From Streptomyces sp. NBC_01454 (GTDB lineage Bacteria; Actinomycetota; Actinomycetes; Streptomycetales; Streptomycetaceae), in assembly GCF_036227565.1 (NCBI RefSeq), contig NZ_CP109460.1, positions 2,108,001 through 2,172,000 on the forward strand: DNA of 64,000 nt, given 5' to 3'. Positions within the stretch are counted from its first letter, which is position 1; each line of letters starts with the position of its first letter. The position numbers were made by a program, and so were the translations under genes. Below, in pieces: positions 1 to 64,000 of this stretch. Below the pieces are notes generated by a model. It did not search any database. It saw nothing but the letters and a program-made list of their open reading frames with translations, and had not been told where the DNA came from.

Positions 1-2629
1 CGTCGACCTCGTCGCCGGACGGCTCGTACGAGCCGGTCTCCAGGTGGCGCTGGCGCTCCTCGACGGAGTGGATGCCGAGCGCCGAGCGGGTCTCGAACGG
101 CAGGAAGTCCAGCGCCAGGCGGCGGAAGATGTAGTCGACGATCGACTGCGCCATCCGCACGTCCGGGTCGTCCGTCATGCCGGCCGGCTCGAAGCGCATG
201 TTGGTGAACTTCGAGACGTAGGTCTCCAGCGGCACGCCGTACTGGAGGCCCACCGACACCGCGATGGAGAAGGCGTCCATCATGCCCGCGAGGGTCGAGC
301 CCTGCTTGGACATCTTCAGGAAGACCTCACCGAGACCGTCGTCCGGGTAGGAGTTGGCGGTCATGTAGCCCTCGGCGCCGCCGACGGTGAAGGAGGTGGT
401 GATGCCGGGACGGCCCTTGGGCAGGCGCCTGCGCACCGGGCGGTACTCGACGACCTTCTTCTCGGCGACCGGCTCGGCCTTCTTCTCCGCTTCCTTCTTC
501 TTGGCGGAGAGCGGCTGGCCGACCTTGCAGTTGTCGCGGTAGATCGCCAGCGCCTTCAGGCCGAGCTTCCAGCCCTGGAAGTAGACGTCCTCGATCTCCT
601 CGACGGTGGCCGACTCGGGGACGTTGACCGTCTTGGAGATCGCGCCGGAGAGGAAGGGCTGGGCCGCGGCCATCATGCGGACGTGGCCCATCGGGGAGAT
701 GCAGCGCTCGCCCATGGCGCAGTCGAAGACCTCGTAGTGCGCCGGCTTGAGGCCGGGGGCGTCGATGACATTGCCGTGGTCGGCGATGTGGGCGACGATC
801 GCCTCGACCTGCTCGGGCTGGTAGCCGAGCCGCTTGAGCGCCTTGGGGACCGTGTTGTTCACGATCTGCATGGAGCCGCCGCCGACCAGCTTCTTGAACT
901 TGACCAGGGCCAGGTCCGGCTCGACGCCCGTGGTGTCGCAGTCCATCATCAGGCCGATGGTGCCGGTCGGCGCGAGCACGGAGGCCTGCGCGTTGCGGAA
1001 GCCGTTCTTCTCGCCCAGGCGCAGCACGTCCTGCCAGGCCTCGGTGGCCGCCGCCCAGACCGGGGAGTCCAGGTCGTCCATGCGCGTGGCGACACCGTTG
1101 GCGTCGGAGTGCTGCTTCATGACGCGCTGGTGGGCGTCGGCGTTGCGGGCGTAGCCGTCGTACGGGCCGACGACCGCGGCGAGCTCGGCGGAGCGCTTGT
1201 AGGAGGTGCCGGTCATCAGGGAGGTGATGGCACCGGCCAGCGCGCGACCGCCGTCGGAGTCGTAGGCGTGGCCGGTGGCCATCAGCAGGGCGCCGAGGTT
1301 GGCGTAGCCGATGCCCAGCTGGCGGTAGGCGCGGGTGGTCTCGCCGATCTTCTGGGTGGGGAAGTCGGCGAAGCAGATGGAGATGTCCATCGCCGTGATG
1401 ACCAGCTCGACGACCTTGGCGAAGCGCTCGGCGTCGAAGGACTGGTTGCCCAGGTCGTCGTCGCGCAGGAACTTCAGCAGGTTGAGCGAGGCGAGGTTGC
1501 ACGAGGAGTTGTCCAGGTGCATGTACTCGCTGCACGGGTTGGACGCGGTGATCCGGCCCGTCTCCGGCGAGGTGTGCCAGTGGTTGATGGTGTCGTCGTA
1601 CTGGATGCCGGGGTCGGCGCACGCCCAGGCGGCCTCCGCCATCTTGCGGAAGAGCCCCTTGGCGTCGACCTCCTCGATGACCTCACCGGTCATCCGGCCG
1701 CGCAGCCCGAACTTCGAGCCGGCCTCGACGGCCTTCATGAACTCGTCGTTGACCCGGACCGAGTTGTTGGCGTTCTGGTACTGGACGGACGTGATGTCGT
1801 CGCCGCCCAGGTCCATGTCGAAGCCCGCGTCGCGCAGCGCGCGGACCTTCTCCTCCTCCTTCACCTTGGTCTCGATGAAGGCCTCGACGTCCGGGTGGTC
1901 CACATCCAGGACGACCATCTTGGCCGCGCGGCGGGTGGCGCCGCCCGACTTGATCGTTCCGGCGGACGCATCGGCGCCGCGCATGAAGGAGACCGGGCCG
2001 GAGGCGTTGCCGCCGGAGGAGAGCAGCTCCTTGGAGGAGCGGATGCGGGAGAGGTTCAGGCCGGCGCCGGAGCCGCCCTTGAAGATCATCCCCTCTTCCT
2101 TGTACCAGTCGAGGATCGACTCCATGGAGTCGTCGACGGAGAGGATGAAGCAGGCGCTGACCTGCTGCGGCTGCTGGGTGCCGACGTTGAACCAGACCGG
2201 GGAGTTGAAGCTGAAGACCTGGTGGAGCAAGGCGTAGGCCAGCTCGTGCTCAAAGATCTCGGCGTCCGCCGGGGAGGCGAAGTAACCGTTCTCCTCGCCG
2301 CTCTTGCGGTACGTCATGACCACGCGGTCGATCAGCTGCCTGAGGCTCGACTCACGGGTCGCAGACCCCACCGCGCCACGGAAGTACTTGCTCGTGACGA
2401 TGTTGACCGCGTTCACCGACCAGAAATCGGGGAACTCGACGCCACGCTGCTCGAAGTTGATCGAGCCGTCGCGCCAGTTGGTCATGACGACGTCACGAGA
2501 CGCCCACTCCACCTCGTCGTACGGATGCACGCCGGGTGTGGTGTGGATGCGCTCGATACGCAGACCCTTGCTCGCCTTGCTGCCCTTGGCGCGGGAGCCT
2601 CGTGCCGGGCCGCTCGTCGTCTCTGTCAT
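1..2629 (-). CDS. nrdJ: Vitamin B12-dependent (class II) ribonucleotide reductase, 3' end cut by the window
   Basis: Reduces ribonucleotides to deoxyribonucleotides using adenosylcobalamin, oxygen-independently. The visible 876 residues begin at the ATG at 2629 (MTETTSG...). They contain the NPCSE catalytic loop (residues 364-368) and the class II features NNSVRVNDEFM, APTGTIGLMMDCDTTG and GGSGAGLNL. From memory Streptomyces NrdJ is about 960 residues, so roughly 85 C-terminal residues, including the tail cysteines, lie outside. It follows nrdR by 124 bp on the same strand, the usual nrdRJ operon, so it should be repressed by NrdR through the boxes upstream of nrdR. No cobalamin riboswitch is visible in front of it. 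Confidence 0.97.
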   Translation of the reverse strand, partial: MTETTSGPARGSRAKGSKASKGLRIERIHTTPGVHPYDEVEWASRDVVMTNWRDGSINFEQRGVEFPDFWSVNAVNIVTSKYFRGAVGSATRESSLRQLIDRVVMTYRKSGEENGYFASPADAEIFEHELAYALLHQVFSFNSPVWFNVGTQQPQQVSACFILSVDDSMESILDWYKEEGMIFKGGSGAGLNLSRIRSSKELLSSGGNASGPVSFMRGADASAGTIKSGGATRRAAKMVVLDVDHPDVEAFIETKVKEEEKVRALRDAGFDMDLGGDDITSVQYQNANNSVRVNDEFMKAVEAGSKFGLRGRMTGEVIEEVDAKGLFRKMAEAAWACADPGIQYDDTINHWHTSPETGRITASNPCSEYMHLDNSSCNLASLNLLKFLRDDDLGNQSFDAERFAKVVELVITAMDISICFADFPTQKIGETTRAYRQLGIGYANLGALLMATGHAYDSDGGRALAGAITSLMTGTSYKRSAELAAVVGPYDGYARNADAHQRVMKQHSDANGVATRMDDLDSPVWAAATEAWQDVLRLGEKNGFRNAQASVLAPTGTIGLMMDCDTTGVEPDLALVKFKKLVGGGSMQIVNNTVPKALKRLGYQPEQVEAIVAHIADHGNVIDAPGLKPAHYEVFDCAMGERCISPMGHVRMMAAAQPFLSGAISKTVNVPESATVEEIEDVYFQGWKLGLKALAIYRDNCKVGQPLSAKKKEAEKKAEPVAEKKVVEYRPVRRRLPKGRPGITTSFTVGGAEGYMTANSYPDDGLGEVFLKMSKQGSTLAGMMDAFSIAVSVGLQYGVPLETYVSKFTNMRFEPAGMTDDPDVRMAQSIVDYIFRRLALDFLPFETRSALGIHSVEERQRHLETGSYEPSGDEVD

Positions 2630-2753
2630 TCCGCCTCCCTGTATACGGGCAAACGCCCATATGTGCGCACTCATTCCGTGGCACGGTGTATGTCTTACTG
2701 CTACCGGGACGCCCTGCTCGCGCCCCGGTACAGGTTCTGGATGTGTGCCGAGC

Positions 2754-3284
2754 TCAGTCGGCTGCGGTGGCGGGCACAGGAACGGCCGGGCCTTCGGCCT
2801 CGCCCTCGGTCCCGTGGTCCTGCCCGGGCGGCCCCTGCTCGCGCTGCTCCCGCAGCTCGGTGATGGCCGCCTCGAAGTCCTCGAGTGAATCGAATGCCCG
2901 GTAAACGGACGCGAAGCGCAGGTACGCGACGAGGTCGAGTTCCTGCAGCGGGCCCAGTATGGCGAGCCCGACGTCATGCGTGGTCAGCTCGGCGCTGCCG
3001 GTGGCACGCACCGCCTCCTCGACCCGCTGGCCGAGCTTGGCGAGGGCGTCCTCGGTGACCGGGCGCCCCTGACACGCCTTGCGCACTCCCGCGATGACCT
3101 TGTTGCGGCTGAAGGGTTCGGTGACCCCGCTCCGCTTGATCACCATCAGCGACGCCGTCTCGATCGTCGTGAAACGGCGGGAGCAGTCGGGGCACTGGCG
3201 GCGCCGGCGGATCGCCGTCCCGTCATCGGTGGTACGGCTGTCGACGACCCTGCTGTCCGGGTGCCTGCAGAAGGGGCAATGCAC
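2754..3284 (-). CDS. nrdR: Transcriptional repressor NrdR
   Basis: Senses dATP/ATP and represses ribonucleotide reductase genes. The 176 residues show an N-terminal zinc ribbon (C3, C6, C31, C34) followed by an ATP-cone (about residues 46-136). The tail (about 150-176) is Glu/Pro/Gly-rich and less conserved. The start is the GTG at 3284, preceded by GAGGAGG at about 7 nt. It is first in an operon with nrdJ. Two NrdR boxes lie 144-190 bp upstream, so it is probably autoregulated. Confidence 0.97.
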
Positions 3285-3427
3285 GCTCCACCCTCCTCAC
3301 CCTTGATATACGGACGTACGTACGCCAACGAACCCGGCGCACGGCGACAGACCTCCGGCCGGTCCGTACGGGCCCTTCGGAGCAGTCCCCAGCATAGGCG
3401 ATCCTGACCCCGACGAGAGACCAGGGA

Positions 3428-3474
3428 CCACAACTTCTGGGTAACCGAAGGCATCTAACCACTAGATGTGGTGT
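3428..3474 (-). promoter_or_regulatory. Pair of NrdR boxes upstream of nrdRJ
   Basis: Two 16-bp imperfect palindromes, ccacaacttctgggta (3428-3443) and ccactagatgtggtgt (3459-3474), match the NrdR consensus acaCwAtATaTwGtgt at most core positions. Their start-to-start distance is 31 bp, three helical turns, as is typical of NrdR operators. A TATGCT -10-like hexamer on the minus strand (3391-3396) lies just downstream toward nrdR. The boxes sit between nrdR and lexA, and their position favours control of nrdRJ. Confidence 0.8.
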
Positions 3475-3752
3475 CGGGCCGCTTACGTGCGCCTACCGCG
3501 TGTCGCGGTGGTGGCGGGCCGGGACGCCGCAGACGAGCGTACGGGAAGCGACCCGGCCAGGGGCGCGGCGGGGCCGGGGTGACAGAATCGGCGGGGTCCT
3601 GACGACGACCGCAGCGGGCCGTGCGCTCCGAGGCCTCCGGGGGGAAGCAAGCCGGCCGGAGACAGGGGCGGAAAGCGCGGCCGGGACTCGAAAAACCGCT
3701 CGGCCATACACCCAGCCACTCGCCTCGGTCAGCAGATCGGCGAATATTTCAC

Positions 3753-3768
3753 TCGAACGTGTGTTTGG
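3753..3768 (+). promoter_or_regulatory. SOS box (LexA operator) of lexA
   Basis: TCGAACGTGTGTTTGG matches the actinobacterial LexA consensus TCGAAC-N4-GTTCGA at 10 of 12 fixed positions, 62 bp before the lexA GTG start. It implies negative autoregulation and induction by DNA damage. Confidence 0.85.
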
Positions 3769-3830
3769 CGCAACCTTTCGAAAGCTACTACCGTTGGCTA
3801 ACCAGGGAGAACATTTCGAGAGGGGCCGAC

Positions 3831-4631
3831 GTGACCACCACCGCAGACAGCGCGACCATCACCGCACAGAGCCACTCCCAGAGCCGGTTCGAGCATCCGC
3901 ACACGGCACAGCGGCCACCGATGGACGACGCCACGTCGGACCCTGAAGAGCAGAAGCCCGCTCGCTCGCTGCCCGGCCGGCCGCCCGGAATCCGCGCCGA
4001 CAGCTCCGGGCTCACCGACCGCCAGCGCCGGGTGATCGAGGTGATCCGGGATTCGGTCCAGCGCCGCGGCTACCCGCCGTCCATGCGCGAGATCGGCCAG
4101 GCCGTCGGGCTGTCCAGCACCTCCTCCGTCGCCCATCAGCTCATGGCGCTCGAACGCAAGGGCTTCCTGCGGCGTGACCCGCACCGCCCCCGGGCGTACG
4201 AGGTCCGCGGCTCCGACCAGTCGAGCTCCACGGCGACGGAGACCGCCGGCAAGCCCGCCGCCTCCTATGTCCCCCTGGTCGGCCGGATCGCCGCCGGCGG
4301 CCCGATCCTCGCCGAGGAATCGGTCGAGGACGTCTTCCCGCTCCCCCGTCAGCTCGTCGGTGACGGCGAACTGTTCGTGCTGAAGGTCGTCGGCGACTCC
4401 ATGATCGAAGCCGCGATCTGCGACGGCGACTGGGTCACGGTCCGCCGCCAGCCGGTCGCCGAGAACGGCGACATCGTGGCCGCGATGCTGGACGGCGAGG
4501 CCACCGTCAAGCGCTTCAAGCGCGAGGACGGCCATGTCTGGCTGCTGCCGCACAACTCCGCGTACCAGCCGATCCCCGGCGACGAGGCGACCATCCTCGG
4601 CAAGGTGGTGGCGGTGCTCCGCCGCATCTGA
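3831..4631 (+). CDS. lexA: SOS repressor LexA
   Basis: Represses the DNA-damage regulon until activated RecA triggers self-cleavage. The protein is 266 residues from the GTG at 3831 (VTTTADS..., SD GAGAGGGG). The frame is open further upstream, but that part overlaps the SOS box and has no similarity. After a disordered N-terminus come the winged helix-turn-helix ([12 protein letters not shown]...[10 protein letters not shown]...[10 protein letters not shown]), the Ala-Gly cleavage site in [10 protein letters not shown], the catalytic Ser in GDSMIEAAI and the catalytic Lys in [10 protein letters not shown] strong hairpin follows the stop codon. Confidence 0.97.
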
Positions 4632-4647
4632 GCCACCCCTCACGACC

Positions 4648-4681
4648 GAGCCCCGGAACCACTGCGCCGGTTCCGGGGCTC
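4648..4681. terminator. Bidirectional hairpin between lexA and dinG
   Basis: Perfect 13-bp inverted repeat GAGCCCCGGAACC / GGTTCCGGGGCTC with an 8-nt loop, 17 bp after the lexA stop and between convergent lexA and dinG. There is no long T-tract, as is common in Streptomyces. Confidence 0.8.
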
Positions 4682-4779
4682 TGCTGTTGCGCCCGGCCGG
4701 CGCCGCTCCCACGGAGGAGAAGGCGGTCCGGCGGGGGCAGCGCACGGGAGGGGTGCGGCGCCGGCGGACGGTGCGCCGC

Positions 4780-6756
4780 CTATGCGTCGGCCTGGGATGC
4801 CTTCGCCGCGGCGTCGATGGCGGCCAGGGATCGGCGGACCTGGTTGCGGTCAGTGGTGTACCAGAACTCCGGCATCGACTTGCGGAGGAAGGAGCCGTAG
4901 CGGGCCCGCTCCACCCGGGGGTCGAGGACGGCCACCACGCCGCGGTCGCCGGTGGCACGGACCAGACGGCCGGCGCCCTGAGCCATCAGCAGGGCCGCGT
5001 GGGTCGCCGCGACCGCCATGAAGCCATTGCCGCCGGCCTCCTCCACGGCCTTCTGCCGGGCGCTCATCAGCGGATCGTCCGGGCGCGGGAACGGCACCCG
5101 GTCCATCACGACCAGCTGGCAGTTCGCGCCCGGTACATCGACGCCCTGCCACAGGGACAGCGTGCCGAACAGGCACGTACGGGCATCCGCGGCGAAGTTC
5201 TTGATCAGCTCGCCGAGGGTCTCCTCGCCCTGGAGCAGGATCGGCAGATCCAGCCGGCCGCGCAGTTCCTCGGCGGCGGCCTGGGCGGCGCGCATCGACG
5301 AGAACAGGCCGAGGGTGCGGCCGCCCGCCGCCTCGATCAGCTCGGCGAGCTCGTCGAGCATGTCGGTGCGGCTGCCCTCACGGCCCGGCTGGGCCAGATG
5401 CTTGGCGACGTAGAGGATGCCCTGCTTCGCGTAGTCGAAGGGGGAACCGACGTCCAGCCCCTTCCAGGGCGGGATGTCCTCGCCCTCCGTGCCCTCGGGA
5501 GCCAGGCCCAGGGAGGCCCCGACCCCGTTGAAGTCGCCGCCCAGCTTGAGGGTGGCGGAGGTGAGGACCACCGAGCGGTCCGCGAAGAGCTTCTCGCGCA
5601 GCAGCCCGGAGACCGAGAGCGGGGCCACCCGCAGCGAGGCGCCGAAGCGGTCGTGGCGTTCGTACCAGACGACGTCGTACTCGGAGCCATTGGCGATCCG
5701 CTCGGCGACGGCATGGACGTTCTCCACCGAGGCGAGCGCCTGCTTGCGGACCGCGTCCTCGTCCTGGACCGACTTGTCGCGGGTCGAGCCGAGCGCCGAG
5801 ATGACCGTGCGGGCCGCGTCCCGCAGCGCCATCAGGCAGTAGCCGAGGTCCTCGGGGATCTCTTCGAGGCGGCCGGGCAGGGCCAGCTCCATGAGGCGCT
5901 CGAAGCTCTCCGAGGCGGTCTGGAGCTGGTCGGCGGCCTTTTCGTTGACGAGCTTGGCGGCCCGGCGGACGGCGCGGTTGACCTGGCCGGGGGTGAGCTC
6001 GCCGGTGGCGACGCCGGTGACCCGGGAGACCAGCTCATGGGCCTCGTCGATGATCAGGACCTCGTGCGACGGGAGGACCGGGGCGCCCTCGATCGCGTCG
6101 ATGGCGAGCAGCGCGTGGTTGGTGACGACCACATCGGCGAGCTTGGCGCGCTCCCGGGCGGCCTCGGCGAAGCACTCCGCCCCGTAGGCGCACTTCGAGG
6201 CGCCCAGGCACTCCCGGGAGGAGACCGAGACCTGGCCCCAGGCGCGGTCGGACACTCCGGGGGTCAGCGCGTCGCGGTCCCCGGTCTCGGTCTCGTCCGC
6301 CCAGTCGCGCAGCCGCAGCAGGTCCTTGCCGAGCTTGCTGGTCGGCGTCGCCTGCTCGAACACGTCGAAGAGGCCGTCCTCCTCTTCCTGCGGTGCGCCC
6401 TCACGGAGGCGGTGCAGACACAGGTAATTGGAGCGGCCCTTGAGCATGGCGAACTCGGGGCGGCGGCGCAGCAGCGGATGGAGGGCGTCGACCGTACGCG
6501 GAAGATCGCGCTCCACCAGCTGGCGCTGCAGCGCCAGGGTGGCCGTGGCGACGACCACGCGCTCGCCGTGGGCGAGGGCCGGAACCAGATAGCCGAGCGA
6601 CTTTCCGGTACCGGTGCCGGCCTGGACGAGCAGATGGGCGTTGTCGTCCACGGCCTCGGCGACGGCCTCGGCCATGGCCACCTGGCCGGGGCGCTCGGTG
6701 CCGCCGACAGCGGTGACGGCGGCGTGGAGCAGATCGGGGAGGGAGGGCTTCGTCAT
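4780..6756 (-). CDS. dinG: ATP-dependent DNA helicase, DinG/XPD family
   Basis: Superfamily 2, 5'-3' iron-sulfur helicase of 658 residues, thought to unwind damaged DNA, R-loops or D-loops. Visible are Walker A GTGTGKS (47-53), four cluster-ligand cysteines in the expected arrangement (C113, C183, C189, C195), the DEAH box (237-240) and C-terminal motif V/VI (QGAGRLVRATGDRGVV). ATG start at 6756. It lies 41 bp downstream of the siderophore synthetase gene on the same strand, so readthrough is possible. No SOS box was seen in front of it, although it is next to lexA. Confidence 0.92.
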   Translation of the reverse strand: MTKPSLPDLLHAAVTAVGGTERPGQVAMAEAVAEAVDDNAHLLVQAGTGTGKSLGYLVPALAHGERVVVATATLALQRQLVERDLPRTVDALHPLLRRRPEFAMLKGRSNYLCLHRLREGAPQEEEDGLFDVFEQATPTSKLGKDLLRLRDWADETETGDRDALTPGVSDRAWGQVSVSSRECLGASKCAYGAECFAEAARERAKLADVVVTNHALLAIDAIEGAPVLPSHEVLIIDEAHELVSRVTGVATGELTPGQVNRAVRRAAKLVNEKAADQLQTASESFERLMELALPGRLEEIPEDLGYCLMALRDAARTVISALGSTRDKSVQDEDAVRKQALASVENVHAVAERIANGSEYDVVWYERHDRFGASLRVAPLSVSGLLREKLFADRSVVLTSATLKLGGDFNGVGASLGLAPEGTEGEDIPPWKGLDVGSPFDYAKQGILYVAKHLAQPGREGSRTDMLDELAELIEAAGGRTLGLFSSMRAAQAAAEELRGRLDLPILLQGEETLGELIKNFAADARTCLFGTLSLWQGVDVPGANCQLVVMDRVPFPRPDDPLMSARQKAVEEAGGNGFMAVAATHAALLMAQGAGRLVRATGDRGVVAVLDPRVERARYGSFLRKSMPEFWYTTDRNQVRRSLAAIDAAAKASQADA

Positions 6757-6797
6757 AGCGTGGCAAGCCTACGCGGGACCACTGACAGCCACCGCGG

Positions 6798-8600
6798 TCA
6801 CGGCAGATGCAGCGGGTTGGGGACGGTGCCGTGCACGGCCGCGTGCGGCCGGTCACGGCGATCGCGGTAACCGTCCACATGCAGACGGTTGCGGTTCAGA
6901 CACAGCCGCTCGATCCGCGGGGTGAGCAGGTCGAAGGTCTCGTGGCGCTCCTTGAGGTGGGGGAAGCGCTCGTGGTGGCGCAGGATCTCCGCCCGGACGA
7001 GTGACCAGAACTCGGCCTCGGGAACGCCCAGTTGGTCGGCGCACAGCGGTGCGAGGTAGCGGAAGACGCCGACGAACAGACCGGAGTGGATGAACTGGGT
7101 GAGGAAGGAGGGGGGTTCGGTCAGCAGCACCGTGCGGACGTCGTCCGGCATGGCGTCGTGCTCCGGGAGGCGCCAGGAACTGGTGTTGACGTCGTCGACG
7201 AAGTCCTTGACCGCGAGGCGGGTGGGGACGTCGTGGGCGTCGAAGACGACGATGGCGTTCTCGCCGTGCGGGGAGAAGACCGTGCCGTACTGGTAGAGGA
7301 AGTGCAGCAGCGGCGGCAGCAGCGCGGCGAACAGCCGGCTCAGCCAGTCGCGGGGGGCCAGACCCGAGCGGTGCACCAGCTCCGCGGTCAGGGCGCGGCC
7401 CCCGGGGTCGGTCTGCAGCAGCGCCGCGAGGGTGCGGGCGCGTTCGCCGGTGTCGAGCCGGCCGCTGACCGGCTCCCGCCAGATACAGCCCAGCAGCTCC
7501 TTGAACTGGTAGGGGACGCCGGGCAGCCGGTCGTAGAGGGGGTGTTCGACGGTGACCGAGGCGGTCTCGCCGAGCAGGATGACCCGGGTCTCGTCGCGCA
7601 GATAGGGGTCGGCGTCGCGCAGGCCGTGGACCCAGCGGGTGACGGCGGGGGCGGCGAGGGTGCGCTCGGTGGGCAGGCCGCGCCACACCAGGGTGTTGAG
7701 GATCGACAGCGGAAGCTTGACCGTACGGGCCTCGGGGCGGCTGACGTTGAGGAAGGTGCGGATCGACTGCTGCGGCAGTCGGAGGTCGTTGTCAGTGGGC
7801 AGCGCGATGATGGATCCGTCGGCGAGCTGCGGCGCGAAGAGCGGGGCGATGGTCTCGTCCCACTGCCAGGGGTGCACGGGGAGGTAGAGGTAGTCGGCGG
7901 GGTCGTGGCCCTGGTCGGTGATGGTGCGGGCGAAGGCATGACGGGTGGCGGGGGCCAGCTCCTCGCCGTACAGACGGTCGGGGGTGGCCAGGGTGGGGAT
8001 ACCGCGGTAGTGGGCGATGCGGTGGTGTGCGGCGAGCCAGGGCAGCCGCCGTGCGGTGCGGGCCTCGGGGGCCCAGGTCGCCGCGTCCTGGGCGGAGAAG
8101 CCGAGCCGGCCCTTGTTCGCGACGAGCCAGGGGTGGCCGGTCTGGTGGCCCTCGAGGGCGGCGTAGTCCAGGTCGGCGAGGTCGGCGGCGCTGAGGGCGG
8201 TCGCGTCGAGCCGGGTGTCGGCGGCGAGGGTGGCGGTCAGCTCGCGGATGAGATGGCCGGTGGTGTCGCCGGACAGGCCCAGCACGGTGTCATGGGCGTG
8301 GGTGAGGAAGTGGAACGGGTCGCTGCCGGGGGTGATCGAGGCGGGGTCGACGCGCCAGTGCCCGTAGGCGCCGCGGCGGGCGCGGAAGCGGTAGACCAGG
8401 TCGTCGGTGACCGGCAGACGGTATTGCGGGGTGCCGTCGGGGGCGGTGCCGTCGGGCTCGGGGGTGAGGATTTCCTCGTACGCGAACTCCGCCAGGATCT
8501 TGGCGAACAGTCGGCGCGCGGCGTGCTGCCAGGCGCGGTGCGAAGGCTGTGTTTCATGGGGGTCATGGGGGTCATGGGGGTCATGCGGTTCAGGAGACAA
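6798..8600 (-). CDS. IucA/IucC-family siderophore synthetase (second of two)
   Basis: NRPS-independent siderophore (NIS) synthetase, which adenylates a carboxylate (typically citrate) and condenses it with an amine or hydroxylamine. The 600 residues include the ATP-binding stretch around IRTFLNVSRPEARTVKLPLS and the conserved HGEN and KDFVDDVN segments of the FhuF-like C-terminal domain. The start is the TTG at 8600, chosen because GAGGAG lies 7-8 nt upstream. Next is a His-Asp-Pro tandem repeat encoded by a 9-bp DNA repeat. Last gene of the four-gene siderophore-like operon, 105 bp after the acyltransferase. The substrate cannot be read from sequence. Confidence 0.9.
   Translation of the reverse strand: MSPEPHDPHDPHDPHETQPSHRAWQHAARRLFAKILAEFAYEEILTPEPDGTAPDGTPQYRLPVTDDLVYRFRARRGAYGHWRVDPASITPGSDPFHFLTHAHDTVLGLSGDTTGHLIRELTATLAADTRLDATALSAADLADLDYAALEGHQTGHPWLVANKGRLGFSAQDAATWAPEARTARRLPWLAAHHRIAHYRGIPTLATPDRLYGEELAPATRHAFARTITDQGHDPADYLYLPVHPWQWDETIAPLFAPQLADGSIIALPTDNDLRLPQQSIRTFLNVSRPEARTVKLPLSILNTLVWRGLPTERTLAAPAVTRWVHGLRDADPYLRDETRVILLGETASVTVEHPLYDRLPGVPYQFKELLGCIWREPVSGRLDTGERARTLAALLQTDPGGRALTAELVHRSGLAPRDWLSRLFAALLPPLLHFLYQYGTVFSPHGENAIVVFDAHDVPTRLAVKDFVDDVNTSSWRLPEHDAMPDDVRTVLLTEPPSFLTQFIHSGLFVGVFRYLAPLCADQLGVPEAEFWSLVRAEILRHHERFPHLKERHETFDLLTPRIERLCLNRNRLHVDGYRDRRDRPHAAVHGTVPNPLHLP
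8554..8588. repeat. 9-bp tandem repeat coding for His-Asp-Pro units
   Basis: Three perfect copies of tcatggggg (8554-8580) plus a partial fourth. They lie at the 5' end of the second IucA/IucC gene and encode Pro-His-Asp units on the minus strand. Because the unit is 9 bp, copy-number change would alter protein length without a frameshift. Confidence 0.9.
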
Positions 8601-8705
8601 GGCGGGACTCCTCGGAGCGGGACCGCCCCGGCTCGTGCGGGGGACAACCGGGGCAGCGGGATGGACGGCGAAGCGGAACGGGACCGTCGACGGACGGTCC
8701 CGGGG

Positions 8706-9404
8706 TCAGAGCAGACGGCGGTGGGCGCGGTCGCGGACCATCAACGCCGCGCGTTTTCCGGGCAGTTCGATCTCGTCGGCATAGCGGAATCCGGCGCTCA
8801 GGAACGCTGCGAGGGAGGCGGTGTTGCGCAGATCCGGCTCGGCGACGACCCGGGTGCACGCCGGGCGGTGGTCGAGGACGAGGTCAGCGGCGGCGCGCAG
8901 CAGGGTGCCGCCCAGCCCGCGGCCGCGGTCCGCGGCGCCGATGAGCAGATGGATGCCCGTGTCGTGGGGCCGGACCGGGTAGTGGCGGGCGAGGGGGTCG
9001 AGGTCGGCGCGGTAGATCTCCCAGTAGCTCATCGGCACGCCGGCCAGCACCCCCAGGCAGGGCACGCTGCGGCCGTCCCCGCCGAGCTGACCGCGCAGAT
9101 GGGCGGCGGTGATGTCCGGGGGGCCCGCCAGCTCCCAGAAGGCCGCGACCGCCGGATCGTTCATCCAGCCGGTGATCCGGTCGAGGTCGTGGGCCGGCCG
9201 GACGGGCACCAGCGCGAACGGGCCGGCGGGGGTGTCGGCCGCTCCCCAGCCCGCCAGGTCGTCGAGCAGCGGGCCGGCGGCCGGGTCGTACGGGGACGCC
9301 GGCTGCCGGTGACCGTCGGCGAGGAGCGCACCCCATCCGGGCGGGAGCTGCAGTTCGAGGGTGTCGTCGGAGCTGGAGCTGAGGCCGGAATCGGTCGGGG
9401 GCAC
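8706..9404 (-). CDS. AlcB/IucB/RhbD-like GNAT acyltransferase
   Basis: A 232-residue GNAT-fold protein. The C-terminal 160 residues resemble the siderophore N-acyltransferases IucB, AlcB and RhbD: WMNDPAVAAFWE, the GVPMSYWEIY strand, HLLIGAADRGRGLGG at the acetyl-CoA site, RVVAEPDLRN and the ending GKRAALMV. Those relatives acylate N-hydroxylated amines. Start is the GTG at 9404 with SD GAGAGGAGAG at about 8 nt. It sits between the two IucA/IucC genes, 102 bp after the first. No N-hydroxylating monooxygenase is in the window, so its acceptor is unclear. Confidence 0.85.
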   Translation of the reverse strand: MPPTDSGLSSSSDDTLELQLPPGWGALLADGHRQPASPYDPAAGPLLDDLAGWGAADTPAGPFALVPVRPAHDLDRITGWMNDPAVAAFWELAGPPDITAAHLRGQLGGDGRSVPCLGVLAGVPMSYWEIYRADLDPLARHYPVRPHDTGIHLLIGAADRGRGLGGTLLRAAADLVLDHRPACTRVVAEPDLRNTASLAAFLSAGFRYADEIELPGKRAALMVRDRAHRRLL

Positions 9405-9506
9405 GGCGACGCTCTCCTCTCGTGGCCGCGTGCCGCGTGGCCTGTTCGGTCGCGGGGCGCCGGGGGCGGGGGACGGGGTACTGCGGTCGGGGGGTGCGGT
9501 GGGCGG

Positions 9507-11519
9507 CTAGGGGGCGAGGGGGTTGGGCAGGGTGACGTAGACGGACTGGGTTTCCACGGGGCCGACGAGTTCGTCCAGGCCGTGCAGCCGGGTCGCCAGG
9601 TTGGCCTTGCAGCGCAGCGTGCGGGCGGCCAGCAGCTGCCCGGGGAGGGGCGAGCGGTGGGCCCGCGGGGCCGCGGCGGCATCGGCGAGGAAGCGCCGGA
9701 AGGCGGCGAGCAGGATCTCCTCCCGGACCAGGCGCTGGGAGCCGAAGGCCCCGATGAGGCCGAGGACGTTGTTGATGCCCAGGTAGTAGGCGAACCGTTC
9801 GTCGGTGACGTCATCGGAGACGAAGCTGTCGCTGGCGTCGCCGATTCCGGGCAGCCGGCGCTCCAGCTCGGCGCGGCGGGAGGTGCGGAAGTAGTAGCCC
9901 TGGTTGTCGCGGTAGCGGCCGCCGACCGGCCAGCCGTCGGGGTCCAGCAGCACCAGGGTGTTCTGCTGGTGGGCCTCCAGGACGATGCCGGCGGTGCCGT
10001 CGAGCCACAGCACGGGCCGTACGACCACTTCGAGATAGCGCAGGAACCATTCGGTGGCGACCGCGTCGAGGCTGCGGCCGGTGCGGTCGCCGAGCGTGGT
10101 GACGAGGTCCTCGAGCCGGGAGCGCACCCCGGGGTGGCCGGGCCAGGGCCGGGGCGAGGTGAGCCCGGCGATGCAGACGGCGTCGTCGGTGGTGCTGAAG
10201 GGGTTGTGCCGGATGACGACATCAAGGCCCTGGACGGGGGCGCCGCCGAGGCCGTCGACGGCCAGATAGGCCGGGTCGCGGACGATGTCGAAGCCGGGGT
10301 GCACGCGCTGCCACTGCTCGGCGAGGCCGGTGCGCAGCAGCCGGTGCACCTCGACACCGCGGGCCAGTTCCTTGCGGAGGTTCTCCCGGCGGGAGTTGGT
10401 GATGCGCAGCCCGAGGGAGAGCTTGAGCATGGCGTGGGCGTCGGGGCGGTAGACCGTGCGGACGGAGGAGGTGGGGTGCCAGGGGGCGCCGTGGGCGCCG
10501 AGTTCGTGGAGCAGGCCGGCCTCGCGCAGCGCCGTGGTCTCGGGGCGGTCGGCGACTTCCCTGGCCTGCCAGGGGTGCAGCGGCAACGGCACGGTGTCCT
10601 CGGGCAGGCGCAGGCCCTCCCCGGCCAGGCGCAGCACGAGCCGCTCGGCCGGTACGGGCTTGCCGCGTTCGGTCCAGGCGGAGTCGGCGGCCAGGACCGA
10701 GCGGTGCACGGCCATCCAGTGGAGCCGGAAGGCGCCGCGCATCTCGGGCGAATAGGCGCGGAGTTCGGCGTCGGAGAGGCCCTCGCGGCTCTTGGGTGTG
10801 GGGTGCAGCGGATGGCCGAGGAGGAGGGACTGTTCGGCTTCGAGGAAGAGGGCGCCGTGGTCGTCGGCGGGCCGGGTGCGCCGGTGGGTGAGGAAGGTGG
10901 CGACATTGCGGACGGAATTGGCGACCCGGCCGATGAGTTCGGCACCGTCGCCGTCCGGTGCCTGCTGTTGCGCGAGGTCCGGGTCCGGCCGCTCGTCGGC
11001 GTCCGCCACGCGGTGCTCCCCGCCGTCGGAGGCCCGCCGGTCACCGTGCGCGGCCTCCCGTCGCAGCAGCGCGGCGAGGGTGACGGCGTCCAGCGGGGCG
11101 GCCCCGGCCGGGGCGCCTTCGAGGGTGGGGGCACCCAGGCGGTGCCAGCCGGTCGGGGACCAGTAGCGCACGGGAATGTGCAGGGCGCCGGCGACGGCCC
11201 GCAACGGGATGCGCAGCCGGCCGTCGGCCGGACGGTGCGTGCCGCTCTCGCGCAGCCAGCAGCGCAGCAGGTGCTCGATGCCCGCGGCGTCGGCGGCGAC
11301 CGACGGGTCCGGGTGGTCGAGGGGGTCGTGGTCGCCGCACCGCGCGCCGTCGTACGGTCCCGGGCCGCCGAGGGGGGCGTCCTCGTGGGTCTGCTGGTGG
11401 CAGGCGTGGTCCGCGGCGCGGCGCTGCTGGCGCGGCACCGACTCGATGGTGCCCGCGCCCTGGTGGGCGGGGATGCGCTCGACGGGCTGGCCGCCGTCGG
11501 GGCCGGGGCGTTCGTTCAT
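9507..11519 (-). CDS. IucA/IucC-family siderophore synthetase (first of two)
   Basis: 670-residue NIS synthetase. The first about 120 residues are variable and include a Pro/Gly/His-rich start. The core shows the family's nucleotide-binding pattern SSVRTVYRPDAHAMLKLSLG then RITNSRRENL and RGVEVHRLL, and the His of AHQQNTLVLLD. ATG start at 11519 overlaps the aminotransferase stop by 4 nt (ATGA), so the two are translationally coupled. Likely makes the first or second carboxylate-amine bond of an unknown product. The two synthetases are clearly different in sequence, so they are not a recent duplication. Confidence 0.9.
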   Translation of the reverse strand: MNERPGPDGGQPVERIPAHQGAGTIESVPRQQRRAADHACHQQTHEDAPLGGPGPYDGARCGDHDPLDHPDPSVAADAAGIEHLLRCWLRESGTHRPADGRLRIPLRAVAGALHIPVRYWSPTGWHRLGAPTLEGAPAGAAPLDAVTLAALLRREAAHGDRRASDGGEHRVADADERPDPDLAQQQAPDGDGAELIGRVANSVRNVATFLTHRRTRPADDHGALFLEAEQSLLLGHPLHPTPKSREGLSDAELRAYSPEMRGAFRLHWMAVHRSVLAADSAWTERGKPVPAERLVLRLAGEGLRLPEDTVPLPLHPWQAREVADRPETTALREAGLLHELGAHGAPWHPTSSVRTVYRPDAHAMLKLSLGLRITNSRRENLRKELARGVEVHRLLRTGLAEQWQRVHPGFDIVRDPAYLAVDGLGGAPVQGLDVVIRHNPFSTTDDAVCIAGLTSPRPWPGHPGVRSRLEDLVTTLGDRTGRSLDAVATEWFLRYLEVVVRPVLWLDGTAGIVLEAHQQNTLVLLDPDGWPVGGRYRDNQGYYFRTSRRAELERRLPGIGDASDSFVSDDVTDERFAYYLGINNVLGLIGAFGSQRLVREEILLAAFRRFLADAAAAPRAHRSPLPGQLLAARTLRCKANLATRLHGLDELVGPVETQSVYVTLPNPLAP

Positions 11520-12910
11520 GGGGAGATGCCTCGCGTGGTTGTGGGGGACGGGCCCAGGGGCCCGGGGGTGGTGCGGACCGCCGCCGTGAGGGCGTCGGCG
11601 AGGCGGTCGAGGATCGCGTCCGCCTGTTCGTCGGTGATGGTCAGGGGTGGCAGCAGCCGGACGACGGCGGAGTGCCGGCCGCCCAGTTCGACGATCAGGC
11701 CGCGGTCCAGGCAGGCGTGCTGGACGGCGGCGGCGAGCCGCGGATCGGCGGGGCGGGCGCCGGTGGCATCGGCCTCGGCGTCCCGGTCGACGATCTCGAT
11801 CCCGAGCATCAGTCCGCGGCCGCGGACGTCGCCGATGCAGTCGTGGGTGTCGGCGAGGGCGGTGAGCCGGGCGAGCATCCGGGCGCCGAGCTCCCCGGCC
11901 CGCCGGTCGAGGCCGTTCTCACGGACGTAGGCCAGGGTGGCCCGGCCGGCGGCCATCGCGAGCTGGTTGCCGCGGAAGGTGCCCGCGTGGGCGCCGGGCT
12001 GCCAGGCGTCGAGTTCCTCGCGGTAGACGATCACGGCGAGCGGCAGACTGCCGCCGATGGCCTTCGACAGCACCAGCACATCGGGCACGATGCCGCTGTG
12101 TTCGATGGCCCAGAAGGCGCCGGTGCGGCCCACGCCGGTCTGCACCTCGTCCACGATCAGCGGGATCCGCCGGGCGGTGGTGAGCTCCCGCATCCGCCGC
12201 AGCCAGCTGTCCGGCGCGGGGATCACGCCGCCCTCGCCCTGGACCGGTTCCAGGATCATCCCGGCCGGGCCCGGCACCCCGCTCTTGTCGTCGTCGAGCA
12301 GGCTCCGGGTCCAGCGCGCGGCGAGTTCCGCGCCCCGCTCACCGCCGGTGCCGAACGGACAGCGGTAGTCGTACGGATAGGGCAGCCGGACCACGCTGGT
12401 GTGCTGCGCTCCCCCGGACGCGGCGAGCGCCTGGGCGGTCATGCCGTGATACGCGCCGGAGAAGGCCATCAGCCCCTCCCGGCCGGTCGCGGTGCGGACG
12501 AGGGTGAAGGCGGCCTCGACGGCGTCCGTGCCCGCCGGGCCGCAGAACTGGATGCGTCCCTTTTCGGCCAGCTCCCTGGGCAGCGTGGCGAAGAGCTCGG
12601 TGATGAAGGCGTCCTTGACGGGCGTGGCCAGGTCGAGGATGTGCAGCGGCGCCCCGGAGTCGAGGACCGCACGGATCGCCTCGAGCACCACGGGGTGGTT
12701 GTGGCCGAGCGCCAGCGTGCCGGCGCCGGAGAGACAGTCGAGATAGCGCCTGCCGTCCGCGCCTTCGATGGTCAGCCCCCGGGCGCGCACCGGCACGATG
12801 GGCAGCGAGCGGGCGTACGTGCGGGCAGCGGACTCGCGCAGGGACTGCCGGCGCAGGATCCCTTCATGGGCCGGCGGCGCGGCCGTCGGCACGGATTCGG
12901 TCAACGCCAC
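11516..12910 (-). CDS. Diaminobutyrate-2-oxoglutarate-type aminotransferase (class III)
   Basis: PLP-dependent aminotransferase probably making L-2,4-diaminobutyrate from aspartate semialdehyde. The 464 residues show the GAYHGMT segment, DEVQTGVGRTG and the PLP lysine in LSKAIGG. They resemble RhbA/EctB/DABA-AT proteins rather than ornithine or acetylornithine enzymes, though this distinction is not proven here. The start is the GTG at 12910 with AGGAGG at 11 nt; the frame is open upstream but lacks conserved sequence. First gene of the operon. No diaminobutyrate decarboxylase is nearby, unlike rhizobactin- or schizokinen-type clusters. No iron-box operator was recognised in the 281 bp before it. 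Confidence 0.88.
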   Translation of the reverse strand: MALTESVPTAAPPAHEGILRRQSLRESAARTYARSLPIVPVRARGLTIEGADGRRYLDCLSGAGTLALGHNHPVVLEAIRAVLDSGAPLHILDLATPVKDAFITELFATLPRELAEKGRIQFCGPAGTDAVEAAFTLVRTATGREGLMAFSGAYHGMTAQALAASGGAQHTSVVRLPYPYDYRCPFGTGGERGAELAARWTRSLLDDDKSGVPGPAGMILEPVQGEGGVIPAPDSWLRRMRELTTARRIPLIVDEVQTGVGRTGAFWAIEHSGIVPDVLVLSKAIGGSLPLAVIVYREELDAWQPGAHAGTFRGNQLAMAAGRATLAYVRENGLDRRAGELGARMLARLTALADTHDCIGDVRGRGLMLGIEIVDRDAEADATGARPADPRLAAAVQHACLDRGLIVELGGRHSAVVRLLPPLTITDEQADAILDRLADALTAAVRTTPGPLGPSPTTTRGISP

Positions 12911-13191
12911 GGCAGTTGTGTCCTCCTGCTGGTGAGCGGCTGAAAGCCGCGCGGGCCCTGCGGGCAGCCCGGCCGTCCCCCGTACGTACCAACGACGGCG
13001 GGGACCCGGGATCACGGCTGAGGGCAAGATCCTTGCGGGCGTGAAACCGGGGCCCCGAGTTCCGCCGTCCCCATCGTCACCGGCATAGTGGGGTGTTGCG
13101 CCGGGATCTTGGGGTTCATGACAAAGAGGAAACCGGCGCAGCACCACACACGTCACACGGCTCAGTCCGAATCACCAGGGGGACATCACCC

Positions 13192-14382
13192 ATGCGATCC
13201 ATACGCCGGCCAGTCCTGGCCGCCGCCGCTCTCACCGCCGTCGTGGCGCTGACCGCCACCGGCTGCGGACCGGAGGGCGACCACGCGGACGCCAAGCCCA
13301 GCCAGTCCGCGGCCCAGGACACCACGGGCGGGGGTGACTTCAAGATCCCTCAGGACATCCAGGACAAGCTCAAGGAACACGGCGTCAACCTGGACAAGTG
13401 GAAGAACGGCGAGTGGAAGAACTGGGACCGGGACAAGTGGCTCCGGGAGGCCGGGGAGTTCATCAACCCGATCATCAAGGACTTCTGGGACAAGGACAAG
13501 ATCGACAAGGTCAAGCCGCCCCAGGACCCCAGCAAGCCCGAGGACATCTCCGAGGACCAGGGCAAGACCGACCCTGAGCCCGCCGCCGTTCCGGCCCAGG
13601 CCGTCAAGACCCCCTACACCTCCACCGCTCCCGGCGTGGGTCTGCTGCTGTTCAGCACCCCCGAGGGCGGCTCGCGTTGCTCCGCCACGGTCGTCAAGGA
13701 CCCGGCGCACCCCGGTAAGTCCAACCTGGTGTGGACCGCGGCGCACTGTGTGCACGCCGGCAAGAACGGCGGCTGGTACCGCAACATGATGTTCGTGCCG
13801 AACTTCAACAAGAACGGCGGCTCCGCCGACAAGTTGAAGACCGCCCCCTACGAGGACCGTGTTCCGTCGGGCAAGTGGTGGGCGGACGACATGGCGACGT
13901 CCAGCGAGTGGATCAAGGCCGGCGGCGCCGTCCCCGGTGTGCCGATGGCCCCGTACGACTTCGCGCTGATGCATGTGAAGCCGGAGGAGAACACCGGCGG
14001 CAAGTCTCTGGAGGAGATCGCCGGCGGCGCCTACCAGGTCGACTTCAACGCGCCGGCGATGGCCAAGATCCCGAGCCTGACGGCGCAGGGCTACCCGGCC
14101 GAGCCGCCGTTCGACGGTGCCGCGCAGCAGCAGTGCACCGACAAGCCGACCCGGCTGTCGATGGACGCCAAGAAGCCGACCATGTACCGGATCGGCTGCA
14201 CCATGACCGGCGGTTCCTCCGGTGGTCCCTGGTTCACCAAGGGCGCCGACGGCAAGCCCGTGCTGGTCTCCAACATGTCGATGGGGCCGCGTCCGGCCCG
14301 CTGGTCGGCCGGCCCGCACCTGGGTCCCGAGGCCAAGGCGATGTTCGACCGCATGAGCAAGAAGTGGGCGAGCAAGCAGTAG
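13192..14382 (+). CDS. Secreted, probably lipid-anchored trypsin-like serine protease
   Basis: 396 residues from the ATG at 13192 (SD AGGGGGA). The N-terminal signal peptide ends in a lipobox-like TATGC (Cys about residue 24). Next is a Lys/Asp/Trp-rich region (about 40-110) with repeated WKN/WDRDKW motifs, then a chymotrypsin-fold protease with His in WTAAHC, Asp in PYDFALM and Ser in TGGSSGGPW. The substrate is unknown. It is divergent from the siderophore operon, with 281 bp between them, and a terminator hairpin follows. The charged N-terminal segment may be a propeptide or spacer. Confidence 0.88.
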   Translation: MRSIRRPVLAAAALTAVVALTATGCGPEGDHADAKPSQSAAQDTTGGGDFKIPQDIQDKLKEHGVNLDKWKNGEWKNWDRDKWLREAGEFINPIIKDFWDKDKIDKVKPPQDPSKPEDISEDQGKTDPEPAAVPAQAVKTPYTSTAPGVGLLLFSTPEGGSRCSATVVKDPAHPGKSNLVWTAAHCVHAGKNGGWYRNMMFVPNFNKNGGSADKLKTAPYEDRVPSGKWWADDMATSSEWIKAGGAVPGVPMAPYDFALMHVKPEENTGGKSLEEIAGGAYQVDFNAPAMAKIPSLTAQGYPAEPPFDGAAQQQCTDKPTRLSMDAKKPTMYRIGCTMTGGSSGGPWFTKGADGKPVLVSNMSMGPRPARWSAGPHLGPEAKAMFDRMSKKWASKQ

Positions 14383-14433
14383 TGCGGTGAGGGGGCGGCG
14401 CCGTCGCGCCGCCCCCCGTCCGCGGACACGACG

Positions 14434-14467
14434 AAGGCCCGCTCCCGGTCTCCCGGGGGCGGGCCTT
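14434..14467. terminator. Bidirectional terminator between the protease gene and hflX
   Basis: Imperfect inverted repeat aaggcccgctcccgg / ccgggggcgggcctt with a 4-nt loop between convergent genes, ending in TTT on the plus strand. Confidence 0.8.
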
Positions 14468-14485
14468 TCGCGTGGGCGGCAGCGG

Positions 14486-15973
14486 TTACGCCGCCGCCAC
14501 GAACGGCTCGAACTCGGCGGCGAGTTCCGCGTGCACCCGCGCCTTGAGGACCGTGCCGTCGGCGGTGTGCTCCTCGGAGATGACCTCGCCCTCGGCATGC
14601 GCCCGCGAGACCAGGGCACCCTGGGTGTAGGGCACCAGTACGTCGATCTCGACCTGCGGCCGGGGGAGTTCCTCGTCGAGCAGCTCCAGCAGCTCCGCCA
14701 TGCCCTGGCCCGTACGGGCCGAGACGGCGATGGCGTGCTTCTCCTGGCGCAGCAGACGCTGCAGCACCAGCGGATCGGCCGCGTCGGCCTTGTTGACGAC
14801 CACGATCTCGGGCACGTCCGTCGCGCCGACGTCGCGGATCACCTCGCGCACGGCCGCCAGCTGCTCCTCGGGTACCGGATGCGAACCGTCGACCACATGC
14901 AGGATGAGATCGGACTCGCCGACCTCCTCCATCGTGGAGCGGAACGCCTCGACGAGGTGGTGCGGCAGATGCCGGACGAAGCCGACGGTGTCGGCGAGGG
15001 TGTAGAGCCGTCCGCTGGGCGTCTCGGCCCGCCGGACGGTCGGGTCCAGGGTGGCGAACAGGGCGTTCTCCACCAGGACGCCGGCGCCGGTGAGGCGGTT
15101 GAGCAGCGAGGACTTGCCGGCGTTGGTGTAGCCGGCGATGGCGACCGAGGGGACCTTGTGGCGCCGGCGCTCCTGGCGCTTGATGTCCCGGCCGGTCTTC
15201 ATCTCCGCGATCTCCCGGCGCATCTTCGCCATCTTCTCGCGGATCCGCCGGCGGTCCGTCTCGATCTTGGTCTCACCGGGACCACGGGTGGCCATACCGC
15301 CGCCGGCCGAACCGGAGCCACCGCCACCCATCTGCCGGGACAGCGACTGGCCCCAGCCGCGGAGCCTGGGGAGCATGTACTGCATCTGTGCCAGCGAGAC
15401 CTGCGCCTTGCCCTCCCGGGACGTGGCGTGCTGGGCGAAGATGTCGAGGATCAGGGCGGTGCGGTCGACCACCTTGACCTTGACGACGTCCTCGAGGTGG
15501 ATCAGCTGGCCCGGGGAGAGCTCACCGTCACAGACCACGGTGTCCGCACCGGACTCGAGCACGATGTCGCGCAGCTCCAGGGCCTTGCCCGAGCCGATGT
15601 AGGTGGCCGGGTCGGGCTTGTCGCGGCGCTGGATGACGCCGTCGAGCACCATGGCGCCGGCGGTCTCGGCCAGGGCGGCGAGCTCGGCGAGCGAGTTGTC
15701 CGCATCCTGGATCGTGCCGGTGGTCCAGACGCCGACGAGCACCACCCGCTCCAGACGGAGCTGCCGGTACTCGACCTCGGTGACGTCCTCGAGCTCGGTG
15801 GAGAGGCCCGCCACACGGCGCAGCGCGGCACGCGCGGAACGGTCGTACTGGTCGCCGTCACGCTCCCCGTCGATCTCGTGGCTCCAGGCGACGTCCTCTT
15901 CCATCAGGGCGTTGGCCCGAAGGCTCTCGGGGAGGCGCTGCCGGTCCTGCGGAAGGGAAGAAGAGGAGGTCAT
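14486..15973 (-). CDS. hflX: Ribosome-associated GTPase HflX
   Basis: Splits stalled or stressed 70S ribosomes. 495 residues: HflX N-terminal domain (TYIGSGK, DGELSPGQ), a Gly/Ser-rich linker (216-226), the conserved RGPGETKIETD helix, Walker A GYTNAGKS (281-288), G3 DTVGF, G4 NKAD. ATG start at 15973. The acidic N-terminal extension of about 50 residues is usual for actinobacterial HflX. It lies downstream of the M1 peptidase gene with a 184-bp spacer that holds small GC-rich dyads, so it probably has its own promoter. Confidence 0.96.
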   Translation of the reverse strand: MTSSSSLPQDRQRLPESLRANALMEEDVAWSHEIDGERDGDQYDRSARAALRRVAGLSTELEDVTEVEYRQLRLERVVLVGVWTTGTIQDADNSLAELAALAETAGAMVLDGVIQRRDKPDPATYIGSGKALELRDIVLESGADTVVCDGELSPGQLIHLEDVVKVKVVDRTALILDIFAQHATSREGKAQVSLAQMQYMLPRLRGWGQSLSRQMGGGGSGSAGGGMATRGPGETKIETDRRRIREKMAKMRREIAEMKTGRDIKRQERRRHKVPSVAIAGYTNAGKSSLLNRLTGAGVLVENALFATLDPTVRRAETPSGRLYTLADTVGFVRHLPHHLVEAFRSTMEEVGESDLILHVVDGSHPVPEEQLAAVREVIRDVGATDVPEIVVVNKADAADPLVLQRLLRQEKHAIAVSARTGQGMAELLELLDEELPRPQVEIDVLVPYTQGALVSRAHAEGEVISEEHTADGTVLKARVHAELAAEFEPFVAAA

Positions 15974-16157
15974 TTGATCCTTTGCGTCGTCGGTGAGCCC
16001 TTGCGGGGACCTGCTGCCCCCACCGGGACTGTCGGTGGTGCCACGGCCGTCGCCAGAAGCCCGCGGCCGTCGAAGGTGTCAACGTCCGAGCCGTCCCGGA
16101 GATTCCCCGGTCCGGCCGGAGCCGACCCCATGATGGTCCCACGACCGCGAAAGAGCG

Positions 16158-17906
16158 TCACGCGGGTTTTCCCGGCCTTCCGGCCGCTCCCCGGGCTCCG
16201 GACGCCGTGCCGGTCCCCTTGGCCACAGGAGTCCCGGCAGTGCCCTTGGGCGCGGGGACCGGAGCGGTTCCCCTGGCGGGGGTCCCGGCGGCACCCTTGG
16301 CGGCGCTCTTGGCAGCAGGAGCCCCCGTGGCTTTCTTGGGCGCGGGGGCTTCGGCGGTCCCCTTGGGCACGGGGGCGGTCACCGCACCCGCGGGGCGCCA
16401 GTCCGGGTGGCCCGGCATCGGCGGGGTCCGGTCGCTGTAGAGCCAGCCCTGGAAGAAGTCGCCGAGGTTCTCGCCGGCGACCTCGGAGGCCAGCTTGACG
16501 AAGTCGGCGGTGTCGGCCACGCCGTCACGGTGCCGGGCCACCCACTCGCGCTCGAGGCGCTCGAAGGCCGCGGGGCCGATCTTCTGCCGCAGGGCGTACA
16601 GGACCAGCGCACTGCCGTCGTAGACGACCGGGCGGAAGATGCTGATCTTCTGTCCCGGGCTGGGGACCTTGGGCGCGGCGGGCGGCCCGCCCTCGGCGCG
16701 CCAGCCGTTGGACTGCTGGTAGGCGCGGTGCATCCGCGCCTCCAGGGAGGCCCGCTTGTCGCCCCGCTCCTGGGCGTAGAGGGCTTCGTACCAGGTGGCG
16801 TGGGCCTCGTTGAGCCAGACGTCGGACCAGCGGCGCGGGCTGACGCTGTCGCCGAACCACTGGTGGGCCAGCTCGTGCACCATCACCGACTCGACGTACC
16901 AGTCGGGCAGCTGGTCGCCGCTGAACAGGGGCTTCTCGAAGAGCGAGAGGGTCTGGGTCTCCAGCTCGAAGCCGGTCCTGGCGTCGGCGATCAGCACCCC
17001 GTACGCCTCGAAGGGGTAGGGGCCGACCCTGCGCTCCATCCAGGCCACGTGGTCGGCGGTCCTGGCCAGCCAGCGCGCGAGGGCGGGGCGGTCCGCGGTC
17101 GGTACGACATCGCGGATCGGCAGGTCGTGGGGTCCGTGGTGCAGCAGCACGCTGGACTTCCCGATGGAGACCTGGGCGAGTTCGGTCGCCATGGGGTGGG
17201 TGGTGCGGTAGGTCCAGGTGCGGCGTGCCGCGCGGGTGGCGGTGCCCTGCGGCAGCCCGTTGGCGACGGCGGTCAGCTGCTGGGGCGCGGTGATGCGGAA
17301 GGTGAAGAGGGCCTTGTCGGAGGGGTGGTCGTTGCAGGGGAAGACGCGGTGCGCGGCATCGGCCTGGTTGGCCATCGCCAGCCCGTCGGCGGTGCGGATC
17401 CAGCCGCCGTCGCCCTTGCCGCGCGGGTCGGTCGTGTGCTGGACGGAGATCTTCAGTTCCTGTCCCCGGAAGACGTGGAAGTCCGGGGTGAGCACGAGGT
17501 CCTCACCGTGCTGCTCGTGCCGGGCGGGCCGGCCGTCGATCGTCACGGAGCGTACGGTGCCGCGGGCGAAGTCGAGGTTGAGGTGGTCCAGCTCGGTGGT
17601 GGCCTCGGCGGTGATGCCGGTGGTGACGTTCATCGGCCGGTCGTTGTGGCCGGAGTAGTCCAGGGAGACGTCGTAGGACGTGACGTCGTAGCCGGTGTTG
17701 CCGAGGGTGGGGAAGAGCCGGTCGCCGAGGCCTTGCGCCCCTCCGGGCGACGGTGGCGCGGTCAGGCCGAGACAGGCGGCGGCCAGCCCGAGGACGGCGG
17801 CCCGGCGGACGGCCCACCGGAGCCGGCCGCGCAGGGCACGGGGCAGAGCGCGGGCGGGGACGGCGCGAGCGGGGTCGCGCGGCGGGCGGCGCGGGGGAAG
17901 GGACAT
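16158..17906 (-). CDS. Secreted M1-family zinc metallopeptidase with a Pro/Ala/Lys-rich tail
   Basis: 582-residue aminopeptidase-N-like protein. It has an Arg-rich N-terminus and a hydrophobic signal segment (about residues 30-50), then the M1 beta domain and the catalytic HELAHQWFGD with the downstream NEAHATWYE glutamate. The last about 75 residues are low-complexity PKGTA/APAPK/AKGTG repeats with no fold signature, possibly a wall-spanning or polymer-binding tail. The family ERAP-type C-terminal domain is missing, as in other short bacterial M1 enzymes. It follows rshA on the same strand after 143 bp. Confidence 0.9.
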   Translation of the reverse strand: MSLPPRRPPRDPARAVPARALPRALRGRLRWAVRRAAVLGLAAACLGLTAPPSPGGAQGLGDRLFPTLGNTGYDVTSYDVSLDYSGHNDRPMNVTTGITAEATTELDHLNLDFARGTVRSVTIDGRPARHEQHGEDLVLTPDFHVFRGQELKISVQHTTDPRGKGDGGWIRTADGLAMANQADAAHRVFPCNDHPSDKALFTFRITAPQQLTAVANGLPQGTATRAARRTWTYRTTHPMATELAQVSIGKSSVLLHHGPHDLPIRDVVPTADRPALARWLARTADHVAWMERRVGPYPFEAYGVLIADARTGFELETQTLSLFEKPLFSGDQLPDWYVESVMVHELAHQWFGDSVSPRRWSDVWLNEAHATWYEALYAQERGDKRASLEARMHRAYQQSNGWRAEGGPPAAPKVPSPGQKISIFRPVVYDGSALVLYALRQKIGPAAFERLEREWVARHRDGVADTADFVKLASEVAGENLGDFFQGWLYSDRTPPMPGHPDWRPAGAVTAPVPKGTAEAPAPKKATGAPAAKSAAKGAAGTPARGTAPVPAPKGTAGTPVAKGTGTASGARGAAGRPGKPA

Positions 17907-18049
17907 GCACTACGGCTACCAACGCGGCCCCCTCCGGCGCGGGTGAGGCGGCAAACGGCACCCGAACGGGCGGCGGATCGGGCGCCCCTCTTACGCCGCC
18001 AGGCGGAGAAGTTTCCGACGGTCCGTCACTTTTCCGGCCCCGGCGGCGT

Positions 18050-20242
18050 TCAGGGGCCCAGTACGGCTGCCTGCCGGGCGCGCCCGGCGCGCAACACGTC
18101 GAACACGCCCGGAACTTGGCGCATGGCCCGCATCAGGGACGGCAGTCCGGCGGCGTTCGGCAGATGCAGCGTGTAGGTGTGGCGGACCCGCTGTTCGTGC
18201 GGCGGTTCGACGGCGGCCGACACCACGGCGGCGCCCTGGGAGGCGATGGCTTCGGTGAGGTCGGCCAGGAGGTGCGGCCGGCTGAAGGCCTCGGCCAGGA
18301 GGGTGACCCGGCAGCCGTGGCCGCCGTGGCCGGCGCCCCGCCAGCGCACCCCGACCGGCTGCCGGCCGGTGGCGGCCATCCGCGCCACGACGGGGCACAG
18401 GGCGCGGTGCACGGTGACCGTGCCGCCGCGTACGGCGAATCCGGTGACGGTGTCCGGCGGCACCGGGGTGCAGCAGCCGGCCAGCCGGACCGCCGCGCCC
18501 GGCAGGTCGGCCACCGCGAGCAGCGAGGCGGGGGCGGGGTCCGCTCCGGGACGGTCCTGGTATGCGGAGCGGCGGTCGGTGGCGGGCACCGCGGCGATCG
18601 TCTCGCCGTGCCCCGCCGGGCGGGCGCCGGGCTCCTGCCGCCCGGCCAGCCACCGGGCGATGGCGAGCCGGGCGGCGGGCGTGCGGGCCTGTTCGAGCCA
18701 CTCGGGCAGCGGGCCGGCCGCGGAGTCCGGGGCCATCAGCAGCTGCAGGCTGTCGCCGTCGTGCAGGACGGTGGAGAGGGTGGCGAGCCGGCCGTTGACC
18801 CGGGCGCCGATGCAGCAGTGCGCGGCCTCGCCGTGCCGTTCGTAGGCGGCATCCACGCAACTGGCCCCGGCGGGCAGGCCGATGGTGCCGCCCGTGGGAC
18901 CGGTCGAGCCGTCGGACGGGGCGTCGGCGCAGAAGACCGTGATCTCCCGGTCCTGGGCGAGGTCGTCGCGCAGCGAGGTCCAGAAGGTGTCCGGGTCGGG
19001 GGTGGTGCGCTGCCACTCCAGCAGCCGGGAGAGCCATCCGGGGCGGGTCGGGTCGGCCCGCTCGCCCTCGGGGGCGTCCGCGCCGTCGGTGGGTGCGTAC
19101 GGATTGCCCAGCGCGATCACCCCGGCCTCGGCGACCCGGTGCATCTGGTGCGTACGGATCAGGGTCTCGGCGATCTCCCCCGAGGGACCGGTGACCGCGG
19201 TGTGCAGCGACTGGTAGAGGTTGAACTTGGGGGCCGCGATGAAGTCCTTGAACTCGGAGACGACCGGGGTGAAGCAGGTGTGCAGCTCACCGAGGACGGC
19301 ATAGCAGTCGGCGTCCTCGGCCACCAGCACCAGCAGCCGCCCCAGATCCGCACCGGTCAGCTCGCGGCGCGCGAGGCGTACGCGGTGCACGGAGACGAAG
19401 TGCCGTGGGCGGACGTGCACTTCGGCGTCGATACCGGCCTCGTCCAGGACCACGCGCATCCGCTCGGCGAGGACGGCGAGCGGATCGGGCCGGGTGGCGT
19501 AGGTGGTGACCAGGGCCCGGGTGGTGGCGTACTCCTCCGGGTGCAGGATCGCGAAGACCAGGTCCTCCAGCTCGGCCTTCAGCGCCTGGACGCCGAGGCG
19601 CTCGGCGAGCGGGATCAGCACATCGCGGGTCACCTTGGCGATCCGGGCCTGCTTCTCGGGGCGCATCACCCCGAGGGTGCGCATGTTGTGCAGCCGGTCG
19701 GCGAGCTTGATGGACATCACCCGGACGTCGTTGCCCGTCGCCACCAGCATCTTGCGGAAGGTCTCCGGCTCGGCGGCCGCGCCGTAGCCGACCTTCTCCA
19801 GCTTGGTGACGCCGTCGACGAGATAACAGACCTCGTCCCCGAACAGCTCACGGACCAGATCGAGCGTCACTTCCGTGTCCTCGACGGTGTCGTGGAGCAG
19901 GGAGGCGGTCAAGGTCGTGGTCTCCGCGCCGAGTTCGGCGAGGATGAGGGTCACCGCGAGGGGGTGGGTGATGTACGGCTCGCCGCTCTTGCGCAGCTGC
20001 CCGCGGTGCGAGGACTCGGCGAGCAGATAGGCCCGGGTGAGGGTCTCCAGGTCCGCGTCCGGGTGGTGGTGGCGGTGCACCTTGGCGACGTGCTCGAGGG
20101 CGTGCGGGCGGCCGTCGCGGGGGGCCGGGCCGAGCAGTGCGGCGCGGCCGATCCGGCGCAGTCCTCTGAGCTCCAGTCGGCGGCGGCCGCGCTTGCGGGC
20201 CGCCGCTCCATGGTTACCAGGGTCAGTGGCCTCTGCGCTCAT
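18050..20242 (-). CDS. rshA: RelA/SpoT-family (p)ppGpp hydrolase/synthetase, RshA type
   Basis: 730 residues from the ATG at 20242 (SD GGAGGT). Order: HD hydrolase domain with intact HDTVED (H127, D128, E131, D132), synthetase-like domain (EFKDFIAAPKFNLYQSLHT retained), TGS, and C-terminal ACT domain. Compared with RelA as I remember it, the synthetase region has lost several usually conserved residues. IRVLV-type Arg is replaced in GRLLVLV, EIQIRT is ETLIRT, and AExGxAAHW is AEAGVIALG. Hydrolysis therefore looks safe and synthesis uncertain. S. coelicolor has a second RSH (rshA) besides relA in this neighbourhood. Followed downstream by the M1 peptidase. Confidence 0.92.
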   Translation of the reverse strand: MSAEATDPGNHGAAARKRGRRRLELRGLRRIGRAALLGPAPRDGRPHALEHVAKVHRHHHPDADLETLTRAYLLAESSHRGQLRKSGEPYITHPLAVTLILAELGAETTTLTASLLHDTVEDTEVTLDLVRELFGDEVCYLVDGVTKLEKVGYGAAAEPETFRKMLVATGNDVRVMSIKLADRLHNMRTLGVMRPEKQARIAKVTRDVLIPLAERLGVQALKAELEDLVFAILHPEEYATTRALVTTYATRPDPLAVLAERMRVVLDEAGIDAEVHVRPRHFVSVHRVRLARRELTGADLGRLLVLVAEDADCYAVLGELHTCFTPVVSEFKDFIAAPKFNLYQSLHTAVTGPSGEIAETLIRTHQMHRVAEAGVIALGNPYAPTDGADAPEGERADPTRPGWLSRLLEWQRTTPDPDTFWTSLRDDLAQDREITVFCADAPSDGSTGPTGGTIGLPAGASCVDAAYERHGEAAHCCIGARVNGRLATLSTVLHDGDSLQLLMAPDSAAGPLPEWLEQARTPAARLAIARWLAGRQEPGARPAGHGETIAAVPATDRRSAYQDRPGADPAPASLLAVADLPGAAVRLAGCCTPVPPDTVTGFAVRGGTVTVHRALCPVVARMAATGRQPVGVRWRGAGHGGHGCRVTLLAEAFSRPHLLADLTEAIASQGAAVVSAAVEPPHEQRVRHTYTLHLPNAAGLPSLMRAMRQVPGVFDVLRAGRARQAAVLGP

Positions 20243-20437
20243 GGGCACCTCCGGCAGCGTCGACCGGCGGTGGGGTGCGTCGTTCCGACGTCCGGGCCGG
20301 TGCTTGATGCTATCGAGCCCATCACGCAGCGCTGTCCGCCTCTTGCTCAGAGTGATCCGGATCACCCGTTCGAGCGAAAGTTATGGCCGGAACCGCTCCC
20401 TGAAGGAGGACGGAAGCCCGGAGCGCCGCGGGGTGCG

Positions 20438-21313
20438 TCAGGCGAGCGCGGCGGACAGCCAGGCGGGGTCGAAGGTGCCCTCGGCGACGATCTCGGCGGG
20501 CCCGGTCATCTCGACCGTGCCGTCGGGCAGCTCGGTGATCGTCAGGCTGCCGCCGAGCACCTCGACCGTGTACGTGACGGGGGATCCGGTGCGGCTCGGG
20601 TCCAGGCCATCCCTGCGGGCGGCCGCGACGGCGACCGCGCAGGCGCCGGTGCCACAGGAGCGGGTCTCCCCCGAGCCGCGCTCGTGCACCCGCATCGCCA
20701 CATGGCGCGGACCGCGGTCGGCGACGAACTCGATGTTCACGCCCTCGGGATAAACCGCCGCTGGGCTGAACGGCGGTACCTCCCGCAGGTCGCCGGCGTG
20801 GGCCAGATCCTCGACGAAGGCGACGGCGTGCGGGTTGCCCATGTTCACGTTGCGGGCCGGCCAGCTGCGGCCGCCGAGCGTGACGACGACGCTCTCCTCG
20901 GGGAGCCCGGCGCGGCCCATGGAGACCGTCACCTCGCCGCTCTTGGCGAGGTGGACGCGGCGGACGCCGGCACGGGTGGCGATGGCGAGTTCGCCGGCCT
21001 CGACCAGACCGGCGTGCAGCAGATAGCGCGCGAAGACGCGGACGCCGTTGCCGCACATCTCGGCGATCGAGCCGTCGCCGTTGCGGTAGTCCATGAACCA
21101 CTCGGCCTCGCCGGCCTGGGCACACGCCTCGGGGTGCGCGGCGGACCGGACGACGCGCAGCACACCGTCGCCGCCGAGGCCGGCCCGTCGGTCACAGATC
21201 CTGGCGACGGCGGTCGCGGGCAGGTCGAGGAGGCCCTCCGGATCGGGAATGATCACGAAGTCGTTCTCGGTGCCGTGGCCCTTGAGGAAAGCGAGGCGCT
21301 GCGTACTGGTCAC
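20438..21313 (-). CDS. dapF: Diaminopimelate epimerase
   Basis: Converts LL- to meso-diaminopimelate for lysine (and, in principle, peptidoglycan; streptomycetes mainly use the LL form in the wall). 291 residues from the GTG at 21313. Both active-site cysteines are in place: MCGNGVR and SCGTGACA. The N-terminal KGHGTENDFV is typical. The SD is weak (GAGG next to the start). It follows the small membrane-protein gene by 110 bp and precedes rshA. Confidence 0.96.
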   Translation of the reverse strand: MTSTQRLAFLKGHGTENDFVIIPDPEGLLDLPATAVARICDRRAGLGGDGVLRVVRSAAHPEACAQAGEAEWFMDYRNGDGSIAEMCGNGVRVFARYLLHAGLVEAGELAIATRAGVRRVHLAKSGEVTVSMGRAGLPEESVVVTLGGRSWPARNVNMGNPHAVAFVEDLAHAGDLREVPPFSPAAVYPEGVNIEFVADRGPRHVAMRVHERGSGETRSCGTGACAVAVAAARRDGLDPSRTGSPVTYTVEVLGGSLTITELPDGTVEMTGPAEIVAEGTFDPAWLSAALA

Positions 21314-21423
21314 CCTCGCATCGTACGGGGAGGGCGGGCGGAGCGGGGGCGCAGGGGTTGCGGGGGACGACGCGCCAGTACGGGCCCGGAGGCGGTCACG
21401 GGGGGCCCGCGGAGAGCGCCGGC

Positions 21424-21957
21424 TCAGCGCAGCCGCGCCACGCGCCAGATCGCCAGCGCCGCCGGGACGGCGACCACGAGGGCGTAAACCAGCACCACAC
21501 GCCAGTCGGCGCGGCGGCCGGAGCCGGGCGCCGGGAGGCCGGGCCAGGCGTGGTCGACGCGGCGGGCGGCCATCATGCCCCAGCCGGCGGCGCAGCAGCA
21601 CAGCAGCAGGCCGAGCATCGCGATCACCGCGCCGCCGTCGCCGCCGAACTCGAAGGCGAGGGGGAAGGCGAACATCAGCGAGCCGAGGGTGGCGAGGGCG
21701 ACGATCGGTGCCAGCTGCCACAGCCGCAGCCGGCGCGGCGGGCGCAGCTCCCGGAAGGACTCGCCGCCCTCGCCGGGCCGCTCGCCCTCGGCGTCGAAGC
21801 CCTCGGGGTCGTCCAGAGTCACGGGGTCGGCGAGCGGGGCACCGGTGGGACCGGACAGGGCGTCACGGGCGTCGGGACCGTCATCGGTCAGCGGCGCCGA
21901 TTCCGCGCCGTTGTCCGGTTGCTGCGCTCTGTTGCGAGGGCCGGCCTCCATTGCCAC
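21424..21957 (-). CDS. Membrane protein of unknown function between miaA and dapF
   Basis: 177 residues. The N-terminal half (1-75) is hydrophilic, acidic and Pro/Gly-rich, probably cytoplasmic. Then come three hydrophobic segments (about 81-100, 108-128, 153-172), the second containing a CCC run (LLLCCCAAGW). No enzyme motif was seen. The GC pattern and position (miaA, 102-bp gap, this gene, 110-bp gap, dapF) support a real gene in a conserved Streptomyces arrangement. Function unknown. Confidence 0.75.
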   Translation of the reverse strand: MAMEAGPRNRAQQPDNGAESAPLTDDGPDARDALSGPTGAPLADPVTLDDPEGFDAEGERPGEGGESFRELRPPRRLRLWQLAPIVALATLGSLMFAFPLAFEFGGDGGAVIAMLGLLLCCCAAGWGMMAARRVDHAWPGLPAPGSGRRADWRVVLVYALVVAVPAALAIWRVARLR

Positions 21958-22059
21958 GCGCCCTCCCCACTGCGAACTGCACGCCTCGATCGAAGGTCGA
22001 TGATGACACGCCCTCAGAGGCCCGGATGACGGCCGGAGCGTCCCGATGCCATGACGTGA

Positions 22060-22998
22060 TCAGGCTGTGACCGGTCGTTCGAGCAACGTCAGGGCCCGCT
22101 CGGGAAGTTCCGCGCGGCGGTCGGCGGCCCCGCTCAGCCAGTGGACCCGGGGGTCCCGGCGGAACCACGAGTCCTGGCGTCGCGCGAAGCGTTTGGTGGC
22201 GCGCACCGTCTCGTCGCGCGCCTCCTGCCCGGTGCACTCCCCCGCGAGCTGGGCGAGCACCTGCTGATAGCCCAGCGCCCGGGACGCCGTACGTCCCTCG
22301 CGCAGCCCCTCGCCCTCCAGCCGGCGCACCTCGTCGACCAGGCCGGCCTCCCACATGCGGTCGACCCGCCGGGCGATCCGCTCGTCGAGCTCGGGGCGCT
22401 CGACATCCACGCCGATCTGCAGGGTGTCGTAGAACGCCTCGTGGCCGGGGAGGTTGGCGGTGAACGGGCGGCCGGTGATCTCGATGACCTCCAGGGCGCG
22501 CACGATACGGCGGCCGTTGCTCGCCAGGATCGCGCGGCCGGCCTCGGGATCGGCGGCGGCCAGCCGGGCGTGCAGGGCACCGCTGCCGTCGGCGGCCAGT
22601 TCGGCCTCCAGGCGGGCGCGAACCTCCGGGTCGGTGCCGGGGAAGTCGAGGGCGTCGATGGCGCCGCGTACGTACAGGCCGGAGCCGCCGACCAGGACCG
22701 GGGTGCGGCCCTCGGCGAGCAGCCGGTCGATCTCGGCACGGGCCAGCCGCTGGTACTCGGCGACGCTGGCGGCGCGGGTCACGTCCCAGATGTCCAGGAG
22801 GCGGTGCGGGACGCCCTGGCGCTCCTCGGGGGTGAGTTTGGCGGTGCCGATGTCCATGCCGCGGTAGAGCTGCATGGAGTCGGCGTTGATGACCTCGCCG
22901 CCCAGGTGCTGTGCGAGCGCGACGCCCAGATCGGACTTTCCGGCCGCGGTGGGGCCGACGACGGCGATGACCCGCGGAGCGGGGACGGCGGTGTTCAC
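22060..22998 (-). CDS. miaA: tRNA dimethylallyltransferase
   Basis: Transfers a dimethylallyl group to A37 of tRNAs reading UNN codons, the substrate step before MiaB. 312 residues from the GTG at 22998, the usual family length. Visible: P-loop GPTAAGKSDLG, NADSMQLYRGMDIGTAK, RLLDIWDV, GGSGLYVRG, and the C-terminal ATKRFARRQDSWFRRD. The SD is weak. Divergent from the small acidic protein gene. miaB is about 1.5 kb away on the same strand. Confidence 0.97.
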   Translation of the reverse strand: MNTAVPAPRVIAVVGPTAAGKSDLGVALAQHLGGEVINADSMQLYRGMDIGTAKLTPEERQGVPHRLLDIWDVTRAASVAEYQRLARAEIDRLLAEGRTPVLVGGSGLYVRGAIDALDFPGTDPEVRARLEAELAADGSGALHARLAAADPEAGRAILASNGRRIVRALEVIEITGRPFTANLPGHEAFYDTLQIGVDVERPELDERIARRVDRMWEAGLVDEVRRLEGEGLREGRTASRALGYQQVLAQLAGECTGQEARDETVRATKRFARRQDSWFRRDPRVHWLSGAADRRAELPERALTLLERPVTA

Positions 22999-23176
22999 CC
23001 CGTCAGTCTCGCAAACATCAGGCCCCCCTCTCGAACGAGCGACGTGACGGGCAACCAATGGGTTCGTTGCCTGTTGCGAGGTCCCGGGAGCCGGTGCACA
23101 CCGGCGCCCGCGGGCGGCGCAACGGTCCGCCCCGGGCGGCACGGGACGTCGCCACATGAAGAGCGTAGGAGCAGTT

Positions 23177-23605
23177 ATGGGCGTGTTTTCGCGGTTTCGC
23201 CGCCGTAAGTCCGCAGCGTTGACGGAGGAGAGTGCCGCTACGTCCGTGCCGGCCGGGGCACCGGAGCCGGCGGAGCCGGCCGCTTCGGCGGTCGCCGAGG
23301 ACACCCGGGACGTCGCGGGGTCCGGGGAGGTCGCGGGGTCCGGGGACGCCACGAAGCCCGGGGACGCCACGGAATCCGAGGACGCCACGCGCGCCGGGGA
23401 CGAAGCCGGGCCCACAGCTGAGGGCGCGGCCCCGGCGGACGGAGAGGTTCCGGCGGCGCCGGAAGGGTCCGAGGGCCCGGAGGAGGAGCCGGCGGGCACC
23501 GACGGGCCGCGCGGGGAGAAGGCCGGTGAGAGCGCCGGCATTCCCCGGCAGCAGTCGGCACAGGCCGCGGCGGACCGCGAGTCCGGCGAGAGCGCCCGGC
23601 ACTGA
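23177..23605 (+). CDS. Small acidic repetitive protein of unknown function
   Basis: 142 residues from the ATG at 23177 with TAGGAG 5 nt upstream. A basic N-terminus (MGVFSRFRRRK) is followed by a Glu/Pro/Ala/Gly-rich, strongly acidic and probably disordered body. It has degenerate repeats (VAGSGE, VAGSGD, GDATKP, GDATES, EDATRA) and no membrane segment. Homologues beside miaA in Streptomyces have, as I recall, been labelled gliding motility protein, which nothing here supports. Divergent from miaA. Confidence 0.7.
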   Translation: MGVFSRFRRRKSAALTEESAATSVPAGAPEPAEPAASAVAEDTRDVAGSGEVAGSGDATKPGDATESEDATRAGDEAGPTAEGAAPADGEVPAAPEGSEGPEEEPAGTDGPRGEKAGESAGIPRQQSAQAAADRESGESARH

Positions 23606-23617
23606 GACCGGGCCCGC

Positions 23618-23636
23618 GCGGACCGTCCCGGTCCGC
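23618..23636. terminator. Hairpin between the acidic protein gene and the LigB-like gene
   Basis: Perfect 8-bp stem GCGGACCG / CGGTCCGC with a 3-nt loop, 12 bp after the plus-strand stop, between convergent genes. Confidence 0.6.
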
Positions 23637-23713
23637 CGGACCTGCGGACACGGCACGACGGCCGCGCGGCAGATCGCCCCGCGGCCGTCGCCGTACCTTC
23701 CCGGGGTGCCGCG

Positions 23714-24424
23714 CTACGACCAGGTCGCCACGAAGTAGCCCACGCCGTACGGGGACTCCTCGCGCAGCAGGCGGCCGCGCAGCTCCGCGCCCCCGGCCGC
23801 GCCCGCCGCGATCTGCCAGACGGCCCGCCCGGACACCTGGAGGCCGGCGGCCGGCTCCTCGCCGAGGGCGGTCAGCGCGGCGAGGTCGGCGGTGCCCAGG
23901 GCGGCGGCCACCCCCGCGTCGAAGCCCTCGGCCCGCTCGTCGAAGTAGCCGGGCGCCTTCACCGTCCGGCAGGCGCTGCCGTCACCCATCACCAGCAGCG
24001 CCACCCGGGGCGCGGCGGCGGCGATCTCCCGGCCCGTCTGCGCACACCGCTCGGGCGGCAGCGGCTGCGCCACCCCCCGTGCCTCCACCGGGGCGTCGGC
24101 CCAGTCCGTACGGGACAGCAGCCAGGCGCCGACGGACAGCGACGGCGGGAGCCGCCGTCCCGGCACGGCCTCGGCCGCGCCCAGGGATACCTCGACGTCC
24201 GCCCCGAAGCCGCGGAACGAGCCGAGGGCGCCCTCGGGGTGCGGGCCCTGCCCGGCCTCGTCGGCGGGGCCCAGGACGACCAGCCGGTCCGGGCGGGCCG
24301 CGGCGAGCACACCGACCGCGTCCACGCAGGCGGCGCGCAGCGCGTCCAGCTCGGACGCGGCGCCGGCCGCCACCTCCGGGACGAGCAGCGGCGGACAGGG
24401 GCAGAAGGCTGCGGCTACGAGCAT
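23714..24424 (-). CDS. Class III extradiol dioxygenase (LigB)-like protein
   Basis: 236 residues from the ATG at 24424. N-terminal VAAAFCPCPPLLVPEVA and the central VALLVMGDGSACR and FDERAEGFDAGV match the LigB/MEMO-like fold of uncharacterised actinobacterial proteins beside miaB. The ligand-type histidines of true extradiol enzymes are not obvious, so catalysis is doubtful. It follows miaB by 103 bp on the same strand and may share its transcript. Role in tRNA modification not shown. Confidence 0.75.
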   Translation of the reverse strand: MLVAAAFCPCPPLLVPEVAAGAASELDALRAACVDAVGVLAAARPDRLVVLGPADEAGQGPHPEGALGSFRGFGADVEVSLGAAEAVPGRRLPPSLSVGAWLLSRTDWADAPVEARGVAQPLPPERCAQTGREIAAAAPRVALLVMGDGSACRTVKAPGYFDERAEGFDAGVAAALGTADLAALTALGEEPAAGLQVSGRAVWQIAAGAAGGAELRGRLLREESPYGVGYFVATWS

Positions 24425-24527
24425 GCACGCAGCGTAACGCCCCCGGTGCGGAACCGTTTCCGGTGCCCTGCCGGGGGCGGTGCGTGGCCCGGCGCGCCCC
24501 TGTGGCGGGTGGCTCGGGAGCGCCGGG

Positions 24528-26051
24528 TCAGTCGCAGCCGCAGCCGGCGGTGGGCGCCGGGGCCGGCGCCGGGGCGCCGATGGTGGGCAGGCCCAGGAGC
24601 ACGCCCGTGGGCTTCTCCGCCGGGGCCCCGTTGTTGACGTTGCGCTTCTCCCAGGCGTCACCGGCGCGGGTGCGGCGCACCGCCCGGGCCGGTCCCTCCG
24701 CCAGGAGGTGGTGCGGGGCGGCGTAGGTCACCTCGACCGTCACCACGTCGCCGGGCCGGACCGGCTCCTGGGGACGGGTGAAGTGCACCAGGCGGTTGTC
24801 GGGGGCCCGGCCGGAGAGCCGGTGGGTGGCGTCGTCCTTGCGGCCCTCGCCCTCGGCGACCAGCACCTCGAGCGTGCGGCCGACCTGCTTCTTGTTCTCC
24901 GCCCAGGAGATCTCCTCCTGGAGGGCGACCAGACGCTCGTAGCGCTCCTGGACGACGGCCTTGGGGATCTGGCCCTCCATGTCGGCCGCGGGGGTACCGG
25001 GGCGCTTGGAGTACTGGAAGGTGAATGCCTGGGCGAAGCGGGACTCGCGGACCGTGTGGAGGGTCTGCGCGAAGTCCTCCTCGGTCTCGCCGGGGAAGCC
25101 GACGATGATGTCGGTGGAAATGGCGGCGTCCGGCATCGCGGCGCGCACCTTCTCGATGATGCCGAGGAAGCGCTCCTGCCGGTACGAGCGGCGCATCGCC
25201 TTGAGCACGGTGTCCGAACCGGACTGCAGCGGCATGTGGAGCTGCGGCATGACGTTCGGCGTCTCGGCCATGGCGGCGATGACGTCGTCGGTGAAGTCGC
25301 GGGGGTGCGGGGAGGTGAAGCGGACCCGCTCCAGGCCCTCGATCTTCCCGCAGGCACGCAGCAGCTTGCTGAAGGCCTCGCGGTCGCCGATGTCGGAACC
25401 GTAGGCATTGACGTTCTGGCCGAGCAGGGTGATCTCGCTGACGCCCTCGGCGACCAGCGCCTCGACCTCGGCGAGGATGTCGCCGGGCCGGCGGTCCTTC
25501 TCCTTGCCGCGCAGCGCGGGCACGATGCAGAAGGTGCAGGTGTTGTTGCAGCCCACGGAGATGGAGACCCAGGCCGCGTACGCGCTCTCCCGCCGGGTGG
25601 GCAGCGTCGAGGGAAACGCCTCCAGCGACTCGGCGATCTCGACCTGCGCCTCCTCCTGGATGCGGGCGCGCTCCAGCAGGACCGGCAGCTTGCCGATGTT
25701 GTGCGTGCCGAAGACGACGTCGACCCAGGGGGCTTTCTTGACGATGGTGTCCCGGTCCTTCTGCGCGAGACAGCCGCCCACGGCGATCTGCATCCCGGGC
25801 CGTGCGGCCTTCTTCGGGGCGAGCTGACCGAGGTTGCCGTAGAGCCGGTTGTCGGCGTTCTCGCGCACCGCGCAGGTGTTGAAGACCACGACGTCGGCGC
25901 CCTCGTCGTCCTTGGCGGCGGGCACGTAACCGGCCTCCTCCAGCAGGCCGGACAGCCGCTCGGAGTCGTGGACGTTCATCTGGCACCCGTAGGTGCGGAT
26001 CTCGTAGCTTCTGTTGACGCCCACTGCCTGGCTCCGGTCGCTGCTGGTCAT
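24528..26051 (-). CDS. miaB: tRNA-2-methylthio-N6-dimethylallyladenosine synthase
   Basis: Radical-SAM methylthiotransferase acting on i6A37 made by MiaA. 507 residues: N-terminal UPF0004 domain with auxiliary-cluster cysteines C23, C60 and C94; radical SAM motif C168-x3-C172-x2-C175 (GCNNTCTFC); C-terminal TRAM domain ([15 protein letters not shown]). The last about 50 residues are Pro/Ala-rich and end in GCGCD, an unusual Cys-containing tail. ATG start at 26051. Confidence 0.96.
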
Positions 26052-26177
26052 CCCTCAAGGGTAGGCGGTGCCCGGCCTTGCTCCGGACGCCGGACGGCCG
26101 GGATGGCCGGGATGGCCGGGCGGGGGGAGGACGGTGCACGAGGCGGCAGACGGCCGCCGGTCAGGGCCGTGCGCGCC

Positions 26178-26789
26178 TCACAGGGCCAGCACGATGGCGG
26201 CGCCGATGCCGCCCGCCCCCAAGGCGAAGGCCGCGCAGCGCAGACCGCCGCCCCGCCAGCGGAAGGGGCGGTCGAGCGCGAAGCGGCCGGGTCCGGTCGC
26301 CGCGACGGCCAGCGCGACCATGGCGATGGTCACGGGGTACTCGATGCCGCCGCTGATCGCCCAGAGCCCTTGGGGGGCGCCGATGACCATGGCGTTGATC
26401 ATCACCCCGATGAGTGCGGCAGCTGCCAGGGGCGTGAACAGCCCGGTCGCGAAGCCGAGGCCGCCGGCGAACTCCGAGACGCCGGCGAGGCCGGCGAAGA
26501 AGTCGCCGGGGTGGTAGCCGAGCGCCGCGAAGGCCTTGCCGGTGCCGGAGATCCCGTGGCCGCCGAAGAGGCCGAAGAGCTTCTGGGCGCCGTGGCCGGC
26601 CATGATCAGCCCCACGGTGAGACGGAGAGCGAGCAGGCCGAGGTCGGCGCCGGGCGAGGGTGGACGGTGGGTGTCGGGCCGGGCTCGGATATCCGGCCGC
26701 AGCTCGGTGAGCGATTTCATGAGGGTGTCGCTTCCCGCACCGGCGCGCCAAAGGGCCGCGGTGTCGGACACCGGCGCCGGTGCGCTCAT
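26178..26789 (-). CDS. DoxX-family membrane protein
   Basis: Four-helix DoxX/DUF4281-like inner-membrane protein of up to 203 residues. Characteristic segments are LRLTVGLIMAGHGAQKLFG and GDFFAGLAGVSEFAGGLGFATGLFTP. The start is uncertain: ATG 26789 (used) and ATG 26720 (MKSLTELRP) are both in frame, and neither has a good SD. Related proteins act in thiol or redox homeostasis or sulfur oxidation, but no substrate can be assigned. It lies upstream of miaB (126-bp gap) and divergent from the TAXI gene. Confidence 0.85.
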   Translation of the reverse strand: MSAPAPVSDTAALWRAGAGSDTLMKSLTELRPDIRARPDTHRPPSPGADLGLLALRLTVGLIMAGHGAQKLFGLFGGHGISGTGKAFAALGYHPGDFFAGLAGVSEFAGGLGFATGLFTPLAAAALIGVMINAMVIGAPQGLWAISGGIEYPVTIAMVALAVAATGPGRFALDRPFRWRGGGLRCAAFALGAGGIGAAIVLAL

Positions 26790-27107
26790 GGTGGGGGATT
26801 CTCATGGACTGCGCGCCGTGGGGCGCGCGGTGGGGACGTGCCAGGTCCCCGCTGCGTGGAACGATGGAACCGCGGACCGGTCGGACGGGAGAGGGGGCTG
26901 CCGTCCACCCCCACAGCTCTACAGCCGATCCTGCTACGCACGGGGACATCTGCAAGTGGGGAGCGGATGCCCCGTTCCGCCACGGGGCTCCGGGCCGCGG
27001 GGCGAGCGGCCCGCAGGCCGGATCCGGTCCGCGCACGGGTACCTGCCGCGGCCCCGGCCCAGCCCCGCCCCTCCCTTTCCCGCCGGAGTGCTGGCAGGAT
27101 CCCGCCC
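26790..27107. other. Divergent intergenic region, DoxX gene to TAXI gene
   Basis: 318 bp with no convincing gene. It holds a 10-bp palindrome CCGGCGCCGG just inside the DoxX 5' end (26771-26780) and a 7-bp stem GCGCGCC / GGCGCGC (26811-26828). The latter could be an operator or a hairpin in the DoxX leader. No sigma-factor hexamers could be assigned with confidence. Confidence 0.4.
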
Positions 27108-28103
27108 ATGGTCACCGCACTCCCCCGCATCGGCCGCCGGTCCCTCCAGGCGGCGCTCGCGGCACTGGTCACCCTCGGGCTGCTGCTGTGGTGGCTGCTG
27201 CCGATGGGCGGCGCCCCCTCCCCCGGCGGACGGGTGACGCTTGCGACGGGCGTGCCGACCGGGGTGTACGCGCGCTACGGCGAGCTGCTGAAGCAGGATC
27301 TGGCCCATGACCTGCCGGACGTGGATCTGCGGCTGCTCCGCAGCGAGGGCTCGATCGACAATCTGCGGCAGCTGGTCGCCGGGCGGGCCGGGTTCACCAT
27401 CGCGACGGCCGACGCGGTCGCCGCGTACCAGGTCAGGGGAGAGCCGGGCGCGGACCGGCTGCGGGCCTGTGCCCGGCTGTACGACGACTACATGCAGCTG
27501 GTGGTGCCGAAGAAGTCGGCGGTGCGCTCGACGAAGGACCTGCGGCGGCTGCGGGTGGGGGTCGGCACGGACAGCTCCGGCGTGCAGCTGATCACCCGGC
27601 GGCTGCTGGAGGCGGCCGGTCTGGACTTCGACCGGGACATCGTGCCGGTACGAGTCGGCATCGACCGGATGCCCAAGATGCTTCAGGAGGGCAAGCTGGA
27701 CGCCTTCTTCTGGTCCGGCGGGCTGCCGACGGCGGCCGTGCAGCATCTGGCGCAGCGCTTCCCGGTGCGGCTGGTCCAGCTCGGCGATCTGAGCCAGGCG
27801 CTGCACCGGCAGGGCGAGCGCACCCGTTACTACCGTGCCGCGGTGATGCCCTCCGACGCCTATCCGAGGGCCCAGAACGGGGAGGCGGTGAAGACGATCG
27901 CGGTGGCGAACCTGCTGGTGACCACGGACCGCGAGGACGCCGCGCTGACCGAGGGATTCACCCGCACCGTCATCGACAGCCGGGACTGGATCGGCCGCCA
28001 GGTGCATGCCGCGCAGAAGGTGGATCTGCGGACGGCGGTCTTCACCGATCCGCTGGAGCTGCACGAGGGTGCCCGGCACTATTACGTGTCGCAGAAGCCC
28101 TGA
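27108..28103 (+). CDS. TAXI-family TRAP-type solute-binding protein (orphan)
   Basis: 331 residues from the ATG at 27108. One N-terminal hydrophobic segment (about 13-33) serves as signal or anchor. The TAXI fold follows: RVTLATGVPTGVYARYGELL, the LRSEGSIDNLRQLVAGRAGF region, VGVGTDSSGVQ and the characteristic DAFFWSGGLPTAAV. The family binds small acids such as glutamate, usually with DctQM-like permeases; none is nearby. It faces cspA and the gluRK pair, so a sensory role for glutamate or a similar ligand is conceivable but unproven. Confidence 0.88.
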   Translation: MVTALPRIGRRSLQAALAALVTLGLLLWWLLPMGGAPSPGGRVTLATGVPTGVYARYGELLKQDLAHDLPDVDLRLLRSEGSIDNLRQLVAGRAGFTIATADAVAAYQVRGEPGADRLRACARLYDDYMQLVVPKKSAVRSTKDLRRLRVGVGTDSSGVQLITRRLLEAAGLDFDRDIVPVRVGIDRMPKMLQEGKLDAFFWSGGLPTAAVQHLAQRFPVRLVQLGDLSQALHRQGERTRYYRAAVMPSDAYPRAQNGEAVKTIAVANLLVTTDREDAALTEGFTRTVIDSRDWIGRQVHAAQKVDLRTAVFTDPLELHEGARHYYVSQKP

Positions 28104-28183
28104 GCCCTGAGCCCTGAAACACAGAGCGGCGGCCGCCCGGCGGGGCCGGCAGGGCCCGCGGCGGCCGCCCCCCTGCACGCACG

Positions 28184-28220
28184 CCGGGGCCCGCACCGGT
28201 CAGTCCGGTGCGGGCCCCGG
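28184..28220. terminator. Strong bidirectional terminator between the TAXI gene and cspA
   Basis: Perfect 16-bp stem CCGGGGCCCGCACCGG / CCGGTGCGGGCCCCGG with the 5-nt loop TCAGT, between convergent genes. Confidence 0.85.
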
Positions 28221-28239
28221 TCGCGGGACGCGCGGTGCG

Positions 28240-28443
28240 TCAGGCGGCGACGATGTTCTCCGCCTGCGGGCCCTTCGGGCCCTGGGTCACGTCGAAGGTG
28301 ACCTTCTGGCCCTCGAGGAGCTCACGGAAGCCCTGCGCGGCGATGTTCGAGTAGTGGGCGAAGACGTCGGGGCCGCCGCCGTCCTGCTCGATGAAGCCGA
28401 AGCCCTTTTCCGAGTTGAACCACTTGACGGTGCCGGAAGCCAT
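28240..28443 (-). CDS. Cold-shock domain protein
   Basis: 67-residue single cold-shock domain, an RNA/ssDNA chaperone, with RNP1 KGFGFI and RNP2 DVFAHY intact. ATG at 28443 with GGAG at 6 nt. The about 200-bp upstream region toward gluK contains two hairpins, consistent with a structured 5' UTR as in other csp genes. Streptomyces has several paralogues (scoF/csp types), so I do not give a symbol. Confidence 0.95.
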
Positions 28444-28474
28444 GTTTTTCTCCGTTCATGGGGCAAACCGGAGA

Positions 28475-28568
28475 CCGCACTGTGCGGCCTCCTTGTCGCC
28501 GAGATGATCGCCCCACCCGGAACAGGTCCGGAAAACAAGGAACGCCCGGAGCTATCAGCTTCCGGGCG
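28475..28568 (-). promoter_or_regulatory. Two hairpins in the putative cspA 5' UTR
   Basis: CCGCAC-T-GTGCGG (28475-28487) and CGCCCGGA / TCCGGGCG (28543-28568, with an extra GCT/AGC pairing inside) lie 32-125 bp upstream of the cold-shock ATG. They may be mRNA structure affecting translation or stability with temperature. No promoter hexamers could be assigned. Confidence 0.45.
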
Positions 28569-28659
28569 CGCACAAAGTTCATCATGGGTACCACAACTGC
28601 AACGCGTCCCACGCTAGCACACGCGCGAGGGGGCGCCCCGCGTCAGGCGTGGTGCCCGG

Positions 28660-30075
28660 TCACGGGGCGCTGCGCGGCACCGTGACGGTGACCTTCAGGC
28701 CGTGCGGCTCGTGCGGGGCGTAGGCGATGGTGGCGCCGCCCGCGGCCAGCAGGGCGCGGGTGATCGACAGGCCGAGCCCGGAGCCGGAGACGTTCTGGTG
28801 GCGGCCGCTGCGCCAGAAGCGGTCACCGATCCGGTCCAGCTCGTCATCGCTCAGGCCCGGGCCGCGGTCGGCGACGGTGATCTGGACGCAGTCGCCGTCC
28901 GGTGCGACGCGGACGGTGACCGGCCGGCCCTCCGGGGTGAACTTCAGGGCGTTGTCGACGACGGCGTCCAGGGCGCTGGACAGGGCGACCGGGTCGGCCC
29001 AGCCGGTGACGGCGGCCAGCCCCTCGTAGCTGAGGCGGACACCCTTGGTGTCGGCCAGCGGGCGCCAGGAGTCGACACGTTCGGCGGCCAGCGCCGCGAC
29101 ATCGGTGAGCTGGAGATCGGCGTCGGTGTGTTCGGCGAGCGCGAGGCCGAGCAGATCGTCCAGGACGCGGGCCAGCCGCCTGCCCTCGGTGCGGACCGCG
29201 GCGATCTCCGCGTTGCCGTCGGGGAGTTCGAGGGCCAGCAGCTCGATGCGCAGCAGCAGCGCGGACAGCGGGTTGCGCAGCTGGTGGGAGGCGTCGGCGA
29301 CGAAGGCGCGCTGCTGTTCCAGAACGTCCTCGACATGGTCGGCCATCTCGTTGAACGAGCGGGCCAGACGGCGCAGTTCGGGCGGTCCGGCGGTGGCGGC
29401 GACGCGGGCGTTCATCCGCCCGGTGGCGATGTCGTGGCTGGCGATGTCCAGGATCCGCACCGGCCGCAGCACCCAGCCGGTGAGGCGGAAGGCCGCGCCG
29501 ACGGCGACGAGCATGGCCGCGCACTCGCCGGCCGCGATCAGCAGCCAGCTGCGCAGGATCCGCGAACGCATCTGCCCGGTGGGCGAGTCGGTCACGACGA
29601 CGGCGACGACATCGCCGTCGCGGATCACCGGGGAGGCGACCGGGATGCGGCCGGCGTCGTCCCAGGGCCAGATCTGGTGCGGGTCGTGGCTGCGGCGGCC
29701 GGCCAGCGCCTCGCTGAACGCCTGGGCGGCCTCACCGTCATGCGGTACCGACAGCCCGGCGGGGGCGGCGGCCATCGTGGTGTGATCGCGGTAGAAGACC
29801 CCCGCACGGATGCCGTAGAGGCTGTAGTAGCGGGCGAGTTCGGTGCCGAGGGTGGCGCGCCGCTCGTCCTCCTCGGGGGTCTTGTTCCGGTCGTCCGCGG
29901 CGGGGCGGGCGGTAACGAACTGGGCGAGGGAGGCGAAGCGGGCGGCGTCGTCGATCCGGTCGACGACCACCCGCTGCTGTTCCACGCCGGCGGTGCTGAC
30001 GCCGAGCGGGAAGCCGAGCGCGAGCAGCACGGCGGCCATCAGGGCGATCAGCAGCGGCAGGAGTCGGGTGCGCAC
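28660..30075 (-). CDS. gluK: Sensor histidine kinase next to the glutamate importer (GluK type)
   Basis: 471 residues from the GTG at 30075. N-terminal membrane helix (about 7-27), an extracytoplasmic sensor of about 140 residues, a second helix (about 170-200), HAMP, HisKA with the phospho-acceptor in ASHQLRNPLS, and HATPase (DNALKFTPEG, DRGPGLSDDE, GSGLGLSITRALL). It follows the response regulator by 16 bp. The pair is divergent from gluABCD, which matches the glutamate-sensing GluR-GluK system known in S. coelicolor. The ligand is inferred from that precedent. Confidence 0.9.
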   Translation of the reverse strand: MRTRLLPLLIALMAAVLLALGFPLGVSTAGVEQQRVVVDRIDDAARFASLAQFVTARPAADDRNKTPEEDERRATLGTELARYYSLYGIRAGVFYRDHTTMAAAPAGLSVPHDGEAAQAFSEALAGRRSHDPHQIWPWDDAGRIPVASPVIRDGDVVAVVVTDSPTGQMRSRILRSWLLIAAGECAAMLVAVGAAFRLTGWVLRPVRILDIASHDIATGRMNARVAATAGPPELRRLARSFNEMADHVEDVLEQQRAFVADASHQLRNPLSALLLRIELLALELPDGNAEIAAVRTEGRRLARVLDDLLGLALAEHTDADLQLTDVAALAAERVDSWRPLADTKGVRLSYEGLAAVTGWADPVALSSALDAVVDNALKFTPEGRPVTVRVAPDGDCVQITVADRGPGLSDDELDRIGDRFWRSGRHQNVSGSGLGLSITRALLAAGGATIAYAPHEPHGLKVTVTVPRSAP

Positions 30076-30091
30076 GTGCTCGCGGCGGCCT

Positions 30092-30829
30092 TCAGGAGGC
30101 CGGGGAGGCGGGTGGCCGCAGCGGCCCCGCGGCCGGGACCACCAGACGGTAGCCGACGCCGCGCACCGTCTCGATCAGCGCGGGCATCCGCAGCTTGGCG
30201 CGGAGCGAGGCGATGTGCACCTCCAGGGTCCGGCCGGTGCCCTCCCAGCTCGTGCGCCACACCTCGCTGATGATCTGCTCCCGGCGGAAGACCACACCGG
30301 GACGCTGCGCCAGCAGGGCCAGCAGGTCGAATTCCTTGCGGGTGAGCGGGACCGCGGAGCCGTCCACGGACACCTGACGGGTGGGGAGTTCGACGGTGAC
30401 CGCGCCCAGATGCAGCGCCTCGCCGTCCGCGCCCTCGTCGGCCGGCGCTTCCGCGCCGCCCGGCGCGGTGCGCCGGCTCACCGCATGGATACGGGCCAGC
30501 AGCTCACCGGTGTCGTACGGCTTGACGACATAGTCGTCCGCGCCGAGGTTGAGGCCGTGGATGCGCGAGCGCACATCGGCCCGTGCGGTGACCATGATGA
30601 CGGGGAGGCTGCAGATCTTGCGGATCCGGCCGCACACCTCGAAACCGTCCTGGTCGGGCAGCCCGAGGTCGAGCAGCACCACCGCGAAGGGTTCCGCGCG
30701 GTCGGGCAGCAGGGCCTTGAGCGCCTCCTCGCCGTTGCGTGCGTGCACGACGGCCACCCCGTGCTTGGCGAGCACCGCGGACAGGGCCGCGGCGACATGA
30801 TCATCGTCCTCGACGAGCAGCAGTCTCAT
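30092..30829 (-). CDS. gluR: OmpR-family response regulator (GluR type)
   Basis: 245 residues from the ATG at 30829 (SD GGAGG; an in-frame ATG 42 bp upstream lacks one). Receiver domain with the acidic pair EDD, phospho-acceptor D54 in LLDLGLPDQDGF and the K of VVKPYD. A winged-helix DNA-binding domain follows (LTRKEFDLLALLAQRPG, EVHIASLRAKL, ETVRGVGYRL). First gene of the gluRK operon, divergent from gluA; expected to control the importer and itself from the 276-bp intergenic region. Confidence 0.92.
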   Translation of the reverse strand: MRLLLVEDDDHVAAALSAVLAKHGVAVVHARNGEEALKALLPDRAEPFAVVLLDLGLPDQDGFEVCGRIRKICSLPVIMVTARADVRSRIHGLNLGADDYVVKPYDTGELLARIHAVSRRTAPGGAEAPADEGADGEALHLGAVTVELPTRQVSVDGSAVPLTRKEFDLLALLAQRPGVVFRREQIISEVWRTSWEGTGRTLEVHIASLRAKLRMPALIETVRGVGYRLVVPAAGPLRPPASPAS

Positions 30830-30977
30830 GCGGGCCTCCTTCCGGGTGCGTGCGTACAGGCCACAGGGCATCTACGGCGATGGGGGGTGCGCGCGTCAAG
30901 AGGCGGCCACCTCCGCGCCGCCATCCGTTACCCAGCCGGTACGCCCGCGGCATATCGTCACGATGCGGCCACCCGGC

Positions 30978-31066
30978 GTGTGGATCACACACGGTGTCCG
31001 TTCGCGGCCGGATCGTTATGCTCAAGTTCCCCTCAGAAGTAATGACGCTGGTCGCAGGGCATTACT
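30978..31066. promoter_or_regulatory. Candidate operators and promoter in the gluR-gluA intergenic region
   Basis: Perfect dyad GTGTG-GAT-CACAC (30978-30990), a -10-like TATGCT for gluA (31017-31022), and a spaced inverted repeat AGTAATG / CATTACT (31038-31044 and 31060-31066) between that -10 and the gluA SD (GAGGAGGACGG, from about 31083). Either dyad could bind GluR. Assignment is by position and symmetry only. Confidence 0.45.
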
Positions 31067-31105
31067 AGGGTCCTCCCCAATCGAGGAGGACGGAGCAAAC
31101 CGCCG

Positions 31106-31891
<786 letters not shown>

Positions 31892-31947
31892 GGCCGCAGT
31901 TGGGCCACCCCCATTGCCACCACTTGTTGAACCAAAGGATGTTCACC

Positions 31948-32859
31948 ATGAGGATTCGTAAGACTGCTGCGGCCGGTGCCATGGTGCTCGCGCTGGCGGC
32001 GACGGCGACCGCCTGCGGCGGCGAGTCGGGCTCGGCGGGCGACAAGCCGGCCGGCGGCGACGTGTTCAGCAAGGACTACAAGGTCGCGGCCACCCCGAAG
32101 ATCGACTCTCCGGTGCTGAAGAAGGCCCAGGCGGCCAAGAAGATCGTCATCGGTGTCAAGGCCGACCAGCCGTTCCTCGGCTTCAAGGACCCCGGCACCG
32201 GCAAGTACTCCGGTTTCGACATCGAGATCGCCAAGATGGTCGCCGCCGACCTGGGTTTCTCCACGAAGCAGATCCAGTTCAAGACGATCGACTCCAACGT
32301 CCGTGAGACCACCATCTCCAACGGCGATGTCGATTACTACGTCGGTACGTACACCATCAACGACGAGCGCAAGAAGCAGGTCGGCTTCGCGGGCCCGTAC
32401 TACACGGCCGGTGCGGACCTCCTGGTGCGCAAGGACGACAAGAGCATCACCGGGCCGGACTCCCTCAAGGGCAAGAAGGTCTGCTCCATCACCGGCTCCA
32501 CCCCGCTCCAGGAGATCAAGAAGCCGAAGTACGGCGCCAAGACCACCGAGCTGGGCAAGTACTCGGACTGTGTGAAGGTCCTGCTGGACGGCGGCGTCGA
32601 CGCGGTCACCACCGACGACGCGATCCTCAAGGGCTACGCCGCCCAGCGCGCCGAGAAGCTCCGGGTCGTCGGCAAGACCTTCACCAAGGAGCCCTACGGC
32701 ATCGGCATGAAGAAGGGCGACAAGGCCCTGCGTGACGCGATCACCAAGGCCCTGGAGGACCACATCAAGAACGGCGACTACAAGAACGCGTACGAGGGCA
32801 CGCTCGGCAAGTCGGGCTCCAAGTACGTCGCCCCGGAGACCCCGCTGCCCCGGTACTGA
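31948..32859 (+). CDS. gluB: Glutamate-binding lipoprotein of the Glu ABC importer
   Basis: 303 residues from the ATG at 31948 (AAAGGA 9 nt upstream; an in-frame ATG at 31939 is less well placed). Signal peptide MRIRKTAAAGAMVLALAATA with lipobox cysteine in ATACGG. Family 3 solute-binding fold: VIGVKADQPFLGFKDPGTG, SGFDIEIAKMVA, the DYYVGTYTINDERK motif and TTDDAIL. Captures extracellular glutamate for GluC/GluD. Confidence 0.95.
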   Translation: MRIRKTAAAGAMVLALAATATACGGESGSAGDKPAGGDVFSKDYKVAATPKIDSPVLKKAQAAKKIVIGVKADQPFLGFKDPGTGKYSGFDIEIAKMVAADLGFSTKQIQFKTIDSNVRETTISNGDVDYYVGTYTINDERKKQVGFAGPYYTAGADLLVRKDDKSITGPDSLKGKKVCSITGSTPLQEIKKPKYGAKTTELGKYSDCVKVLLDGGVDAVTTDDAILKGYAAQRAEKLRVVGKTFTKEPYGIGMKKGDKALRDAITKALEDHIKNGDYKNAYEGTLGKSGSKYVAPETPLPRY

Positions 32860-32999
32860 GGCACTCCGCACCTCCCTTCCGACTGCGCCGCCCCGTACGC
32901 CCGCCGCGGCGGGTGTGCGGGGCGCGGTGTCGTCACCCGCTTCCCGGCCTCCGGGCCGTCCCCCGCCGCCGACCTGATGACCGCAACCGCGGAGACCCC

Positions 33000-33647
33000 A
33001 TGAACGTACTCCTCGATTATCTGCCCGAGTTCCGCGACGGATTCCTCGGCACCCTGGCGATCACCGCGTCCAGCGGGCTGCTCGCCCTGGTGCTCGGCGT
33101 GCTCATAGCCGGCTTCCGGGTCTCGCCGATTCCGCCGCTGCGCGCCTTCGGCACGGGCTGGGTGACGGTCCTGCGCAACACCCCGCTGACGCTGCTGTTC
33201 CTCGTCGCGTTCTTCGTCATACCCCAGATCCTCTTCCAGGGCGCAAGCCCGTTCGTGCTGGCCACGCTGGCACTGGGCTTCTACACCTCCTCCTTCGTGT
33301 GCGAGGCGGTGCGCTCCGGCATCAACACCGTGCCGCTGGGCCAGGCGGAAGCCGCCCGCAGCATCGGTATGACCTTCACCCAGACGCTGCGCCTGATCGT
33401 GCTCCCCCAGGCCACCCGCACCGTGCTCGCCCCGCTGAGCAGCATCCTGATCGCGCTGACGAAGAACTCCGCGATCGCCGGCGCCTTCAGCTTCTCGGAG
33501 CTGTTCAGCGTCTCCAAGCTGCTCAACGACAAGGGCTACACGGTCGCCTGGATCTTCCTGTGGACCGCACTGGGCTACCTCGTCATCACCTTCTCCATCA
33601 GCGGTCTCTTCCGGCTGCTGGAGCGCCGGATGGGAGTCGCCCGATGA
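33000..33647 (+). CDS. gluC: Glutamate ABC importer, permease subunit
   Basis: 215 residues, about five membrane helices, from the ATG at 33000 (GGAG 5-6 nt upstream). HisM/GlnP-type permease with the LRNTPLTLLFLVAFF start signature and the EAA loop (EAARSIGMTFTQTLRLIVLPQA) that contacts GluA. Second of the three membrane-complex genes after gluB, 140 bp downstream. Confidence 0.94.
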   Translation: MNVLLDYLPEFRDGFLGTLAITASSGLLALVLGVLIAGFRVSPIPPLRAFGTGWVTVLRNTPLTLLFLVAFFVIPQILFQGASPFVLATLALGFYTSSFVCEAVRSGINTVPLGQAEAARSIGMTFTQTLRLIVLPQATRTVLAPLSSILIALTKNSAIAGAFSFSELFSVSKLLNDKGYTVAWIFLWTALGYLVITFSISGLFRLLERRMGVAR

Positions 33648-33723
33648 GCGGCGCGCGCGGCACAGGGCACGGCACGACGTGGGCGCCGCACAGCGGCGGT
33701 GCGGAACGAAGCGAGGTAACGGC

Positions 33724-34659
33724 ATGAGCGGCGCCAGCGTTCTCTACGACGTCCCCGGGCGGAAGGCCAAGGCGCGCAACCGCGTCTACACCGTCCTGGG
33801 CTCCCTCGCGCTGCTCGGGCTGCTCGCGTTCGCCTTCCTGCGGCTGAACAGCCAGGGGCAGCTCGAACCCGAGGTGTGGAACATCTTCAACAATGCCGGT
33901 GTGCGCACCGGCATCCGCGACGGTGTCCTGACGACCCTCCAGGTCTTCGCGGTGGCGGCGGTGCTGTCGCTGGCGCTGGGCGCGCTGCTCGCGGTGGCGC
34001 GGCTCTCGGTGCACAAGCCGGTCAGCTGGCTGGCGACGTCCTTCATCGAGCTGTTCCGCGCCGTCCCGCTGCTGATCACGATCTACGCGGTGTGGGTGAC
34101 CCTGCTCGCCAACCGGGACAGCCTCGGGCTCGCCGGCAGCGAGCCGCAGTTCTGGGCGCTGGTCATCGGGCTGACCGTCTACAACGGTGCGGTGCAGGCC
34201 GAGGTGCTGCGGGCCGGCATCAACTCCGTGCCGGCGGGGCAGCGCGAAGCCGCCTACGCGCTGGGCATGAGCAAGACGCAGGTCATGATGACGGTGCTGA
34301 TCCCGCAGGCCGTGCGGGCGATGCTGCCGACGATCATCAGCCAGCTCGTGGTGACCCTGAAGGACACCTCCCTCGGCTACATCATCACCTTCGAGGAACT
34401 GCTCTTCACCGCCCGGCAGATGAGCACCAACATCATCGTCAACGGCAACGACACCTATGTCCCGGTCATCATCGTCACCGGCAGCATCTACGTCGGGATG
34501 TGCCTGGCGCTGTCCTCCCTCGCCAACTGGATCGAGCGGCGCGGCCGCCGTACCAGGACCGGTATCGCGGTGGCCTCGGCCGGTGAGCCGGTGACGGCCG
34601 CCGATGCGATGGAGGTGGCCGGCGCGGTCCCCGGCGGGCCGGCGGCCAAGCAGGACTGA
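33724..34659 (+). CDS. gluD: Glutamate ABC importer, permease subunit
   Basis: 311 residues from the ATG at 33724 (GAGGT upstream). It is longer than GluC, with an extra N-terminal helix (23-41) and a hydrophilic C-terminal tail. Permease features are ELFRAVPLLITIYAVW and the EAA loop EAAYALGMSKTQVMMTVLIPQA. It forms a heterodimer with GluC. The gluC-gluD gap is 76 bp and contains an alternative in-frame ATG (33679) without an SD. A long palindrome terminates the operon. Confidence 0.94.
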   Translation: MSGASVLYDVPGRKAKARNRVYTVLGSLALLGLLAFAFLRLNSQGQLEPEVWNIFNNAGVRTGIRDGVLTTLQVFAVAAVLSLALGALLAVARLSVHKPVSWLATSFIELFRAVPLLITIYAVWVTLLANRDSLGLAGSEPQFWALVIGLTVYNGAVQAEVLRAGINSVPAGQREAAYALGMSKTQVMMTVLIPQAVRAMLPTIISQLVVTLKDTSLGYIITFEELLFTARQMSTNIIVNGNDTYVPVIIVTGSIYVGMCLALSSLANWIERRGRRTRTGIAVASAGEPVTAADAMEVAGAVPGGPAAKQD

Positions 34660-34703
34660 GGTCCGCCGGCACGGCCGGGTGCCGCGGCCGGGATGCGTCC
34701 CTT

Positions 34704-34735
34704 CGGAGGCGGTGGCGCCGGCGCCACCGCCTCCG
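34704..34735. terminator. 32-bp perfect palindrome ending the glu operon
   Basis: CGGAGGCGGTGGCGCC followed directly by its exact reverse complement, 44 bp after the gluD stop. In RNA this gives a very stable near-loopless hairpin. No T-tract. Confidence 0.8.
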
Positions 34736-34849
34736 TCACTTGACGCGAGCGGCCGCAGTGGGTTGCATACGCTGTGTGATCGCGCACCGGGCTCCAACTG
34801 CCAGTTCCCGCCTGTCCCGTACATACCAGCGGCCGCGGGGAGCTGCGCC

Positions 34850-36661
34850 GTGGACCCGGTGATCGTCGTCGGGGCCGGCCCGGTCGGCCTCTCCGTCGCA
34901 CTCGCCCTCGCCCGCCTCGGCGTCCCCTGCGTCGTCCTCGACGAGACCACCGGCCAGGAGGACACCCGGCCCGCCCGCACCGCCGTGCTCCGCCAGGACA
35001 CCGCCGCGTTCGTCGGGCGGCTCGGCTGCGCCGAAGCCCTGGAGACCGCCGGCACCCGCTGGACCGCCTGGCGCACCATGCGCCGCCGCCGTCTGCTGGA
35101 ACGCGTCGCCTTCACCCCGCCGGCCCCGCACGGCCCGGCCGCCCCCGCGTCCCCGCTGCATCTCCCCCAACACGCCCTCACCCGCGCACTGCGCGCCGCG
35201 CTCGCCCACGAGAAGCTCGCCGAGGTCGTCACCGGCAGCCGGCTCGCCGCCCTCGAACAGGACGAGCACGGCGTCAGCGCCCAGACCCGCGGCCCCAACG
35301 GCACCTGGTGGCGCGGCAGTTACCTCATCGGCTGCGACGGGCCGCGCTCGACCGTCCGCAAGCTGCTCGGCATCCGCTTCCCGGGCCGGACGGCCGTCGA
35401 GCGGCACGCGGTGGCCGCGCTGCGCTGCGAACTCCCCTGGCCCGGCGAGGCCCTGCTGCACCGCTCCCCGCCCCGGCACGGCGGCGGACCGGGCAACGAG
35501 GTCTCGGCCCGTCCGCTGACCGACCACGTCTGGCGGCTGGACTGGCTGCTGCCCCCGGGGCGGGAACTGGTCACCCCCGACGCCCTGGTCGCCCGGATCC
35601 GCGACTCCCTGGCCGGCTGGACCGCCGACGCCCCGGCGGACACCGCCGACGAGACCGGCGACGGGAGCGGCGGACCGCCCGCACGGGGCCGCGGCCACAG
35701 CCCGCAGGTCCCGCCCTACGAACTCCTCGACACCGGGGTGCACACCGTCCACCACCGGCTGGCCCGGTGCTGGCGGGAGGGCCGCGCCTTCCTCGCCGGG
35801 GACGCCGCACATCTGCTGGGCGCGCTCGGCACCCAGGGCCTCGACGAAGGCCTGCGGGACGCCGAGAACCTCGCCTGGAAACTGGGCCTGGCCTGGCACC
35901 ACGGCGCCTCCGAGCTGCTGCTCGACAGCTACCAGGCCGAGCGGCGGGGCGCGGTCGCGGCCCGGCTGCGCGCCGCGGACCAGGCGCTGCCGCTGCTCCG
36001 CGACGGCGGCGCCGCCCGCTGGCGGACCGTCCTGCCCGGCGCGGTGCGCGGCCGCAGCACCCTGCTGACCGACGGCCACCTGGGCCGCGGACCGCTGGGC
36101 GCACCGCCGGTCTACGCCCGCACCCCGCTGGCACCGCCCGCCGAGCACACCGTCGGGCCGCCCGTCGAGACCCTGCCCGGCGCACCGGTCGCGGAGGTGA
36201 CGGTGACCGCGTCCGACGGCTCGGTGGTCCGGCTGCGCGACCGGCTCGGCCGCGGCCTGCTGGTGGTGCTGGTGGCGCCCGGCACCGGCGTCTGGGACCG
36301 GCGGCACTGGCAGTCGGCGGGCCTGATGCCCCGGTTGGCCGAAGCGGTCGAGGCGCTGCCGATGGACGCCGAGATCCTGGTCACCGAGGCCTACCCGGGC
36401 GCGGCCGCACACACCGTGCTGCTGGTCCGGCCGGACGGCCATCTGGTCACCACCCTGTCCGGTGTCCGCCCGGCCGACATGGCCGCCTGCGCGGACGCGG
36501 TACGCGGCGGAGCGCACGGCCAGGAGGCCGCTGCGGCCCGCTCCCGGCGGTCCGACGGCACCGGGAACTCCACCGCCCCCGGTGACAACGGAGCCGGGGA
36601 GGGAGAGAATTCCGCGGTTGACCCTGTGGGAACCTCCATGCTTCACTCCGAGAATGACTGA
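34850..36661 (+). CDS. FAD-dependent aromatic-hydroxylase-like monooxygenase
   Basis: 603 residues from the GTG at 34850 (GGGGAG 7 nt upstream; the open frame reaches back into gluD without conserved sequence). Class A flavoprotein monooxygenase: GxGxxG in VIVVGAGPVGLSVALALARLG, the TAVLRQDT region, the GCDGPRSTVRK motif and the second FAD motif GDAAHLLGALGTQGLDEGLRDAENLAWKL. The C-terminal about 150 residues resemble the thioredoxin-like domain of phenol-hydroxylase relatives, without a CxxC. Substrate unknown. Its stop overlaps the start of the Cys-rich leader ORF. Confidence 0.9.
   Translation: MDPVIVVGAGPVGLSVALALARLGVPCVVLDETTGQEDTRPARTAVLRQDTAAFVGRLGCAEALETAGTRWTAWRTMRRRRLLERVAFTPPAPHGPAAPASPLHLPQHALTRALRAALAHEKLAEVVTGSRLAALEQDEHGVSAQTRGPNGTWWRGSYLIGCDGPRSTVRKLLGIRFPGRTAVERHAVAALRCELPWPGEALLHRSPPRHGGGPGNEVSARPLTDHVWRLDWLLPPGRELVTPDALVARIRDSLAGWTADAPADTADETGDGSGGPPARGRGHSPQVPPYELLDTGVHTVHHRLARCWREGRAFLAGDAAHLLGALGTQGLDEGLRDAENLAWKLGLAWHHGASELLLDSYQAERRGAVAARLRAADQALPLLRDGGAARWRTVLPGAVRGRSTLLTDGHLGRGPLGAPPVYARTPLAPPAEHTVGPPVETLPGAPVAEVTVTASDGSVVRLRDRLGRGLLVVLVAPGTGVWDRRHWQSAGLMPRLAEAVEALPMDAEILVTEAYPGAAAHTVLLVRPDGHLVTTLSGVRPADMAACADAVRGGAHGQEAAAARSRRSDGTGNSTAPGDNGAGEGENSAVDPVGTSMLHSEND
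36618..36647 (+). promoter_or_regulatory. Candidate promoter for the leader peptide/cdo transcript
   Basis: TTGACC (36618-36623) and TTCACT (36642-36647) are separated by 18 bp inside the 3' end of the monooxygenase gene. A start 6-7 nt after the -10 would fall on the A of the leader ATG (36654), predicting a leaderless mRNA. The -10 match is only moderate. Confidence 0.45.
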
Positions 36662-36740
36662 CCACAGCTCGCGATTCTGGCGGAGGGTCCATCTCGACCT
36701 GGTCCGCTATGCGGGCTGCATGTGTCGTCCCTCCTGTTGA
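36654..36740 (+). CDS. 28-residue cysteine-rich leader peptide upstream of cdo
   Basis: ATG at 36654, TGA at 36738-36740. The peptide has the basic FWRRVHLDLVR pattern of the short streptomycete leader peptides found before sulfur-metabolism genes, and ends in GCMCRPSC. Cys codons are at 36717-36719, 36723-36725 and 36735-36737, the last directly before the stop. The ATG overlaps the monooxygenase stop region (ATGACTGA), with no SD. A GC-rich hairpin begins 17 nt after the stop. I infer a cis-acting attenuator that reads Cys-tRNA supply and controls cysteine dioxygenase, rather than a functional protein. Confidence 0.7.
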   Translation: MTDHSSRFWRRVHLDLVRYAGCMCRPSC

Positions 36741-36757
36741 TCCGCTTCTTCTCCCCC

Positions 36758-36790
36758 GCGCGACCGCCCGCCCCTGTCCGGCGGCCGCGC
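36758..36790 (+). promoter_or_regulatory. Attenuator-like hairpin between the leader peptide and cdo
   Basis: Stem GCGCG-A-CCGCC / GGCGG-C-CGCGC, ten pairs with one A-C mismatch and an 11-nt loop, starting 17 nt after the leader stop and ending 28 nt before the cdo GTG. A ribosome at the leader stop or stalled on its Cys codons would affect folding differently. No poly-T follows, so translational control is as likely as transcription termination. Confidence 0.5.
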
Positions 36791-36818
36791 CTCTTCGCGA
36801 TCACTCAGGACGGTCTCC

Positions 36819-37361
36819 GTGCCCGACGTACGTCTCCCCGCGCGCCCGCACACCCCCGGCCATGACGGCGGGCCCAGCGCGGCCGAACTCCTCGACTTCG
36901 TCCGCCGCAGCGCCGCGGACCCCGAACTCATCGCCGCGCTCCCGCTCGACCCCGAAGGCCGTACCTGGATCCGGCTGAACGGGCCGGGCGGCAGCGAGGC
37001 ATGGCTGATCGGCTGGCCGCCCGGCACCGGTACCGGCTGGCACGACCACGGCGGCTCGCACGGCGCCTTCGCGGCAGCCTCCGGCGAGCTGACGGAACAG
37101 TCGCTCGCCGCCCCGCTGCCCACCGAGGGCTGGAAGACGCTGGAACTGGCCGACGACGTGGACCGGGAGCGCAGGCTCGGCGGCGGCCACGGCCGGGCGT
37201 TCGGCCCGCACCATGTGCACCAGGTGCTCAACACCTCCCACGACACCCATGCGGTGTCGGTGCACGCCTACTACCCGCCGCTGCCGCTGATGCGCCGCTA
37301 CAGCCGCACCGGGGCGGTACTGCGGGTCGAAGCGGTCGAGCAGCCCGAGGAGTGGACATGA
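36819..37361 (+). CDS. Cysteine dioxygenase
   Basis: Oxidises L-cysteine to cysteine sulfinate, the first step of cysteine catabolism. 180-residue cupin from the GTG at 36819 (AGGA 8 nt upstream). The Fe ligands are visible as GWHDHGGSHG (H75, H77) and GPHHVHQVLN (H132/H134). The Tyr-containing C-terminal YYPPLPLMRRY is typical. There is no cysteine anywhere in the protein, so the Cys-Tyr cross-link of mammalian enzymes is absent, as in many bacterial forms. Overlaps the rhodanese start by 4 nt. Confidence 0.92.
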   Translation: MPDVRLPARPHTPGHDGGPSAAELLDFVRRSAADPELIAALPLDPEGRTWIRLNGPGGSEAWLIGWPPGTGTGWHDHGGSHGAFAAASGELTEQSLAAPLPTEGWKTLELADDVDRERRLGGGHGRAFGPHHVHQVLNTSHDTHAVSVHAYYPPLPLMRRYSRTGAVLRVEAVEQPEEWT

Positions 37362-37738
37362 GCGCGGTCGACGAGCTGCTGGCGCAGGCCCGGCGGGAAC
37401 TCGGGCACCGGGTCGGGCCCCGGGAGGCCGCCGCCGTCCAGGAGGCCGGCGGACTGCTGGTGGACATCCGCTACGCGGAGCTGCGGGAGCGCGACGGCAC
37501 CATTCCCGGCGCGCTGATCGTCGAGCGCAACGAACTGGAATGGCGGCTCGACCCGACGGGCGAACACCGCGCCCCCGAGGCCACACACCATGATCTGCCG
37601 GTCGTGGTCATCTGCAACGAGGGCTACGCATCGAGCCTCGCCGCCCTCTCCCTGCGCCACTTGGGACTCCCCCACGCAACCGACCTGACAGGCGGCTTCC
37701 AGGCATGGCGGGAGGCGGGATTGGCGGTGGGGGGTTGA
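37358..37738 (+). CDS. Rhodanese-like sulfurtransferase
   Basis: 126-residue single rhodanese domain from the ATG at 37358, overlapping the cdo stop (ATGA) with SD GAGGAG inside cdo. The sulfur-carrying cysteine is C86 in VVVICNEGYASS. The loop is C-N-E-G-Y-A-S, with Ser where many rhodaneses have Arg. ATDLTGGFQAW is a good family marker. Translational coupling to cdo suggests handling of sulfane sulfur or sulfite formed during cysteine breakdown. Confidence 0.9.
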   Translation: MSAVDELLAQARRELGHRVGPREAAAVQEAGGLLVDIRYAELRERDGTIPGALIVERNELEWRLDPTGEHRAPEATHHDLPVVVICNEGYASSLAALSLRHLGLPHATDLTGGFQAWREAGLAVGG

Positions 37739-38443
37739 GGCCGGGGCGGGGGGGCCAGGTGCTGCGGGGGCTGAGATTGGGCGGGGGTGCTGAGATCGGG
37801 GTGGGGGTCTCGGGGCGGGGGCGCTGAAGCCGGGGCGGGGGATCTCGGGCCGGGTGCCTCGGGCCGGGTGCCTCGGGCCGGGGGGCTGATCTCCGGTGGG
37901 GGCCTCCCCCGCCCCCGCCCCTCCCCCACCCACCCCGCAATTCCGGTCGCGATGCACGCCGTGCCGCACGCCATGCCGCACGCCATACCGCGCCTGCACG
38001 GCTGCCGCTCTGCGCCGCGCACGTCGCCTCCCCCTATGCGCTGCGCCCGTAGCCCAGCCGGCTGTCGGCACACCGGCAGCTACACGCACTCGGGCCCCTT
38101 CGGTCCAAGCCCCTCGCGTGCCCCGTCAGCGGAACAGCCCTGGCGACGTGCGCCGTGGACCCGGGTGCCGCCTTCGGGGTGCGTCCGTTCCCGGCCCCGG
38201 CACGGGCCTCCCCCGGCACTGTGCCTGGAGACGTACTCCACTACAGCGGCGGCCCCCCAGCTACCACTGAGGCTTCCTCTGCCCGGCTACGGCTCGCGCT
38301 GACGCGGGCGCGGGCGTCGGCACTGATGCGGGCGTGCCACTGCCGCTGCCACCGCCACTGCCGCTGTCGAAGCTTCGCGGCTCCGCTCGTCCGCTACAGC
38401 GGGGCAGCGGGCTGCCCCGCCCTCTTGCCGTGGTCGCGCGTCC
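37739..38443. other. 705-bp non-coding region: G-runs, tandem repeats, hairpins
   Basis: Between the rhodanese gene and the recX 3' end. The first about 170 bp of the plus strand are packed with G-runs of three to seven (37739-37910) and tandem cgggccgggtgcct units (about 37846-37875). A 12-bp direct repeat gccgcacgccat occurs twice near 37962-37985, and a dyad gctgtcgg/ccggcagc lies at about 38060-38079. The recX terminator lies at the right. Open frames here are low-complexity and show no protein family, so I call no gene. Confidence 0.6.
38399..38420 (-). terminator. Terminator hairpin of recA-recX
   Basis: Perfect 8-bp stem GCGGGGCA / TGCCCCGC with a 6-nt loop, 23 bp beyond the recX stop. 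Confidence 0.7.
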
Positions 38444-39100
38444 TCACCCGTCCGGGAGACAGTGCTCGTCCAGAAGTTCCGGGTCCTCACCTTCCTCTTC
38501 CAGGGCCTGCTTGACGACGCGAAAGGCGAGGCCCTCCCCATAGCCCTTGCGGGCGAGCATTCCGGCCAGACGGCGCAGCCGTTTTTCGCGGTCCAGGCCC
38601 CTGGTGGCCCGCAGCTTGCGGTCGACCAACTCACGGGCGGTGGACTCTTCCTGTGCGGAGTCGAGGCGGCCGACGGCCTCCTCGATGAGAGTGGAGTCCA
38701 CCCCCTTGGTGCGGAGTTCGCGGGCCAGGGCGCGGCGGGCCAGGCCCCGCCCGTGGTGGCGGGAGTCCACCCAGGCATCGGCGAAGGCCGCATCGTCGAT
38801 CAGCCCGACATCCTCGAACCGGGACAGCACCTCTTCCGCGGCCTCCTCGGGGATGCCCCGCTGGTGCAGGGCGTCCCCGAGCTGCTTGCGGGTCCGCGAA
38901 CTCCCGGTGAGCAGGCGCAGGCAGATGGCCCGCGCCTGCTCCTCGGGCGTACGCGGTGGTCCCGACTCGGCCCTCGACGAGGAGGGACCACCGCTGTCCT
39001 CACGGCCACGACGGCCCCTGCGGCCGCTACGGGTCTCGGCGTCGCCGGCACCACCGCGGGGGGCGTCCCCGCTGTCCGGCCATTCCGTTCGCCGTGTCAT
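38444..39100 (-). CDS. recX: RecA regulator RecX
   Basis: 218 residues with an Arg/Gly/Ser-rich N-terminal extension (1-50), then the three-helix RecX repeats: EEQARAICLRLLTGSSRTRKQL, VLSRFEDVGLIDDAAFADAWV, RRALARELRTKGV. ATG at 39100, 6 bp after the recA stop, so co-transcribed and probably co-translated. Modulates RecA filament growth. SOS-inducible via the recA promoter. Confidence 0.94.
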   Translation of the reverse strand: MTRRTEWPDSGDAPRGGAGDAETRSGRRGRRGREDSGGPSSSRAESGPPRTPEEQARAICLRLLTGSSRTRKQLGDALHQRGIPEEAAEEVLSRFEDVGLIDDAAFADAWVDSRHHGRGLARRALARELRTKGVDSTLIEEAVGRLDSAQEESTARELVDRKLRATRGLDREKRLRRLAGMLARKGYGEGLAFRVVKQALEEEGEDPELLDEHCLPDG

Positions 39101-39106
39101 GGCGGG

Positions 39107-40228
<1,122 letters not shown>

Positions 40229-40365
40229 GGGTTCCACCCGATTAGCTTGAGTCGATCGCTTCACGTCCATGACGCTAACGCCTGCCACTGACAATGCGCC
40301 CGGACCCGGCTCCGGCCTGTGGATAACTCCGCGGAACACCCGTGGACACAGGCCTGACCTCCAAT

Positions 40366-40381
40366 GAGAATGGATGTTCGA
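40366..40381 (-). promoter_or_regulatory. SOS box of recA
   Basis: On the minus strand TCGAACATCCATTCTC: a perfect TCGAAC half-site and a diverged second half (9 of 12 fixed positions of TCGAAC-N4-GTTCGA). It resembles the recA operator described in other streptomycetes. Weaker symmetry than the lexA box. Confidence 0.8.
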
Positions 40382-40492
40382 TTTTGGTGTCAAGCGACAC
40401 CCCGCACCGGGCCGTCGCCACCGCTGCCCCGTGCCACCGCAGGCCGAGCAGCGTCATGGAAGTGCGAGGGGGCCCGGTGTGCGGACGAGCCG

Positions 40493-41758
40493 TCAGCGGA
40501 CGCCCTGCCCCTCGCCCTGAGCTTCGTCCGTTTCCCGGTCCTCCAAGGGGGACGACGGCTGGTCGGCACGCAGCGTCCGCCGGACCCGGGCCAGGGCCCT
40601 GGCCCCGCGCCCGCGCCTGCCGAGGACCCGCAGGTCGTCGGTGACCTCGTACCGCTTGACGTACGCGCCGAGGAAGGCCTGCAGCGTCGCCGTCGCCGGG
40701 ATCGCGATCAGTGCGCCCACCGCCCCCATCAGGGCCGTGCCGGCAACGACCGATCCGAAGGCGACGGCGGGATGGATGTCCACCGTCTTGGCGGTGATCC
40801 GCGGCTGGAGGAGATAGTTCTCGAACTGCTGGTAGATCACGACGAAACCGAAGACCCACAGCGCGTACCAGGGATTGACGGTGAACGCGATCAGGATGGG
40901 CAGCGCGCCCGCGAGATACGTGCCGATGGTCGGTATGAACTGGGAGACCAGCCCCACCCACATGCCCAGCGCCGGGGCGTAGGGCACACCGAGGATCTCC
41001 AGCAGGACGTAGTGCGCGACGCCGGAGATCAGCGCCATCAGCCCGCGGGAGTAGAGGTAGCCACCGGTCTTGGCGACCGCGATCTCCCAGGCGCGCAGCA
41101 CCTCCGCCTGGCGATGCGGCGGCAGTACGGAGCACAGCGCACGGCGCAGCCGGGGGCCGTCGGCGGCGAAGTAGAACGAGAACAGGGCCACGGTCAGCAG
41201 GTTGAAGAGGCTGCCCAGCACCGTCGCGGAGACGGCCAGGACGTTGTTGGCACTGTCCTGGACGTACTTCTGCAGCCAGTCGGACTTGAGCAGATTGTTC
41301 TGCACCTCGACCCGGGACAGATGGGTGTGCAGGGTGCTGTTGGTCCAGCTGATGAGGGAGTCCAGGTACTGCGGGAACTCCTCCACCATGGTCGTGATCT
41401 GCCCGGCGAGCATGGAGCCCAGGAGCGCGAAGAATCCGGCAGCGGCCCCGAGGATGCTCAGGAAAACGAGGCCGGTGGCCAGCCCGCGCCGCATGCCCCG
41501 GGCCGCCATCCAGTCGACGGCCGGTTCGACGGCCAGCGCGAGGAAGAAGGCGATCAGCACATTCAGCAGCAGGGTGATCAGCTGGTGGAATCCCCAGGTG
41601 GCGAGCTGGAAGCAGGCCACCAGGGCGAGCGCGAGCACCATGGCACGCGGCAGCCAGGGCGGCATCCGCGCATCGGGCCGGCCCTCGGGGCGGGGGACGT
41701 CGTTGCTGATCTCATCTGGCTCAGGCACGGAGCCCAGTGTTGCGCACTGCGGTGACAT
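40493..41758 (-). CDS. AI-2E-family transporter-like membrane protein
   Basis: 421 residues with about eight hydrophobic segments: a pair near 35-75, one near 90-115, a long amphipathic central region, then LGSLFNLLTVALFSFYF and several to about 370. Typical family features are GLVSQFIPTIGTYLAGALP and IYQQFENYLLQPRI. Members export peptides or signals or act as antiporters; no substrate is deduced. Start uncertain: ATG 41758 (used) or GTG 41728 (VPEPDE), both without a clear SD. Upstream of recA on the same strand, 264 bp apart. Confidence 0.88.
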   Translation of the reverse strand: MSPQCATLGSVPEPDEISNDVPRPEGRPDARMPPWLPRAMVLALALVACFQLATWGFHQLITLLLNVLIAFFLALAVEPAVDWMAARGMRRGLATGLVFLSILGAAAGFFALLGSMLAGQITTMVEEFPQYLDSLISWTNSTLHTHLSRVEVQNNLLKSDWLQKYVQDSANNVLAVSATVLGSLFNLLTVALFSFYFAADGPRLRRALCSVLPPHRQAEVLRAWEIAVAKTGGYLYSRGLMALISGVAHYVLLEILGVPYAPALGMWVGLVSQFIPTIGTYLAGALPILIAFTVNPWYALWVFGFVVIYQQFENYLLQPRITAKTVDIHPAVAFGSVVAGTALMGAVGALIAIPATATLQAFLGAYVKRYEVTDDLRVLGRRGRGARALARVRRTLRADQPSSPLEDRETDEAQGEGQGVR

Positions 41759-41856
41759 CCCCGGCCCTGACCCGTGCGATCCGGCCGTGAAAGGCGACCG
41801 TCGGCCCCCTTTTTTCCCAGGTCAAGGCCATGGAATCGGCTGCCCGGCACCGCCGC

Positions 41857-42051
41857 TCAGCGCTTCTCGGGCGGCACATCCATCACCGAGCAGACCACCC
41901 GCCACACCTCTTTGGCGCTCCACCCCGCGTCCAGCGCCTCATGCACGGTCCGGCCGCCGAGCCCGGACATCACATGATCACGCGCGAAGGAGTCGGCGTA
42001 GCCCGCACCGAAGTGGTCCGCCATCCGCTCCCAGAAGATCGTCAACCGCAT
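41857..42051 (-). CDS. DUF3046 small protein
   Basis: 64 residues from the ATG at 42051 (GGAG at 8 nt). MRLTIFWERMADHFG, the central DHVMSGLGGRTVHEALDAG and WRVVCSVMDVP match the short DUF3046 family found next to recA in actinobacteria. Function unknown. Longer frames through this region add no conserved sequence. Confidence 0.88.
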   Translation of the reverse strand: MRLTIFWERMADHFGAGYADSFARDHVMSGLGGRTVHEALDAGWSAKEVWRVVCSVMDVPPEKR

Positions 42052-42382
42052 GTATTCCGCTCCGTACCCGCTCTGACCTGCATTTTCCATCCCCTCGCGG
42101 CCCGTACGAGCGTACCGAGTCCCGCGGGAGCCCCGTGTCTCCCTGCACCAAGCATCCATGGCGGCGCGGCCCCGGGCGTCACCGGTGGGCAGGACGTCCC
42201 CGTATCCGCCCGCCTCGAAGCCCGCTCCCCGGGACGGGACCGAGGCCAACCGTCCCCTGGGCGTCGACCCGCTCCCACAAGGACGGCGAAGGGCGTCAAC
42301 CGCATGCCTTCCGAATCCGCCCTGGGAGGGCACCCGTGCGCGAGCAGGTACCCACAGGGGCTTTCCGCCTTACGGTCAGCCC
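42052..42382. other. Divergent intergenic region, DUF3046 gene to cyclase-like gene
   Basis: 331 bp without a gene I can support. It contains the SD of the DUF3046 gene and a small CGTAC-centred dyad near 42102-42118. I see no recognisable operator, SOS box or terminator. Confidence 0.4.
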
Positions 42383-43306
42383 ATGGCCGACAACGCAAGC
42401 CCACCTTCGACACCCCTGGCGCGCGCCGAACGCTTCATCTGGCTGACCGCCCGGGTGCTCGAGCAACGGCTCTTCGAGTACCACTTCCTCGGCGGCGGTC
42501 CCGACCCGGTCGAGACCGCGCTCGCCGCGTACCGCAACGACGACGACGGGTTCGGTCACGCCCTGGAGCCCGATCTCCGTGGCCCGGTCAGCCAGCCGCT
42601 GCACACCGCGCACGCCCTGAAGGTGCTCGATCTGATCGGTCGCTGCGACGGCCGCCAGGTCGAGCGGATCTGCCGCTATCTGACGAAGATCTCCACCCCC
42701 GAGGGTGCGCTGCCGGCGCTGCACCCCTCACAGCGCGGCTATCCGGCCGCGCCCTGGATCCCGGTGGTCGACGATCCGCCGAGCGCACTGCTGGCCACCG
42801 GCCCCGTGGTGGGTGTGCTGCACCGCAACGAGGTGTGGCACGCCTGGCTGTTCCGGGCCACGGACTACTGCTGGGCGGCCGTGGAGTCGCTGGAGGAGAC
42901 CCATCCGTACGAGGTCGAGGCGGCGGTGGCCTTCCTGGACGGCGCCCCGGACCGGCCGCGGGCCGCCGCCGCGGCGCGGCGCCTCGGCCGGCTCGTGCGG
43001 GACCAGCAGCTGGTCCTGCTCGACCCGGAGCGAGCCGCCGAGGTCCCGGTGGCGCCGGGGTACGCCCCCGGGGAACACCACTTGGCGTACGACTTCGCCG
43101 CCGCCCCCGGCTCGCTGGCCCGCAGCTGGTTCACCGACGAGGAGGTGGACCGGGCGCTGGACCACCTCGCCGCGCTCCAGGAGAAGGACGGCGGCTGGCC
43201 GGTCAACTGGCGGGTGTGGGCCCCCGGGACGGCGCTGGAGAGCCGCCCGATGGTGACGCTCAGGGCACTGCTGACCCTCCGGGCGTACGGCCGCCCCGTG
43301 GGCTGA
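42383..43306 (+). CDS. Prenyltransferase/squalene-cyclase-like (alpha/alpha-toroid) protein of unknown function
   Basis: 307 residues from the ATG at 42383. Helical repeats with cyclase-like turn motifs (DDGFGHALEPDLRGP, LQEKDGGWPVNWRVW) suggest the squalene-hopene cyclase/prenyltransferase toroid. There is no DxDD protonating motif and the protein is half the usual cyclase length, so enzymatic activity is doubtful. Convergent with azlD; the two stops lie in one palindrome. Confidence 0.75.
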   Translation: MADNASPPSTPLARAERFIWLTARVLEQRLFEYHFLGGGPDPVETALAAYRNDDDGFGHALEPDLRGPVSQPLHTAHALKVLDLIGRCDGRQVERICRYLTKISTPEGALPALHPSQRGYPAAPWIPVVDDPPSALLATGPVVGVLHRNEVWHAWLFRATDYCWAAVESLEETHPYEVEAAVAFLDGAPDRPRAAAAARRLGRLVRDQQLVLLDPERAAEVPVAPGYAPGEHHLAYDFAAAPGSLARSWFTDEEVDRALDHLAALQEKDGGWPVNWRVWAPGTALESRPMVTLRALLTLRAYGRPVG

Positions 43307-43316
43307 GCGCTCAGCC
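43301..43316. terminator. 16-bp palindrome holding both convergent stop codons
   Basis: GGCTGAGCGCTCAGCC is a perfect palindrome. The plus-strand stop TGA is 43304-43306 and the minus-strand azlD stop is 43313-43311. The genes end 4 bp apart inside one potential hairpin. Confidence 0.55.
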
Positions 43317-43619
43317 TCCCAGGGCCCGTACTCCGGCGGTGACCACCACGGCGACCCCGACGACCAGGAGGAACGGCGCCCGCAGGACGAGTGCGAGGGC
43401 CGCGGCGGCCACTCCCGCGGCCCTGGCATCGAGCATCGGGTACCGGCCGTCGCTGAAGGTCTGCTGGGCGGTGAGCGCGGCCAGCAGGGCCACCGGCAGC
43501 AGGGCGGCCAGCCGTTTGACGAGCGGACGCTCCAGTACGCCGGCGGGCGCCGACAGACCAAGGTACTTGACCAGGTAGCAGCCGACGGCGGTGACGGCGA
43601 TCGCGATCCAGACGTTCAT
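43311..43619 (-). CDS. AzlD-family branched-chain amino-acid exporter small subunit
   Basis: 102 residues with about four hydrophobic helices (MNVWIAIAVTAVGCYLVKYLGL..., LAALLPVALLAALTAQ, AAALALVLRAPFLLVVGVAVVV). ATG at 43619 overlaps the azlC stop by 4 nt. Works with AzlC in export of branched-chain or other amino acids. Confidence 0.9.
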   Translation of the reverse strand: MNVWIAIAVTAVGCYLVKYLGLSAPAGVLERPLVKRLAALLPVALLAALTAQQTFSDGRYPMLDARAAGVAAAALALVLRAPFLLVVGVAVVVTAGVRALGG

Positions 43620-44461
43620 GCCCGGTCCTCCCCTGTGGTGCGGTGGATGTCCGTGGCCCCGTCTGGGAGAGACGGCGGCGTCCCGGTACCGTCCGGGCCG
43701 GTACCGGGGCGCTCCGCTCCGACCACGTCCCTCGTGCGCCCCCGCCACCCCTGTCCCAGGAGGACGGCGGGTGCGGCGAGCGCCGAGACGAGCACCGGTA
43801 CGCCGGTGGGCAGCAGCGGCAGCGTCACCATGACCAGCACCACGGCGAGGCCGGCCGCGACCCGCTCGACGGCGGTCTTGAGCATCGGCGCGAGCAGTGC
43901 CAGGAAGACCGCGGGGCCGGCCGCGTCCAGTCCCCAGGCGTCGGTGTCGCCGAGTGCTCCGGCCCCGAGGGCGCCGAGGAGGGTGGTGAGGTTCCACAGG
44001 ACGTACAGCGTCAGCCCGGTGACCGTGAAGCCCAGCCGGGCGCTGCGCCGGTCGGGCTGGGCCAGGGTGACGGCGGAGGTCTCGTCGATGACCCAGTGGG
44101 CGGCGAAGGGTCTGACCGCTGCCCGGTAGCCGAGGACGGTGGACAGCCGCAGCCCGTAGAAGGCGTTGCGCGCGCCCAGGAAGAAGGCGCCGGCCGCGGC
44201 GGTGAGCGGGTTGCCGCCCGCCGCGAGCGCGCCGACCAGGGCGAACTGCGACGCCCCGGTGAACACCAGCAGGCTGAGCGCGCAGGTCTGCAGCAGGCCG
44301 AGCCCGGCGCCGGCCGAGGTCACGCCGAAGGCGAATCCGGAAAGGCCGACGGCGACGCCGACGCCGAGCGCGTCCCGGATGACGGCGGAGTCGGGTTTCA
44401 CGGGCGCGGCCGGCGGCCGTGCTGCCCGCCCCGGGGTGCGTATCTCTGTCTGTTCTGCCAC
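43616..44461 (-). CDS. AzlC-family amino-acid exporter large subunit
   Basis: 281 residues from the GTG at 44461 (AAGG at 8 nt). Membrane protein with the family signatures FTGASQFALVGALAAGG, FFLGARNAFYGLRLS and HWVIDETSAV. The last about 45 residues form a hydrophilic Gly/Pro/Asp-rich tail. It begins 10 bp after the AraC-family regulator stop and is coupled to azlD, so the three form one operon. Confidence 0.92.
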   Translation of the reverse strand: MAEQTEIRTPGRAARPPAAPVKPDSAVIRDALGVGVAVGLSGFAFGVTSAGAGLGLLQTCALSLLVFTGASQFALVGALAAGGNPLTAAAGAFFLGARNAFYGLRLSTVLGYRAAVRPFAAHWVIDETSAVTLAQPDRRSARLGFTVTGLTLYVLWNLTTLLGALGAGALGDTDAWGLDAAGPAVFLALLAPMLKTAVERVAAGLAVVLVMVTLPLLPTGVPVLVSALAAPAVLLGQGWRGRTRDVVGAERPGTGPDGTGTPPSLPDGATDIHRTTGEDRA

Positions 44462-44471
44462 GCCCCGGACC

Positions 44472-45446
44472 TTAGGAGCCGCAGCCCTCGGCGGTCTTGT
44501 ACGTTCTTGCGCCCGGGGTGAGCCGCCCGTCACCGGCGGCCCCCGCACCGCCCGGCTGTGCCGCGCGCTCCCTGCGGTAGGCGCCCGGGGGCACGCCGAC
44601 GATGCGGGTGAAGTGCCGGTTGAGGTGGGGCTGATCGGTGAAACCGACGGCGGCGGCCGCGTCGGCGGGGGCACTGCCCGCTTCCAGGAGCCGGCGGGCC
44701 CGGCGCACCCGGGCGTCGGTGAGCCAGGTGTGCGGCGGCATCCCGTAGGCGCTGCGGAAGGCCCGCAGCAGCGCGAACGGGCTGGTGCCGAGCTCCTCGG
44801 CCAGCCGCTCCAGGGAGGGCGGGCCGGCCATCCGCTCCTCCAGGACGGTTCGGGCGCGGGCGGCGGTGCGGGCACCGGCGCTTCGGGGAGTGCGCGCGGG
44901 GAGCGGGCCTCCGTAGCGGCGCAACAGCCGGGCGACGAGGAGCCGCAGCAGGCTGGCGGCGGCGAGCGCGTTGCCGGCCTCGGCGGCCCGGTGGATCCCG
45001 GTGATCAGGTGGCCGAGGTGCGGGTCCTCGGCGACCGTCTCGTCGAATCCCGGGGTGCCGCGCAGTCCCGTGGTCTCCTCGGCGATCTCGGCGACGATCT
45101 CGGAGGAGGGGTAGAGCGTGGCGTAGGTCCAGCCCTCGGGTGCGCCGGCCCGCGCGGTGTGCGCGACCTCTGGGTTGATCATGATGATGCCGCCGCGGCC
45201 GGCCCGGACAGTGCCCTGCTGGAGCCCCACCTCCTCGACCCCGGAGGTGACCGCGCAGAGGACATACCCCTCGTGGGCATGGCGGGGGAAGGAGTGCCGG
45301 ACGTAGCGGGCGCGCAGCAGATCCACCCCGGGCAGCCCGGCGTGGCGCCAGTGACGCGCCCATTCCTCGCGCGCCCGCGGCGTGACGCCCACGCCGGGGC
45401 CACCGCCGGCCGCGCCGTCCCCGCCGGCCATGACCATGCGGGCCAT
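44472..45446 (-). CDS. AraC-family transcriptional regulator of the azlCD operon
   Basis: 324 residues from the ATG at 45446; nearby in-frame ATGs (45437 among them) are possible. N-terminal cupin sensor (RHSFPRHAHEGYVLCAVTSG, RGGIIMINPEVAHTARAG), C-terminal double helix-turn-helix (LERLAEELGTSPFALLRAFRS, AAAVGFTDQPHLNRHFTRIVG). First gene of an operon with azlCD, so it likely controls amino-acid export. Divergent from lhr. Confidence 0.92.
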   Translation of the reverse strand: MARMVMAGGDGAAGGGPGVGVTPRAREEWARHWRHAGLPGVDLLRARYVRHSFPRHAHEGYVLCAVTSGVEEVGLQQGTVRAGRGGIIMINPEVAHTARAGAPEGWTYATLYPSSEIVAEIAEETTGLRGTPGFDETVAEDPHLGHLITGIHRAAEAGNALAAASLLRLLVARLLRRYGGPLPARTPRSAGARTAARARTVLEERMAGPPSLERLAEELGTSPFALLRAFRSAYGMPPHTWLTDARVRRARRLLEAGSAPADAAAAVGFTDQPHLNRHFTRIVGVPPGAYRRERAAQPGGAGAAGDGRLTPGARTYKTAEGCGS

Positions 45447-45555
45447 TCTGCGTCCGGCCCGTGGCCGCCGGTCCCGCGCGTCCGAGGCGTGGACGGCGGC
45501 CGGGCGGCGCGCGGGCGGGGCCGCGTTGTCAGTGGTCCGGTGCACGATGGGGAAC

Positions 45556-50331
<4,776 letters not shown>

Positions 50332-50397
50332 GGTCCGCGGCGCCGCGATACCGTCCGCGCCCCACCCGCGCACGCCCCCTCCCGGCATGATGGGGGC

Positions 50398-51207
50398 ATG
50401 CCCGAAGGCGACACCGTCTGGCGTCTGGCCCAGCGGCTGCACGAGGCCCTGGCCGGCCACCCGCTGACCCGCTGCGACCTGCGCGTACCCCGGCTCGCCA
50501 CGGTGGATCTGACCGGCCGCCGGGTGCTGGAGGTGCTCCCGCGCGGGAAGCACCTCCTCACTCGCTTCGACGGGGGCCTCACGCTCCACTCCCATCTGCG
50601 GATGGACGGCGCATGGAAGATCTACACCCCGGCCGAGCGCTGGCGTGGCGGCCCCGCCCACCAGATCCGGGCGATCCTCGGCACCGCCGAGCACACCGCC
50701 GTCGGCTACCGTCTGCCCGTACTCGACCTGCTGCGCACCGCCGAGGAGTCACGGGTCGTCGGCCATCTGGGACCCGACCTCCTCGGCCCCGGCTGGGACC
50801 CCGCCGAGGCCCTGCGCCGACTGTCCTCCGACCCGGCACGGCCGCTCGGCGAGGCCCTGCTCGACCAGCGCAATCTCGCCGGTCTCGGCAATGTCTACAA
50901 GTGCGAGCTGTGTTTTCTGCTGCGCGTCTCCCCCTGGCTGCCGGTCGGTCGGCTGCCCCACCCCGAGCGCGTGCCCGCCCTCGCCAAGAAGCTGCTGGAA
51001 GCCAACAAGCGGCGCCCCGCCCGCACCACCACGCCCAGCGCCCGCCCCGATCGCCGGCTGTGGGTCTACGGCCGGGCCGGACGCCCCTGCCTGCGCTGCG
51101 GAACGGCGGTCCGCAGCGCCGACCAGGACCCCACTGCCGAGGACCGTGTCACCTACTGGTGCCCCGCCTGCCAGCCCGACCACCCGGGCGACCGCACCGC
51201 CGACTGA
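50398..51207 (+). CDS. DNA glycosylase/AP lyase, endonuclease VIII (Nei2) type
   Basis: Removes oxidised bases. 269 residues from the ATG at 50398, with the catalytic MPEGDTV N-terminus (P2, E3), K51 in PRGKHLL, the H2TH region (LLDQRNLAGLGNVYKCE) and a C-terminal zinc finger CLRCGT...YWCPACQ. MPEGDT rather than MPELPE marks Nei rather than Fpg. Lies 66 bp after lhr on the same strand. Confidence 0.93.
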   Translation: MPEGDTVWRLAQRLHEALAGHPLTRCDLRVPRLATVDLTGRRVLEVLPRGKHLLTRFDGGLTLHSHLRMDGAWKIYTPAERWRGGPAHQIRAILGTAEHTAVGYRLPVLDLLRTAEESRVVGHLGPDLLGPGWDPAEALRRLSSDPARPLGEALLDQRNLAGLGNVYKCELCFLLRVSPWLPVGRLPHPERVPALAKKLLEANKRRPARTTTPSARPDRRLWVYGRAGRPCLRCGTAVRSADQDPTAEDRVTYWCPACQPDHPGDRTAD

Positions 51208-51233
51208 CCCGGAACACCCCGCCACCCAGCCCG

Positions 51234-51253
51234 GCCGGCGACATCTCGCCGGC
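51234..51253. terminator. Hairpin after nei2
   Basis: Perfect 8-bp stem GCCGGCGA / TCGCCGGC with a 4-nt loop, 26 bp after the nei2 stop, in the 175-bp gap before the convergent small membrane-protein gene. Confidence 0.6.
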
Positions 51254-51382
51254 GAAGGCCACCAGGGTCACGCTCGGGCCGGGGACCGGGATGTCACCTC
51301 TGGCCCGGTCTCGGAGAGCCGGCGAACGCCGCACACACCCGCGCCGCACCCGCACCGCACCCGGCCACCATCGCCTCATCCC

Positions 51383-51745
51383 TCACGGCCCCCCGGCCCC
51401 CCCCGCCCGACCGACGGCGTCGCCATTCCTTTCGGAGCGCCGCCCGGTCCGCCCCCGACACCCCCGTAACCCCCTGACCCCCCGGGCCGCTCGCGCCAGC
51501 ACCCGGCGGCATCTGCCGGCGCCCCGGTCCGTCCACGGAACACAGTGCACCGGCAACAGGCTGAGCCCCCAGCCACCCAGGACGACGGCCCCTTCGACCA
51601 CCCCCGCCGACTGCGGCCACCACACCAGCCGGACCGCGGCCCACCACCACAGCCCCCCGACGACGGCCGCGGATATCCAGCGCCCCGGTACGGCCCACGG
51701 ATGCCGGCCGGCCCGCCCGCGGGCCGTGACGTCACGCCACCCCAT
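51383..51745 (-). CDS. Small Trp-rich membrane protein of unknown function
   Basis: 120 residues from the ATG at 51745, preceded by an excellent SD (GGAGGAGG, 5-nt spacing), which is the main reason to call it. Two hydrophobic segments (about 22-44 and 46-66) rich in Trp (GGLWWWAAVRLVWW), then a basic Arg/Gly-rich tail that may be poorly conserved. No family recognised. It lies 157 bp beyond the dps stop, same strand. The C-terminal part could be shorter or frameshifted in relatives. Confidence 0.6.
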   Translation of the reverse strand: MGWRDVTARGRAGRHPWAVPGRWISAAVVGGLWWWAAVRLVWWPQSAGVVEGAVVLGGWGLSLLPVHCVPWTDRGAGRCRRVLARAARGVRGLRGCRGRTGRRSERNGDAVGRAGGAGGP

Positions 51746-51902
51746 GGCTGCCTCCTCCGGCCGACGCTAGACGGGACCCGCCGCCCGGCGGGAGGGCGCA
51801 CCGGGGCGTTCCCGGCGCGTGGACGGTCTCGCACGCCCGTAAAGAGCCGCCGTGAGCTGGACGGACCGGGCCCGGGCGGCCCGTCGGCGGGCGCCGCGGT
51901 CG

Positions 51903-52373
51903 TCAGTGGGCTTCGGCCTGGAACATCCAGTGGTGCTTCTCCAGGTCGGCGGTCAGCCCGATGAGGATGTCCTGGCTGACCGGATCCGGGTCCGCGGTCG
52001 CCCCGATCCGCTCCCGCATCCGGCCGATGACCGCGGACAGCGCCTCCACCATCGCCCGCACCACCTCGCCGTCCTTGATCCAGCCATCCCCGATCTCACC
52101 GATGCCGCTGGTCTTGGCGACGGTGGCGGCCCGCCCGTCGGGCGGCACCCCGATCGCGGACGCCCGCTCGGCCACCGTGTCGGCGTGCGTCCGTGCGCTG
52201 GCGACCACGTCATCGAGCTGGAGGTGTACGGAGCGGAAGCGCGGACCGACGACGTTCCAGTGCACCTGCTTGGCGACGAGGGAGAGATCCACCAGGTCCA
52301 CCAGCGCTCCCTGGAGGGCATGCCCGACGATGCCGCGGCCCTCGTCGGAGAGTGTGCTCTTGACCACAGACAT
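51903..52373 (-). CDS. Dps-family ferritin-like DNA-protection protein
   Basis: 156 residues from the ATG at 52373 (SD GAGGAG at 7 nt). The intersubunit ferroxidase ligands have the exact Dps spacing: H38, H50, D54, D65, E69 (KQVHWN...RSVHLQLDD...HADTVAE). A dodecamer storing iron and protecting DNA, used in stress and nucleoid compaction. Streptomyces has several Dps paralogues, and this location fits the one near clgR. A dyad-rich AT-biased stretch and a 54-bp palindrome lie upstream. Confidence 0.93.
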   Translation of the reverse strand: MSVVKSTLSDEGRGIVGHALQGALVDLVDLSLVAKQVHWNVVGPRFRSVHLQLDDVVASARTHADTVAERASAIGVPPDGRAATVAKTSGIGEIGDGWIKDGEVVRAMVEALSAVIGRMRERIGATADPDPVSQDILIGLTADLEKHHWMFQAEAH

Positions 52374-52394
52374 CCAGATACTCCTCTTTGGGCA

Positions 52395-52426
52395 ATTCAT
52401 CCGGTTTTGTCATCGTACAAATGAAT
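52395..52426 (-). promoter_or_regulatory. Dyad-rich candidate operator/promoter of dps
   Basis: TTTGT-CATCGT-ACAAA (52406-52421), flanked by ATTCAT (52395-52400) and ATGAAT (52421-52426), in a locally AT-richer stretch 22-53 bp before the dps ATG. Symmetry and place suggest a regulator site; no known consensus is matched. Confidence 0.4.
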
Positions 52427-52429
52427 CAC

Positions 52430-52483
52430 CCGCGAGGAGCTGCCGAGGCGGTCCGGCCGGACCGCCTCGGCAGCTCCTCGCGG
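52430..52483. repeat. 54-bp perfect palindrome between clgR and dps
   Basis: Every base of 52430-52456 pairs with 52457-52483: left half begins ccgcgaggagctgccgaggc, centre gtccggccggac. Either a very stable RNA hairpin (27 bp, no real loop) ending clgR transcription ahead of dps, or a cruciform-forming or protein-binding site. It includes no T-tract on either strand. Confidence 0.95.
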
Positions 52484-52497
52484 CACCGCACACCCGC

Positions 52498-52545
52498 GCC
52501 CCGGCGGGCAGCACAAAGCCCCGGCGGGGTGCTGCCCGCCGGGGC
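52498..52545 (-). terminator. Overlapping alternative hairpins downstream of clgR
   Basis: The 11-mer gccccggcggg occurs twice (52498-52508, 52518-52528), and both copies can pair with cccgccggggc (52535-52545). The short version (52518-52545) is followed by TTT on the minus strand, like an intrinsic terminator. The long one pairs 52498-52514 with 52529-52545 over 17 bp and hides the T-run in its loop. Confidence 0.7.
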
Positions 52546-52568
52546 CTCGATGCGTACGAACAGGGGTG

Positions 52569-52952
52569 TCAGGCCGCGACGACATCCACGACGTCGGCCG
52601 GCGACTTGATGGTCACGCGGTCCTCGGGCACACCGGCCAGGGACGTGACGGACACCGAATTGAGCTTCGGCCGTACCGGTGCGGGCACCGGGTCGCTCGC
52701 GGCCGCGGACGCTGCCAGCTCGGCGAGCGCGAGCTCGTCGCTGACTTCCCGCATGAGCTCGGACATGCGCACATCCAGCGCGTCACAGATCGACGAGAGC
52801 AGCTCGGAGGACGCCTCCTTCTGCCCCCTCTCGACCTCGGACAAATAGCCGAGCGATACCCGGGCGGAGGAAGAGACCTCGCGCAGGGTTCGGCCCTGGC
52901 GCTGACGCTGTCGGCGCAGCACGTCACCCAGCAGGCGACGAAGCAGAATCAT
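52569..52952 (-). CDS. clgR: XRE-family regulator ClgR
   Basis: 127 residues from the ATG at 52952 (SD GAGGAGGGAG). Helix-turn-helix [33 protein letters not shown] is the ClgR signature, and the C-terminal VDVVAA-type end fits a Clp-degradable tail. In streptomycetes and corynebacteria ClgR activates clpP, clpC and lon protease genes and is itself degraded by Clp. Upstream of dps and downstream of cinA on the same strand; 94 bp separate it from cinA. Confidence 0.92.
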
Positions 52953-53046
52953 CGCTGGCTCCCTCCTCGGACCTCGGATCCGGATCCTTCTCGCCCCACC
53001 GTACCGCCTCGGGCCGTAGGCGTGCCGGGCGCAAGTACGTGTTCAC

Positions 53047-53583
53047 TCAGGGCTGCAAACATCCATTCCCCCCGTGTTGTTCCGTATCCTGTGCCCGCGT
53101 ATTTTCTGCAAGTTCGCTCAACAACAGTGCGAGCACGGCCCCGATGGTGTCCTGTCGAATCCGGTCGCGGTCGCCCTCCAGCGTGAGCCGGCGCACCTCC
53201 CCGGCACCCTCCGGTCCCCGCACCGCCACGAAAACGGTGCCCACCGGATGTCCGTCCTGCGGATCGGGCCCGGCCACCCCCGTGGTGGCGATCCCCCAGT
53301 CGGCACCCAGCACCCGCCGCACACCGCCCGCCATCTGCCGCGCGACCTCGCCGTCCACGGCCCCGTGCGCGGCCAGCAGGGCGCCGTCCACGCCCAGCAG
53401 CTCCCGCTTGAGGTCGGTGGCGTACGCCGTGACCGAGCCCCGCAGGACCCGTGAGGCCCCGGGGACGGCGGTCAGCGCACCCGCCACCAGGCCGCCGGTC
53501 AGCGATTCGGCCACCGCCAGGCTCTGCCCCCGTGCGGCGAGCAGCTCCAGCGCCCGGGCCGCGGCAGAACCCGGCCCGTTCAC
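53047..53583 (-). CDS. CinA C-terminal-domain protein, nicotinamide-nucleotide amidase type
   Basis: 178 residues from the GTG at 53583, which overlaps the pgsA stop. Only the PncC-like domain is present: SLAVAESLTGGLVAGAL, RGSVTAYATDLKRELLGV, GIATTGVAGPDPQDG and GTVFVAVRG. It deamidates NMN in NAD recycling; the N-terminal COG1058 half of full CinA is absent, as is usual in streptomycetes. Part of the rimO-pgsA-cinA operon. Confidence 0.93.
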   Translation of the reverse strand: MNGPGSAAARALELLAARGQSLAVAESLTGGLVAGALTAVPGASRVLRGSVTAYATDLKRELLGVDGALLAAHGAVDGEVARQMAGGVRRVLGADWGIATTGVAGPDPQDGHPVGTVFVAVRGPEGAGEVRRLTLEGDRDRIRQDTIGAVLALLLSELAENTRAQDTEQHGGNGCLQP

Positions 53584-54248
53584 CGGGCTGTGTCCCTCTC
53601 GGCCTTCTCGGCCTTCTCAGCCCGCTCGGCCCGCCCGCGGGCCAGTCCGGCCCGGCGCAGCACCACGGCCTGCCGGACGTAGTCGAGCCCGGTGGCGACG
53701 GTCAGCAGCACGGCCACCGCCATCACCCACCAGCGGAAGGTCGCCAGCGGACCGGTCAGCACCAGGACGTACATCCCGACCGCGGTGCCCTGTGCCAATG
53801 TCTTGATTTTGCCGCCACGGCTGGCCGGAATGACCCCGTGCTTGATCACCCAGAACCGCATCAGCGTGATCCCGAGCTCCCGGAAGAGGATCACCCCGGT
53901 CACCCACCAGGGCAGATCACCCAGCACCGACAGACAGATGAGTGCGGCACCCATGATCGCCTTGTCCGCGATCGGGTCGGCGATCTTGCCGAAGTCGGTG
54001 ACCAGGTTGTACGTGCGGGCCAGGTGCCCGTCGAAGATGTCGGTGATCATGGCGACGGCGAAGGCGGCCCAGGCGAAGACGCGCCAGACGGGATCGGTGC
54101 CGTTGTCGTGCATCAGCAGCACCACGAAGGCCGGGACCAGCACCAGCCGCAGCATCGTCAGGACATTGGCGATGTTCCACAGCCCGGCCTGCCGGACGGC
54201 CGGCGCCGGGCGCGGGCCACCCGCTGCGGAAGCCGGGATTCCGCTCAT
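53580..54248 (-). CDS. pgsA: CDP-diacylglycerol-glycerol-3-phosphate phosphatidyltransferase
   Basis: 222 residues from the ATG at 54248 (GAGGAGG at 8 nt), overlapping the rimO stop by 4 nt. An integral membrane enzyme of phosphatidylglycerol synthesis with the CDP-alcohol motif [23 protein letters not shown]. The tail is basic/acidic ([14 protein letters not shown]). Substrate specificity (glycerol-phosphate versus a related alcohol) is inferred from context with rimO and cinA. Confidence 0.93.
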
Positions 54249-55729
54249 CTGGCCGCCTCCTCGGTACATCCCGTGCCCTCCACCGACAGCACCTCCGCGA
54301 CGAGATCGACGCCCTCGCTCGCCACCACCTTTGCTTCGACCATACGACCGGGCGCCAGCTCCCGGTCGGTCGACAGCAGGGTGACGCCGTCGGTCTCCGG
54401 CGCCTGGTGCGCGGCCCGACCGACGAGACCGTCCTCGTCGTCGTTCCGGTCGACCAGTACCCGCACCGTCTCGCCGATCCGCTCCTCGGCACGCTGTGCG
54501 GTCAGCTCCTCGGCCAGCCGCGACACCCGCGCCAGCCGCTCGGCGACCACGTCCGGGTCGACCTTGTCCTCGTACGAGGCGGCCTCGGTGCCGTCCTCGT
54601 CGGAGTAGCCGAAGACGCCGATGGCATCGAGCCGGGCCTCGGTGAGGAAGCGCTCCAGCTCCACGAGGTCGCTCTCGCTCTCCCCGGGGAAGCCGACGAT
54701 GAAGTTGGAGCGGGCACCGGCCTGCGGCGCCTTGCTGCGGATCGTCTCGAGCAGTTCCAGGAAGCTGTCCGTGCCGCCGAAGCGGCGCATCGCGCGCAGC
54801 ACACCGGGCGCCGAGTGCTGGAAGGACAGGTCGAAGTAGGGGGCCACCTTGTCGGTACCGGTCAGGACGTCGATCAGGCCGGGGCGCATCTCGGCCGGCT
54901 GGAGGTAGCTGACCCGGATCCGCTCGATGCCGTCGACGGCCGCCAGCTCGGGCAGCAGGGTCTCCAGCAGCCGGATGTCGCCGAGGTCCTTGCCGTAGGA
55001 GGTGTTGTTCTCGGAGACCAGCATGACCTCCTTCACGTCCTGCTCGGCCAGCCAGCGCGTCTCCCCGAGCACATCGGAGGGCCGGCGGGAGATGAACGAG
55101 CCGCGGAAGGACGGGATGGCGCAGAACGAGCAGCGCCGGTCGCAGCCGGAGGCCAGCTTCACCGAGGCCACGGGGTTGCTGCCGAGCCGGCGGCGCAGCG
55201 GTGCGCGCGGCCCGGAGGCCGGTGCGACGCCCTCCGGCAGGTCCTCGGGCGGCGTGTCCTGGGCGTGGCCGGGCAGGGCTACCCCGGCTGAGTCCTGGCG
55301 CTCGGCCGGGCTGATCGGCAGCAGCTTGCGGCGGTCGCGCGGGGTGTGCGAGGCGTGGATGCCGCCGCTCAGGATGGTCTGCAGGCGGCCGGAGATGTCG
55401 GTGTAGTCGTCGAAGCCGAGCACACCGTCGGCCTCGGGCAGCGCCTCGGCGAGCTCCTTGCCGTAGCGCTCGGCCATGCAGCCGACGGCCACGACGGCCT
55501 GGGTTCTGCCCTGATCCTTCAGATCGTTGGCTTCCAGCAGGGCATCGACGGAGTCCTTCTTGGCGGCCTCGACGAACCCGCAGGTGTTGACGACGGCGAC
55601 ATCGGCATCGGCGGCTTCCTCGACGAGCTCCCAGCCGTCCGCTGCCAGGCGGCCTGCGAGCTCCTCCGAGTCCACCTCGTTACGGGCGCAGCCAAGGGTG
55701 ACAAGGGCGACGGTACGGCGTTCGGGCAT
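54245..55729 (-). CDS. rimO: Ribosomal protein S12 methylthiotransferase
   Basis: Radical-SAM enzyme modifying Asp of S12. 494 residues: N-terminal cluster cysteines C14, C50, C84; radical SAM C196-x3-C200-x2-C203 ([12 protein letters not shown]); TRAM domain at the C-terminus. Between the two there is a long Pro-rich insertion (about 125-185) usual for actinobacterial RimO. ATG at 55729. First gene of the rimO-pgsA-cinA overlap operon. Confidence 0.95.
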
Positions 55730-55832
55730 GGGGCTCAGCCTACTTCGTCCCGGGTGCCCCCTCGGCGCGCAGGTCTCCGCCGCCGCTCCCGGGGGCCCGG
55801 GACCGGCGGCGAACGCCTCCGGGGACGGGCGC

Positions 55833-56642
55833 TCAGCCCGCCTGGGGGTCCCCCGGCGTGTAGCTCAGCCGCTCCACGGTGCCCTTGTGGCCGATCTCCT
55901 TGACCTCCTTGCCGTTGACGTACAGCTGTACGGCTCCGGCGTTGCCGAGGACCAGGTCGATCCGTTCCTTGTCGGTGATGGTCTTGGACTCGCCCTTCTT
56001 GAGCAGGCCGTCCTCGAGGAGCTTGCCGTTGGCGTCCTTGGCGGAGATCCAGCTCTGACCGTCGCGGGCGGTGACCTTGATCGTGACCTTGTCCTTCGGC
56101 AGTCCGGCGACGGCGCTGTCGGAGGGCTCGGGGTCGGGCTTGATCGGCGGCTTGATCGTCGACGGATGGCGGGTGGATGCGGGCGCCTGCTTGGCGTTGT
56201 CACGGGCCGCGATCGAGCCGCCGTTGCTCTTGTCACCGCCCGTGAAGAGCGTGAAGCCCGCGAATCCGACCACGGCGACGATCGCCGCAACCATCGCCGC
56301 GGTCCAGTTGGGACGGCGCGGCTCGGAACGGATCCGCTCGGCTTCGTAGAGCGGCGCGGCAGGGGTCGGCGCGGGCCGGCCGCCGTGCTCGGCGTCGAAA
56401 TGGTCGATCAGCGGGCGGGCGTCGAGGGACACGGCGCGGGCGAGCGCCCGGATGTGCCCCCGGGCGTAGACGTCGCCACCACAGCGGGAGAAGTCGTCCT
56501 GCTCGATGGCCTGCACGAGGGGGATGCGCACCCGTGTCGTCGCACTGACCTCTTCGACGGTCAGTCCCGCTCCGATACGGGCCTTCTGGAGGGCAGCACC
56601 GACGGAAGGCCGGTCTGCTTCGGGGGAGTTGCCGATGGACAC
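55833..56642 (-). CDS. RodZ-like helix-turn-helix membrane protein
   Basis: 269 residues from the GTG at 56642 (AAAGG 8 nt upstream). N-terminal XRE-type helix-turn-helix ([37 protein letters not shown]), one membrane helix (about 113-133), a Pro/Ser linker, and a C-terminal DUF4115 beta domain ([18 protein letters not shown]...AVQLYVNG). Rod-shape or cell-wall scaffold by analogy with RodZ; in hyphal streptomycetes the role is uncertain. Between ftsK and rimO. Confidence 0.9.
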
Positions 56643-56865
56643 GGGGGCGCCTTTCGAGCGTGAGCCACCTGCTGGAAGTTCAGTCTAGGGGTGGAGCGAA
56701 AGGGTGGGGCAAGCGGGAGAGCGGAGTTTGTACGCCATCGGAACGCCATCGGCGGTGCCGTCGGGTTCGGTGGTGAAGCATCGTTCCCTCATCTCCCTCA
56801 ACTTGACGTCTTGGCAGGAGAAACGGTTGCCTGCTGCTCCCGTGCGCGCGGCCCGGAAATTTGTG

Positions 56866-59643
56866 CTACCCGGTAGCCTCCCCACGGATCACCGCCAGCA
56901 CTCCGTCCAATTCGTCCGGCTTGACCAGGACGTCGCGCGCCTTGGACCCCTCGCTGGGCCCGACGATGTTCCGTGACTCCATCAGGTCCATCAGCCGCCC
57001 GGCCTTGGCGAACCCCACCCGCAGCTTGCGCTGGAGCATCGACGTCGACCCGAATTGGGTGGAAACCACCAGCTCAGCGGCCTGGCACAGCAGATCCAGG
57101 TCGTCGCCGATGTCCTCGTCGATCTCCTTCTTCTTCGCCGTGCCGACGGTGACGTCATCCCGGAAGACGGGCGCCATCTGGTCCTTGCAGTGCTGGACGA
57201 CGGCCGCGACCTCTTCCTCGGTCACGAACGCGCCCTGCATACGGACCGGCTTGTTGGCCCCCATCGGCAGGAACAGCCCGTCGCCCTTGCCGATCAGCTT
57301 CTCGGCGCCCGGCTGGTCGAGGATGACCCGGCTGTCGGCGAGCGAGGAGGTGGCGAAGGCGAGCCGGGAGGGCACATTGGCCTTGATCAGGCCCGTGACG
57401 ACATCGACGGACGGGCGCTGGGTGGCGAGCACCAGGTGGATGCCCGCCGCGCGGGCGAGCTGGGTGATGCGGACGATGGAGTCCTCCACATCGCGCGGGG
57501 CGACCATCATCAGGTCCGCCAGCTCGTCCACGATGACCAGCAGATACGGGTACGGCGCCAGCTCGCGCTCACTGCCCTCGGGAGAGCTGACCTTGCCGCG
57601 GCGCACCGCCTCGTTGAAGTCGTCGATGTGCCGGAAACCGTAGGCCGCGAGATCGTCGTAGCGCAGGTCCATCTCGCGGACCACCCACTGCAGCGCCTCG
57701 GCGGCACGCTTGGGGTTGGTGATGATCGGCGTGATCAGGTGCGGGATGCCCTCATAGGCGGTCAGCTCGACGCGCTTGGGGTCGACCAGCACCATCCGGA
57801 CGTCCTCCGGGGTGGCCCGCACCATCACCGAGGTGATCAGACAGTTGATGCAGGAGGACTTGCCGGAACCGGTGGCGCCGGCCACCAGGACGTGCGGCAT
57901 CTTCGTCATGTTGGCCATGACGTAGCCGCCCTCGACGTCCTTGCCGAGCGCCACCAGCATCGGATGCTCGTCACCCGCGGCGTCGGCCAGCCGCAGCACA
58001 TCACCGAGGTTGACCATCTCGCGGTCGGTGTTGGGGATCTCGATGCCGACCGCGGACTTGCCGGGGATGGGGCTGATGATGCGGACGTCGGGGCTGGCCA
58101 CGGCGTAGGCGATGTTCTTGGCCAGCGCGGTGATCTTCTCGACCTTGACGGCCGGGCCCAGCTCGACCTCGTAGCGGGTGACCGTCGGGCCCCGGGTGAA
58201 GCCGGTGACCGCGGCATCGACCTTGAACTCCTGGAAGACGGTGGTCAGCGAGGTCACTATGGCGTCGTTCGCGGCGCTGCGGGTCTTGCCGGGGCCGCCT
58301 CGCGCGAGCAGGTCCAGCGAGGGCAGCGAGTAGGTGATGTCACCGGCGAGCTGCAGCTGCTCGGCGCGCGGCGGCAGCTCGCCGGACGGCTCGGGCGGGG
58401 CCTTGGTGAAGTCCGGGACCGCGGGGGTGTGCTCGCTCGCGGCGGCCTTCCGGTCGGCGCCGCGGGCCGGCGGCACCGTGCCGCTCTCCCCCGTGGTGTC
58501 CTCGCCGTCCCGGCCGCGGATCTCGCCGGAGACGCTGCTGCTGAGGCCGGCGACGAGCGGGGAGGGCTGGACGCCGTGCAGCACCGCGCCGTCCAGCGCG
58601 GCGGCGGCCGCGGCGGCGACATCCACCGCGTCCATCGGCCGGTCGGCGGCGGGCTGTGCGGAGGCCCGGCGCGGACGGCGCCGCTTGGCCAGGGCCGCTT
58701 CCTCTCTCGCGTCGGGGTCGGCGGCGGCCGCCGCGGCGGCGCTGCGGCGCGGCCCGCGCGCGGGCTGCTCCCGCCACTCGTCGGCGTAGTCCTCGTACTC
58801 CGCGGCCCCGTAGCCGTCCGCCCCGGCGTCCGCCGGGTGCACCACGCCCAGCCTGACGCCGAGCGCGCGCAGCCGCTGCGGGATGGCGTTCACCGGCGTC
58901 GCGGTGACCACCAGCAGGCCGAACAGGGTCAGCAGCGCCAGCAGCGCCACGGCCAGGGTCTGTCCGACGGTGAAGATCAGCGGCTTGGACGCCACCCACC
59001 CCAGATAACCGCCGGCGTCCTGTATGGCGGCCAGTCCGTCGTCCCGCCCCGGCGACCCGCAGGCCATCGCGACCTGCCCCAGGACGCCGACGACCAACGC
59101 GGACAGCCCGATGACGATCCGGCCGTTGGCTTCCGGCCGCTCGGGGTAGCGGATGAGACGGATGGCGATGCCGCCCAGCAGTATCGGCACGACCAGGTCG
59201 AGCCGGCCGAACGCGCCGGTCACCAGCAGTTCGACGAGGTCGCCGACCGGACCGCTGAGGTTGGACCAGGTACCGGCCGCGATGACCAGCGACAGACCGA
59301 GCAGCAGCAGCGCCAGACCGTCCTTGCGGTGCGCCGGGTCGAGGTTCTTCGCGCCACGGCCCATCCCGCGGAACACCGCCCCGATGGCGTGCGCGAGGCC
59401 CAGCCAGCAGGCGCGGGCCAGGCGGTAGACACCGCCGGTGGGCGACGGCACCGGTCTGGGGGCAGCCTTCTTGGCGGGCGCCCTCTTGGCCGGTGCCTTC
59501 TTCGTGGCGGTCTTCTTCGCCGGCGGCTTCGCGGGCGCCTTCTTCGCGGCGGTCTTCTTGGCGGCGCCCGCGGTTCGTCCGGCGCGCTGCTTCGAGGGTC
59601 CCGCCGAGCTCTGGGTTCCCTTGCCGGACGTACGTGAGGCCAT
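56866..59643 (-). CDS. ftsK: DNA translocase FtsK/SpoIIIE
   Basis: 925 residues from the ATG at 59643; an in-frame ATG 30 bp upstream is possible, and neither has a clear SD. The N-terminus is Lys/Ala/Pro-rich (KKTAAKKAPAK-type repeats, 15-60), then about four membrane helices, an acidic/Ala-rich linker, the motor with Walker A GATGSGKSS and DELADLMM, and the gamma winged helix (STSMLQRKLRVGFAKAGRLMD) that reads polar sequences. Clears DNA from closing septa, mainly in sporulating hyphae. Confidence 0.96.
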   Translation of the reverse strand: MASRTSGKGTQSSAGPSKQRAGRTAGAAKKTAAKKAPAKPPAKKTATKKAPAKRAPAKKAAPRPVPSPTGGVYRLARACWLGLAHAIGAVFRGMGRGAKNLDPAHRKDGLALLLLGLSLVIAAGTWSNLSGPVGDLVELLVTGAFGRLDLVVPILLGGIAIRLIRYPERPEANGRIVIGLSALVVGVLGQVAMACGSPGRDDGLAAIQDAGGYLGWVASKPLIFTVGQTLAVALLALLTLFGLLVVTATPVNAIPQRLRALGVRLGVVHPADAGADGYGAAEYEDYADEWREQPARGPRRSAAAAAAADPDAREEAALAKRRRPRRASAQPAADRPMDAVDVAAAAAAALDGAVLHGVQPSPLVAGLSSSVSGEIRGRDGEDTTGESGTVPPARGADRKAAASEHTPAVPDFTKAPPEPSGELPPRAEQLQLAGDITYSLPSLDLLARGGPGKTRSAANDAIVTSLTTVFQEFKVDAAVTGFTRGPTVTRYEVELGPAVKVEKITALAKNIAYAVASPDVRIISPIPGKSAVGIEIPNTDREMVNLGDVLRLADAAGDEHPMLVALGKDVEGGYVMANMTKMPHVLVAGATGSGKSSCINCLITSVMVRATPEDVRMVLVDPKRVELTAYEGIPHLITPIITNPKRAAEALQWVVREMDLRYDDLAAYGFRHIDDFNEAVRRGKVSSPEGSERELAPYPYLLVIVDELADLMMVAPRDVEDSIVRITQLARAAGIHLVLATQRPSVDVVTGLIKANVPSRLAFATSSLADSRVILDQPGAEKLIGKGDGLFLPMGANKPVRMQGAFVTEEEVAAVVQHCKDQMAPVFRDDVTVGTAKKKEIDEDIGDDLDLLCQAAELVVSTQFGSTSMLQRKLRVGFAKAGRLMDLMESRNIVGPSEGSKARDVLVKPDELDGVLAVIRGEATG

Positions 59644-59735
59644 GGCGACGAGATTACAGGCGAACGCGGACATGATACGAGCGCACGGCGCTTCACCCGA
59701 ACGTGTCGCGCGCCCGTCTCATGAAGGAGCGTCAG

Positions 59736-60395
59736 TCACCCCGCGGCGCTGCCCGACCCCGGCTCCAGGGCATCCAGCGCCCTGCGCAGGCCGGTCAGTT
59801 TGCGCTCGAGATGTGCCGCGGTGGCCACCGCCGCCGCGTCCGCCGTCTCGTCCAGCTGCTTGGACAGCGCCTCGGCCTGCTCCTCGACCGCGGCCAGCCG
59901 TGCGGAGAGTTCCGCGAGCAGCCCCGCCGACTCCTTCGCCTCGTCCGCGCTCTGCCGGCCGCCCTCCAGCTGCAGTCTCAGCAGGGAGGCCTGCTCGCGC
60001 AGTTGGCAGTTCTTCATGTAGAGCTCGACGAACACCGAGACCTTGGCCCGCAGCACCCACGGGTCGAACGGCTTGGAGATGTAGTCCACCGCGCCGGCCG
60101 CATATCCGCGGAACGTGTGGTGCGGGCCGTGGTTGATGGCCGTGAGGAAGATGATCGGGATGTCGCGGGTGCGCTCCCGACGCTTGATGTGCGCGGCGGT
60201 TTCGAATCCGTCCATCCCCGGCATCTGCACATCGAGCAGAATCACCGCGAAATCGTCCGTGAGCAGTGCTTTGAGCGCTTCCTCCCCGGACGATGCCCGC
60301 ACCAGTGTCTGATCGAGCGCAGAGAGGATCGCCTCCAGCGCCAGCAGATTCTCCGGCCGGTCATCGACCAGGAGGATCTTGGCCTTCTGCACCAT
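59736..60395 (-). CDS. osaB: Response regulator OsaB
   Basis: 219 residues from the ATG at 60395 (SD GAGGAGG; an upstream in-frame extension is ignored). Receiver domain with D55 in LLDVQMPGMDGF and the K of YISKPFD. No DNA-binding domain follows; instead an about 90-residue predicted coiled coil (REQASLLRLQLEGG...LAAVEEQAEALSKQL) suggests protein-protein output. In S. coelicolor OsaB with OsaA governs adaptation to osmotic stress and antibiotic production. Confidence 0.9.
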   Translation of the reverse strand: MVQKAKILLVDDRPENLLALEAILSALDQTLVRASSGEEALKALLTDDFAVILLDVQMPGMDGFETAAHIKRRERTRDIPIIFLTAINHGPHHTFRGYAAGAVDYISKPFDPWVLRAKVSVFVELYMKNCQLREQASLLRLQLEGGRQSADEAKESAGLLAELSARLAAVEEQAEALSKQLDETADAAAVATAAHLERKLTGLRRALDALEPGSGSAAG

Positions 60396-60650
60396 GGCCC
60401 GTCCTCCTCGCCCCGGCATGGCACCGGACGCCGCCCCAGGGGACGACTCCGTCACGCCGCCCGTCCTTGTGCCGGTCATGGTAGCTGCACCCCGTCTGTC
60501 GCCACACCCTGTCACCGCGATGTCACTGTGCACTTAGCAGAAACGCAGACAGGGACCAGAAGGTTCCCCGTATCCCAGGCTTCCACACGTCCACGGCAAC
60601 ACTGAGTCAGCACGCGATGATCCTCTTTCGCCTCCATACTGGACGCTCCG

Positions 60651-63600
60651 TCACTCCGCGCGCATCCATTGCTCCATGACCGACAACAGATGATCGGTAT
60701 CCACCGGCTTGGTCACGTAGTCGGAGGCTCCGGAGTCGATGCTCTTCTCGCGGTCGCCCTTCATCGCCTTCGCGGTCAGCGCGATGATGGGAAGTCCGGC
60801 GAACTGCGGCATCCGGCGAATCGCCGCCGTCGTCGCATAACCGTCCATCTCCGGCATCATGATGTCCATCAGGACCAGGACGATGTCATCGTGCTGCTCC
60901 AGCACCTCGATGCCCTCGCGCCCGTTCTCCGCGTACAGCACCGAAAGGCCGTGCTGCTCCAGGACGCTGGTGAGCGCGAAGACGTTCCGGATGTCGTCGT
61001 CGACGATCAGCACCTTCTCGCCGTGGAAGCCGCCCTGGAAGACCGGGTCCACCAGGTCCTGGCCGTTGCCGAGCCAGGGCTCCTCCGCGGGCTGCGGCGC
61101 AGCGGGCCGTGACGGCGCCTGAGGCGCCCGTGGCGCCCCCTGCGGCGGAGCCGGGGCCGCCGGGCGGCCGGGCAGCTCGAAGCGCCGCGGGGGGCCCGAA
61201 ACGGCCCGTCGGCGGCGCCGGTTGAGGCTGCCGCCGGAGCCCTGCTCGAACTCCGGCTGCTCCTGGGCCTCTTCCCGGCCGACCTCCGTCTCGCGCGCCT
61301 CCGCGTCCATCGCGATCCCGCCGGCCACCAGCTGGGGGTAGCCCTGCGGCGGCAGCCCGCCGGGGTTGTGCGGCAGGTAGAGCGTGAAGGTGGAACCGCG
61401 GTTGGGCTCGCTCGCGGCATGGATCTCGCCGCCCAGCAGCCGGGCGATCTCCCGGCTGATGGACAGGCCCAGGCCCGTACCGCCGTACTTGCGGCTGGTC
61501 GTGCCGTCGGCCTGTTTGAACGCCTCGAAGATGACCCGCATCTTGCTGGAGGCGATGCCGATACCGGTGTCGGTGACCGAGAAAGCGATCATGTCCGCGT
61601 CCGGGTCGCGCAGCGAGCCGTGCTCCAGCAGCTGCTCCCTGATGGCCACCGGGACATCCGCCCCGGCCGGCCGGATGACCAGCTCGACGGCGCCGCTGTC
61701 GGTGAACTTCACCGCGTTGGACAGCAGATTGCGCAGCACCTGCAGCAGCCGCTGTTCGTCGGTGTGCAGGGTGGCCGGCAGCTCCGGGGAGACCCGTACG
61801 GAGAAGTCGAGTCCCTTCTCGGCGGTCAGCGGCCGGAACGTGGCCTCCACGTAGTCGACGAGCTGGACCAGCGCGATCCGCGTCGGGCTGACGTCCATCT
61901 TGCCCGCCTCGACCTTGGACAGGTCCAGGATGTCGTTGATCAGCTGGAGCAGATCGCTGCCGGCACCATGGATGGTTTCGGCGAATTCGACCTGCTTGGG
62001 GGAGAGATTCCCCTCGGCGTTGTCGGCCAGCAACTTGGCCAGAATCAGCAGGGAGTTCAGCGGTGTCCGCAGCTCGTGCGACATGTTCGCCAGGAACTCC
62101 GACTTGTAGCGCATGGAGACCGCGAGCTGTTCGGCACGCTCCTCCAGGACCTGGCGCGCCTCCTCGATCTCGGTGTTCTTCACCTCGATGTCGCGGTTTT
62201 GCGCGCGCAGCTGCTCGGCCTTCTCCTCCAGCTCGGTGTTGGACAGCTCCAGCGCCTTCTGCCGGCTCTCCAGCTCGCCCGAGCGCTCCTTGAGCTGCTC
62301 GGTCAACTCCTGCGACTGCTTGAGCAGCACCTCGGTCTTGGTGTTGACCGAGATGGTGTTGACGCTGGTCGCGATCATCTCGGCGATCTGGCTGAGGAAG
62401 TCCTTCTGGATCTGGGTGAACGGCTGGAAGGACGCCAGCTCGATCACGCCAAGCACCTTGTCCTCGAACAGCACCGGCAGCACGATCACATTCGCCGGCG
62501 GCGCCTCGCCCAGCCCGGAGGCGATCTTGAGATAGCCGGACGGGACGTTCTCCACCAGGATGGTGCGCCCCTCCTCCGCGGCCGTGCCGATCAGTGTCTC
62601 GCCGGGTTTGAAGGTCGTCGGCATGCCGCCCATGGCGTAGCCGTACGAGCCCATCAGCCGCAGCTCGTACGCGCCGGCCTCGGCGCCGTCCGCACCGATC
62701 TCCCGGCTGTCGGGCTGCGCGGCGAGGAAGAACGCGCCGTGCTGGGCGGAGACCGCGGGCGAGAGCTCGCTCATGATGAGCGTGGCGACGTCCTTGAGAT
62801 CGCGCCGGCCCTGCATCAGACCGGAGATCCGGGCGAGGTTGCCCTTGAGCCAGTCCTGTTCCTCGTTGGCGAGGGTGGTCTCCCGGAGCGTGGAGATCAT
62901 GGTGTTGACGTTGTCCTGGAGCTCCAGGATCTCGCCGGCCGCGTCCACGTCGATGCGGACGTTGTGGTCCCCGAGGGTGACCGCCGCGGCGACCGCGGCG
63001 ATGGCACGCACCTGACGGGTCAGGTTGCCGGCCATCTCGTTCACCGATTCGGTCAGGTCCCGCCAGGTGCCGGCCACGCCCCGCACCTGCGCCTGACCGC
63101 CCAGCTGGCCTTCCGTGCCCACCTCGCGAGCCACTCTGGTGACCTGCTCGGCGAAGGACGACAGCTGGTCGACCATCGTGTTGATGGTGGTCTTCAGCGC
63201 GAGGATCTCGCCCCGCGCATCGATGTCGATCTTCTTGGTCAGATCACCCTTGGCGATGGCGGTGGTGACCATGGCGATGTTGCGGACCTGGCCGGTGAGG
63301 TTGTTGGCCATCGAGTTCACGGACTCGGTGAGGTCCTTCCACGTACCGGCGACGCCGGGAACGCGGGCCTGGCCGCCCAGGATGCCGTCGGTGCCCACCT
63401 CACGGGCCACCCGGGTGACCTCGTCGGCGAACGACGACAGCGTGGTCACCATGGTGTTGACCGTGTCGGCGAGCTGCGCGACCTCGCCGCGCGCCTCGAC
63501 CGTGACCTTCTTGGTCAGGTCTCCGTTGGCGACCGCCGCCGAGACCTGGGAGATGTTGCGCACCTGGATGGTCAGGTTGTTGGCCATCAGGTTGACGTTG

Positions 63601-64000
63601 TCGCTGAGGTCCAGCCAGATGCCGGTGGCTCCCGGCACCCGCGCCTGACCGCCCAACTGGCCCTCGGTGCCCACCTCACGGGCCACCCGGGTCACCTGCT
63701 CGGCGAACGACGACAGCTGGTCGACCATCGTGTTGACCGTCGTGACCAGTTCGAGGATCTCGCCCTTGGCATCGACGGTGATCTTCTTGGAGAGGTCACC
63801 GCGGGCCACCGCGGTCGTCACCTCGGCGATGTTGCGCACCTGCGAGGTCAGGTTGTTCGCCATGAAGTTGACGGACTGGGTGAGGTCCTTCCACGTCCCG
63901 CTGACGCCCTGCACCTCGGCCTGACCGCCCAGGATGCCCTCGGTGCCCACCTCGCGGGCGACCCGGGTGACCTGCTCCGCGAACGAGGAGAGCTGGTCGA
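60651..64000 (-). CDS. osaA: Hybrid sensor kinase OsaA, 5' end cut by the window
   Basis: About 1116 residues visible. From the N-terminal side: at least four tandem HAMP units of about 92 residues each ([18 protein letters not shown]...VNTMV patterns), a GAF domain, a long coiled coil, HisKA with SHELRTPLN, HATPase ([32 protein letters not shown]), a Pro-rich linker and a C-terminal receiver with Asp in [13 protein letters not shown]. There is no membrane segment in the visible part, so it may be cytoplasmic. In S. coelicolor OsaA is a very large kinase, so several hundred residues are missing. Followed by osaB after 255 bp. Confidence 0.92.
62900..64000 (-). repeat. About 276-bp tandem coding repeats (HAMP array) in osaA
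   Basis: The segments around 63110-63180, 63390-63450 and 63660-63730, and the one running off the right edge near 63940, are near-identical at both DNA and protein level (cctcgcgagccac/cctcacgggccacc then tggtc/agctggtcgaccat). The period is about 276 bp, i.e. 92 codons. Confidence 0.85.

Follow-up and report, generated by a model that had tools for sequence, protein, structure and literature searches.

A conserved cysteine leader peptide, probably leaderless, precedes the cysteine dioxygenase gene of Streptomyces and may attenuate its translation

Results

The window analyzed here, a 64,000-nucleotide stretch of Streptomyces sp. NBC_01454 DNA, encodes a predicted type I family cysteine dioxygenase (Cdo) followed by a coupled rhodanese-domain gene (Table 1). 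A rhodanese homolog lies downstream of cdo on the same strand in 88 of 90 loci. Upstream of cdo is a 28-codon open reading frame (ORF) with a TGA stop (36738 to 36740) whose peptide, read from the sequence, is MTDHSSRFWRRVHLDLVRYAGCMCRPSC; Cys22 is encoded by TGC (36717), and Cys24 (36723) and Cys28 (36735) are encoded by TGT. No Shine-Dalgarno (SD) sequence precedes the leader ATG. A promoter-like pair, TTGACC (36618 to 36623) and TTCACT (36642 to 36647) separated by an 18-nucleotide (nt) spacer, stands 6 nt before the ATG. Of 160 aligned loci, 151 have a TTGAC beginning at position −35, −36, or −37 relative to the leader start codon and the other 9 have none, a spacing that fits a leaderless mRNA. 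A first-pass annotation had reported this Cys-ended ORF and promoter-like pair, a ten-pair GC hairpin 17 nt past the leader stop, and the two downstream genes. Rereading of the sequence confirmed the ORF, the lack of an SD sequence, and the promoter-like pair; the two genes match PF05995 and PF00581 and overlap by ATGA, and the hairpin (arms 36758 to 36768 and 36780 to 36790) is present with one internal A·C mismatch.

Table 1. Features of the cdo leader region, in window coordinates
Feature	Position	Strand	Basis or remark
Promoter-like pair TTGACC-N18-TTCACT	36618..36647	+	Predicted +1 at about the leader ATG; sequence, 151/160 loci
Cys leader peptide ORF, 28 codons, Cys 22/24/28	36654..36740	+	NF042934, 33.5 bits; before cdo in 167/170 loci
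In-ORF RNA hairpin, codons 9 to 18 (RRVHLDLVR core)	36678..36707	+	Synonymous randomization
Cys24 codon TGT, proposed sensor codon	36723..36725	+	TGT in 161/161 cdo leaders
Anti-RBS (codons 26 to 28, stop, next five bases; includes CCGUCCUG)	36729..36745	+	Complementary to 36797 to 36813; one C·C mismatch in the window
GC hairpin of 10 pairs, separating the anti-RBS from the RBS	36758..36790	+	76 loci, mean z −2.57; no U-run
cdo RBS with flanking helix GCGATCA..CAGGACGG	36797..36813	+	CAGGACGG in 157/161
cdo, cysteine dioxygenase type I family, GTG start, 180 aa	36819..37361	+	PF05995 (CDO_I), E 3.7e-45, profile match
Rhodanese-domain gene, ATGA overlap with cdo	37358..37738	+	PF00581, E 1.7e-13

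The leader ORF scored 33.5 bits against the NCBIfam model NF042934 (cis_reg_atten, putative leader peptide; cutoff, 27 bits) and 32.0 bits in a six-frame search of the genome, while none of 14 control genomes gave a match above the cutoff. The leader is therefore of a kind already known, the actinobacterial Cys leader peptides, as had been proposed from its RxHVDLxR-like core. As in other members of this type, the core is followed by a Cys, here Cys24, six residues past the core Arg (RRVHLDLVRYAGCMC), a spacing that reflects our reading of the members seen and not NCBI wording. Membership in NF042933 (leader_Ms5788A) was rejected (18.4 bits against a cutoff of 45), and an Rfam covariance-model search of positions 36400 to 37000 returned no match at E values up to 1. 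The literature searched yielded no description of a leader peptide upstream of cdo.

Of 170 Streptomyces loci, 167 carry the leader ahead of cdo, a sulfur-metabolism gene, two of the three exceptions being without upstream DNA, and it is also present before cdo in other genera. Third-base identity at four-fold sites is 0.843 in the leader versus 0.574 in cdo, where the best of 171 20-codon windows reaches 0.713. All 161 cdo leaders encode Cys24 by TGT, and so do all 33 distinct NF042934 cores at the equivalent Cys; Cys22, kept in 160 of 161 leaders, is nearly invariant. At distant cdo loci, one of five leaders passes the NF042934 cutoff, one scores 19 bits, and three have no match, and NF042934 was rejected as a name for these distant leaders. 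These data support a conserved and probably leaderless Cys leader peptide upstream of cdo, together with the conserved hairpin and a structure that could control cdo, both described below. The observation is confirmed; its support comes from conservation across relatives, the fold statistics of the window alone being weak.

The end of the leader shows complementarity to the ribosome-binding site (RBS) of cdo, with CCGTCCTG found in 127 and CAGGACGG in 157 of 161 loci. Between them, the GC hairpin had a mean z of −2.57, with z below −1 in 69 of 76 loci (every second of the 161, a sample limited by length); like the leader, the hairpin is conserved upstream of cdo. No locus of the 76 examined had at least five T residues in the 8 nt after the hairpin, and an intrinsic terminator or transcription attenuator was rejected for want of this U-run. 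For the same reason the hairpin itself is not the switch; it seems to bring the anti-SD and SD sequences together. The in-ORF hairpin (codons 9 to 18), evaluated over codons 9 to 21, had a mean z of −1.86 against synonymous randomization in 58 distinct sequences, 50 of them with z below −1. In the window alone, 23.5% of synonymous randomizations gave an in-ORF hairpin as good, and the leader-to-cdo fold had a z of −1.45, with 19 of 200 shuffles equally stable. The anti-SD duplex ranked within the best 5% of synonymous randomizations in 2 of 153 loci (the window stood at 70%), a weak test because most of the anti-SD already follows from the amino acids RPSC.

In 24 divergent loci, the cdo starts were chosen by our SD scoring, which was without a start for one additional locus, L257. 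Complementarity exceeded 95% of shuffles in just three of the 24: L233; L236, in other letters (CCCGTCCG/CGGACGGG, 1.5% of shuffles as long); and L238, again in other letters (GTCCTTCGC/GCGAAGGAC, 0.75%). It did so in none of the 13 in which more than 140 nt separate the leader stop from cdo, and the proposal that all cdo leaders carry an anti-RBS was rejected. The second helix varies by class, but with only two to three changes on the tree (90 of 159 distinct sequences; 74 rows bearing both traits) the paired test cannot reach significance, which leaves its phylogenetically controlled covariation undecided.

Folding with a ribosome-masked segment was applied to 156 loci. Pairing of the SD core to the anti-SD was predicted at 0.94 without a ribosome (0.99 in the window alone) and at 0.84, 0.03, 0.00, and 0.00 with the ribosome at Cys22, Cys24, Cys28, and the stop codon, respectively. 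For the Cys24 stall, evaluated in 50 loci, pairing was 0.65, 0.17, 0.03, and 0.00 when the ribosome 3′ edge was set at +11, +13, +15, and +17; for the Cys22 stall, the footprint edge moved it between 0.56 and 0.94 on average versus 0.20 and 0.74 in the window. After release, the SD core was unpaired at only 0.29 on average versus 0.03 ribosome free (about 0.50 versus 0.01 in the window), because it pairs elsewhere. Since the pairing is lost with a ribosome at termination as much as with a stalled one, anatomy alone leaves the sign of regulation unfixed; among the Cys codons, only a stall at Cys22 keeps the pairing in place, which gives an inverted sign one foothold. In a toy traffic model, slower Cys decoding led to more RBS opening, and the sign inverted only at a drop-off of 0.2 per s, the highest tried, combined with severe starvation. 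Masked folding of six further leader operons from this genome, meant as a control for the sign, was uninformative, with sites far from the leader or ill-defined starts.

Discussion

The explanation that we favor by a small measure is a cysteine-responsive translational attenuator that turns cdo on when cysteine is short. From the observed conservation, complementarity, codon invariance, and predicted folds, we infer stalling at UGU, its sign, control at the level of translation, and a part for Rho. The leaderless mRNA would begin at the leader ATG. With the leader end free of ribosomes, the anti-RBS would pair with the cdo RBS across the GC hairpin and close cdo. When Cys-tRNA is scarce, ribosomes would linger on codon 24, a rare UGU, as well as on codon 28, and cover the anti-RBS; the freed RBS would allow translation of cdo and the coupled rhodanese gene, and the mRNA may thereby escape Rho. 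With plentiful Cys-tRNA, fast ribosome passage would let the RBS close again. The sign would then be that expected for Cys assimilation operons.

That stalling turns cdo on is the more likely direction, given the predicted folds, the invariant TGT of Cys24, and, indirectly, the response of SCO5772, the Streptomyces coelicolor cdo ortholog by position and annotation, which rose 8-fold under H2O2 alongside ssu, cys, and cysM genes in RNA-Seq data (PMC4991794, Table 1). The first-pass annotation had proposed the reverse, a cysteine-overflow valve with cdo off when scarcity stalls the ribosome at the Cys codons and on when plenty lets it reach the stop codon. In terms of the present folds, scarcity would halt the ribosome at Cys22, with the anti-RBS left to close cdo, and plenty would bring it to the stop codon, where it would cover the anti-RBS and open cdo. 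Such logic suits a cysteine-removing enzyme, and destruction of cysteine during a shortage is hard to justify; Cys22 is kept in all but one leader, and the masked folds do separate its stall from the stop codon. The rise of two cdo genes, cdo1 and cdo2, by 50.2- and 8.3-fold in feather (keratin) medium (PMC7181669) could likewise fit cysteine excess and count against a starvation sign. However, the fully invariant Cys is Cys24, whose stall is predicted to open the RBS, the Cys22 stall retains incomplete pairing in the window, and the traffic model inverts only at its extreme setting. With the coinduction of SCO5772 and assimilation genes also against it, the overflow valve is not supported, and we consider it unlikely.

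Two further readings appear less probable still. Nascent-chain arrest strikes us as quite unlikely. Here the RxHxDLxR core, placed in the exit tunnel and six residues ahead of the Cys that is sensed, would pause the ribosome in response to Cys-tRNA or a sulfur metabolite, so that peptide and codon act jointly. In leaders of different genes of this genome, and likewise in other families belonging to the class, the core does stand six residues before an always-TGT Cys, and its synonymous codons vary in those leaders; in cdo leaders, however, it is under constraint as RNA as well, and both the 19-position model and our own pattern partly impose the fixed spacing. Ordinary transcriptional control, GlnR or SenR dependent for example, with the leader setting a basal level or acting via Rho, is the least probable of these. 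It can draw on the Streptomyces venezuelae ortholog, induced more than 5-fold by nitrogen starvation in a GlnR-dependent manner (PMC3087709), and on the H2O2 response, which was not seen in the hbpS-senS-senR mutant and which its authors credit to HbpS-SenS-SenR (PMC4991794), but basal control would have no need of leader codons conserved far above cdo itself.

Extending the favored attenuator, we advance as a speculative and rather doubtful proposal that one fixed, wobble-decoded UGU, six residues past the RxHxDLxR nascent-chain core, reads cysteine in all such actinobacterial leaders, which would make them part codon attenuator and part arrest peptide. The cdo-rhodanese pair would belong to a starvation regulon of the same sign, and the dioxygenase would thus serve sulfur salvage (sulfite from some thiol) instead of cysteine disposal. 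If the favored attenuator is right, the Streptomyces cysteine starvation regulon includes an enzyme that degrades cysteine, and the assumed role of that enzyme is questioned; the UGU rule yields a simple prediction for the leader family as a whole; and the anti-RBS in the leader end, the invariant UGU, and the cdo readout make a clean system for the mechanism and sign of actinobacterial Cys leaders. Were the inverted sign true instead, one leader family would play two parts, that of a starvation switch and that of an overflow valve.

The cdo leader shares its core and Cys with NF042934 (cis_reg_atten) leaders and differs in preceding a catabolic gene, in two further Cys residues, and in coding an anti-RBS in its last codons. 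Like trp-type transcription attenuators, it combines a leader peptide bearing regulatory codons with alternative RNA pairing; unlike them, it has no terminator U-run, and control is predicted at the RBS. The polycysteine leaderless upstream ORFs (uORFs) of mycobacteria are reportedly cysteine-responsive attenuators, to go by the title of Canestrari's 2020 paper. They are likewise leaderless, with terminal Cys codons before cys genes, but those named in the part of Shell 2015 (PMC4633059) used here precede cysA2, nirA, and Rv0485 orthologs and not cdo. Seliverstov 2005 (PMC1262725) likewise describes Cys-run leaders ahead of cys operons, again with no terminators; these are from Mycobacterium, P. 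acnes, and B. longum cbs, with a mode of regulation that the authors called unknown. In the same paper, the LEU element of actinobacterial leuA forms a stem between its Leu-run regulatory codons and the SD box, a precedent for codon-to-SD pairing, although it concerns leucine and is a compact pseudoknot element, whereas the cdo leader uses Pro-Ser-Cys codons as its anti-SD.

The leader ahead of cdo

The short cysteine-rich ORF upstream of the cysteine dioxygenase type I family gene (cdo) is a genuine and conserved representative of an established leader family. Its anatomy is variant, in that the end of the leader encodes an anti-ribosome-binding-site (anti-RBS) segment, and its target gene is unusual. 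PMC1262725 (2005) describes Cys leaders ahead of cys operons without terminators, as well as the leuA element, in which Leu codons are paired to the Shine-Dalgarno box. In M. smegmatis, ribosome occupancy was shown on a Cys upstream ORF before the cysA2 ortholog (PMC4633059). In a profile search the leader scored 33.5 bits against NCBIfam NF042934 (cis_reg_atten; cutoff 27), and because this exceeds the cutoff we assign it to this curated kind of putative leader peptide. The leader ends 78 nt before cdo, which is overlapped by a rhodanese gene. When the sequence was reread, all details that the first-pass annotation had reported as seen at this locus stood. The frame of a FAD monooxygenase crosses the leader promoter, and its TGA lies inside the leader start.

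Coordinates of features at the leader-cdo locus and of a second CDO-like gene in the same genome
Feature	Coordinates	Strand	Basis
Cys leader ORF encoding MTDHSSRFWRRVHLDLVRYAGCMCRPSC	36654-36740	+	sequence
cdo	36819-37361	+	profile match, PF05995
cdo RBS	36797-36813		
FAD monooxygenase frame	34604-36661		
TGA of that frame	36659-36661		
Second CDO-like gene (L229)	G000:C1:4975794-4976222		

The start codons of 160 aligned cdo leaders are GTG (134) or ATG (26). TTGAC begins at -35, -36 or -37 from the start codon in 151/160 and was not found in 9. The first-pass annotation had placed the transcription start at the leader's start codon; the conserved spacing is compatible with such a leaderless mRNA but falls short of proof.

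Conservation before cdo

A CDO match at an E value of 1e-20 or better was found in 132/150 genomes of the genus, 92 of which were examined: 90 from the top of the ranking (30 plus 60 loci) and two low-scoring ones. The leader was present in 89/90 top-ranked loci, the exception (L016) being cut by a contig end; of the low-scoring pair, L244 had no leader and L245 a different one. With the best 80 named Streptomyces loci added (some genomes being in both sets), the leader preceded cdo in 167/170 loci. The three misses were L016 and L159, both without upstream DNA, and L131, with no leader within 700 nt. Removal of identical sequences left 161 cdo leader loci, and the length from Trp to stop was 20 codons in every leader at the Streptomyces cdo loci. 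All 35 of 35 further same-genus loci (L182-L216), some from genomes already counted, also carried the leader.

Of 20 loci fetched from other genera of the family, 16 gave a Cys leader match (not L249, L251, L253 or L254), as did L232-L235, whereas L231 gave none; among further families of the order, L236, L237 and L238 have such a leader ahead of cdo. These leaders hold one to five Cys each. Among five distant cdo leaders scored against NCBIfam, the NF042934 cutoff was passed by one, that of L245. The leader-pattern search matched nothing upstream of paralogs and distant homologs (L217-L230), including the second CDO-like gene of the window genome (35% identity), or at L239, L240 (a partial gene), L241 (without upstream DNA) and L244; L239 has an unscored short Cys-rich frame. 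Within the genus, a distinct leader, RHHVDxVRVASALCP, stands before the diverged cdo genes at L242, L243 and L245; these three, found with rhodanese, represent a second association of Cys leaders with cdo.

RNA constraint and predicted pairing to the cdo RBS

In leader codons 9-28, third-base identity at four-fold sites was 0.843, against 0.574 for the cdo genes of those genomes (from 3,000 pairs drawn at random among 158 loci); the highest value among 171 20-codon windows of cdo, 0.713, lies below that of the leader. Codons 9-21 fold more stably than synonymous randoms (mean z -1.86; below -1 in 50/58 distinct sequences), and those of the window fold ordinarily, being matched by 23.5% of synonymous randoms.

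The anti-RBS comprises codons 26-28, the stop and five further bases. Its 8-mer CCGTCCTG occurs in 127/161 loci, facing a cdo RBS that reads CAGGACGG in 157/161; the leader end of the window, CCCTCCTG, has one mismatch to the RBS. Given the peptide, synonymous codon choice adds little to this complementarity (at or below 5% in 2/153). Post-stop bases form a second short helix with bases ahead of the RBS, and its classes GATC/GATC and TTCGC/GCGAA co-occur in 70/74 tree rows; independent covariation is not demonstrated, because the tree requires only 3 and 2 changes. Support for anti-RBS pairing from divergent loci is limited: complementarity beat 95% of shuffles in 3/24 scored (L233, L236 and L238 only), and 0/13 loci with more than 140 nt from leader stop to cdo start passed. 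At L236 and L238 both pairing sides differ from the Streptomyces letters. At L238 the distant cdo is preceded by a leader with five Cys codons (ALCCCLCCRPSL); its anti-RBS, perfect over 9 bp, differs in sequence.

The hairpin noted in the first-pass annotation, which lies between anti-RBS and RBS, proved to be conserved as a structure (mean z -2.57; below -1 in 69/76 loci), with no U-run following it in these loci. We therefore place control most likely at translation initiation, perhaps backed by Rho.

Predicted switching by ribosome position

Folding with the ribosome footprint masked was applied to 156/161 loci; the other five, in which stop and SD lie more than 140 nt apart, were left out. 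Without a ribosome, predicted pairing of the RBS core AGGA to the anti-RBS averaged 0.94 (0.99 in the window). A ribosome with its A site at Cys22 gave 0.84 (window 0.74), one at Cys24 gave 0.03 (window 0.00), and one at Cys28 or the stop gave 0.00 in both. The freed core mostly stayed paired because it found other partners, and was unpaired only 0.29 on average (about 0.5 in the window). In a footprint-edge test of 50 loci, pairing with the ribosome at Cys24 was 0.65 for an edge at +11 and did not exceed 0.17 for edges from +13 to +17; at Cys22 it ranged from 0.56 to 0.94 (0.20 to 0.74 in the window). We propose that anti-RBS pairing would close the cdo RBS by default and that a ribosome at codon 24 or beyond would disrupt it.

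Proposed response to cysteine shortage

We lean slightly toward a switch in which cysteine shortage turns cdo on. In a toy traffic model without drop-off, slower Cys decoding increased the open fraction to a plateau near 0.67. In H2O2-treated wild-type S. coelicolor, ssuABC, cysNDCHI, cysA, cysM and SCO5772 (8-fold) are listed as up-regulated (PMC4991794, Table 1). SCO5772, the cdo ortholog, is described as homologous to a putative cysteine dioxygenase (PMC3087709) and lies between recX (SCO5770; PMC6637917) and gluD (SCO5774; PMC4848846), a gene order as in the window, where recX and recA were recognised by eye. Because SCO5772 rises with the ssu and cys genes, cdo moves with cysteine-assimilation genes under H2O2, an indirect indication at the transcript level. 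The authors attribute the H2O2 response to a two-component system (PMC4991794), and GlnR also acts on the cdo ortholog (PMC3087709).

The first-pass annotation had proposed the opposite sign, a cysteine-overflow valve kept off by shortage. Feather medium raised two cdo genes, which may be other than the cdo of the window (PMC7181669), and this rise could favour such a valve. However, the open fraction in the traffic model fell below the replete level only at a drop-off of 0.2 per s with the slowest decoding, and SCO5772 was induced alongside assimilation genes, so that we consider the valve unlikely and retain the preferred reading of induction by shortage.

The nearest solved chains to the CDO of the window in a structure-chain comparison were 8qfl-8qfr and mammalian CDO, with which its HDH motif and SVHAY stretch align. 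We take the motif and the stretch to have catalytic roles, and the 8qf entries are presumably an ergothioneine dioxygenase. Cysteine is the putative substrate of this CDO; if a thiol dioxygenase frees sulfite for assimilation, its presence in a cysteine-starvation regulon would make sense.

Besides the cdo leader, the window genome has six other such leaders (L035-L040). The genes that follow them are sulfite reductase, cysO-cysM, a thiosulfate sulfurtransferase and an ABC permease and, for leaders scoring below the cutoff, a flavin reductase and an SDF symporter. Judged from annotation alone, the first four are similar to H2O2-up-regulated S. coelicolor genes, and the symporter may resemble up-regulated SCO4498, a proton transport protein; the up-regulated list in that source has no flavin reductase (PMC4991794).

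The TGT codon

Cys24, the proposed sensor codon, is TGT in 161/161 cdo leaders; codon 22 is TGC in 135, TGT in 25 and TAC in 1, and codon 28 is Cys in 146/161. Among NF042934 leaders taken from 30 family loci and from the window genome, which supplies seven counting that of cdo, the Cys six residues past the Arg of the RxHxDLxR-like core is TGT in 27/27 distinct leaders (other Cys codons: TGC 27, TGT 2), the 30-locus sets being the best-scoring places listed by the searches and not all such loci. The class set, in which 26/27 loci matched the leader pattern (L320 did not), gave TGT there in 24/24 distinct leaders; the other Cys codons were TGC 27 and TGT 9, and long frames at the same loci had TGC 194 and TGT 50. 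Pooled by distinct 14-residue core, this Cys is TGT in 33/33, and the Cys immediately before the core Arg is TGC in 14/15. TGT at the Cys six past the core Arg would be a codon rule across the NF042934 leader family (L034-L040, L269-L325).
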